A stretch of 37,218 nt of DNA from Candidatus Cloacimonadota bacterium (lineage in GTDB: Bacteria; Cloacimonadota; Cloacimonadia; Cloacimonadales; WRIO01): the NCBI GenBank assembly GCA_029553545.1, contig JAKPKU010000005.1, forward strand, positions 1-37,218. The letters are read 5' to 3'. The notes beneath the pieces were generated by a model, which ran no database searches, was not told the DNA's origin, and saw nothing but the letters and a program-made list of their open reading frames with translations. The position numbers and the translations under genes are program-made. Of this stretch, positions 1 to 37,218 are shown one piece after another (position 1 is the first letter of the stretch; the number at the start of each line of letters is the position of its first letter).

Positions 1-293
1 AAATACAAATAGCCTTATTTGTATAACGGCCACTGGCTGCCCTCGAGTACATAAACAAGATTCCATCACTCAATTTCACGCAGTGAAATTACCTACAGCA
101 AAACAAAAATCATTAATTTTTGTTTGTTATAAGGAATTTTGCGGTCTTATTTTGGTACAACTAAGATAGATTGTACCTACGTTTGATGCGACTTCGTCGC
201 TGGCTGACGAGCAAAGCTCGCCCCTACATTAGACGGAGAAAAGTTCCTAACCCGCAGCGAAGTGAGGACCATAAATGCGAGGGACAGAACATA
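1..293. repeat. Intergenic hairpin-repeat cluster downstream of the FGE-like lipoprotein gene
   Basis: No gene is supported here. The stretch is a chain of short inverted repeats. A TACAAATA / TATTTGTA dyad lies at about 3-24. AATTTCAC-GCA-GTGAAATT lies at about 74-92. An A/T-rich dyad built on AACAAAAAT / ATTTTTGTT lies at about 100-126. GCGAC-TTC-GTCGC lies at about 188-200 and GACGAGC-AAA-GCTCGCC at about 206-222. Bases 3-92 have a diverged second copy at 2546-2635, and bases 186-231 are identical to 11306-11351. Only one strand can be judged because the window starts inside the cluster. It may also act as the 3' end of the minus-strand lipoprotein transcript. Confidence 0.75.
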
Positions 294-1988
294 TTACTGA
301 ATTGTTCGCACAACGCGGAGCCCCAGACCGTAGTAGCTATTGCCAGGACTATTGTTAAAGCGATTAGTCACACGGCAACCGTGTACTGTGTAGCTCCAGC
401 TGCCGCCACGAAAAACACAGGTGGACCCGCTACTTGGACCTGTTGGATTATTGGTTGGGCTACTACTATAATACGAACTACTATACCAATCCCAGCACCA
501 TTCATACACATTACCACTCATATCATAAATGCCCAGTTCATTAGGAGCCTTGGTGCCTACATCATGAGTACGGTAACTGGAATTACCATCGTACCAAGCA
601 ACATCATCTGCATTATTTGAACCAGAATATGTATAATTATTGGATTGATTCCCCCCTATGGCTGCATACTCCCATTCTGCCTCTGTGGGCAAACGATAGC
701 CATCGGCAGACCAATTACAGGTGATATCATACCAATAAGCATAGTGATCTACTGGTGCTATACCCCAATTATTTGGATTAGTGTCTCCATTCTTAGCATA
801 GCATGGTGTCAAGCCTTCTTGTATTGACTTACGATTGCAATAAACAAGCGTTGCATACCAGTTTACTCTCTCAACTGGTCTATTTGGATAGTCAAAGAAA
901 TACGACGGTGTTGGAGAAATACCATTATTATTTCCTGTCATGACTGTTTGCCACTCTGCTTGATTTGTTTCATATTTATTGATATAAAACGGAGATAAGG
1001 TTACAGAGTGTACTAGTTGTTCATAGCCATCTCCGCTATTAGATCCCATCTGAAATGTACCTCCTTGGACAAATACAAAATTAGGTAAATAAGCATTTAT
1101 GTTTGAATAATCTGAATAATCGCTCTGATAATATGCTCTAACTCTATATTGAAATACCTGAGTGGAATTTATTGTATTATCTGTCCACTGACTATTATTT
1201 GCATCAACAGTCGCAATATCATCCTCCCAATCTCCATCGGCTACTCTACGAGATATTTTATAACCTTCCTCAAATTGATTAGTGCCTGTCCAAGTGAGCT
1301 TTAATGAGGTAGCTGTTTGTTGATTAACCAAGAGATTAGTTGGTGCAGACAAAATAAATACTTGGTTCCTTTCCACATAACTTGAGTAATTATCACCTGC
1401 ATATGCTTTCACTCGATATGCATAAATCGCACCATAGCGTGCGTTATAATCTATCCATGCAGTAACATTTGCCCCAACAGTCGCAATGTCATCTTCCCAA
1501 TCTCCATCACCTACTTTACGAGAAATTTTATATCCCTGCTCAAATTGATTAGTATCTGTCCAGATGAGCTTTAAGGATGTAGCTGAATGGGGAGTTATTG
1601 TAAGGTGTCTTGGCGTTGAAAACAACAATTTTTCACCCTTTTCAACATAATTTGAGTAATTATCACCTGCATATGCTTTCACTCGATATGAATAATTTGT
1701 ACCATAAGGTGCATTATTATCGATCCACTCAGTAACATTAACACCAACTGTCGCAATATCCTCTTGCCATGCACCGCTACCTACTTTACGAGATATCTTA
1801 AAGCCTTGATAGTTCCCACTAACTTTTTCCCAGCTAAGCATAATAGAAGTGGGGCTCAGAGGTGTGATAGTTAGGTTCTTTGGCGTCCAATAGTTCATGT
1901 CTGTAGCTGAATTTACATTTGTTAATTTATCTGTACAAGAAAAAGCAAACATGGCTAATAAAACAATGATTAATAATCTTAATTTCAT
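294..1988 (-). CDS. Lipoprotein with three FN3 domains and an FGE/SUMF1-like domain
   Basis: The 564-residue protein starts with a lipoprotein signal (MKLRLLIIVLLAMFAFSC, lipobox FSC), so it is probably anchored in the outer membrane facing the periplasm or outside. Residues about 38-302 form three fibronectin type III repeats with near-identical stretches (YRVKAYAGDNYS in the first two), a sign of internal duplication. Residues 303-562 match the formylglycine-generating enzyme/sulfatase-modifying factor fold: GGTFQMGS, RLPTEAEWEYAA, MSGNVYEWCWDWY, FRGGSW and GLRVVRT. Of the catalytic cysteine pair of true FGEs, the first position appears to be Tyr533 and only Cys538 remains, so sulfatase activation is unlikely; a binding or other surface role is more plausible. 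The start is supported by GGAGG seven bases upstream. No sulfatase gene is in the window. Confidence 0.88.
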   Translation of the reverse strand: MKLRLLIIVLLAMFAFSCTDKLTNVNSATDMNYWTPKNLTITPLSPTSIMLSWEKVSGNYQGFKISRKVGSGAWQEDIATVGVNVTEWIDNNAPYGTNYSYRVKAYAGDNYSNYVEKGEKLLFSTPRHLTITPHSATSLKLIWTDTNQFEQGYKISRKVGDGDWEDDIATVGANVTAWIDYNARYGAIYAYRVKAYAGDNYSSYVERNQVFILSAPTNLLVNQQTATSLKLTWTGTNQFEEGYKISRRVADGDWEDDIATVDANNSQWTDNTINSTQVFQYRVRAYYQSDYSDYSNINAYLPNFVFVQGGTFQMGSNSGDGYEQLVHSVTLSPFYINKYETNQAEWQTVMTGNNNGISPTPSYFFDYPNRPVERVNWYATLVYCNRKSIQEGLTPCYAKNGDTNPNNWGIAPVDHYAYWYDITCNWSADGYRLPTEAEWEYAAIGGNQSNNYTYSGSNNADDVAWYDGNSSYRTHDVGTKAPNELGIYDMSGNVYEWCWDWYSSSYYSSSPTNNPTGPSSGSTCVFRGGSWSYTVHGCRVTNRFNNSPGNSYYGLGLRVVRTIQ

Positions 1989-2660
1989 TTATCCTCCAAC
2001 ACTTTAATATTTATTTTTGATCACTCTCAGCTATGCAGCTCGCTTCGCTAACATGCAGCAATGTACGAGTATGAGACAAAGTGCAGGTCTCAAAAAGCAC
2101 ACTAATGCGATAAATCGAATTCTTCTATAATCTCCACAACTATCAACTGTGTTCAAATATACTAATCTGAAGCACTATGTCAAGAGAAAAATTGAGTATT
2201 TATGTTTTCATTACACCTTTTAGTCCTCGCTGCGCTGCGGGTGAGGTACTTTTCTTCGAAAAGGTTAGGTGCTCTGACTGCGTCGAAGGTTAGGTAAAAA
2301 ATCAACTGATTTTTGTTGATAATAAGGTAATTTCACTGCGTGAAATTGGTTGAAGGATCTTTGCTTCGCTGCGGGTATTTTAAAAAAATCGGTAGTTTTT
2401 TTTAAACGTACCCACAACTATCCTTAGTTGTGCAGCGAAGCTATTGTTTGTCACGATAAACGAAGTGTTCCAGATCAGTCTTCCAATTTCACGCAGTGAA
2501 ATTACCTTTTCCCAAAACCTATCATTTACAATAACATAAATTTGTATATACAAATAGCCTTATTTGTATAAGAACCAATGGCTGCCTTCGATCAGCTAAT
2601 AGATTCAATCACTCAATTTCACGAAGTGAAATTACCAGCAACTCAGCTCTCAGTTCTGTC
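1989..2660. repeat. Gene-free stretch with hairpin-module repeats
   Basis: There is no credible ORF. Bases 1989-2214 hold the promoter side of the lipoprotein gene and AT-rich DNA with no clear signal. From about 2223 there is a string of hairpin modules: CTTTTC-TTC-GAAAAG followed by the linker GGTTAGGT, an AAAAATCA / TGATTTTT hairpin, AATTTCAC-TGC-GTGAAATT, and a dyad of ACAACTA / TAGTTGT. Bases 2327-2443 recur almost unchanged at 36591-36708 in the same orientation. Bases 2546-2635 are a diverged copy of 3-92. These are dispersed small repeats of unknown function. Confidence 0.7.
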
Positions 2661-2784
2661 TTCCCATCTGTTGTAGAAAGTCAACAAAACTTCATAAATA
2701 ATAGATTAAAGTGCAGCTGCTTTTCCATTGCGACATCCGAATAGCCATGTATCGATTGAAGTAAAAATATCTTTGTCATCAAAA
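2661..2784 (-). pseudogene. IS5-type transposase N-terminal fragment (DUF772-like), copy 1
   Basis: Read on the minus strand from 2782, one frame gives MTKIFLLQS, HGYSDVAMEKQL, FNLLFMKFC, a TGA, then LSTTDG. This pattern (LLQ, SD..ME, FMKFCGLS, TDG) is that of the N-terminal DUF772 domain of IS5/IS1182-type transposases, where a glycine normally follows FC; here GGA appears to have become TGA. There is no start, catalytic DDE region or terminal inverted repeat, so it is a dead remnant. A second copy lies at 10901-11024 in the same orientation, about 95 percent identical by eye and with the same TGA. Confidence 0.7.
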
Positions 2785-2813
2785 CTGAGCTGTATGCATA
2801 AAATCATTTATTG

Positions 2814-5303
2814 TTATTTTACAATTGTCATCTTAGCATTTTTCATGATTTTCCCGTCAACTTTTAATCGACAGATATAAACACCAGAACTAAGCAATTT
2901 AGCACTTTCATTTTTCAGGTTCCAGATGACAGAGTACTGTTTACTCTTAAACTGATCGTCTATCAAATCAGATTTTAAGCCTGATTTCTGTGACAGCTGA
3001 TACAGGTTTGTTGTCGTTTCCAGGGTTTTAACTTTCTGACCTTTGATGTTAAATATTTCTATCTCAGCCTTGTTTTTGACAGGTTGAGGTAAAGTAAACT
3101 CTATAGTACAAAATCCGTTTCTCATCTGATTCAGATATACTGGATTCGGGTAAATCCTTAAACTGGCTGAATTTTTGTTTAACACTTCATCATTTGATAC
3201 TGGATATGAGTTATATTCATAACAGCCCATATCAATTCTGCCATCAGCCACCCGGTGATTTCCCAGCAGATCAGTTGCTGAGATATGATAGCCCAGCGTG
3301 TCAGGTGTCCCTTGATTGATACAGGGTGAAAACTCAGAAAGCTGATAGTATTTGGCTTCATTAATCGGGTAGCCAAAATGCGGATCTTCTCCTAAAAACT
3401 GGGGATTTGCGTCGATATTATGAGTCCCATAGCTCACAGATGTCCCCATATACTGACCAATCCCGTCAAATCCTCCCTTTATCAACGAATAATCTATATC
3501 CAGATGACTGTATATATCCGGCGAACCTGGACCCCATGTAGTAAACAGTTCACAAAGAGTCAATGGATTATATAACAGCATATTTCGCATCTTCCAGTAT
3601 CCGTGCACCGAAATAGAAAAATCCTCCACTTGATTATTGGCAACTGTCAGATTATTCACATTCATGTAATTAACATCTCTGACGATATTGGAAAATGTCA
3701 TGAGTACCCCACTGAGATACTGGCTTTGTGAAGTATTGTTAAAAACGAGCCCATTAGAAAAGTTTAATCTGGCAGGAATCGGGTTACCTGTGGTATTATG
3801 AAATTGAAACACCCCTTTATAGGTAGAGATAGAATTCGACATGATAATATTACTCAGCTCAGTATTGGTTCCGCAAATAAACAAACTGGAGATGTATCCT
3901 CCCTCACCAATGGTTCTTAAGGAATCCAAAACAATATTATTCAGATAGCATGTTTTATAATCTTCCCCATAGTAATTGATCAGTATGCCTGCGCAAAAGC
4001 CGTCAAATGTTTCATTGTTACTGATAACAATATCCTCCAGTATCAGCTCACTACTGTCATAAGCAGCTATTCCAGTCCCAAACATGGAACAGCCATGACT
4101 GATATTTATATTTTTAATAGTAATATTTTCCGATCTGAGTATTTTTATTCCTGAATTACCAGTATGACTGATCGAATTTCTCAGGCTTATATTTTTAATT
4201 TTGGCATTATTTTTATCAAACAAACTAATAAAAAAACCTTCCTGATTTTCCAGATCAATGATTGTATTATCAGGAGAGACTCCTGTCAGTGAAGTATGGC
4301 TTTTTAGCTCAAAAGGGATAGCGATCTGATTAAGAGATCGTGTATATATTCCTTCTGCCAGATAGATTGTTTTGGGGTTCAGACTGTCTGATTCAATGAT
4401 TTTGGCTGCATATGCGATGTTTTTTAAGGGAGAAGCAGGGCTAAGTCCATCATTATCATCATCCCCCCATGGCGCTACATAGAGGTCATGATTGATAGTC
4501 TGAAAAGCTGAATGAAGTGAGCTGACAGAAAAGGGGGGGCATACAATACCCATGTTGGAGAATGAATTGATAAAATAACCATCAACTGAATTTAATTGCA
4601 CACTTAGGGTATCCAGATAAACTGGATAAGTGGTTGCACATTCCTGAATAAAAATATCAAGTGCCTTTGTGGAATAGTTGTTATATATACTGTTCAGTTG
4701 TACAGGATCATAAATCGTATGCGCTTGATAGGAATAAACATTTCCAGAAAAATTGGATTTGTTGTTAAATATTGAATTCCCTGATAAATATACCGTGCTC
4801 TTGAAATTCGCAATTCCCCCACCTAAAAGCGCACTGTTTTGATAAATAGAGCATTTTGCTATTGTTACATTTGACTCATTTGTAACATAAACACCTCCCC
4901 CTTGATAATATGAATAAAGCTGAGTACCACTTCCTCTGGTCAGAACAAATCCGATGATTGTGACCGTTTCTCCATTCATCACCCGAATGCAAGAGCCAGT
5001 ATGGTTCCCATCTATTACCGTTTGTCTGACATAATCAGGATCCTGGGTCCTGGCATACAAACTGGCAAGGGTAATGTTTTTGGAATTGGTATTCACATTT
5101 TCAAAATATCTGCCAGGATAAACCAAAACTGAATCTCCAGATTGTGAAGCATTAATGGCAGACTGGATGCTCTGATAATCCCCTGTACCATCCTGTTTGA
5201 CAGTAATCGTTATGGAAAAAAGTGAAGAGATGATCAATAAGAAGAATGCACATAGTGTAAATCTGATTTTAGGAACCAATTTTAATCTATTTAAAACAAA
5301 CAT
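2814..5303 (-). CDS. Secreted beta-helix surface protein with FlgD-like C-terminal sorting domain
   Basis: The protein has a signal sequence (hydrophobic FTLCAFFLLIISSLFS), then VKQDGTGDYQSIQSAINAS, the usual opening of right-handed parallel beta-helix (pectin-lyase-like) proteins. Residues about 40-340 and 350-660 contain repeated N-rich turns (NSIFNN, ENITIKNI, LNNIVL). Residues 715-831 form a FlgD/type-IX-like tail: YPNPV, IEIFNIKGQKVKTL, SSGVYICRLKVDGK, ending MTIVK. The likely fate is export across the outer membrane and display at the surface; a carbohydrate or adhesion role is only inference. Two in-frame ATGs exist at 5309 and 5303. GAGG lies one base before the first and seven before the second, so 5303 is preferred (829 residues). 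It is the last gene of the operon, 59 bases after the lipase/beta-helix gene. Confidence 0.85.
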   Translation of the reverse strand: MFVLNRLKLVPKIRFTLCAFFLLIISSLFSITITVKQDGTGDYQSIQSAINASQSGDSVLVYPGRYFENVNTNSKNITLASLYARTQDPDYVRQTVIDGNHTGSCIRVMNGETVTIIGFVLTRGSGTQLYSYYQGGGVYVTNESNVTIAKCSIYQNSALLGGGIANFKSTVYLSGNSIFNNKSNFSGNVYSYQAHTIYDPVQLNSIYNNYSTKALDIFIQECATTYPVYLDTLSVQLNSVDGYFINSFSNMGIVCPPFSVSSLHSAFQTINHDLYVAPWGDDDNDGLSPASPLKNIAYAAKIIESDSLNPKTIYLAEGIYTRSLNQIAIPFELKSHTSLTGVSPDNTIIDLENQEGFFISLFDKNNAKIKNISLRNSISHTGNSGIKILRSENITIKNINISHGCSMFGTGIAAYDSSELILEDIVISNNETFDGFCAGILINYYGEDYKTCYLNNIVLDSLRTIGEGGYISSLFICGTNTELSNIIMSNSISTYKGVFQFHNTTGNPIPARLNFSNGLVFNNTSQSQYLSGVLMTFSNIVRDVNYMNVNNLTVANNQVEDFSISVHGYWKMRNMLLYNPLTLCELFTTWGPGSPDIYSHLDIDYSLIKGGFDGIGQYMGTSVSYGTHNIDANPQFLGEDPHFGYPINEAKYYQLSEFSPCINQGTPDTLGYHISATDLLGNHRVADGRIDMGCYEYNSYPVSNDEVLNKNSASLRIYPNPVYLNQMRNGFCTIEFTLPQPVKNKAEIEIFNIKGQKVKTLETTTNLYQLSQKSGLKSDLIDDQFKSKQYSVIWNLKNESAKLLSSGVYICRLKVDGKIMKNAKMTIVK

Positions 5304-5362
5304 AGTCATACCTCATTAATAGTTTTTACAGGGGGCAGAATTCTGCCCCTGTAACTAAATTG

Positions 5363-8300
5363 TTATTTCATCATAAGCATTTTTCGGCTAAATACCTGAT
5401 TATTTACTTTTAATCTATAAAAATAAACACCAGAAGAACATAATCTACCTGAATTGTCTTTTCCGTTCCAAACAATGCTATGATTTCCTTTTTTCAGATA
5501 ATCATTTGATAAAGTACTGACTTTTTGACCTTTTACATTGAAGATAGAAAGCTCCACTTTTGAATCTTCTTTTAAGCTAAAGGCAATTATTGTTGATGGA
5601 TTGAAAGGATTTGGATAGTTTGAGTTTAAAGCCGTTTCATACTCTATTTCAGGGATGTCATTCAGTTTTACCGTATAAAATCTCTCTTTTGTGCTCATAT
5701 CTAAATCTCTACTGATAAATTTTTTCTCAATTTTATCAAATAATGAATATGTTTGAATCATTTTTGGTGCTGACTTGTTCTCGTAATGTAAAACAAAGCT
5801 GATATCAGCACTATCATAATCAATAGAATCGTTCAGTACATAAGCATTTAATTGAACAACTATATCGTCAACCACAGCTGCTCCCTGACAAATACCATTT
5901 ATATACAGACCTATTTCACTTGGCTGTGATTTGGATTCATTATTCAAATCAATAAATAATGGGATATAATCTTCTTCTTCAATATAAAAGAAGCTTTGAG
6001 CAGTTTGTCTGGGAGCTGAAGCTTGTTGAGAGGATCCACCATTCCCTAATGTTGTGGTTACTGTTTGAGTACAATGTACCATCACCATATCACCATAACT
6101 TATAGTGAATGACGGATTATTATAATTGCTCCAGACTCCGTTTGTTTTAATTGTTGTCCAGTTTTTTGCCTTTATCTCATCAATCTTATCTAAAACGCTG
6201 GCAAAAGCCTCCCATGCTGTCATAGGTTTAGGTAGGAAATAGCCTACCCAATTGTATAGAGGTGCAGAAATTATCCCATTATTAGGATCCCTTGTTAAAG
6301 TGATGGGATAATTTTCTGGTAAATCAAAACCAGAAATATCAACCGTGAAGGCGCTTTTAAGGGTTAGTTGATATCCGAGAGGTCTTTGGATCTGATATAT
6401 TAAATTGTAAAAGCCACCTTCATCACTGACTACATAATGATCTGTTTCTCCTAAATGACCGCTATAGAGTTTTGTAAAATCCCTTGCTTCTATGCCATCG
6501 AATACGTTTTTAAAACGATCCATTTCATCCGTTCTGACATTTAAAGCAGGGAAGCTAATCCAGTTAATATAGTTCTTCAATCCAGCCGGCAAATATGTGA
6601 ATTTATTCTCTTTATGATATTCAGCTGCGAATGCTCCTATATCTTTTCTTGATCCGTCAAGATCCCTGTCCTCAGCATCAGAATACCAATCTACCCCATT
6701 ACCATTTAGATCTGGATTTCCTTTATCAATACATCTTGATATAATATCGTTGGTCCATATAGGGTGATATGGATTTGGATCACTTGCTGTATAAATCTGA
6801 GGATCAAGATTATCAAACCCTGCTTTGGGAGTAACTAAAGAAGTGTTATTATATTTATTGTTATATGCGATATTGTAACCAATGTCTTGATGAGTGACAG
6901 AGAGTTCAGAGATTAATGTATAAAGTTCATCTCCACCCCCTGATACTGTATTGTTTAACAATATGTTGTTGTTAATTTTCAAACTACCGTCTTGAGTATC
7001 AAAATATAATGAAAATACTCTAACCATATTATCAGCAAATGTATTATTTATAATGTGAGTATTTTTTACTCTGTTAAACATGGATGAATAATAAGCTCCA
7101 TTCAAATTTTTCTCATTGCATATCAGGTTTTTCTCAAACACTAATTTTTCAGCATAAGAAACAAATACCGATGTATAATCATCAGCATATTGATATGAAG
7201 ATTGTCCATTAATTACTGAGTTTTCTTTAAAGGTGTTACCTTTTATGTTGATAATAGCTGATCTGTCCGGACGTTCATGCACATCTCCATTCACATATAC
7301 GGCGTATCCTCTACCTTTATTATTTTTAAACAGATTATTATTAATATTAACTGTACCAGAAGTAGCTTCAACATAGACTGCAGATCCATATCCTGAAAGT
7401 ACATAGTTATTATTTGAGTTTACATTCCAATTTGCCTGATTATTTTCAAAAGTACAATTTTCAATAGTTAAGGGTAGTTTGGAATGAATACCAGCGCCTG
7501 CATAAGTCTGGGAGTATAGACAATAAGGATCAATATTGTCTTTAATGATACAAGAATCAAATTTAAAAGTAGAGTATGTATTATCGTCATCAATTACCAC
7601 GGCAATACAGTTGTTTGTAAAGGATAAGTTTTTTATTATGAAATTACAATTTGTATTGCAACTAATCTGTAAGCCAATATCTTGTGATATAATTCTATTC
7701 GTTTCAATATAGGCGCCTGCTCCTTGGATAGTCAAGTTAGCATTTTTTAGCTCAGATATTGTAAAAGGTTCCCAATCAGTATTGTTTTGAACCGCTATTG
7801 TAAAAGATTTTTGTGTAGTTGTGCTACATTTAGATGATACATAGTCAACTGCAGCCTGAATAGTTCTGAAAGCAGATATATTTGGATTTTTATCAACAAG
7901 AATAGCATTCTCGGGGATACTATTAAAATTTACCGTAGGCAGATTGTACTGTAATAACCCGTCTACATAATTTACCTGAAAGGTGTAGTCTGCAGGATAG
8001 CAATTTGGTTTTGTAAAAACTACTTTTACAGAAGCGGAATTTATATAAGGATATGGAATATGATATTGCCCGTTATTATCAGTTTCACAATGATAATACA
8101 ATTGATTATTTAAATAGGTATCAACTTTTACATTACTTAAATCATTACCAGCTAATACGCCATCTATCATCCCTGTATTGTTGTATTGTGCTTCTGACAG
8201 CCAATTCAATATAGCATTTACAGTCGTTTGAGAAATGTATGCATGTTCAAATCTCGATGATGGTTGTATAACGCATTCATCAAATTTAGAATTCAAGGAC

Positions 8301-9205
8301 AAATAGGTATTAGCATCCTGACCATTTGGAATCTGTATATTTTCATAATAAGATAAATCTGAGATTAGATTATTTGGGGTATTTGTATACAAACTTGACT
8401 TTAAAGGAATAAAGACGGGATCATAAGAAGGTGCTGAAAAGTCTATTTCATATATTCCTAGAATCCATTTTGTAAAATAATAAGGCATGAGAGAGCTATT
8501 TAACAATCCGAGAGTTGATCCTGGTTGAGAATCATAAGGTTTTGAATATGCATCATAACTTGTAAATCCAACATCCCATTCAACTAAAGTACCATAATTA
8601 TTTATATTACCATCTTTTTCTAATTTTCCATTAGATATTGCAAAATTCTTTATGTTATTTTGTTTGTAAGGAAATCCAGGATTATTATTTGGATGACTAG
8701 GATCATCATTTAAAACGCCTTCAAACTGGGATATATTTGGGCTAATCACATCAGGGTTAATTTCACAATAGAATTTTCTAAAGGATTCTCCTCCAGTAGA
8801 ATAAGAGTCATAAGTATTATATTCAGCATAACTATTTCTTAATAACTGTTTAGCCGCAACTGATTCCAAAGAAGATCTCATTAGTTTAAATAGTGATGTT
8901 CTACTTGTAACTTGATCATTTGTAGATAATCGGAAAATCTGTTTCTGAAAATCATGATTTATGACTGCACCTCTTTGTGGGCTATCACAAGATATAAATT
9001 CAGAGCAATAATGATTAATATTATTTTGTTCAGCTAATGCTAAAGCGTATCTACCAATAACACCCCCCATAGAGATACCAATAAGTTTTATCCCTTCACT
9101 TGATGAAGAATTACAAATAGCCTGAATTTTTGAGAGAGCCTCTAATACTGATATTGCGTTATCTCTTAAATCTTTTCCTCCATTTCTGAAATTTAAAAGA
9201 AACAC
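5363..9205 (-). CDS. Lipase / beta-helix surface protein, C-terminal part downstream of an in-frame stop
   Basis: This 1280-residue reading frame is the continuation of the 9227-9829 ORF: same frame, separated only by TAA and seven sense codons (NHIDQYD). It opens inside an alpha/beta-hydrolase domain with nucleophile elbow GISMG (Ser45), SCDSPQRGA, DPVFIPLKS and a late FEH (His321; Asp309 is a candidate acid). Residues about 345-430 look like a carboxypeptidase-regulatory-like domain. Residues about 430-850 are a beta-helix (AFRTIQAAVDYV, many NN turns). Residues 1194-1280 are a FlgD-like sorting tail (YPNPFNPST, IFNVKGQKVSTL, SSGVYFYRLK). The first possible start is a GTG at 9203-9205 with no clear Shine-Dalgarno, so independent translation is doubtful. 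Treat it as the larger half of one broken, read-through or miscalled gene. Confidence 0.75.
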   Translation of the reverse strand: MFLLNFRNGGKDLRDNAISVLEALSKIQAICNSSSSEGIKLIGISMGGVIGRYALALAEQNNINHYCSEFISCDSPQRGAVINHDFQKQIFRLSTNDQVTSRTSLFKLMRSSLESVAAKQLLRNSYAEYNTYDSYSTGGESFRKFYCEINPDVISPNISQFEGVLNDDPSHPNNNPGFPYKQNNIKNFAISNGKLEKDGNINNYGTLVEWDVGFTSYDAYSKPYDSQPGSTLGLLNSSLMPYYFTKWILGIYEIDFSAPSYDPVFIPLKSSLYTNTPNNLISDLSYYENIQIPNGQDANTYLSLNSKFDECVIQPSSRFEHAYISQTTVNAILNWLSEAQYNNTGMIDGVLAGNDLSNVKVDTYLNNQLYYHCETDNNGQYHIPYPYINSASVKVVFTKPNCYPADYTFQVNYVDGLLQYNLPTVNFNSIPENAILVDKNPNISAFRTIQAAVDYVSSKCSTTTQKSFTIAVQNNTDWEPFTISELKNANLTIQGAGAYIETNRIISQDIGLQISCNTNCNFIIKNLSFTNNCIAVVIDDDNTYSTFKFDSCIIKDNIDPYCLYSQTYAGAGIHSKLPLTIENCTFENNQANWNVNSNNNYVLSGYGSAVYVEATSGTVNINNNLFKNNKGRGYAVYVNGDVHERPDRSAIINIKGNTFKENSVINGQSSYQYADDYTSVFVSYAEKLVFEKNLICNEKNLNGAYYSSMFNRVKNTHIINNTFADNMVRVFSLYFDTQDGSLKINNNILLNNTVSGGGDELYTLISELSVTHQDIGYNIAYNNKYNNTSLVTPKAGFDNLDPQIYTASDPNPYHPIWTNDIISRCIDKGNPDLNGNGVDWYSDAEDRDLDGSRKDIGAFAAEYHKENKFTYLPAGLKNYINWISFPALNVRTDEMDRFKNVFDGIEARDFTKLYSGHLGETDHYVVSDEGGFYNLIYQIQRPLGYQLTLKSAFTVDISGFDLPENYPITLTRDPNNGIISAPLYNWVGYFLPKPMTAWEAFASVLDKIDEIKAKNWTTIKTNGVWSNYNNPSFTISYGDMVMVHCTQTVTTTLGNGGSSQQASAPRQTAQSFFYIEEEDYIPLFIDLNNESKSQPSEIGLYINGICQGAAVVDDIVVQLNAYVLNDSIDYDSADISFVLHYENKSAPKMIQTYSLFDKIEKKFISRDLDMSTKERFYTVKLNDIPEIEYETALNSNYPNPFNPSTIIAFSLKEDSKVELSIFNVKGQKVSTLSNDYLKKGNHSIVWNGKDNSGRLCSSGVYFYRLKVNNQVFSRKMLMMK

Positions 9206-9226
9206 ATCATACTGGTCTATGTGATT

Positions 9227-9829
9227 TTAAAAAGGGTTTAACAAATCAAGATATTCAGGTAAGTTATTTGTATTATTTGGGTCAAAACCTTCAACAATCA
9301 AAATCGGTTTTTTTGTAGTAGAAGTAGTTTCATTTAAAATATATAGTTCATCTTCCATACAATTTTTTAAAACTTTATTCTCTGGTAAAACGGAGAAATA
9401 CATTTTACCAGAATCAATATATCTATCTAAACTTAAAGTCCATACTTCAATTCTAATATAATGACTTCCAACAGAAATAGGATTAGGTAAATTGTTTACA
9501 TGAAGAACATATCCCGTATAATTAAATCTTTCATTATATATTACCATATCATCAAATGTTGCTTTTAACAAATATACTCCTGGTGCAGTTGTATCTGGTA
9601 AACGAAGACTCAAATATGGGATAGTGGTGTTAACATAATGATTAAATTCTACTTCATTATTATAGTTGTTCTTAGTATAATCTATTAATATTCCTTCAGT
9701 ATAGTTAACAGCTTGAAATGAATTTGTTTTTGATAAATCAATCTCAAATTGAAAATTATTTGGACTAGATAAAGCAAATAAAAAACAATTGATTATTATC
9801 ATCACTGCAATTAAAATTTGTTTTTTCAT
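9227..9829 (-). CDS. Lipase / beta-helix surface protein, N-terminal part ending at an in-frame TAA
   Basis: The 200-residue ORF has a signal peptide (MKKQILIAVMIIINCFLFALS) and an AAGGAG site seven bases before ATG. It ends with KKPILIVEGFDPNN and LPEYLDLLNPF, the first beta-strand of a PGAP1-like lipase domain. The nucleophile, acid and histidine lie beyond the stop in the 5363-9205 frame. Because the frame is unchanged, one base substitution (TAA from CAA, AAA or GAA) would explain the break; an insertion or deletion would not. The joined product would be about 1488 residues. On its own this piece would be a secreted fragment without an active site. It lies 14 bases after the barrel gene, so it belongs to the same operon. 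Confidence 0.75.
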   Translation of the reverse strand: MKKQILIAVMIIINCFLFALSSPNNFQFEIDLSKTNSFQAVNYTEGILIDYTKNNYNNEVEFNHYVNTTIPYLSLRLPDTTAPGVYLLKATFDDMVIYNERFNYTGYVLHVNNLPNPISVGSHYIRIEVWTLSLDRYIDSGKMYFSVLPENKVLKNCMEDELYILNETTSTTKKPILIVEGFDPNNTNNLPEYLDLLNPF

Positions 9830-9843
9830 ATAATTACTCCTTT

Positions 9844-10494
9844 TTATATCTTATAAGTTAAATTAAGACTTATCGCCCTTACATAAATTTTGTTAAAAAA
9901 AAAGTCCTCTTTTACAATTGATGAATAATTATGCATGTATGAAAGCTCGAGACCATATGCCTGATAAAAATCATAGTTAATATTTGCTTTAAATGAAGGC
10001 GTCATTAACTTCATTTTATCAATAGACCTACCTCGCCCCTCATAATTAACAGGCGTAATTTTTGTTTTGTTTAACGGAACGGTTAATGACGGACCAAAAC
10101 CTAAAGCAACTCTATCTGATAGATGATAGTTTGCTAACAATCCAACATTTACAAAATCACTTTGATATTTTGTTTTCAAAGAGGATAGTTTTAAAATTGA
10201 GCTTATTGATAGAAATTCCATATTTGATGAAAGGCTTACTTTTGGAGATATCTTGTGTTGATAGTTAAGCCCAAAATTTAAATTTCCCTTAGGATTTGTT
10301 TTTTCTTTTTCATATATTGCTTCTCCAAAATCATTATTTCCAGTAACAGCGGATTTTTCATCGTTAATGAGATAGCCAAGATTAACACCAAGATTGATAC
10401 TCAAACATTTCTTCTCAAAGTTAAAAGTAAAAGCATATGAATATATGCTGATTATTACTAACATTATTACAATTTTTTTGTTTAAATATTTCAT
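9844..10494 (-). CDS. Outer-membrane beta-barrel protein
   Basis: The 216-residue protein has a signal peptide (MKYLNKKIVIMLVIISIYSYAF) followed by alternating polar/hydrophobic strands: LSINLGVNLGYL, GNLNFGLNYQHKI, FVNVGLLANYHL, ALGFGPSLTVPL, FKANINYDFYQAYGLELSYMHNY, and a final strand AISLNLTYKI. This is the pattern of small outer-membrane barrels (OMP_b-brl type), although the last residue is Ile rather than the usual Phe. AAGGAG stands six bases before ATG. The gene leads the surface operon after the small ORF at 10536-10649 and precedes the lipase/beta-helix gene by 14 bases. It may be a membrane partner for the exported proteins, but this is inference from position only. Confidence 0.75.
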   Translation of the reverse strand: MKYLNKKIVIMLVIISIYSYAFTFNFEKKCLSINLGVNLGYLINDEKSAVTGNNDFGEAIYEKEKTNPKGNLNFGLNYQHKISPKVSLSSNMEFLSISSILKLSSLKTKYQSDFVNVGLLANYHLSDRVALGFGPSLTVPLNKTKITPVNYEGRGRSIDKMKLMTPSFKANINYDFYQAYGLELSYMHNYSSIVKEDFFFNKIYVRAISLNLTYKI

Positions 10495-10524
10495 TTTTTC
10501 TCCTTAAATTTTTATTTATTTCTG

Positions 10525-10557
10525 ACGGGCTTTCCTCAATATCTGAAGAATGCCCGT
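10525..10557 (-). promoter_or_regulatory. Strong mRNA hairpin at the end of the leader ORF
   Basis: On the minus strand ACGGGC pairs with GCCCGT and the inner TTCTTCA pairs with TGAGGAA around a GATAT loop. That gives 13 base pairs with a single A-A mismatch. It covers the last codons and stop of the small ORF and ends 31 bases before the barrel gene start. No U-run follows, so it is not a plain terminator. A processing, stabilising or translation-coupling element is possible. Confidence 0.55.
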
Positions 10558-10649
10558 GAGACAATGAATTTATTTTTATCTTTAACTAAAGAAAAACGGT
10601 TTTTGAATTCTTCCATTCCTGGAATTCGCATCTGGTTAATGTCATACAT
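10536..10649 (-). CDS. Small 37-residue ORF heading the surface operon
   Basis: The ORF encodes a 37-residue basic peptide (starts MYDINQMRIPG, ends VSRAFFRY) that I do not recognise. The case for translation is its Shine-Dalgarno: GAGGGGG lies six bases before ATG, and a TTGACA-type -35 box lies upstream on the same strand. A longer frame extends upstream to 10727 but lacks a ribosome site. The 3' end is folded into the 10525-10557 hairpin. It could be a leader peptide for the operon, a small secreted or regulatory protein, or the 5' stump of a lost gene. No double-glycine leader or membrane segment is visible. Confidence 0.35.
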   Translation of the reverse strand: MYDINQMRIPGMEEFKNRFSLVKDKNKFIVSRAFFRY

Positions 10650-10675
10650 TTTTATCCCCCTCATCTTATATAAAG

Positions 10676-10705
10676 AATATTTAAATAAATGATGAAAAAT
10701 GTCAA
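10676..10705 (-). promoter_or_regulatory. Putative promoter of the surface operon
   Basis: The minus strand carries a perfect TTGACA (10700-10705) and, 16-18 bases on, only weak -10 candidates (TAAATA or AATATT). It lies 27 bases before the ATG of the 37-codon ORF, at the head of the run 10649 to 2814. The -35 is convincing and the -10 is not. Confidence 0.4.
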
Positions 10706-10900
10706 GATCTAATTTCCGAAACTGCATTATTTTTCTATATGCCAGAGTATTTCTTTTTTATGAGTTCATCAATATTGAGTTAAGTAAAAAATCCTGATGC
10801 TTTTTATTTAGAGATTTACAAAAAAAAGTGAGTGTATAACGCCCTTACTTAAGCTATTTCGGTACATTTTTGTCTGAAATCTATGTATTAATAATCTGTT
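10706..10900. other. AT-rich intergenic DNA with no clear feature
   Basis: No ORF with a ribosome site, no long repeat and no terminator is visible here. It separates the surface-operon promoter from the second transposase fragment. Confidence 0.5.
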
Positions 10901-11024
10901 TTCCTATCTGTTGTAGAAAGTCAGCAAAACTTCATAAATCACAGATTAAACTGCAGCTGCTTTTCCATTGCGACATCCGAATAGCCATGCATCGATTGAA
11001 GTAAAAATATCTTTGTCATCAAAA
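10901..11024 (-). pseudogene. IS5-type transposase N-terminal fragment (DUF772-like), copy 2
   Basis: This is the direct-repeat partner of 2661-2784, starting 8240 bases further along. Read on the minus strand it gives KIFLLQS, MHGYSDVAMEKQL and QFNL, then TGA (where copy 1 has Leu), FMKFC, and again TGA where the family has Gly. The shared second stop means both copies descend from one already inactive ancestor. Copy 2 has one further stop. No terminal repeats or catalytic region are present. The two copies bracket the whole surface operon. Confidence 0.7.
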
Positions 11025-11184
11025 GCGTAAATGAGAGATTTTTAAAATAAGTATACATCCTCTTATATTTCTTTCTACCAGAAAGAAATACCAAATGTAA
11101 AATTCATGTGCAGCTAATTGTAAGTTCTAATTGCCTTAATTGTATATCTTCGCATACCAACTTGTAGAGACAAAAACCTTTTTA

Positions 11185-11351
11185 ATCCTCGCTTCGCTGC
11201 GGGTTAGGTACTTTTCTTCGAAAAGGTTAGGTATTTTCACTTCGTGAAAAGTTAGGTACTTTCACTTTCGTGAAAGGTTTTTTTAAAGGTAGCCAGAAGT
11301 GATGAATGCGACTTCGTCGCTGGCTGACGAGCAAAGCTCGCCCCTACATTA
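11185..11351. repeat. Hairpin-module cluster
   Basis: The cluster holds five or more hairpins in a row. CTCGC-TTC-GCTGCGGG is followed by GTTAGGTA. CTTTTC-TTC-GAAAAG is followed by GTTAGGTA. TTTTCAC-TTC-GTGAAAA is followed by GTTAGGTA. CTTTCAC-TTTC-GTGAAAG is followed by a T-run. GCGAC-TTC-GTCGC is followed by GACGAGC-AAA-GCTCGCC. Bases 11306-11351 are identical to 186-231. The region 11025-11184 between the transposase remnant and this cluster shows nothing else clear. Confidence 0.75.
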
Positions 11352-11367
11352 TTTAATGCGAAAGGTA

Positions 11368-11937
11368 TCAGGGGTCAGGTGATTTTGCACTGTGAGATAG
11401 ATTTTCTCCACTATTTTGCTGTTTGCATTGAGCTTCATTTTCCTGCACCAAGTTAGGTTTTTCATCAGGTAAAACTTGCTTTTTTTCAACAAGGTGGCGA
11501 AACCTCGTTGGCAACTTTATTGTAAGGCGGTATAATAGCGATTCTTTCATCAGTTTGTTCAGGCTATTAAATCTACTAAAAATTTCCAAAACAAAGTCTA
11601 TACTCATATTCTTGATCAAAATGCCAAAACGCTTCTGTGCACGATATACAAAGTAAATGAACATACTAAAGGCAGACACACCTTGTGTCCTCTTTTGCCT
11701 GGTATCGATCTTATAATATCTCGCATAATCAGCAAAAAGAGTCTTCACCTGCAAAGACATCTCACTCCACAAAGCACACAGATATGGCTGATTATTCTTG
11801 ATCTTTATATTTTGGGGCAATATCGATCTCTTCACTGGTTTACGTAAAATCACCACATTATTATAGGCATAATAAGCTAAAATACTTTCCCCTATACGCT
11901 TAGGGAATTTATGATCTCCAGATAAATAAACTTTCAT
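11368..11937 (-). CDS. Hypothetical basic protein between repeat clusters
   Basis: I do not recognise this 189-residue protein. It starts MKVYLSGDHKFPKRIGESIL, contains LWSEMSLQVKTLFADYARYY and FSMFIYFVYRAQKRFG, and ends in a polar, Gln/Asn-rich tail (EAQCKQQNSGENLSHSAKS). It is Lys/Arg-rich through residue 155, with no signal peptide and no clear membrane segment. The start at 11937 is chosen because AGGAGG lies four to five bases upstream; an upstream ATG at 11973 lacks a ribosome site. Two direct GGGAATGTCA repeats lie about 50 bases upstream on the same strand. The gene stands alone, with a hairpin cluster immediately downstream. It may be accessory DNA, but no mobile function can be assigned. 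Confidence 0.6.
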   Translation of the reverse strand: MKVYLSGDHKFPKRIGESILAYYAYNNVVILRKPVKRSILPQNIKIKNNQPYLCALWSEMSLQVKTLFADYARYYKIDTRQKRTQGVSAFSMFIYFVYRAQKRFGILIKNMSIDFVLEIFSRFNSLNKLMKESLLYRLTIKLPTRFRHLVEKKQVLPDEKPNLVQENEAQCKQQNSGENLSHSAKSPDP

Positions 11938-12225
11938 GCACCCTCCTTTTGCTAATTTTTTTATTAAAAACAATTCTCTTTACCCTGACATTCCCTTGAC
12001 ATTCCCTTTGCTATCTTGGAGAATGAAAGGAATCTTAAAGGACATCTAATAGGCATCCAGTGGACATTTATAGACATTTTTAAGAATTGTTTAGTTTTGA
12101 TAAGCACAACTATAAAAATAATATAATTTGATTTGCTCTTTGGGCAAGTTTTTTAAAAAAAATAATGCACAATATCTCCTAAGGCACATTACCCAGAATA
12201 ATGTTCAAAAAAGACAAAATACTAT
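11938..12225. other. Intergenic region between divergent genes
   Basis: It contains a tandem direct repeat TGACATTCCCT at about 11978-12000 (GGGAATGTCA on the minus strand) upstream of the hypothetical gene, possibly an operator. It also holds several scattered GACAT words between 12040 and 12080. The remainder is AT-rich with no further recognisable site. Confidence 0.35.
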
Positions 12226-12253
12226 TTGACAAAAAATCATAATTTATTATTAT
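12226..12253 (+). promoter_or_regulatory. Sigma70-type promoter of the glycosyltransferase pair
   Basis: TTGACA (12226-12231), a 16-base spacer and TATTAT (12248-12253) stand 29 bases before the ATG of the first glycosyltransferase gene. GAGGAG follows as ribosome site at about 12272. Confidence 0.6.
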
Positions 12254-12282
12254 AAATACATTAATCATATTGAGGAGATTAT

Positions 12283-13233
12283 ATGAAAATCAGTGGTTTT
12301 TCTTTTGTAAGAAATGGAATAAAGCTTTACTATCCAGTTGTGGAGGCAATTAAGTCGATATTGCCTATTTGCCATGAATTTGTTATTGCGATTGGCAAGG
12401 GCGACGAAGATGATAAAAGCAGAGAGATGATCGAAGCAATTGGCGACCCGAAGATTAGGATTATAGACACTGAATGGAATGAAGACTATTTTAAAAAAGG
12501 CATCATCAACTCTATTCAGACAGATATTGCGATGAAAGAATGTTCTGGTGACTGGCTATTTTATGTGCAGGCAGATGAAGTAGTGCATGAAAAATACTTG
12601 CCCATCATCAAAGAGGCATGCCAATTATATTTAGATGATAAGAGAATTGAGGGGTTACTTTTTCACTACAAACACTTTTGGGGCGATTACAATCATATTC
12701 ACGGTGGGCATGGTTGGTATCCTTATGAAATTAGAATAGTGCGCAATTTACCTGAAATCCACTCTTACCAAAGTGCACAGTCTTTTAGAAAATTTGATTT
12801 TTATGACAATCCACGTCAAGAAAAAGGGACTCATAAGCTCAATGTCGCTCTCATCCCCGCTTTTATTTATCATTATGGCTGGGTAAGACCACCACATTTG
12901 ATGCAGAATAAGAGCAAAGCGCTGAACACTGTACACTGGGGAAAAGCAAGAGCAGAAGAGTTTTATGCGAATGCACCGAAAGAGTTTGATTATGGTCCTA
13001 TGAAACTACTTACCAAATTCAAAGGCACACATCCAAATGTGATGAAAAGCATGATCGAAACATTTGACTGGGGTGAAAAGCTCTCTGATAAAGGCATATA
13101 CAACCCTTATAGAAAGCCACACAAACACGAATTGCTCAAGTATAGATTAATCTCATTATTTGAAAAAACCTTTCTGTTTGGTAAGCATATCGGCACATTC
13201 AAAAACTACTACCTCAAAGCTATAATGAAGTAA
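12283..13233 (+). CDS. Glycosyltransferase, GT-A fold, family-2-like
   Basis: The 316-residue protein has a short GT-A type N-terminal half. MKISGFSFVRNG is the first strand, then FVIAIGKGDEDD, and a metal/nucleotide-sugar motif FYVQADEV (QAD at 96-98) replaces the usual DxD. The C-terminal half (HYKHFWGDY, HHYGWVRPP-type HYGWVRPP, LLTKFKGTHP) resembles proteins annotated as glycosyltransferases of capsule or LPS clusters. No transmembrane segment is present, so it is likely cytoplasmic or peripheral. It has a good ribosome site and a promoter. Its stop is one base before the start of the next glycosyltransferase, so the two are cotranscribed and may act in sequence on the same cell-surface glycan. 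The acceptor is unknown. Confidence 0.75.
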   Translation: MKISGFSFVRNGIKLYYPVVEAIKSILPICHEFVIAIGKGDEDDKSREMIEAIGDPKIRIIDTEWNEDYFKKGIINSIQTDIAMKECSGDWLFYVQADEVVHEKYLPIIKEACQLYLDDKRIEGLLFHYKHFWGDYNHIHGGHGWYPYEIRIVRNLPEIHSYQSAQSFRKFDFYDNPRQEKGTHKLNVALIPAFIYHYGWVRPPHLMQNKSKALNTVHWGKARAEEFYANAPKEFDYGPMKLLTKFKGTHPNVMKSMIETFDWGEKLSDKGIYNPYRKPHKHELLKYRLISLFEKTFLFGKHIGTFKNYYLKAIMK

Positions 13234-13234
13234 A

Positions 13235-13993
13235 ATGAAAAAAATATCTGCTGTCTTGATTACAAAAAACGAAGAGCATAATATCGAACGCTGCCTAAAT
13301 AGTTTGAAGTTTGCCGATGAAATCGTAGTTTATGATACTGGCTCGACAGATAGAACAGTTGAAATATGTGAGAAGAATAATTGTGTTGTCTTCAAAACTG
13401 ATAAATGGGATGGCTTTGGCATTGCCAAACGCACGGCAGTCAGCTTTGCAAGCAATGACTGGGTCTTTGTGATAGACGCTGACGAAGAAGTCTCTGAAGC
13501 ATTGAATCACTACTTGGAGAGCTTTAAAAAAAACGAAAACACACTGTATGCGTATCGGATTAAGAGGACATCTTATTACCTCAATAAACGCATCAAATAC
13601 TCTGGCTGGCAGAGAGATTACACACTTAGATTGTTCAATAGAAAACATGCAAACTTTAATGAAAAAATAGTGCATGAATCTGTTGTTTGTACCACTCCTA
13701 TCGGGCATGTAAAAGCTTTACTTCTGCATTACCCGTACCCCCATTTGCAAATACATATTAATAAAACGATGCTCTATGCAAAATTAGGGGGGCAGCAGGC
13801 ATTTGATAAAGGGAAAAAGAGTGGCGTTTGCTACGCTATCCTCAACGGTATTTCTAAGTTTTTGAAAATGTATATCTTTAATCTGGGCTTCCTCGATGGT
13901 AAAGAAGGGCTGATCCTGGCGATAAATTCGGCTTTTAGTAATTATTTGAAATATGTGTATTTGTGGGAAAAGAGAGAAGGAAAGAACGGGTAA
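13235..13993 (+). CDS. Family 2 glycosyltransferase, WaaE/KdtX-like
   Basis: The 252-residue protein carries clear GT2 motifs: SAVLITKNEEHNIERCLNSL at the start, VVYDTGSTDRT, WVFVIDADEEV (DAD at 81-83, the metal-binding DxD), and GWQRDYTLRLFNR with KIVHESV. Length and order fit the WaaE/KdtX group, which adds glucose to the inner LPS core in enterobacteria; substrate identity here is inference. It starts two bases after the previous stop and has only a weak ribosome site, so translational coupling is likely. The C-terminus (MYIFNLGFLDGKEGLILAI) is the usual amphipathic tail of this family. It is probably involved in lipopolysaccharide or surface-glycan assembly. Confidence 0.85.
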   Translation: MKKISAVLITKNEEHNIERCLNSLKFADEIVVYDTGSTDRTVEICEKNNCVVFKTDKWDGFGIAKRTAVSFASNDWVFVIDADEEVSEALNHYLESFKKNENTLYAYRIKRTSYYLNKRIKYSGWQRDYTLRLFNRKHANFNEKIVHESVVCTTPIGHVKALLLHYPYPHLQIHINKTMLYAKLGGQQAFDKGKKSGVCYAILNGISKFLKMYIFNLGFLDGKEGLILAINSAFSNYLKYVYLWEKREGKNG

Positions 13994-14047
13994 TAAAAGG
14001 GTTTCATTGCTTTAAAAATGCAATACTACTCGAAGATAAAAAAAAGA

Positions 14048-14077
14048 TTGACTAAAATTGCCCTTTTTAGATATTGA
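14048..14077 (+). promoter_or_regulatory. Possible promoter upstream of the nitroreductase gene
   Basis: TTGACT (14048-14053), an 18-base spacer and TATTGA (14072-14077) lie 15 bases before ATG and directly before AGGAGGG. The leader would be very short, so this is a moderate call. Confidence 0.35.
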
Positions 14078-14092
14078 TTTTCAGGAGGGCTA

Positions 14093-14653
14093 ATGGAAGT
14101 TCTTGATTATATTTATAATCGCTATAGCGTTAGAGATTTTAAAAGCGATGCAATACCAGATGATGTTTTAGACACTATTTTAGAGGCAGGACGCCTTGCA
14201 CCGTCTGGTCAAAATAGGCAGTGTTGGCAATTTATTGTAGTCACAGACAAAGATATAATCAAAAAAATTGCGCGTCATAGCTTTATAGGCTTGATAAATC
14301 ACTTTTTGAGTAATGCCCCCGTGGTAATAGTGGCGTGTGCAGACCCAGAAAAGTCTTTAGTCTTGAATGATCAGCCGATGTATCTTGTTGACCTTACTCT
14401 CTCTTTTCAGCAGATGATCATGGCTGCTTGGAATTATGGGATCGGCTCGTGCTGGCTCGGAGGTTTTCATGAAAAATCTCTGAAGAAAGTATTAAATATA
14501 CCTGAACAAATTCGCATTGTAGCAATGAGTCCATTTGGCTATCCTGCAGAGAAAAAGAGCTTTTATTCAAAAGTCGTTTCATTGGTTTCCTCTTCAAAAA
14601 AAAGATTAGCTAAAGAACAGATAATTCATTATAATATATGGGAAGATAAATAA
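14093..14653 (+). CDS. Nitroreductase family protein (FMN-dependent)
   Basis: The 186-residue protein has the nitroreductase signature at the N-terminus: YNRYSVRDFK (Arg and Ser contacting FMN phosphate), LEAGRLAPSGQNRQCWQFIV, then SNAPVVIVACADP, the helix LSFQQMIMAAWNYGIGSCWLGGF and IVAMSPFGYPAEK. These are the standard blocks of small NAD(P)H:FMN oxidoreductases of this superfamily. The substrate cannot be read from sequence. AGGAGGG precedes the start. It lies 15 bases upstream of the adenosine deaminase gene, which suggests a shared transcript, though no functional link is obvious. Confidence 0.88.
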   Translation: MEVLDYIYNRYSVRDFKSDAIPDDVLDTILEAGRLAPSGQNRQCWQFIVVTDKDIIKKIARHSFIGLINHFLSNAPVVIVACADPEKSLVLNDQPMYLVDLTLSFQQMIMAAWNYGIGSCWLGGFHEKSLKKVLNIPEQIRIVAMSPFGYPAEKKSFYSKVVSLVSSSKKRLAKEQIIHYNIWEDK

Positions 14654-14668
14654 AAAAGGAATGAAAAT

Positions 14669-15721
14669 ATGAGTTTAAAAAGAAGTTTTATACATAAATT
14701 GCCAAAGACAGACTTGCATTTACACTTGGATGGTTCACTGAGAATGTCAACAATCTTTGACTTAGCCAAAAAGCAGAATGTTGAATTGCCTGCCAAGACA
14801 GAAGAAGAATTGAAAAAGATGATAGCTTGTACAGACACTTGTGCGAGCTTGGAGCAATATCTTAAAGCCTTTGATATCACGCTATCCGTCATGCAAACGG
14901 AAGAGGCTCTTTACCGTGTGGCATTTGAATTGGCTGAGGACTGTGCAGCAGAGAATATTCGCTATATAGAAGTGAGATATTCCCCTATTTTACACACAAA
15001 TCAAGGCTTGAAATTGACACAGATATCCGATGCAGTCATTGCAGGATTGAAAGATGCAGAAAAGAAGTTCAATATTAAAACAGGTGTGATTATCTGCGGA
15101 ATTAGAAATATGAGCCCTGAGATATCACTCAAGTTGGCTGAATTGGCTGTCGCATATAAGAATAAGGGGGTCGTTGCCTTTGACCTGGCTGGCGCAGAGT
15201 ATAATCACCCTGCAAAAGAGCATAAAGAGGCTTTTGACCTGGCTCTGCATAATAATCTAAATATCACGATCCACGCTGGCGAGGCTTACGGTCCTGAGAG
15301 TATTTCTCAAGCGCTACACTCTTGCGGTGCACACAGAATTGGGCACGGGACGCGATTGCTCGAAGATAGAGATTTGTTGAACTATGTCAATGATCACAGA
15401 ATACCTTTAGAGATTTGCGTGAAGAGTAATTTTCATACAAAAGCTGTGAATAGTATCGAATCTCACCCCCTTAATTTTTACCTGAATTATGGGCTGAGAG
15501 TGACTCTGAACACTGATAATAGAATGGTTTCAGACACCACGATGACAGACGAATATATGCTCGTTATTGAATCATTACACCTGACATACCAGGATGTGAA
15601 AACGTTGATCATCAATGGTTTTAAAAGCGCCTTTATCCCTTATAAAGAGCGTGTGAATCTGCTCAATACCGCTTTGCAAGAGATAGAGGAGCTTGAGGAA
15701 AAAGAATTAAAAGAAAAGTAA
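14669..15721 (+). CDS. add: Adenosine deaminase
   Basis: The 350-residue metal-dependent hydrolase converts adenosine to inosine in purine salvage. Zinc ligands are seen at TDLHLHLDGS (His17, His19), ITIHAGEAYG (His202, with catalytic Glu205) and LNTDN (Asp283). His226 in RIGHGTRL completes the site. The motif after Asp283 is NTDNRMVSDTTMTDEY rather than the STDDP of classical enzymes, a variant that also occurs in bacterial Add-like proteins. Activity toward adenosine is therefore likely but a related aminohydrolase substrate cannot be excluded. AAGGA lies eight bases before ATG. It sits between the nitroreductase and gcvPA genes on the same strand with short gaps. Confidence 0.88.
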   Translation: MSLKRSFIHKLPKTDLHLHLDGSLRMSTIFDLAKKQNVELPAKTEEELKKMIACTDTCASLEQYLKAFDITLSVMQTEEALYRVAFELAEDCAAENIRYIEVRYSPILHTNQGLKLTQISDAVIAGLKDAEKKFNIKTGVIICGIRNMSPEISLKLAELAVAYKNKGVVAFDLAGAEYNHPAKEHKEAFDLALHNNLNITIHAGEAYGPESISQALHSCGAHRIGHGTRLLEDRDLLNYVNDHRIPLEICVKSNFHTKAVNSIESHPLNFYLNYGLRVTLNTDNRMVSDTTMTDEYMLVIESLHLTYQDVKTLIINGFKSAFIPYKERVNLLNTALQEIEELEEKELKEK

Positions 15722-15764
15722 TCATAGAAGAAGTATTATAAAAAAAATAAAAAAAGGAGACGCT

Positions 15765-17105
15765 ATGCCCTATATTTCCAACACAGATAGAGAACGTGAA
15801 GAAATGCTCAAAGAAATCGGCGTGAGCAAGTTTGAAGAGCTTGTAGTCGATATTCCTGAAAAATTCCGTTTGAAAGAACTTATGAATTTAGATGCTCCAA
15901 TGTCGGAGCTCGAACTGTCAAAACGTGTTTTTGCATTAACTGGCAAAAACAAATGCACTAATGTTTTTAACTCATTTATGGGCGGTGGGATTTATGAACA
16001 CTTTATTCCAGCTGCAGTTGACACCATCATTTCAAGACCAGAATTTTTGACTGCTTATACACCATATCAAGCAGAAGTAAGTCAAGGGACCTTGCAAGCT
16101 ATTTATGAGTATCAGAGCATGATTTGCGACCTTACAGGTATGGAGATTTCTAATGCTGGTATGTATGACGGCGCAAGCGCAACTGCCGAAGCTATCATCA
16201 TGTCTATCAGAAAAACAAGAAAAAGCAAGGCTATTATCGCTGGCACAATCAATCCAAGATATAAAGAAGTAATAAAATCATATACTGAAGGATTGGGTAT
16301 TGAGATAGAGTATGTTCCAGCAGTTAATGGAATTATCAAGCCAGAAGATATTGAAAAAGCTATCTGTGAAAAGACTTCCTGTGTTGTGATGCAGACTCCT
16401 AACTACTTTGGCAACTTTGAAGATATGTTTGCTATGGATGAAATAATTCACAAAACAAAGGCACTCTTTATCGCTGTTGTCGATCCAACCTCTTTGGCTG
16501 TGATGAATGCACCATGCGAATACAATGCTGATATCGTGGTTGGCGAAGGACAGGCTTTGGGCAATAAGCCATACTTTGGTGGTCCTCTGTTTGGCTTTTT
16601 GGCTACCAAAATGGAATATAACCGCATGATGCCAGGCAGAATTGTGGGCGAGACTGTCGATGCAGATGGCAAACGCGCTTTTGCTCTGACATTGCAAGCA
16701 AGAGAACAACATATACGCCGCGATAAAGCGACATCCAATATCTGCTCTAATCAGGCTCTGTGCGTGCTTGCGGCAACTGTTTATATGAGCTTATTGGGCA
16801 AGGCAGGTTTGCTTGAAATCGCTAATCAAAGTGCAACCAAAGCTAAATATTTAGCTGATGGAATTAGTAAAATTGATGGCTATTCTTTAGCATTTAATCA
16901 TCCATTCTTCAAAGAATTTACCATAAAAACACCGATGAAAGCAAGTGTACTCAAAGATAAACTCTTAAAAAAGAATATCTTTGCAGGTATTGACTTAGCA
17001 GAAGTTGGAGAAGAAAATATGCTCTTAATCGCTGTGACAGAAAAGAAATCAAAAAATGACTTAGATGCCTTTATTACTGCACTCAAGGAGGTGAACAATG
17101 ACTAA
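15765..17105 (+). CDS. gcvPA: Glycine dehydrogenase (decarboxylating) subunit 1
   Basis: The 446-residue protein is the N-terminal half of the two-subunit P-protein of the glycine cleavage system. It opens PYISNTDREREEMLKEIGV, then FNSFMGGGIYEHFIPAAVDT, FLTAYTPYQAEVSQGTLQA, GMYDGASATAEA and YFGGPLFGFLATK, all conserved family blocks. Together with GcvPB it binds pyridoxal phosphate, decarboxylates glycine and passes the methylamine group to GcvH lipoate. The start is backed by AAGGAG eight bases upstream. It overlaps gcvPB by eight bases, which implies coupled translation and equal amounts. Genes for GcvH, GcvT and lipoamide dehydrogenase are not in the window. Confidence 0.95.
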   Translation: MPYISNTDREREEMLKEIGVSKFEELVVDIPEKFRLKELMNLDAPMSELELSKRVFALTGKNKCTNVFNSFMGGGIYEHFIPAAVDTIISRPEFLTAYTPYQAEVSQGTLQAIYEYQSMICDLTGMEISNAGMYDGASATAEAIIMSIRKTRKSKAIIAGTINPRYKEVIKSYTEGLGIEIEYVPAVNGIIKPEDIEKAICEKTSCVVMQTPNYFGNFEDMFAMDEIIHKTKALFIAVVDPTSLAVMNAPCEYNADIVVGEGQALGNKPYFGGPLFGFLATKMEYNRMMPGRIVGETVDADGKRAFALTLQAREQHIRRDKATSNICSNQALCVLAATVYMSLLGKAGLLEIANQSATKAKYLADGISKIDGYSLAFNHPFFKEFTIKTPMKASVLKDKLLKKNIFAGIDLAEVGEENMLLIAVTEKKSKNDLDAFITALKEVNND

Positions 17106-18579
17106 GACTATATTTGAAAAATCGATACCTGGACGTATAGGCTTTATTTTACCACAGAATGATGTGGATATCAAGATAAATGACTGTATCCCTGAGAAAT
17201 ACAGAAGAAAGAATGAAATTAAGCTTCCTGAGCTCAGCGAACTTGATGTGATGAGACACTATATCGAATTGAGTAGCAAAAACCACTTTATAGAAAAGGG
17301 CTTTTACCCACTTGGCTCCTGCACAATGAAATATAATCCAAAATCTCATGAGGCATTTGTAAGATCATCTTGCTTGATGGATTTGCACCCATATCAACCT
17401 GAAGAGACTGTCCAAGGGGCATTAGAGATACTTTATGAATTACAAAATGATTTGGCTACCATTGCTGGTATGAAAAATACAACCTTACAACCTGTCGCTG
17501 GGGCGCACGGTGAATTTACTGGACTGAAAATCATTAGAGCATATCATTTGGCAAAAGGTAATGCTCATAAAAATGAGATTATTCTTCCTGACGCTGCTCA
17601 CGGCACTAACCCTGCTTCTGTTGCACTTGCTGGAATGAAAGTTGTTGAAATCAAATCTAATGAAAAAGGTATGGTTGATCTCGTAGCTTTAAAGGCTGCT
17701 ATCAATGAAAACACAGCAGGCTTTATGCTCACAAACCCCAATACTTTGGGCTTGTTTGAACCACAAATTGAGCAAATTGCTGCAGCGATTCATGGGGTTG
17801 ATGGCTTGATGTATATGGACGGCGCAAATATGAACCCGATCTTGGGCATTGTTCATCCTGGTAAAATTGGCTTTGATGTGATGCACTATAATCTGCACAA
17901 AACAATGTCAACACCTCACGGTGGCGGTGGACCAGGCTCTGGTGCTGTATCTGTTGTTGAAAAATTAGAAAAGTTTTTACCTTATCCAATGGTAAATAAA
18001 ATAGATGATAAATTCACTTTAGATTACTCTCACAAAGAGACATCTATCGGTAAAATTCACTCTTTCTATGGCAACTTTGCAGTCAATGTAAGGGCTTGGG
18101 CTTATATCAAAACATTGGGTGGTAAAGGCTTGAGAAGAGCTGCAGAAAACTCTGTAATTAATGCGAATTATATCATGAAAAAACTGGAAAAGGTTTATCA
18201 TATACCACATAATCACACTTATTGTATGCACGAATTTGTGGCAACAAATGAGTGGCAAAAACAGAGATGCTTTGAGAATTTGGGCGACAAAGAAAAGTGT
18301 AATATTAAGACACTCGATATCGCTAAACGCCTACTTGATAAAGGCTATCATGCACCTACTATCTATTTCCCATTAATCGTTCATGAAGCGATGATGATCG
18401 AACCTACAGAAACTGAAAGCAAACAAACACTCGATGAATTTATCGCAACCATGATCGAGATAAATGATGAATGTGTCAATACACCAGAAGTCGTGCTCAA
18501 TGCCCCTACTACAACGCCAATTAGACGTATTGACGATGTGAAAGCTGTCAAAGAGCTAAACGTTAGATTTGTCTGGTAA
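17098..18579 (+). CDS. gcvPB: Glycine dehydrogenase (decarboxylating) subunit 2
   Basis: The 493-residue protein is the C-terminal-half subunit of the split P-protein. The pyridoxal-phosphate lysine is Lys268 in MHYNLHKTMSTPHGGGGPG. Other family blocks are GFYPLGSCTMKYNPK, QPVAGAHGEFTGL, LPDAAHGTNPAS, LTNPNTLGLFE and YMDGANMN. It forms a heterotetramer with GcvPA in known two-subunit systems. AGGAGG lies inside the end of gcvPA, seven bases before this ATG. The gene is followed by a hairpin that looks like an intrinsic terminator, so gcvPA-gcvPB closes the transcript that includes the adenosine deaminase gene or starts nearby. Confidence 0.95.
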   Translation: MTKTIFEKSIPGRIGFILPQNDVDIKINDCIPEKYRRKNEIKLPELSELDVMRHYIELSSKNHFIEKGFYPLGSCTMKYNPKSHEAFVRSSCLMDLHPYQPEETVQGALEILYELQNDLATIAGMKNTTLQPVAGAHGEFTGLKIIRAYHLAKGNAHKNEIILPDAAHGTNPASVALAGMKVVEIKSNEKGMVDLVALKAAINENTAGFMLTNPNTLGLFEPQIEQIAAAIHGVDGLMYMDGANMNPILGIVHPGKIGFDVMHYNLHKTMSTPHGGGGPGSGAVSVVEKLEKFLPYPMVNKIDDKFTLDYSHKETSIGKIHSFYGNFAVNVRAWAYIKTLGGKGLRRAAENSVINANYIMKKLEKVYHIPHNHTYCMHEFVATNEWQKQRCFENLGDKEKCNIKTLDIAKRLLDKGYHAPTIYFPLIVHEAMMIEPTETESKQTLDEFIATMIEINDECVNTPEVVLNAPTTTPIRRIDDVKAVKELNVRFVW

Positions 18580-18595
18580 AAAAGTAATTTTCAAT

Positions 18596-18638
18596 ACTGG
18601 GGTTTCGTGCTCTTGCTCAAGACCCCAGTTTGATTTTT
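18596..18638 (+). terminator. Probable intrinsic terminator after gcvPB
   Basis: ACTGGGGT (18596-18603) pairs perfectly with ACCCCAGT (18622-18629) and is followed by TTGATTTTTA. The U-tract is interrupted, so termination may be partial. Confidence 0.6.
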
Positions 18639-18642
18639 AACT

Positions 18643-19548
18643 ATGGGAGAGAGTTTGCAAAGAGTTGCTGTTTTTGACGTTGGAACTAATAATATTCAAG
18701 TGCTTTTAGCTGAGTATCTTGACGGAGGAGTGATTACCAGATCACGCTATTCAGAGGTCAGTGCTTTAGGTAAAGATATGCATAATAGGATGATAGCAGA
18801 TGAAGCCTTTGAACGCTTTGTTTATATTATTGATAAATACATAGGAGTATGTAGAGCATTTACCAATAATATTATCATTGCAGGGACATCTTGCTCTCGT
18901 GATGCACTGAATGTTGGACGAATTGTTGACTATTTAAAAGTGAAATATCAGATTGATTATAAGATTCTCAGCCCAGCACAAGAGGCGACTTATAACGGAC
19001 TTGCCAATGCATATGAGTTTGATTATGACAAGTTTCTCATCTTTGATATAGGCGGTGGCAGCACAGAATTTACCTTGATTAAAGATAAAAAAGTGGAGCA
19101 ATTTATCAGTATTGACCTGGGTATTAGGCGGCTAAATAATAAGTTTGGCGATGATATTCAAGCAATAAAAAAAGAGATACAACGCCTATTGGGACTGATT
19201 CCAAATGAGTTTTCACAAGCAAAAAAGCTGGTGGGCGTCGGCGGAACAGTAACAAGCATCAGCGCTGTAAAACAAGGAATTAGAGAATATTCAAGCGAAA
19301 AAGTGCATAAATCAGAGCTAAAAAAGAGCGATATTTCGCACTATATAGACGCTTTTAAGAAGATGAGCTTCGCTGAGATTAGTGAATTAATGCCTTTTGA
19401 GCCGCAAAGAGCAGAGATCATTGGCATTGGTCTGCAGATAATTAGTCAAATAATGATGAAGTTTTCAGCGCAGGAGATTAATGCAAGTGACCATAACTTG
19501 ATGTATGGCGTGGCTATTGATTTCTTTAATGCTAAGGATAAAATATGA
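18643..19548 (+). CDS. Ppx/GppA family phosphatase
   Basis: The 301-residue protein belongs to the exopolyphosphatase / guanosine pentaphosphate phosphatase family of the ASKHA fold. Phosphate-binding loop 1 is VFDVGTNN (11-17), the catalytic acid region SPAQEA (Glu113) follows, loop 2 is FDIGGGSTEF (134-143) and a further glycine loop is VGVGGTVTS. It lacks the C-terminal HD-type extension of longer homologues. The ATG at 18643 has no Shine-Dalgarno, whereas GGGAGAG directly after it fits an in-frame TTG at 18655, so the true start may be that TTG (297 residues). It overlaps the DAHP synthase gene by four bases (ATGA). Confidence 0.88.
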   Translation: MGESLQRVAVFDVGTNNIQVLLAEYLDGGVITRSRYSEVSALGKDMHNRMIADEAFERFVYIIDKYIGVCRAFTNNIIIAGTSCSRDALNVGRIVDYLKVKYQIDYKILSPAQEATYNGLANAYEFDYDKFLIFDIGGGSTEFTLIKDKKVEQFISIDLGIRRLNNKFGDDIQAIKKEIQRLLGLIPNEFSQAKKLVGVGGTVTSISAVKQGIREYSSEKVHKSELKKSDISHYIDAFKKMSFAEISELMPFEPQRAEIIGIGLQIISQIMMKFSAQEINASDHNLMYGVAIDFFNAKDKI

Positions 19549-20297
19549 AGATAGATATAGATTTTAAGAATAGTTTTAATGTAATAGCAGGACCTTGTGC
19601 AATTGAGTCTTATGATAGCCTTTATGAGATTGCCAACTTTTTAAAAGGGCTTGGCGTGGCAATTATCCGAGGTGGCTCATTTAAATTAAGAACTTCGCCT
19701 AATAGCTTTCAAGGCTTGGGAGAAGAGGCAATTAAGTATTTAGTGCAAGTGTGTAAAGAATTGGGCTTGGCCTCGCTGACTGAGGTGGTGGAAGTGAAAG
19801 ATTTACAAAACGTTTTTCAAGATATTGATATCTTGATGGTTGGCGCCAGAAATATGTATAACTACCCTCTACTAAAAGAATTAAGTACAGTTAATAAACC
19901 AATTATTTTGAAAAGAGCTATGTCTGCCACGATAGATGAATGGCTCAGTGCTGCTGAATATTTGCAAATTAATGGTAATGATAATATAATCCTCTGTGAG
20001 AGAGGGATTAGGACATTTGAGACAGCTACGCGTAATACCCTCGACTTGTCAGCTGTACCCATAGTGAAAAATAAATCAAAATACACAATAATCGTTGATC
20101 CATCGCACTCAACAGGAAATAGTGCATATGTACCTGCTATGTCTATGGCTGCTGTTGCATCGGGTGCAGATGGCTTGATAATTGAAATACATAAAGAGCC
20201 AAATATGGCATTGAGCGATGCAAAGCAATTACTTGACTTTGATAGCTTTAGAGAATTGTATAAGTCCATAATCTCTTTAAAAAAACATATCAGATAA
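19545..20297 (+). CDS. aroF: 3-deoxy-7-phosphoheptulonate (DAHP) synthase, KDO8P-synthase-like type
   Basis: The 250-residue enzyme condenses phosphoenolpyruvate and erythrose 4-phosphate, the first step to chorismate. Motifs are AGPCAIES (metal Cys18), RGGSFKLRTSP, EVVEV, GARNMYN, LKRAMSATIDE, CERGIRTFE and VDPSHSTG (185-191). KLRTSP and the arginine/threonine pattern favour DAHP over KDO8P synthase. It lacks an N-terminal ferredoxin-like or chorismate mutase regulatory domain, so feedback control is not visible. It starts inside the end of the ppx-like gene with AAGGA seven bases upstream. The remaining aro genes of the window (aroC fusion, aroDE fusion) resume 1.7 kb downstream, beyond tRNA-Pro and a repeat complex. 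The symbol is a family-level choice (aroF/aroG naming varies). Confidence 0.88.
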   Translation: MKIDIDFKNSFNVIAGPCAIESYDSLYEIANFLKGLGVAIIRGGSFKLRTSPNSFQGLGEEAIKYLVQVCKELGLASLTEVVEVKDLQNVFQDIDILMVGARNMYNYPLLKELSTVNKPIILKRAMSATIDEWLSAAEYLQINGNDNIILCERGIRTFETATRNTLDLSAVPIVKNKSKYTIIVDPSHSTGNSAYVPAMSMAAVASGADGLIIEIHKEPNMALSDAKQLLDFDSFRELYKSIISLKKHIR

Positions 20298-20345
20298 AAA
20301 ACACTTGCCAAAATAATGTTCTTTTTTATCTTTGATTTTAGGGCT

Positions 20346-20423
20346 CGGGATGTAGCGCAGTCCGGCTAGCGTACTTGAATGGGGTTCAAGCGGTCGCAGG
20401 TTCAAATCCTGTCATCCCGACCA
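20346..20423 (+). tRNA. tRNA-Pro (anticodon GGG)
   Basis: Acceptor stem CGGGATG / CATCCCG is followed by A and an encoded CCA. The D-arm is GCGC-AGTCCGGCTA-GCGT. The anticodon arm is CTTGA-ATGGGGT-TCAAG, giving anticodon GGG. The T-arm is GCAGG-TTCAAAT-CCTGT. All four arms fold and the tRNA is 78 bases including CCA. A T-run follows at once. The repeat complex begins within about ten bases of the 3' end. Confidence 0.96.
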
Positions 20424-20429
20424 TTTTTT

Positions 20430-20887
20430 GTGTAACAACACACAACAACACACTTTCTAACGCACTTGCAATACTGTTCCATGGCACTCTGTCACTACTG
20501 AGACATTTCTTTTTTTACAACACACGACAACACACTGTAACACACTTAAGGTTAAAGCCTTTGACAAACGGTTCCATGGCATACAAACGCAAACTATACA
20601 TTTCTTTTTTAAACAACACACGACAACACACTGTAACACACTTAAGTTTAAAGCCTTTGACAAACGGTTCCATGGCATACAAACGCAAACTATACATTTC
20701 TTTTTTGAACAACACAGGACAACACACTTTCGAAAGCACTTGCAATACTGTTCCATGAGACATTAACGCAATTGGTACATTTCTTTTTTAAACAACACAC
20801 TACAACACACTGTAACACACGGGGGTTTTAAGTCTTAGACAAACAGTTCCATGGCATACAAACGCAAACAATACATTTCTTTTTTGA
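20430..20887 (+). repeat. Type A repeat array (about five units of 82-96 bp)
   Basis: Units begin near 20436, 20518, 20614, 20710 and 20793 and end near 20889. Three intervals are exactly 96 bases and two are shortened to 82-83. Each unit opens with three 10-base words of the AACAACACAC / GACAACACAC / TGTAACACAC type. It continues through a dyad such as AAGGTTAAAGCCTT, then ACAAACGGTTCCATGGCA, and ends in TACATTTCTTTTTT. ORFs run through it in several frames only because 96 is a multiple of three; none has a ribosome site and one would start inside the tRNA, so I treat the array as non-coding. Confidence 0.85.
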
Positions 20888-21056
20888 ACAACACACCAGT
20901 TTAGTCCTCACTTCGCTGCGGGTTAGGAACATTGCTTCGCAACGGTTAGGTACTTCGACTTCGTCGAAGGTTAGGGTCCTCGCTTCGCTGCGGGTTAGGA
21001 GCTTTCACATTCGTGAAAGGTTTTTTTAAAGGAAGTTGCAACTTCTTTTTAAACAA
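20888..21056 (+). repeat. Left arm of a 170-bp inverted repeat made of hairpin modules
   Basis: From left to right it contains CTTCGCTGCGGG, TTGC-TTC-GCAA, CTTCGAC-TTC-GTCGAAG, CCTCGC-TTC-GCTGCGGG and CTTTCAC-ATTC-GTGAAAG, joined by GGTTAGG linkers. It closes with the palindrome GAAGTTGCAACTTC. The right arm at 21571-21741 is its reverse complement with only a few differences. Confidence 0.85.
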
Positions 21057-21570
21057 CACACTATTTTCTGAGTTCTAACACAAGTGCATTGTTTAAAATT
21101 AATTGTTTTGCTCACATCTGTAGAATTTGGGACAGTATGTCTGCCATTTGAGTCTGCCTAAAGCTTTGAACCCCCGTGTGTTGCAGTGTGTTGTAAGTGC
21201 GTTGTAGTGTGTTGTTAAATAAAAAATGTGAGATGAAGTGTTTGTAGAATTTGGAACAGTATGTCTGTAGTTTGTGTCTGTCTAAAGCTTTGAACCCCCG
21301 TGCGTTGCAGTGTGTTGAAGTGCGTTGTAGTGTATTGTTAAATAAAAAAAGTGAGATGAAGTGTCTGTAGAATTTGGGACAGTATGTCTGTAGTTTGAGT
21401 CTGTCTAAAGCTTTGAATCTTCGTGTGTTGCAGTGTGTTGAAGTGCGTTGTAGTGTGTTGTTAAATAAAAAAAGTGAGATGTAATGTCTGTAGAATAAGG
21501 GAAAGTATGTCTGTCATTTGTGTCTGCCTAAAGCTTTGAACCCCCGTGCGTTGCAGTGTGTTGAAGTGCG
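21057..21570 (+). repeat. Central module plus type B repeat array (four units of 123-124 bp)
   Basis: Bases 21062-21120 are a 59-bp module identical to 27142-27200 and to the reverse complement of 36902-36960. Type B units follow, with the word GTAGAA recurring at 21120, 21244, 21367 and 21490 (steps 124, 123, 123). Each unit holds TATGTCTGTC and TGTGTCTGTC, then AAAGCTTTGAACCC, then four 10-base words GTGTGTTGCA, GTGTGTTGAA, GTGCGTTGTA and GTGTGTTGTT, and AAATAAAAAAAGTGAGATG. No coding signal is present. Confidence 0.88.
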
Positions 21571-21741
21571 TTGTTAAAAAAGAAGTTGCAACTTTTTTTA
21601 AAAAAACCTTTCACGAATGTGAAAGCTCTTAACCCGCAGCGAAGCGAGGACCCTAACCTTCGACGAAGTCGAAGTACCTAACCGTTGCGAAGCAATGTTC
21701 CTAACCCGCAGCGAAGCGAGGACCAAACTGGTGTGTTGTTA
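21571..21741 (-). repeat. Right arm of the 170-bp inverted repeat
   Basis: It is the reverse complement of 20888-21056, including the order of all hairpin modules, the GAAGTTGCAACTTC palindrome and the flanking AACAACACACCAGTTT word. Together the two arms enclose the central module and the B array (about 515 bases). Confidence 0.85.
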
Positions 21742-21948
21742 AATAAAAAAAGTGAGATGTAATGTCTGTAGAATAAGGGAAAGTATGTCTGTCATTTGTG
21801 TCTGTCTAAAGCATTGAACCCCAAAAGTGTGTTGCAGTGTGTTGAAGTGCGTTGTTAAAAAAGAAGTTGCAACTTCCTTTAAAAAAAACCTTTCACGAAT
21901 GTGAAAGCTCCTCACCCGCAGCGTAGCGAGGACCAAAACATTTTCCAT
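21742..21948 (+). repeat. Extra type B unit and a third partial hairpin block
   Basis: One more B unit (GTAGAA at 21768) ends in GTGTGTTGCA, GTGTGTTGAA and GTGCGTTGTT. A shortened hairpin block follows: GAAGTTGCAACTTC, CTTTCAC-GAAT-GTGAAAG and CCCGCAGCGTAGCGAGG. The last GGACCAAAAC runs directly into the aroC promoter, so the repeat complex ends immediately before the -35 box. Confidence 0.8.
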
Positions 21949-21977
21949 TTGACAAATACTCCGTGCTCTGTTATATT
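21949..21977 (+). promoter_or_regulatory. Sigma70-type promoter of the aroC-aroDE operon
   Basis: Perfect TTGACA (21949-21954), a 17-base spacer and TATATT (21972-21977) stand 17 bases before ATG, with AAGGAGAG as ribosome site between. This is the best promoter in the window and begins right where the repeat complex stops. Confidence 0.75.
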
Positions 21978-21994
21978 GTTTTTAAGGAGAGAAG

Positions 21995-23302
21995 ATGCGA
22001 GCTAACTTTTTACAAAGATATTTAGGATTTACCGCTTTTGGTGAGAGCCACGGCGAGGCGATGGGTATTGTCATTGAAGATATCAAACCTAATATTGATT
22101 TTCCTTATAAAGAGGTCGAGGAGGCGTTGGCAAAGAGACGTCCTGCATCTTCGCTATATGCGAGCGGTAGGCGTGAGCCTGATAGATTTCATGTGTTATC
22201 TGGTGTCTTTGAGGGCAAGACCACTGGTATGCCTATTTGCATTGTCGTGTATAATAAGGATGCAAGGGCGGAAGATTATCTTGCATTGCGTGATATATTT
22301 CGTCCAGGGCATGCAGATTATTCTTGGTATCAGAAATTCAAAATCATTGACTGGCGAGGTGGCGGCCGTGCCAGTGGGCGAGAGACAATCTCCCGTGTCA
22401 TTGCTGGGTCTATGCTTGATGATTACCTAAAGCCTATTGAAGTTGTGACTTATCCGCTCAGTATTGGAGAGATGAGTGTCACAACTATTGATCAAGAGTT
22501 TTCTCAAAAGAATGAGCTCAAATGGTCTGATAGCAGCAATTACCAAGAACTCACTACCTACCTTGATCGTATCCAAGCAGAAAAAGATAGTGTCGGTGGT
22601 ATAGTCCAGTGTGAAATCAATAATATCAAAGCTGGTTTAGGTGACCCTGTTTTTGAAAAGCTTGATGCAAATATTGCCAAAGCAATTCTCTCGATCGGTG
22701 GCGTAAAAGGGATAGAATTTGGTGATGGCTTTCAATTAGCGAGCATTTTAGGATCAGAGTCCAACGATCAAATGAGCACCGCAGGCTTTATTAGCAATCA
22801 TCAGGGCGGCATTTTAGGTGGCGTATCTTCTGGAAATACTATTAGATTTCGTGTGGCGATCAAGGCTGTACCTTCGATTGGTAAAGCACAAAAAACTATA
22901 GATATAAATGGTAATGAAAAGCAAATAGAGATCCAAGGCAGGCATGATATTTGCCTTATCCCGCGTATTTTACCCGTAATCGAAGCGATGATAAAGCTCA
23001 GTTTGGCTGATGCAATAGCATACCAAAAGCTCATCGCAGGCGAAAACTTAGACCTAAAAGACTATCGTGAAGCGATAGATAAGATCGATGAAGACATACT
23101 CTTAGCCCTATTGAGACGGATGAAAATCAGCGAAGCCATAGGTGAATATAAAAAAGAGAATAATATCACTATAGAAAATAAAGAGCGAGAAAAAGAACTA
23201 TTAGCAGCACTACATGAGAAAGCAAGAATATTAGGCTTAAACACCGATCTGGTCAGTGAACTCTGGGCAAAGATAATTGCGGAGTCAAAAAGAAGACAAT
23301 GA
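21995..23302 (+). CDS. aroC: Chorismate synthase fused to chorismate mutase
   Basis: Residues 1-345 are chorismate synthase, which removes phosphate from EPSP with reduced FMN: TAFGESHGEAMG (His19), RREPDRFHVLSG, TGMPICIVV, RPGHADYSW, DWRGGGRASGRETI and SNHQGGILGGVSSG are its conserved blocks. Residues about 356-435 are an AroQ-type chorismate mutase helix bundle: YREAIDKIDEDIL (Arg358), LLRRMKISEAIGEYKKENN (Arg374/375, Lys386) and EREKELL. The fusion would convert EPSP to prephenate, passing chorismate between domains and steering flux to Phe/Tyr. The usual AroC length is about 350-390 residues, so the extra 80 are the mutase. It overlaps aroDE by four bases. Confidence 0.92.
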   Translation: MRANFLQRYLGFTAFGESHGEAMGIVIEDIKPNIDFPYKEVEEALAKRRPASSLYASGRREPDRFHVLSGVFEGKTTGMPICIVVYNKDARAEDYLALRDIFRPGHADYSWYQKFKIIDWRGGGRASGRETISRVIAGSMLDDYLKPIEVVTYPLSIGEMSVTTIDQEFSQKNELKWSDSSNYQELTTYLDRIQAEKDSVGGIVQCEINNIKAGLGDPVFEKLDANIAKAILSIGGVKGIEFGDGFQLASILGSESNDQMSTAGFISNHQGGILGGVSSGNTIRFRVAIKAVPSIGKAQKTIDINGNEKQIEIQGRHDICLIPRILPVIEAMIKLSLADAIAYQKLIAGENLDLKDYREAIDKIDEDILLALLRRMKISEAIGEYKKENNITIENKEREKELLAALHEKARILGLNTDLVSELWAKIIAESKRRQ

Positions 23303-24663
23303 TAGTTATCAGCGTGCCAGCCAGTAATAATCAGCTTAAACTCAAAAATGATGAGTATCTCGAGTATAGGCTTGATTTGCAAACAGAAGCAGGCAAGACA
23401 GACCACTTAAAGATAGATGAAAGAACTATTATCACCTGGCGACAAGACACAGAGAATAAAGATCAGCACAAGCAGAAAAAAGAACTATTCACTCTTCTTG
23501 TCGAGCAGACTACTTGCCTCATTGACATTGAATTAGAAAACTACCACTACTATCAAGAACTGTCAAAAAACATGATCTTATCTGTTCATTATGACGACTT
23601 TGATAGAGAGAAAATCCAAGCCACACTGCAAGAATTTCATCAAAAGAAGGCAAGAATATACAAGCTCGTTGTCAAGGCTGATAAGTATTCTCAATTAATG
23701 GCTTTAAGAGAAATGACAGAAGAGTTCCCGCATGATCTGTTTGTCCTCTCAACAGGCGCACTTTCGATCTTTTCACGCATCATGTACCACTATCTCAATT
23801 CTATTGGCACCTATTTGGGAATTGACGGGCAATATACTGCTCCGAACCAAATTGATCGTGACTTTTTCTATCTTTTAAAGGCTGAGCAAATAGACTCGCA
23901 GTCACTCCTTGGCGGCTTGATTGGCGGTGCACAAATCTATCAGTCACGAGGTTATCAACACTATAATTATCTGAGAGAATTTACAGAAAACAATGCCTTT
24001 TACCTACCATTTTTTACAGATGAGATAGACGATTTACTCTCTTTTATCAGAGAATCGGGCTTGCACTTTTATGGCTTTTCCATCACTATGCCTTATAAAT
24101 ACATGGGGAAAAAGGCTATACCAGCAAACTATTATCTGCCAAATAAAGAGATTTATGGAAATACCGATATTATTGCCCTGCGAGAGGGGCTAAACAAGCT
24201 CGAGATCAAACCTCAGAATAGCATCTTAATCTTAGGCTCTGGCGCTACAGCTGAATCTGCTTTGATTGCCTTAAAAGAGAATAAGCACCAGATGACGAGG
24301 GTAAGCCTCTTTGCACGTAATAAAGAGAGGGTGCAAAATCTAAACAATATGTATTCTACAGGTGATTATAAAGAAAAAGTTGGGCAATATGACTTGCTCA
24401 TTAACTGCACGCCTATTGGTTTGCAAAATGAAGATTTATCACTATTTCTCAATGGTATAGTATTCAAAAAGCTAATCGACTTACCTTATTTGCTAAATGG
24501 CATTACGCCGATCTGCCAGCAGATTAAGCCCAATGACTGCTTTTCTGGTAGTGAATTTTGGCAAGCGCAAGCAGAATACCAATTGGCAATTTTTATAGAG
24601 AGTATATTTGAACAAAAAAAAGAGGGTAAACACTTGCGTTTACCCTCATCTATTCTATTATAG
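23299..24663 (+). CDS. aroDE: Bifunctional 3-dehydroquinate dehydratase (type I) / shikimate dehydrogenase
   Basis: Residues 1-215 match type I dehydroquinase. YRLDL holds the substrate arginine, LSVHYDDF carries the catalytic His97, ARIYKLVVKA the Schiff-base Lys122, and FSRIMYHYLNS the Arg160 region. Residues about 225-454 match shikimate dehydrogenase: SITMPYK with catalytic Lys267, YGNTD with Asp290, the NADP loop LGSGATAES (312-320), and FWQAQAEYQLAIF near the end. The usual SxS shikimate-binding motif after GGLIGG is degenerate (YQSRGYQHYN). The enzyme would turn 3-dehydroquinate into shikimate in the cytoplasm. ATG overlaps the aroC stop (ATGA). The last codons (KEGKHLRLPS) overlap a hairpin that acts as terminator for the facing htrA gene. 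Confidence 0.88.
   Translation: MIVISVPASNNQLKLKNDEYLEYRLDLQTEAGKTDHLKIDERTIITWRQDTENKDQHKQKKELFTLLVEQTTCLIDIELENYHYYQELSKNMILSVHYDDFDREKIQATLQEFHQKKARIYKLVVKADKYSQLMALREMTEEFPHDLFVLSTGALSIFSRIMYHYLNSIGTYLGIDGQYTAPNQIDRDFFYLLKAEQIDSQSLLGGLIGGAQIYQSRGYQHYNYLREFTENNAFYLPFFTDEIDDLLSFIRESGLHFYGFSITMPYKYMGKKAIPANYYLPNKEIYGNTDIIALREGLNKLEIKPQNSILILGSGATAESALIALKENKHQMTRVSLFARNKERVQNLNNMYSTGDYKEKVGQYDLLINCTPIGLQNEDLSLFLNGIVFKKLIDLPYLLNGITPICQQIKPNDCFSGSEFWQAQAEYQLAIFIESIFEQKKEGKHLRLPSSILL
24612..24647 (-). terminator. Intrinsic terminator of htrA inside the 3' end of aroDE
   Basis: On the minus strand GAGGGTAAAC (24647-24638) pairs over ten perfect bases with GTTTACCCTC (24631-24622) around a six-base loop. 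Eight U residues follow (24621-24614, apart from position 24621, which closes the stem-side A). On the plus strand the same stem is followed only by ATCTATTCTATT, so it works best for htrA. Confidence 0.8.
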
Positions 24664-24668
24664 GAAGA

Positions 24669-26129
24669 CTAATCCAGCGGTATAGTTATATATTGATATC
24701 CCCCATTTCGTGTCTGAATATAGAGGAGAATTATTTGGCTGTCATTAGTTGCTTCGAGTTCTTTCAATTTATCTTGATAATCTTTAACTGAGTTGATTTG
24801 AGTCTGATTGATTTCCATAATCACATCGCCAGGACGTAAGCCCGCATTTGCTGCGGGAGAATTATTTGTGATTTGATAGACTAATACGCCATGCTCAGCT
24901 TGAATATTCATACGGCGTGCATTATCACTATTTAACTCTTCGATTCTTATGCCTAAGTCAATGGACTTAGTATTGCTTTTTTGAACAGCAGGTTGTTTAT
25001 CACTATCACGTGAAATCAGCTTAACCTCGATGGTTTTCTTTTCTTTAGCTCTGATAATCTCAATAGGAATCTTTGTATCCATTGGGCTATTTGCCACGAT
25101 TATTCTAAATTTGCCAACATTTGAGATGTCCTGCTTATTGAACTTTACTATAACATCACCATTCTTCAAACCCGCAATCTCAGCTGGAGAGCCCTTTTCT
25201 ACACTTGCAACTAAAACACCTTCTATTTTATCGAGATTGAGAGACCTACCAATTTCAGCAGTGATATCTTGAGGGTTAATGCCAAGATAAGCCCGTTCAA
25301 CAACGCCTTTATTGATCAAATCATCGGCAACCTTTTTTGCCAAGTTGATAGGAATGGCAAAGCCAATACCAATATTCCCACCAGAATTGCTTGTGATAGC
25401 AGCATTAACACCGACCACTTTACCTTCGATGTTCAAAAGAGGACCTCCTGAATTGCCAGGATTAATTGCTGCGTCTGTTTGTATATAATCTTGAAAAATA
25501 GGTGAATCACTACCAAAAGAAAGACCGCTACGCCCAATAGCCGAGACAACTCCGACGGTCACAGTTCTATCAAGCCCAAGCTGACCAAATGGATTACCGA
25601 TAGCAATCACCCACTCAGCAATTTCCAATTCATCAGAATTACCCAAGGTTGCTACGGTGATAGGCGTTTTTTTGTTTACTTTTGCCTTGATAACAGCTAA
25701 GTCAGTATCTGCATCAAGTCCAACTATTTCAGCGGTGAGCTTTTCTTGATCTGCCAAGGTGATTGTAATTTTTGCATCTTTTCCTTTGTTGACCACGTGA
25801 TTATTAGTGAGGATGAAGATATCATTGTTTTGTTTATCGTCTTTTGATGCCTCTTTTTTAAAGATAAATCCACTACCCATTGAGACAAATTTTCTACTCT
25901 CTGCTTGAGGAGGTAAAAAGAATTTAAAAAAGTCATCATTAAAGGGCAAACGGTTATCCAAGCTCAGCTTTTCTTCACCTTCTACCTTGATATTAACAAC
26001 AGATTCTCTCACTTCTTTTACTATGCCAACAAATGGGCTTTTGGGGTTTGTATTGGCACGTTGAGCCATTAGATTGATGCTAAAAACAGCCAAAAATAAG
26101 AATATTAAGTTTGTTTTCCATGCTTTCAT
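24669..26129 (-). CDS. HtrA/DegP-type periplasmic serine protease with two PDZ domains
   Basis: The 486-residue protein begins with a signal peptide (LIFLFLAVFSINLMAQ). The protease domain (about 35-260) carries the triad His111 in ILTNNHVV, Asp143 in DADTDLAVIK and Ser227 in INPGNSGGPL, with GNPFGQLGLDRTVTVGVVS before it. PDZ1 spans about 265-365 (GINPQDI, VEKGSPAEIAGLKNGDVIV) and PDZ2 about 385-486 (IRIEELN, ITNNSPAANAGLRPGDVIM). This is the Do family layout, a protein-quality protease and chaperone of the periplasm. It converges on aroDE with five bases between stops and uses a terminator inside that gene. It lies in a minus-strand stress-gene cluster with groES. Confidence 0.93.
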   Translation of the reverse strand: MKAWKTNLIFLFLAVFSINLMAQRANTNPKSPFVGIVKEVRESVVNIKVEGEEKLSLDNRLPFNDDFFKFFLPPQAESRKFVSMGSGFIFKKEASKDDKQNNDIFILTNNHVVNKGKDAKITITLADQEKLTAEIVGLDADTDLAVIKAKVNKKTPITVATLGNSDELEIAEWVIAIGNPFGQLGLDRTVTVGVVSAIGRSGLSFGSDSPIFQDYIQTDAAINPGNSGGPLLNIEGKVVGVNAAITSNSGGNIGIGFAIPINLAKKVADDLINKGVVERAYLGINPQDITAEIGRSLNLDKIEGVLVASVEKGSPAEIAGLKNGDVIVKFNKQDISNVGKFRIIVANSPMDTKIPIEIIRAKEKKTIEVKLISRDSDKQPAVQKSNTKSIDLGIRIEELNSDNARRMNIQAEHGVLVYQITNNSPAANAGLRPGDVIMEINQTQINSVKDYQDKLKELEATNDSQIILLYIQTRNGGYQYITIPLD

Positions 26130-26225
26130 TTTTTATTGCCTCCATGTTTTTAAACATTAAAATAATCATCTGCATAAGCAGATTTTACTCATAAAACTTT
26201 TTAAAATAAAAAGTGTTACATTTTT

Positions 26226-26603
26226 TTATTCTTGCGGAATTTCCTTGGAATCAGATTCTTGAATTAAGTCTTGTAAAATTTCTTTTGCCTGTTCTGCGTC
26301 TTCAGGGGCGACTTGAATGATTTCAGGTCCAAATATTGCATTGTAACCGCTACCAAATCTACCAACGCCAAAGAGCTCTTGCAATCTCTCATTCTTTACA
26401 AAATACTTAATCCCTTCATTTTCTAATAAGGATTTTGCGATTGCCATTGTGCCAGCATCGTCGGGACGATAAACCGAGACTAAATCTTGATATTCATAGA
26501 CTGTTTCTGTTTGTGCATCGAGACTATCTACCAGTTTTATTTGGCATTTCTTGCAGACTTTAATGCCTTCCTTATATTCTGATTTACACTTTGGACAAAA
26601 CAT
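26226..26603 (-). CDS. Zinc-ribbon DUF2007 protein
   Basis: The 125-residue protein starts with a four-cysteine zinc ribbon (MFCPKC at 3/6 and VCKKC at 17/20). A DUF2007-like domain follows at about 37-115: LVSVYRPDDAGTMAIAKSLL, ENEGIKYFVKNE, and IIQVAPEDAEQAKEIL. Proteins of this domain are called putative signal-transducing proteins, but their biochemical role is not established. The domain fold resembles PII-like ferredoxin modules. AGGAGGAG lies five bases before ATG. It sits between groES (upstream, with a terminator between) and htrA on the same strand. Confidence 0.8.
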   Translation of the reverse strand: MFCPKCKSEYKEGIKVCKKCQIKLVDSLDAQTETVYEYQDLVSVYRPDDAGTMAIAKSLLENEGIKYFVKNERLQELFGVGRFGSGYNAIFGPEIIQVAPEDAEQAKEILQDLIQESDSKEIPQE

Positions 26604-26662
26604 AATCTCCTCCTTATAGTTAATATAATGAAAAGATATTATTTTGCAAGATATAATTTCTC

Positions 26663-26693
26663 TTTAGAAAAAAAAGGGAGCAAGTGCCCCCTT
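26663..26693 (-). terminator. Intrinsic terminator after groES
   Basis: On the minus strand AAGGGGGC (26693-26686) pairs with GCTCCCTT (26681-26674) around ACTT, with one G-U wobble. A run of U residues follows (to about 26668). The wobble would be an A-C mismatch on the plus strand, which supports use on the minus strand. Confidence 0.75.
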
Positions 26694-26714
26694 AAAATAC
26701 GTATTGAAAGTTAA

Positions 26715-26987
26715 TTATGCAACAATCGCTAAAATGTCATCTTTCGAAACAATAAGTAATTTTTTACCTTCAACTTCAATCTCTGTGCCGCTATATTTAG
26801 CATAAATCACTCTATCACCAACTTTGATGATCTTTTGCAATGCTTCGTCTGTACCAACAGCGATTACTTTGCCAAGATTTGGCTTATCTTTTGCAGTATC
26901 AGGAATGATAATTCCGCCAACATTTTTTTCTGCTGCTTCATCTTCGATCTCGATAACGACTCTGTCTTCAATAGGTTTTAATGTCAT
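26715..26987 (-). CDS. groES: Co-chaperonin GroES
   Basis: The 90-residue GroES starts MTLKPIEDRVVIE, includes the mobile loop around AAEKNVGGIIIPDTAKDKP, and shows GKVIAVG, VGDRVIYAKYSGTEIEVEG and KDDILAIVA. It caps GroEL rings in protein folding. A longer ORF adds four residues from an ATG at 26999, but GGAGG overlaps that codon and stands seven bases before the ATG at 26987, which is preferred. A strong hairpin terminator follows the stop, and no groEL is found on either side in this window, unlike the usual groESL operon. A CIRCE-like operator lies 51 bases upstream. Confidence 0.95.
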   Translation of the reverse strand: MTLKPIEDRVVIEIEDEAAEKNVGGIIIPDTAKDKPNLGKVIAVGTDEALQKIIKVGDRVIYAKYSGTEIEVEGKKLLIVSKDDILAIVA

Positions 26988-27037
26988 TTGATCCTCCATA
27001 TTTTATTTTTAATTATAATATAATGTATTTTTTCTTT

Positions 27038-27064
27038 TTAGCAAACTCCAATTTAGATTGCTAA
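27038..27064 (-). promoter_or_regulatory. CIRCE-like HrcA operator upstream of groES, with overlapping promoter
   Basis: On the minus strand it reads TTAGCAATC, nine bases, GTTTGCTAA. The classical CIRCE is TTAGCACTC-N9-GAGTGCTAA, so the 9-9-9 layout is exact with three mismatches. A TTGACT -35 box lies at 27077-27072 and a weak TAAATT -10 inside the spacer, so repressor binding would cover the promoter. HrcA control of groES is inferred. Confidence 0.7.
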
Positions 27065-27109
27065 GTAAATTAGTCAAGAAAAATCTTGCTTTCAGAAAAG
27101 AATTTAGTG

Positions 27110-28021
27110 CTTTCTTTTTTAAACAACGCACGACAACACACTATTTTCTGAGTTCTAACACAAGTGCATTGTTTAAAATTAATTGTTTTGCTCACATCTG
27201 TAGAATTTGGGACAGTATGTCTGCCATTTGTGTCTGCCTAAAGCTTTGAACCCCCGTGTGTTGCAGTGTGTTGTAAGTGCGTTGTAGTGTGTTGTTAAAT
27301 AAAAAAAGTGAGATGTCGTGTTTGTAGAATTTGGAACAGTATGTTTGTCATTTATGTCTGTCTGAAGCATTGAAGCCTCGTGTGTTGCAGTGTGTTGTAG
27401 TGTGTTGCAGTGTGTTGTTAAATAAAAAAAGTGAGATGTAATGTTTGTAGAATTTGGAACAGTATGTTTGTCATTTATGTCTGTCTAAAGCTTTGAACCC
27501 TCGTGTGTTGCAGTGTGTTGAAGTGCGTTGTAGTGTGTTGTTAAATTAAAAAAAGTGAGATGTCATGTTTGTAGAATTTGGAACAGTATGTCTGCCATTT
27601 GTGTCTGTCTAAAGCTTTGAACCCTCGTGTGTTGCAGTGTGTTGAAGTGCGTTGTAGTGTGTTGTTAAATAAAAAAAGTGAGATGTCGTGTTTGTAGAAT
27701 TTGGAACAGTATGTCTGTCATTTATGTCTGTCTAAAGCTTTGAACCCTCGTGTGTTGCAGTGTGTTGAAGTGCGTTGTAGTGTGTTGTTAAATTAAAAAA
27801 GTGAGATGGCATGTTTGTAGGATTTGGACAGTATGTCTGTCATTTGTGTCTGTCTAAAGCTTTGAACCTCCGTGCGTTGCAGTGTGTTGAAGTGTGTTGT
27901 AGTGTGTTGTTAAATAAAAAAAGTATAGTCAGCAACTGTAGGAGATGGAACTGTTTGTGTTTTGTTGAAGTGTGTTGTAGTGTGTTGAAAAAAAAATCAT
28001 CTCTAAACCCGCTTGTAGTAG
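27110..28021 (+). repeat. Repeat array C: short A arm, central module, six to seven type B units
   Basis: Left to right: TTTCTTTTTTAAACAACGCA and GACAACACAC (end of an A-type arm), the 59-bp central module (27142-27200), then B units with the word GTAGAAT or GTAGGA at 27200, 27324, 27447, 27571, 27694, 27817 and 27938. Steps are 124, 123, 124, 123, 123 and 121. Each unit holds the TATGTCTGTC / TGTGTCTGTC pair and four 10-base GTGTGTTG words; the last unit is degenerate. The array ends in CGCTTGTAGTAG (28010-28021). Nothing in it has coding signals. Confidence 0.9.
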
Positions 28022-28333
28022 GCATCTGCTGATTTGGTTGAAAATAGTTTTCAAAAAACACCATTTTGTAAGCCCTATATATATAGAAGGTGTCGTTTTT
28101 TATTTATGATTCTGCTTTTTTTACTTTTTAAGTTATTGATGCAATAGTCTTAATATATATTTTTATCTTGTTTATATCTTTTTGATGATTATTTCTATTT
28201 AAAACATATATAAGCAACATATCAGGCAAAGGCTTTTATTGTGTATCTGACTAAATAGCAGAATCTTGTGAATATATTATATATTGGCACACAGTTTGCG
28301 ATATTAAGTTTATAAAATAATTGGAGGTGTGAA
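28022..28333 (+). other. AT-rich upstream region of the PDZ/barrel gene
   Basis: There is no ORF. A perfect 12-base palindrome CTATATATATAG lies at about 28075-28086. The probable promoter is near the 3' end (TTGGCA at about 28284 and TATAAA at about 28311), but the spacing of 21 is poor. The ribosome site GGAGG is clear at 28323. No long repeat was seen. Confidence 0.35.
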
Positions 28334-29512
28334 ATGAAAAACATGAAAAGATATTGCTTAGTTATTATGATTCTGACTGTATTAAGTGCAGCTATGCTAT
28401 ATGCAAATGATGCAAAAATACGTAAAGTTGAATCAATTGTTGATCAGAAAGGTACAATTAAGAACGTAAATAGTGACAATGAAAACATTAGCGAAAACAC
28501 AAAAAACACACGAAAAAGCGCTTTTATGGGAATTTATACTGAAGAGCTATCCTTGAAAAATGCAAGAGATTTAAACTTTCAGGAAAACTATGGCGTGCTC
28601 ATTACTGGCGTAACTCGTAATTCTCCAGCAGATAAACAAGGCTTGAAGAAAAATGATATCTTAATGCAAATAGACGATACAAAACTCGAAAATAAAGATA
28701 CTTTGGATGACGTATTGGAGGGTTATTATGCAGGCGAGAAAGTACAAATGACCTTCTTTCAAAATGGCGAAGTAAAAGAGATAGAATTTGAATTTGGCGC
28801 ACGAGAAGCAGATAAATCATTCTCTTTTGACTTTGGTTCGGAAGACAAAAATATAAAACGCTCTGTAGGATACGGCGGTGGTACTTGGATGCCTATCTGG
28901 GTCGAACTTGATATGGACGATGTGAACGCCCTTGTACAAAGCGTAGGCTTTAGCAAAATTGCTGATAATGGACTCTTACACTCAGGGTTTGGCGGAAAGA
29001 TAGGTGTAGGTAATGGCTTTTTCATCGGCGGGATGGGGGCAAGTTATGGTCTAAGCAAAAAGACTAATGCCCGTGTAAATGACGAAAATGTGATCAGACG
29101 CATGAAATACGATTCCTCTTTTGGCGGCGTAACTCTTGATAAACGCTTCGCTATAAGCAAAAACCTCATAGGATCAGTAGGGTTTTTGGTTGGTGTAGCA
29201 GACCAAACAGTTGAGATAAGCCAAACAAATGGTGACTATAATTGGTCTGATTACTATAATCAAATAAATGATTCAGCAAATAACTATGCAAGCTTTAATA
29301 AAGTGTATATAGTTGCTCAACCAAAAGCTGAATTACTCTATAGACTCACAAGCTGGCTTGGACTCAGAGCAGAAGCTGGATACATCACTTCTTATAGTTG
29401 GCACAATGGCTGGAACGCTAAACTGACAGGCGATACTTTCGAAGTGGTTGATTCACCTAATACAAAGTTTGATTGCGTGACTGTCAGCGTTGGACCTTGG
29501 TTCGGCTTCTAA
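28334..29512 (+). CDS. PDZ-domain protein with C-terminal outer-membrane barrel-like domain
   Basis: The 392-residue protein has a signal peptide (YCLVIMILTVLSAAMLYA). A charged linker is followed by a PDZ domain at about 62-155 (AFMGIYTEELS, VTRNSPADKQGLKKNDILM). The PDZ resembles PDZ2 of the HtrA protein in this window (IEELN, NARRMNIQ, NNSPAANAGLRPGDVIM). From about residue 180 there are alternating beta-strands: FGGKIGVGNGFFIGGMGASYG, FGGVTLDKRFAI, GSVGFLVGVADQ, AELLYRLTSWLGLRAEAGY and VTVSVGPWFGF. The terminal Phe fits insertion by the Bam machinery, so the likely location is the outer membrane with PDZ in the periplasm. No protease residues are present. GGAGG supports the start. Substrate and partner are unknown. 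Confidence 0.75.
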   Translation: MKNMKRYCLVIMILTVLSAAMLYANDAKIRKVESIVDQKGTIKNVNSDNENISENTKNTRKSAFMGIYTEELSLKNARDLNFQENYGVLITGVTRNSPADKQGLKKNDILMQIDDTKLENKDTLDDVLEGYYAGEKVQMTFFQNGEVKEIEFEFGAREADKSFSFDFGSEDKNIKRSVGYGGGTWMPIWVELDMDDVNALVQSVGFSKIADNGLLHSGFGGKIGVGNGFFIGGMGASYGLSKKTNARVNDENVIRRMKYDSSFGGVTLDKRFAISKNLIGSVGFLVGVADQTVEISQTNGDYNWSDYYNQINDSANNYASFNKVYIVAQPKAELLYRLTSWLGLRAEAGYITSYSWHNGWNAKLTGDTFEVVDSPNTKFDCVTVSVGPWFGF

Positions 29513-29521
29513 GAAATATAT

Positions 29522-29700
29522 AAAGAGGACCCTCGCTTCGCTGTGATGGTCCTCACTTCTCTTTTAAACAACGCACCTGTTTGGACCTCGCTTCGTTGCG
29601 GGTATTGACTGCGTTTATACAAGTGAGAAGTAGATGCACCCAGGAAATTTCACTGGGTGAAATTGGTTAGGTTATCTGGGACAACTAAGGATAGATTGTT
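29522..29700 (+). repeat. Hairpin-module cluster between the PDZ/barrel and NEW3 genes
   Basis: The cluster contains CCTCGCTTCGCTG twice in variant form, a solitary AAACAACGCACC word from the array family, AAATTTCAC-TGG-GTGAAATT followed by GGTTAGGT, and ACAACTAAGGATAGATTGT, which also occurs in part near 158-176 and 2409-2426. Bases 29701-29734 show nothing. Confidence 0.65.
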
Positions 29701-29734
29701 GGTACGATATTTTACATAATATGCAAAATAAATC

Positions 29735-29762
29735 TTGACAAAAAACTATCTTTAATTTATCA
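29735..29762 (+). promoter_or_regulatory. Putative promoter of the NEW3-ABC operon
   Basis: A perfect TTGACA (29735-29740) is followed after 16 bases by TTTATC (29757-29762), a weak -10. It precedes the GTG start at 29802 and its GGGAGG site. Confidence 0.4.
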
Positions 29763-29801
29763 AATAGATAATATTTGGATGGTATTATAAAGGGAGGCAT
29801 T

Positions 29802-31292
29802 GTGAGTAATAAATCCACCATAGATAGGAGCATGATGAGGGGCTTTATTTTGAAATATAAGTACAATTACCGACAAATTATATTTGTTTTTCTTTGTTTT
29901 GTAGCCAGTTTTTTGCAAGCACAGACCTATCAAGAGTATAATCCCAATGATGAGAGATTTAAGATAATAGCTTTGGAAAAGGCAAAGATTAGATTAGATA
30001 ATTCTGAAAGGGATTATCTTGCTGCCAAAAAGCTATTTGATGAGAATTTTATCTCTAAAGATGAATTGTATGTTTATGAATTGCAGTATAAGACAGATAA
30101 ATTGAACTATGATCAATATATGCTCTCTGTTATTTTTGATAATCCTTATATCAATATCATGAAGGCAGTCAAAACGAAGGATAAAAATGATGAAGTCTTT
30201 GTAGATCTGACAATTAAGAATAGCACAGGCTCGAATTATGCACTGGAGACGACGATGATGGCTGATATGTCTGGCAGCAAACTTGATGCGACAGAAATAT
30301 TCAATCTCTATGTTTCTATAAAAGATATGGAACGCAATATTATCTCGCAGCCCTATGAACATCATGTCAAAAAGCTCAAGTTAAATCAAGAATATTCTAT
30401 GAGATTTAAGCTGTTGAAAGATGTAGAGAGCGTGATTGTCTCCACTAATTATGGTGATAAAATCGATGAAAAACAGATATATCTAACAAAAAAGCAAGAT
30501 GCTAATCTGATTACAATTAGACCAGATGTTTATGCACAAGAGATAGAAATGGGACAGATGGCGACATTCAAGCTGGGCATGGAGTACTTTGGTAATAATA
30601 GACAGAGCTTTATTGCTGAATTAGTTGGCTTGCCTGATAAATATAATTGGGATATTGTTTCCATGCAGTCGAATGTCACCATGTCACGACTTGACTTTTC
30701 ACCAGCAGATGCCCAGCAGAGTTATGCTTTAAGAATTAGAGTCCCAGAGCAGATTGGCGAAAACAGCGAGCTTGATAAAACAATCTATTTTCAGCTTGTT
30801 TTACGTAATCAGCAAAAAGATATAGTAGGTACTGCTGATTTAGAAATTGCCCCTACAGCTAAAGCGAATATGAAGCTAATTGTAAATAACCTTTATTGGA
30901 AAGGTAATGAGACAGAGACTATCAGTTTTTCACAAATATATCTTGAAAATGAGGGGATGAAAGCAATAAGCAATATCTCTGCAGATTTATTTTTACCCTC
31001 TGAATGGGAATATGAAATTACACCAAATAAAATTGAACAGCTCAATCCAAATACACGTATGCTGATAGATATCAAAATCAAAACACCAAAGAATGTCTTG
31101 CCTGGTATATATCAAATAAAGTTCAAAATGGTCGGCAATAATGTGAATCGCATCTTACAGACGTCAGAGGTTGAACTGAAAGTAGAGATTAGTAAAAAAA
31201 CAAATATCATGGTGATAATCCTGTCAGTGATACTTAGCCTGGCATTGATTGTAGGCACTATCTGGTTTATAGTAAAGATTTCCAAAAATTAA
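29802..31292 (+). CDS. NEW3-type membrane protein with an MFP-like helical hairpin, partner of the ABC transporter
   Basis: The start is set to GTG because GGGAGG lies five bases upstream (496 residues); an upstream in-frame TTG lacks a ribosome site. A signal peptide (IIFVFLCFVASFLQAQ, about 25-41) is followed at about 55-107 by a helical hairpin with the tip pattern KKLFDENFISKDEL. This resembles the L-x6-S part of the RLS motif in periplasmic adaptor (membrane fusion) proteins. Residues about 130-460 are Ig-like beta domains, the last two of NEW3 type (QEIEMGQMATFKLGM; EWEYEITPNKIEQLNP). A C-terminal membrane segment (VIILSVILSLALIVGTIWFI) anchors it. The ABC ATPase gene follows after 21 bases. 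A periplasmic accessory role is inferred. Confidence 0.7.
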   Translation: MSNKSTIDRSMMRGFILKYKYNYRQIIFVFLCFVASFLQAQTYQEYNPNDERFKIIALEKAKIRLDNSERDYLAAKKLFDENFISKDELYVYELQYKTDKLNYDQYMLSVIFDNPYINIMKAVKTKDKNDEVFVDLTIKNSTGSNYALETTMMADMSGSKLDATEIFNLYVSIKDMERNIISQPYEHHVKKLKLNQEYSMRFKLLKDVESVIVSTNYGDKIDEKQIYLTKKQDANLITIRPDVYAQEIEMGQMATFKLGMEYFGNNRQSFIAELVGLPDKYNWDIVSMQSNVTMSRLDFSPADAQQSYALRIRVPEQIGENSELDKTIYFQLVLRNQQKDIVGTADLEIAPTAKANMKLIVNNLYWKGNETETISFSQIYLENEGMKAISNISADLFLPSEWEYEITPNKIEQLNPNTRMLIDIKIKTPKNVLPGIYQIKFKMVGNNVNRILQTSEVELKVEISKKTNIMVIILSVILSLALIVGTIWFIVKISKN

Positions 31293-31313
31293 TAGTGGTA
31301 AGGAGGCGATAAT

Positions 31314-32024
31314 ATGCTAAAAATTAGTGAACTTAGTAAACGTTATGAAGATGCTCATTTGGCTTTAGATAATCTTTCATTGGAAATAAAACCTAAAGAG
31401 ATCTTTATCTTATTGGGTGCAAACGGAGCAGGGAAATCGACGACAATAAATATTATCTGCGGCTTTATCCCACCGAGCTCAGGAGAAGTTGAAATTGATG
31501 GTATTTTGCTCTCAAAAGAGCCACTTAAGATGCGAGAGAAGATTGCATATCTTTCTGAAAACGTGATGCTCTATGATAATTTTACTGGCTATCAAAATCT
31601 CAAGTTCTTTGCTCAGCTTGCAGGGAAGAAGGTAGAAAAAGATGAGCTTGAGGCGATCTTGCTCAAAATAGGGTTACAAGATAGCTTTTTTCACAAGCCT
31701 ATTGCCAAGTACTCAAAAGGTATGAGACAGAAGGTGGGAATCGCCATTGCATTGTTCAAAGATACTCCCGTTTTCTTACTCGACGAGCCTTTCAGTGGAT
31801 TAGACCCAAAAGCAGCATATGACTTCCAACAACTCCTGTACTCCTTGCGTGATGATGGCAAAACTATATTTATGTCCACTCATGATATTTTTAGAGCTAA
31901 AGAAATGGCTGATAATGTTGGCATTATGACGGGTGGCAAGCTGGTTGCTTATAAGACAAAAGCAGAACTGGAAAATGCAGATTTGAATAAGATCTACCTG
32001 GATTATATAGAAGAAAGGCAGTAG
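31314..32024 (+). CDS. ABC transporter ATP-binding protein
   Basis: The 236-residue ATPase has all motifs: Walker A GANGAGKST (35-43), Q-loop region around YLSENVMLYDNFTG (a Ser-Glu variant instead of a plain Gln), signature YSKGMRQK (133-140), Walker B VFLLDEP (153-159), D-loop SGLD and switch His190 in MSTHD. The layout matches ATPases that work with ABC-2 membrane subunits. AAGGAGG lies seven bases before ATG. It stands between the NEW3 protein gene and two permease genes and surely powers them. The substrate is not evident; export is likely given the ABC-2 permeases. Confidence 0.93.
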   Translation: MLKISELSKRYEDAHLALDNLSLEIKPKEIFILLGANGAGKSTTINIICGFIPPSSGEVEIDGILLSKEPLKMREKIAYLSENVMLYDNFTGYQNLKFFAQLAGKKVEKDELEAILLKIGLQDSFFHKPIAKYSKGMRQKVGIAIALFKDTPVFLLDEPFSGLDPKAAYDFQQLLYSLRDDGKTIFMSTHDIFRAKEMADNVGIMTGGKLVAYKTKAELENADLNKIYLDYIEERQ

Positions 32025-32028
32025 AGTT

Positions 32029-33585
32029 ATGATGAAAACTCTAATCATTCATGAGATGCAAAACCTCTTGAAAAGCAAGAGGATATATTGGACAATATTG
32101 CTTTTTTTAATGCTCTTTACCTCGATCTTTGTTGTGCGTGTGGTCGATTATCAAAATCAATTAAATCAGTATATTGCAGATGAAAAAGACGCTGATGAAG
32201 CATTACAAGCAGCCAAAAATTATAGCCAGATTAAGCAATATGCAATTCAGCAGCCGCTAATATTTTCCATCTACAATCAAGGGCATAAGTATTCACGGGC
32301 AGCTTTTATACAATATTATGAGCCAATACTTCGCACGATTTCACTCAATGAAGAGGCAAATTTATATTTTAACAAGGATAATAAACTGGATATCACCTTC
32401 TTAGTGACTTTCTTTTTATCACTCTTTATTTTGTTGATTTCATATGACAGCATTAATGGAGAAAAGCAGTCTGGTACGCTGAGAATAATGATGACTTACC
32501 CTGTGAAAAGGCAAAGCTTTATTTTGAAAAAGATACTTGGGATTTTTAGCTTTGTTGCCTTGGCTTTTTCGTTGCCATATTTGGTTAGCTTACTGATTTT
32601 GATAATCGTGTACGCAAACCTGCTAACTACGGGCTTTTTCCTCAGTGCCTTTTTTTATTGGCTATTGATTTTACTCTTCATTTTTTTCTTTAGTTTGCTT
32701 GGGGTGCTGATTAGCATTTTAACAAAAAGCCCTAATCGCTCTCTGGTCTTTGCACTTTTTGTGTGGTTATTATTGAGTATTATTTTGCCAATAACTTGGG
32801 AATACATTGTGTCGCCACAACTCTTTCATCAAGAGCTGAATAATTTGACACTAACTTACGAGAAAAAGCTTGAACATAGTAAAAATATATTCTATTTAAG
32901 AGAGGTGGACACCAATAAATATAACGTTAATGAGATTGATATAAATAAGGTGTCACATTTGAATTGGTCTAACTATTTCTATGATACATCAGTTTGGAGC
33001 TTTGATGAGGCATACGATCAGCACTATCGCTTTATGCAATATGTAATAGACGAATATTATCCTGCCTCAAGAGAGGTTGAACAGGCGATTGATGGGCTCT
33101 ACCGTAAGCAGATAAGTGTTCAAAATTACAAGAACGGGGTATTCTTTTTTAATCCAATTGTCTTATTTGAAAACTTAAGTACCAAAATAGCAGGCAATTC
33201 ACAATTAGACTATTTAAAGCTTTTGCACAATGCCAGAGAGATAAGAGATGAGCTGGTAAATAGAGGAATAAATGAAGGATGGCTAAAAGATTATCGCTTT
33301 TTTGCCTGCTATAGTGAAAAGGAAAATTGTGGGACATATAATGATTTAGTTAAAAGGTTTAATGGCGATCATGCAAAGCTTTGGGATTATCTTATGGCAC
33401 GAATAAATGAGCCAAAAGAAGCTTTTGAATTTAGTTTGCCTGATCTTCATAAGTATAGCCAAAATCAACTTAGCTTTGGAGAGATCTTTTCTCGAATATT
33501 TCCATATTTAGTTCTTTTTGTTGTAAATATCATTGTATTATGGTTGATTATCTGGTTCAAATTTATGAATTATGACATTAGATAG
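32029..33585 (+). CDS. ABC-2 type permease, first subunit
   Basis: The 518-residue protein has an N-terminal membrane segment (IYWTILLFLMLFTSIFVVRV) followed by a large extracytoplasmic region. A cluster of membrane segments follows at about 120-255 (ITFLVTFFLSLFILLISYDS, ILGIFSFVALAFSLPYLVSL, FYWLLILLFIFFFSLLGVLI, LVFALFVWLLLSIILPI), then a long loop and a last segment near the C-terminus (YLVLFVVNIIVLWLIIWF). Between the first two is INGEKQSGTLRIMMTYPVKR, the coupling-helix motif of ABC-2 exporters. It starts four bases after the ATPase stop with only a weak ribosome site, so coupling is likely. It is paralogous to the next gene, and the two probably form a heterodimer. Confidence 0.88.
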   Translation: MMKTLIIHEMQNLLKSKRIYWTILLFLMLFTSIFVVRVVDYQNQLNQYIADEKDADEALQAAKNYSQIKQYAIQQPLIFSIYNQGHKYSRAAFIQYYEPILRTISLNEEANLYFNKDNKLDITFLVTFFLSLFILLISYDSINGEKQSGTLRIMMTYPVKRQSFILKKILGIFSFVALAFSLPYLVSLLILIIVYANLLTTGFFLSAFFYWLLILLFIFFFSLLGVLISILTKSPNRSLVFALFVWLLLSIILPITWEYIVSPQLFHQELNNLTLTYEKKLEHSKNIFYLREVDTNKYNVNEIDINKVSHLNWSNYFYDTSVWSFDEAYDQHYRFMQYVIDEYYPASREVEQAIDGLYRKQISVQNYKNGVFFFNPIVLFENLSTKIAGNSQLDYLKLLHNAREIRDELVNRGINEGWLKDYRFFACYSEKENCGTYNDLVKRFNGDHAKLWDYLMARINEPKEAFEFSLPDLHKYSQNQLSFGEIFSRIFPYLVLFVVNIIVLWLIIWFKFMNYDIR

Positions 33586-33605
33586 AGATATTGAAAGGAT
33601 ATTTT

Positions 33606-35015
33606 ATGAACTCTGTATTATTTATTAAAGATTTGAAACTGATATTGAAAGACTTGAAATTTCAGATGTTTTTTGTTATCCTTGTAATTCTCTTTATTCT
33701 TTCTGCAATAAGTAGCTCTGTAAGCTATAAAAATCTCTCAAGCGACTTTCAAGCAGATTATAAAGCACATGTTGACATGGTCAATGATGGGCAAAGTACC
33801 AGTATGATGGGTATGCTAACTGACTATTGGGTAATAGTCGCCAAGCCAGCAGATCCCTCCTTGCTTTTTAGTAATTACAACACATATCCAGATAAAATAT
33901 CTACAGCAATTTCGTTTTATGAGCCCAGATTTTTTAATTATGGCACAGAACAGGGGGAAGTCTTTAGTTTAAATTGGTACTTTATTCTGGGCATCTTATC
34001 TGGCTTTATCATGCTGGTGATTAGCTTCGAGGCTATTTCTGCTGAAAAACGCTTTGGTACGCTGAGATTGCTTTCAATATATGGGGTAAAGCGTCAGGAT
34101 ATAATGTGGCATAAATACCTCAGTTACATGCTTTTGTATTTGATAATAATTATACCGCCAGCGCTGGTGTCGATGCTTTTGTTCTTTGCATTGACAGGGA
34201 CTTGGTCAATGATATACATGGCTAAATTTGCACTAATATTATTATTATCTATACCTTTTGCATCTTTTTTTATTGTGCTTGGCATTCTCATTTCCATGTC
34301 AAAGAATTATCGAAACTCCATTGTTTTAATAGTATTTATTTGGCTCCTGTTTGTGATTATTATACCGCAATCAGCTTATGTAATTGCAAGGCAAATAAGA
34401 CCATTAAAAACAAATACTGAGTACCATCAAGAGGGTATTGAAGCTTTTAATAATGAATTTGAAAAATGGGGAGAACAATATAATTCATCAGTATATGGCA
34501 ATGGTTCTCTCGAAGATGGCTTGCGGGCAAAAGCAGTTTATGCTGCAGGTGAGAAAAAGAGTTTAGTCTCTCAGGAAGAACTAAAAGACAGCAAACAGCA
34601 GACAAGATTGATTCAGAAAATAGCCAGTATGTCGCCATTTTATCAGTTAGAAATGATCTCTGAGATTATCTTTGATAAAGGATATTATCTCTTGCAATAT
34701 CAAGAAGAGACCGCAAAACAGACTATTAGTCAGATAAAAAATTTGATGATAGAGCAAGATAGCCATGATAATACTTCATTACACCTTTTTTATAGATGGG
34801 CAAGTGCAGATCAATATGCCCTTAATGGCATGTTATTCCCCTTTTCTAAAGAGAAGTTCAATCACCCAGAATTGCTCTTTGTGACAAATGTGGAGACTGA
34901 TAAAGTTGGCACTAAGGCACTCTCTATTATCTTGAGATTATTGCCAATTTTATTGTTAAATATCATAACTTTTATGCTTGCTGCTGTCAAGCTTGAAAGG
35001 CTGGATATTAGGTAA
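33606..35015 (+). CDS. ABC-2 type permease, second subunit
   Basis: The 469-residue protein is a paralogue of the preceding permease: N-terminal segment (MFFVILVILFILSAI), a large loop, then a cluster of membrane segments (WYFILGILSGFIMLVISF, MLLYLIIIIPPALVSMLLFF, FALILLLSIPFASFFIVLGI, IVLIVFIWLLFVIIIP) and one C-terminal segment (IILRLLPILLLNIITFMLA). The coupling motif is SAEKRFGTLRLLSIYGVKR. The ATG at 33606 has AAAGGA seven bases upstream and is preferred to a TTG at 33591. Both permeases end in a similar LDIR / YDIR tail. It closes the four-gene set; the cargo cannot be read from sequence. Confidence 0.88.
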   Translation: MNSVLFIKDLKLILKDLKFQMFFVILVILFILSAISSSVSYKNLSSDFQADYKAHVDMVNDGQSTSMMGMLTDYWVIVAKPADPSLLFSNYNTYPDKISTAISFYEPRFFNYGTEQGEVFSLNWYFILGILSGFIMLVISFEAISAEKRFGTLRLLSIYGVKRQDIMWHKYLSYMLLYLIIIIPPALVSMLLFFALTGTWSMIYMAKFALILLLSIPFASFFIVLGILISMSKNYRNSIVLIVFIWLLFVIIIPQSAYVIARQIRPLKTNTEYHQEGIEAFNNEFEKWGEQYNSSVYGNGSLEDGLRAKAVYAAGEKKSLVSQEELKDSKQQTRLIQKIASMSPFYQLEMISEIIFDKGYYLLQYQEETAKQTISQIKNLMIEQDSHDNTSLHLFYRWASADQYALNGMLFPFSKEKFNHPELLFVTNVETDKVGTKALSIILRLLPILLLNIITFMLAAVKLERLDIR

Positions 35016-35038
35016 ATACTAAATATATATCTTTTTTA

Positions 35039-35068
35039 TTGACATATTTTATGGCTAATTAATAATGT
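35039..35068 (+). promoter_or_regulatory. Promoter of a short leader unit upstream of hflX
   Basis: TTGACA (35039-35044) is followed by TAATAA, AATAAT or TAATGT at spacings of 15, 16 or 18 bases. It lies before a mini-ORF, paired hairpins and a terminator. Confidence 0.5.
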
Positions 35069-35090
35069 AACAAAACAATGGAGGTGGATA

Positions 35091-35120
35091 ATGAACAGCA
35101 TTTTAATCAGACATTTATAA
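35091..35120 (+). CDS. Nine-codon mini-ORF with a strong ribosome site
   Basis: MNSILIRHL and a stop follow GGAGGTGG (35080-35087) at ideal spacing. An overlapping 23-codon frame starts at 35078. The peptide resembles the first residues of the second permease (MNSVLFIKDL), so it could be a duplicated 5' stump rather than a true leader peptide. Codon content (Ile, Leu, Arg, His) gives no clear attenuation logic. Confidence 0.3.
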   Translation: MNSILIRHL

Positions 35121-35128
35121 TAATTGGC

Positions 35129-35169
35129 GATACCTATCTAAAGAAATAATACCCTTTTAGCGTGGTATT
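35129..35169 (+). promoter_or_regulatory. Mutually exclusive hairpin partners in the leader
   Basis: GGTATT (35164-35169) can pair with AATACC (35148-35153) or with the upstream GATACC (35129-35134, one G-U pair). Two competing six-base stems ahead of a terminator are the layout of a switch. No known riboswitch consensus was recognised. Confidence 0.35.
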
Positions 35170-35213
35170 GCTGACCTTTATGCAATCCCATGACTAAAAA
35201 TATATAAAAATTT

Positions 35214-35238
35214 AAGGCTCTGGGAAAGAGCCTTTTTT
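35214..35238 (+). terminator. Intrinsic terminator upstream of hflX
   Basis: AAGGCTCT (35214-35221), loop GGGAA, AGAGCCTT (35227-35234) and a T-run TTTTTT form a textbook terminator 49 bases before the hflX start. It ends either the ABC operon or the leader unit that begins at 35039. Confidence 0.88.
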
Positions 35239-35286
35239 AGTAGCATAGGGTTGCCAAGACAAATAAAAAATTAAAAAGGAGAACTT

Positions 35287-36555
35287 ATGTTACACGAAAC
35301 GACAATTAAAGAAAATACAAGAGCAATAATAGTAGGAGTTTGCCTGTCAAACAGGGATGCAGAGCGTATTAATTACTCTTTGCAAGAATTGCACAAGCTT
35401 GTCGAGACAGCAGACTATGAAGTTGTAAGCAGCATGTGTCAGAATAGAAAAAGCATCGATAAGCGACATTATCTCGGTAAAGGTTTTGTTGCTGAGATTA
35501 AAGAACGGATGCTTGCCGATGATATCGCATATCTTATCTTTGATGATGAGATTAGCCCCTCTCAACAAGCTAATCTGGAGAAAGACTTTGATATTAAAGT
35601 GCTCGATCGTACGCAAATTATTATGAAAATATTTTATAAGCATGCGCAAAGCTCTGAAGCAAGACTGCAAATACGACTCGCAGAACTTCAGTACGAGTTG
35701 CCACGACTCAAGCAAAGTTCGACTGCTTTTGATAGAATATCAGGCGGTGCAGCAGGTGGTATGGCTGCTAAAGGGGCGGGAGAAATGCAAATTAATCTCG
35801 ATAGAACAAATATTAGAAAAGAAATTACTCTAATAAATGAAAAACTGGAAAAGATACTCGTACAAAAGAATACTCAGTCAAAACAGAGAGAACGGATTAA
35901 TAGAGTATGCCTTGTAGGCTATACAAATGCTGGCAAATCAACACTCTTTAATCGCTTGACCCAGTCAGATGTGCTTGTGGAAGATAAATTATTTGCCACG
36001 CTTGACTCTACTGTTCGATCATTGAGCTTATCTAAGTATGAGAACTTTGTGATAACTGACACGGTGGGCTTTATTGCCAAACTACCTCATACGCTTGTTG
36101 CCTCTTTCAGAGCGACATTGAAAGAAGCGCAAGATGCTGATTTACTCTTGCATGTGGTCGATGCCTCGCAACCTGACTTTGCAAAGCAAATGAGCGAGGT
36201 AAACACTGTACTCAATGAGATTGAAGCTGATCATGTTCCAGTTCTTTTGGTATTTAATAAAATAGATAAATTGAAACCAGAAGAGAGAGTTATACTGAGT
36301 AATACTAACAAAAAAGCGGTGCTTGTCTCAGCTGAAACTGGGCTAAATATCGAAAACTTGGTCAAACAAATAGAGGATTTCTTTATTTTGGAAATAGATT
36401 ATCAGTTGATGATCCCCTATAAAGAACAAAAACTCATAGCGCAACTGCATAGAATAGCAGAGGTGAAAGAGATCGAACACTTAGAAAACGGGGTGAGAAT
36501 GCTAATACGGCTCGATTCAAGCTATAAAGACTTGGTGGAGAAATATGTGTTTTAG
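35287..36555 (+). CDS. hflX: Ribosome-associated GTPase HflX
   Basis: The 422-residue GTPase has an N-terminal HflX domain (YLGKGFVAEIKERM; FDDEISPSQQANLEK; VLDRTQIIMKIFYKHAQSSEARLQIRLAEL broken by no gap). The G domain has P-loop GYTNAGKST (211-219), G3 DTVGF (258-262) and G4 NKID (324-327). Family members bind the 50S subunit and rescue or split stalled ribosomes under stress. The glycine-rich element between the domains, usually RGPGETQLE, reads KGAGEMQINLD (162-172), so three usually conserved positions differ. AAGGAG is six bases before ATG. It is transcribed alone, after a terminator and before a repeat region. Confidence 0.92.
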   Translation: MLHETTIKENTRAIIVGVCLSNRDAERINYSLQELHKLVETADYEVVSSMCQNRKSIDKRHYLGKGFVAEIKERMLADDIAYLIFDDEISPSQQANLEKDFDIKVLDRTQIIMKIFYKHAQSSEARLQIRLAELQYELPRLKQSSTAFDRISGGAAGGMAAKGAGEMQINLDRTNIRKEITLINEKLEKILVQKNTQSKQRERINRVCLVGYTNAGKSTLFNRLTQSDVLVEDKLFATLDSTVRSLSLSKYENFVITDTVGFIAKLPHTLVASFRATLKEAQDADLLLHVVDASQPDFAKQMSEVNTVLNEIEADHVPVLLVFNKIDKLKPEERVILSNTNKKAVLVSAETGLNIENLVKQIEDFFILEIDYQLMIPYKEQKLIAQLHRIAEVKEIEHLENGVRMLIRLDSSYKDLVEKYVF

Positions 36556-36740
36556 AGCTGAGAACTGAGAGCTGAGAACTGAGTTGACGAGTAATTTCAC
36601 TGCGTGAAATTGGATGATGGGATCTGGCTTCGCTGCGTGTATTTTAAAAAAATCGGTAGATTTTTTTTAAACGTACCCACAACTATCTTTAGTTGTGCAG
36701 CGAAGCTAATCTCCGTCTCGGCAGCGTTCTGAAGACACAT
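36556..36740 (+). repeat. Hairpin-repeat cluster downstream of hflX
   Basis: It opens with GAGCTGAGAACTGA twice in tandem. Bases 36591-36708 are a near-identical copy of 2327-2443 in the same orientation: AATTTCAC-TGC-GTGAAATT, CTTCGCTGCG, an A-run/T-run pair around ATCGGTAG, and ACAACTA / TAGTTGT. The first part may act in hflX 3' processing; no classic terminator is evident. Confidence 0.7.
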
Positions 36741-37218
36741 TTTTTTAAAACAGCTCACGGCAACAAAAGACAGACAGTTCCATATCCTACAAACACTGCA
36801 GCTCACTTTTTTATTTAACAACACACTACAACGCACTTCAACGCACGGGGGTTCAAAGCTTTAGACAGACACAAATAGCAGACATACTGTTCCAAATTCT
36901 ACAGATGTGAGCAAAACAATTAATTTTAAACAATGCACTTGTGTTAGAACTCAGAAAATAGTGTGTTGTCGTGTGTTGTTAAAAAAAGAAATGTAAAATT
37001 AGCGTTAGTTGGGTATGGAACCGTTTGTCAAAGCCTTTAACCTTAAGTGTGTTACAGTGTGTTGTAAGTGTGTTGTTCAAAAAAAAGTTGATTGTCTTGA
37101 TCTGTGTACCATGGAACCGTTTGTCAAAGTCTTTAAGCCCAAGTGTGTTGTAAGTGCGTTGTAGTGTGTTGCAGTGTGTTGTTCAAAAAAAAGTTGCCTC
37201 CAAAGTCGCTTGTAGTAG
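36741..37218 (-). repeat. Repeat array D: type A units, central module and a type B unit, minus orientation
   Basis: Read on the minus strand from the window end: CTACTACAAGCG, two A-type units (10-base AACACAC words, then ACAAACGGTTCCAT, then a T-run), the 59-bp central module (36960-36902), then one or two B-type units ending near 36750. The order A arm, central module, B arm is the same as at the other two loci. The window ends exactly at the outer word, so the true limit of the array is not visible. Confidence 0.85.

Follow-up and report, generated by a model that had tools for sequence, protein, structure and literature searches.

Hairpins that keep the same loop and linker while their stems differ raise the question of what, if anything, recognizes them. 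Such hairpins recur in several intergenic clusters of the 37,218-nt contig JAKPKU010000005.1 of a Candidatus Cloacimonadota bacterium (hereafter the window; contig C75 of a 2.88-Mb genome in 268 contigs). The clusters belong to a species-specific family of approximately 100 short intergenic hairpin arrays, which resemble the remains of a single-strand transposase (REP/RAYT) system. Sets of hairpins with a common loop and linker and unlike stems offer a natural test of recognition by REP-class transposases; if confirmed, the reading developed below would help to explain how a single enzyme can sustain more than one family of palindromes at a time and how intergenic mosaics of repeats are built.

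Anatomy of the hairpin arrays

The hairpins linked by GGTTAGG, first noticed from the letters of the window alone, proved to be real. The motif occurs 13 times in the window versus 2.03 expected (no shuffle reached 13), and the pattern GGTTAGGN7CTTCG is found 35 times genome-wide versus 0 for the reversed control. The module that opens the arrays, S (TCCTCGCTTCGCTGCGGGTTAGG, up to 3 mismatches), has approximately 99 copies in the genome, again versus 0 for the reversed control. Anatomy was analyzed in a 694-kb sample, corresponding to 24% of the genome and over-representing contigs with arrays, from which 49 arrays could be parsed.

The arrays are laid out head to tail in the order S, A, B, an optional C and one of two ends, E1 or E2, with 0 to 5 internal modules, and all modules of one array have the same orientation. 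The linkers between modules read GTTAGG or GTGAGG, and each hairpin module is preceded by a tag-like linker, GTTAGG plus TA. Module A is 17 nt long (stems CTTTAC, CTTTTC, CATTGC and, rarely, CTTTGC), B is 19 nt long (CTTCGAC, TTTTCAC, CTCTGAC and CTTTCAC), and C, of 18 nt, repeats S. E1 consists of CTTTCAC-4 nt-GTGAAAG followed by GTTTTTTT and is terminator-like; E2 reads TAAAAAATC-4 nt-GATTTTT. What the module types have in common is structure rather than sequence, as the first-pass annotation had suggested from the constant loop and linker and the unlike paired stems. By contrast, its picture of modules mixed in different orders, like words in a sentence, does not hold: of 43 ordered pairs of A and B, 42 have A first, where shuffles would give 21.5 violations and none of 10,000 was as low as 1, so the arrays follow a grammar. 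Furthermore, wherever C is the last internal module, E1 comes next (8/8). CRISPR and integron arrays were discounted on anatomy alone, the modules being a fixed hairpin lexicon, not unique spacers or gene cassettes. The features of the window are as follows.

3–228, strand not assigned: other palindromes, namely I (3–24), F (72–90), G (157–174), H (188–200) and REP1 (206–228)
246–268, minus strand: truncated array, S plus linker only
2224–2314, plus strand: array S, A (CTTTTC), hybrid B (left arm CTCTGAC, right arm GTCGAAG), E2
2329–2347, plus strand: F hairpin, AATTTCAC-TGC-GTGAAATT, after E2
2364–2440, plus strand: K element, foldable into three arms, its ends being the S core and its inverse
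11186–11284, plus strand: array S, A (CTTTTC), b (TTTTCAC), E1 (hairpin, then T7)
11308–11320, plus strand: H hairpin, GCGAC-TTC-GTCGC
11326–11348, minus strand: REP1, a canonical GTAG-tagged REP, TGTAGGGGCGAGC-TTT-GCTCGTC
20905–21027, plus strand: array S, A (CATTGC/GCAACG), B (CTTCGAC), C, E1
21600–21722, minus strand: array, inverted near-copy of that at 20905–21027
21881–21932, minus strand: minimal array, S and E1 without an internal module
29585–29699, plus strand: degenerate S (29585–29600), F (29646–29664), one linker and G (29681–29699)
36593–36705, plus strand: F (36593–36611) and K (36628–36705)

Of the clusters listed by the first-pass annotation, those holding the arrays at 2224–2314, 11186–11284, 20905–21027, 21600–21722 and 21881–21932 stand, with T-N-C loops and GTTAGG or GTGAGG linkers, whereas 1–293, 29522–29700 and 36591–36708 consist mainly of F, G, H, I, K and REP1 and contain no more than one GGTTAGG per cluster.

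Satellite-like repeats rich in GTGTGTTG and AACAACACAC occupy positions 20440–21570 and 36750–37218 of the window. Since AACAACACAC often lies just 5' of S and sometimes follows E1, arrays are located inside or beside the satellite.

Genomic distribution

The family is restricted to this species. A 28-nt pattern of the B module (up to 2 mismatches) has 52 matches in its own genome and none in 124 further genomes from the phylum. Each of the 49 parsed arrays lies between genes, without overlap with a called ORF. Relative to the neighboring genes, arrays are found in both orientations without bias, the gene upstream being co-oriented in 17 cases and opposed in 28, and this count led us to reject the arrays as gene terminators. 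The unbiased orientation, together with the lack of ORF overlap, disfavors a terminator or leader role. Orientation with respect to GC skew (23 versus 17) revealed no replication-strand bias. Among Rfam families, only tRNA was matched in the window, and none by the arrays. A phage or plasmid origin was rejected, as neither a viral contig nor a plasmid match was found. In the genus mate, aroB directly precedes aroC and the gene order around aroC is unlike that of the present genome, so that it offers no comparable empty site.

Pairing and decay of the stems

Covariation between stem arms is present, but the first-pass annotation's reading of it as selection on structure is only partly supported. 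Across distinct modules, 90.5% (A) and 92.9% (B) of cells are paired, and the covariation scores of both exceed all 500 shuffles and every slid control; a separate arm-shuffling test of stem pairing agrees (0/5000). Within families, however, changes are mostly uncompensated. Eight perfect stems make up 64 of the 90 A and B copies in the 694-kb sample, and the mismatched form CATTGC/GCAACG accounts for 7 more (together 79%). The other 19 copies include 12 with one-sided or non-complementary changes and 4 hybrids joining the arms of two known stems, as in CTCTGAC/GTCGAAG at positions 2272–2288 of the window, but no restored double change. A few fixed palindromes, which had been named beforehand as the outcome that would refute this reading, thus largely describe what is found. 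A clear compensated change within a family is seen in S only, from TCCTCGC..GCTG to TCCTCAC..GTTG, in 12 copies versus 3 with one-sided changes.

Given covariation across modules and mostly uncompensated changes within families, pairing was therefore favored when the stems arose, or was made by a palindrome-making process, and the present copies mostly decay without repair. With so small a stem lexicon, common descent could account for the constant loop. The suggestion that selection might act on RNA structure gains no support from the mismatched pairs, which, in small numbers, are A-C (11) more often than G-T (4) and thus show no sign of an RNA-style tolerance of wobble.

Loop and DNA strand

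Of 137 hairpins with fixed stems, 133 have a T-N-C loop. Every base (T, C, G and A) occurs at the middle position, the T at the first is invariant, and the 4 exceptions differ at the third. Consequently, the strand opposite each T-N-C module reads C(GNA)G, the sequence of the extra-stable d(C-GNA-G) DNA minihairpins of Hirao, Yoshizawa and colleagues, as they are cited in PMC4686876; the likeness concerns a chemical property, not a genetic family. DNA and RNA energy parameter sets give equal energies for the compared triloops and contain no term for the C(GNA)G effect; the DNA-level stability of this strand may be argued from the literature.

C(GNA)G hairpins also recur, on unrelated stems, in two further genomes from the family (G002 and G003; L174–L183), where several of them are GTAG-tagged REPs; they are almost lacking from the genus mate (G001; L164–L173).

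RAYT genes, K elements and other mobile elements

The genome encodes at least two types of REP-associated tyrosine transposase, RAYT-1 and RAYT-2. RAYT-2 (C113:15449–16096, 216 aa) narrowly passes the NCBIfam model REP_Tyr_transpos (NF047646) with 80.5 bits at a cut-off of 80, carries the HUH motif NHVHI and, in its C-terminal part, aligns with E. coli TnpA-REP (4er8, E 6e-8). Its Y186 aligns with chain position 115 of 4er8, which we take to be the catalytic tyrosine. Its W165, Q166 and R175 align with W94, Q95 and R104 of the E. coli protein, the residues of its GTAG guide (PMC6006769).

RAYT-2 lies between two K copies in opposite orientation, identical at 76 of 79 bases. K is a near-constant sequence of approximately 79 nt that folds into three arms, with 13 strict copies in the 694-kb sample. 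Its left end has 14 nt in common with S, GCTTCGCTGCGGGT (0/2000 shuffles), its inner arm weakly resembles E2 (12/2000 shuffles), and both matches have the order and strand of arrays running from S to E2. K, which flanks RAYT-2 and matches S and E2 in order, thus ties the arrays to this gene. No array directly abuts RAYT-2, the nearest being 0.63 kb away, while another lies approximately 0.25 kb from a RAYT-1 fragment on C62; in both cases REP1, K or F is closer to the gene than the array. RAYT-1 (on C20, with fragments on C62 and C130) goes with REP1 rather than with arrays, and its surroundings contain canonical GTAG REPs, REP1 being TGTAGGGGCGAGC-TNT-GCTCGTC. Among RAYT relatives in the order, GTAG hairpins often flank the gene, with genome-specific stems and loops.

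REP1 is also found at L126 (600–900 and 1640–1800), as well as at positions 206–228 and 11326–11348 of the window. An IS200/IS605-type pair (L033 254–1869, on C186) consists of a 131-aa IS200 TnpA (NF033573, 131 bits) beside a 419-aa ORF, presumably IscB-like judging from its sequence; it was rejected as the source of the arrays, its ends being unlike the modules. ORF-X (positions 11371–11937 of the window, minus strand; about 190–200 aa) has 18 matches in the genome, 17 of them with at least 58% identity and the last a broken remnant; the genus mate has three good ones, and other genomes almost none. An S-like hairpin lies within 1.5 kb of 8 of the 18 copies (one with 3 mismatches), where approximately 0.1 per copy would be expected, as estimated from S density. 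ORF-X was rejected as a candidate array enzyme: it has no match in Pfam or NCBIfam, and its single-sequence model (pLDDT 45) is too poor for a fold search.

Origin and mobility of the arrays

From the modules, their grammar, the loop rule, the intergenic placement, the restriction to this genome, the homology of K and S and the enzymes present, we infer that the arrays are, or formerly were, mobilized by a REP-associated transposase, recognition, cutting and the choice of cognate enzyme included. Specifically, there is about an even chance, in our estimate, that the clusters are species-specific non-autonomous REP/TIR-like repeats whose folded single strand is read by a REP-class transposase through the loop and the 5' linker. 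Such an enzyme would fold and cut the array hairpins on one strand when the DNA is single-stranded, reading the T-N-C loop and the linker, while the stem would need only to pair; several stems could then coexist as substrates. Its action would scatter and duplicate arrays, and recombination between modules would produce arrays of different length as well as arm hybrids. Loop and spacer would be constant and stems variable probably because the enzyme reads the former and requires of the latter only that they pair. A published precedent is the group-3 TnpA-REP of S. maltophilia, for which a triloop base is essential and the tag is needed for cutting, while altering the stem does little harm (PMC8266576). 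Counting against a REP-type reading are the linker, which is GTTAGG plus two bases instead of GTAG or GTGG 0–2 nt 5' of the stem, the head-to-tail rather than inverted modules, a stem lexicon small enough for shared ancestry to explain the constant loop, the pairing of RAYT-1 with REP1, the distance between RAYT-2 and the nearest array, and the weak match of E2 to K. A bolder version, in which a REP-type transposase evolved a stem-blind code (T-N-C triloop plus GTTAGG linker) in one lineage and turned a hairpin vocabulary into ordered arrays, each moving or growing as a unit, appears unlikely to us.

Tentatively, and still on the unlikely side, one may suppose instead that no enzyme reads the modules now: recombination and slippage would copy them as selfish or neutral palindromes, and template switching within quasi-palindromes would keep the arms complementary by rebuilding one on the pattern of its partner. 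The few fixed stems, the prevalence of one-sided changes within families, the hybrids that join one stem's left arm to another's right arm, the satellite-like repeats around several arrays and the variation in module number all fit such copying, but it predicts neither a T-N-C rule that spans families and leaves the middle base free nor a strict grammar from start to end, and template switching sits poorly with CATTGC/GCAACG, left uncorrected in 7 of 10 copies.

The terminator-like E1, a hairpin followed by T7 (3/3 E1 in one region were flagged), and the single orientation of the modules within an array might alternatively indicate multi-hairpin RNAs that end at an intrinsic terminator and either bind proteins as small RNAs or serve as signals for 3' processing or termination. 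We regard this as improbable: the scanned region contains no promoter-like site 5' of arrays, Rfam yields no match, the excess of A-C over G-T mismatches speaks against wobble pairing, and the predominance of opposed upstream genes argues against gene terminators. Finally, intergenic placement and high copy number would also suit binding sites of a nucleoid or chromosome-organizing protein, or supercoiling sites, as proposed for some REP/BIME; confinement to one species, a patchy and clustered distribution and the lack of orientation bias against GC skew make this highly improbable.

Comparison with known systems

REPs and their RAYT/TnpA-REP genes (REPtrons) resemble the present system in their short intergenic palindromes with a constant unpaired 5' motif and a short loop, in the RAYT gene in the genome and in the several stem types that may coexist. 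A REP is recognized by GTAG or GTGG 0–2 nt 5' of the stem (PMC6006769), and further by a fully paired basal stem of 7–20, a loop of 2–5, extragenic and repeated occurrence and copies that flank a RAYT gene. The tag is present only in REP1 and in 5 of 25 F copies (GTAGGT), the array modules carrying GTTAGG plus two bases. The loop of 3 and the B stems of 7 fall within the stated ranges, whereas A stems are limited to 6 pairs and CATTGC/GCAACG is not fully complementary. Arrays are extragenic (0/49 overlap ORFs) and repeated (99 copies of S), but differ from REPs in being ordered head to tail and in not directly flanking the gene. The sharp contrast that the first-pass annotation drew between these clusters and REPs was nonetheless too strong, since alternative stems and heterodimers are known from REP families (PMC3733652) and group-3 enzymes tolerate stem changes (PMC8266576).

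K and RAYT-2 are closer to the TIRtrons (TIRYT), in which a RAYT-like gene lies between inverted repeats other than GTAG REPs (PMC3733652). RAYT-2, with its HUH motif and tyrosine, is flanked by inverted, internally self-complementary K copies that are also dispersed in the genome; the description applies to K, not to the arrays, and the hairpin at the end of this TIR is common to a much larger family of modular arrays. Enterobacterial BIMEs are likewise intergenic mosaics of several hairpin types, but alternate inverted REPs, whereas the present arrays are direct and have start and end modules. The intergenic mosaics of Neisseria, in which CGTC repeats are clustered and interleaved with other families (PMC3733652), form similarly large mixed-repeat regions from other motifs; here there is, in addition, a candidate transposase. 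Collectively, the arrays are, in our reading, REP-like in the way they would work but not classed as REPs; ordered multi-stem arrays with a common loop and linker are unusual, but to a specialist they would belong with the REP/TIR mosaics.
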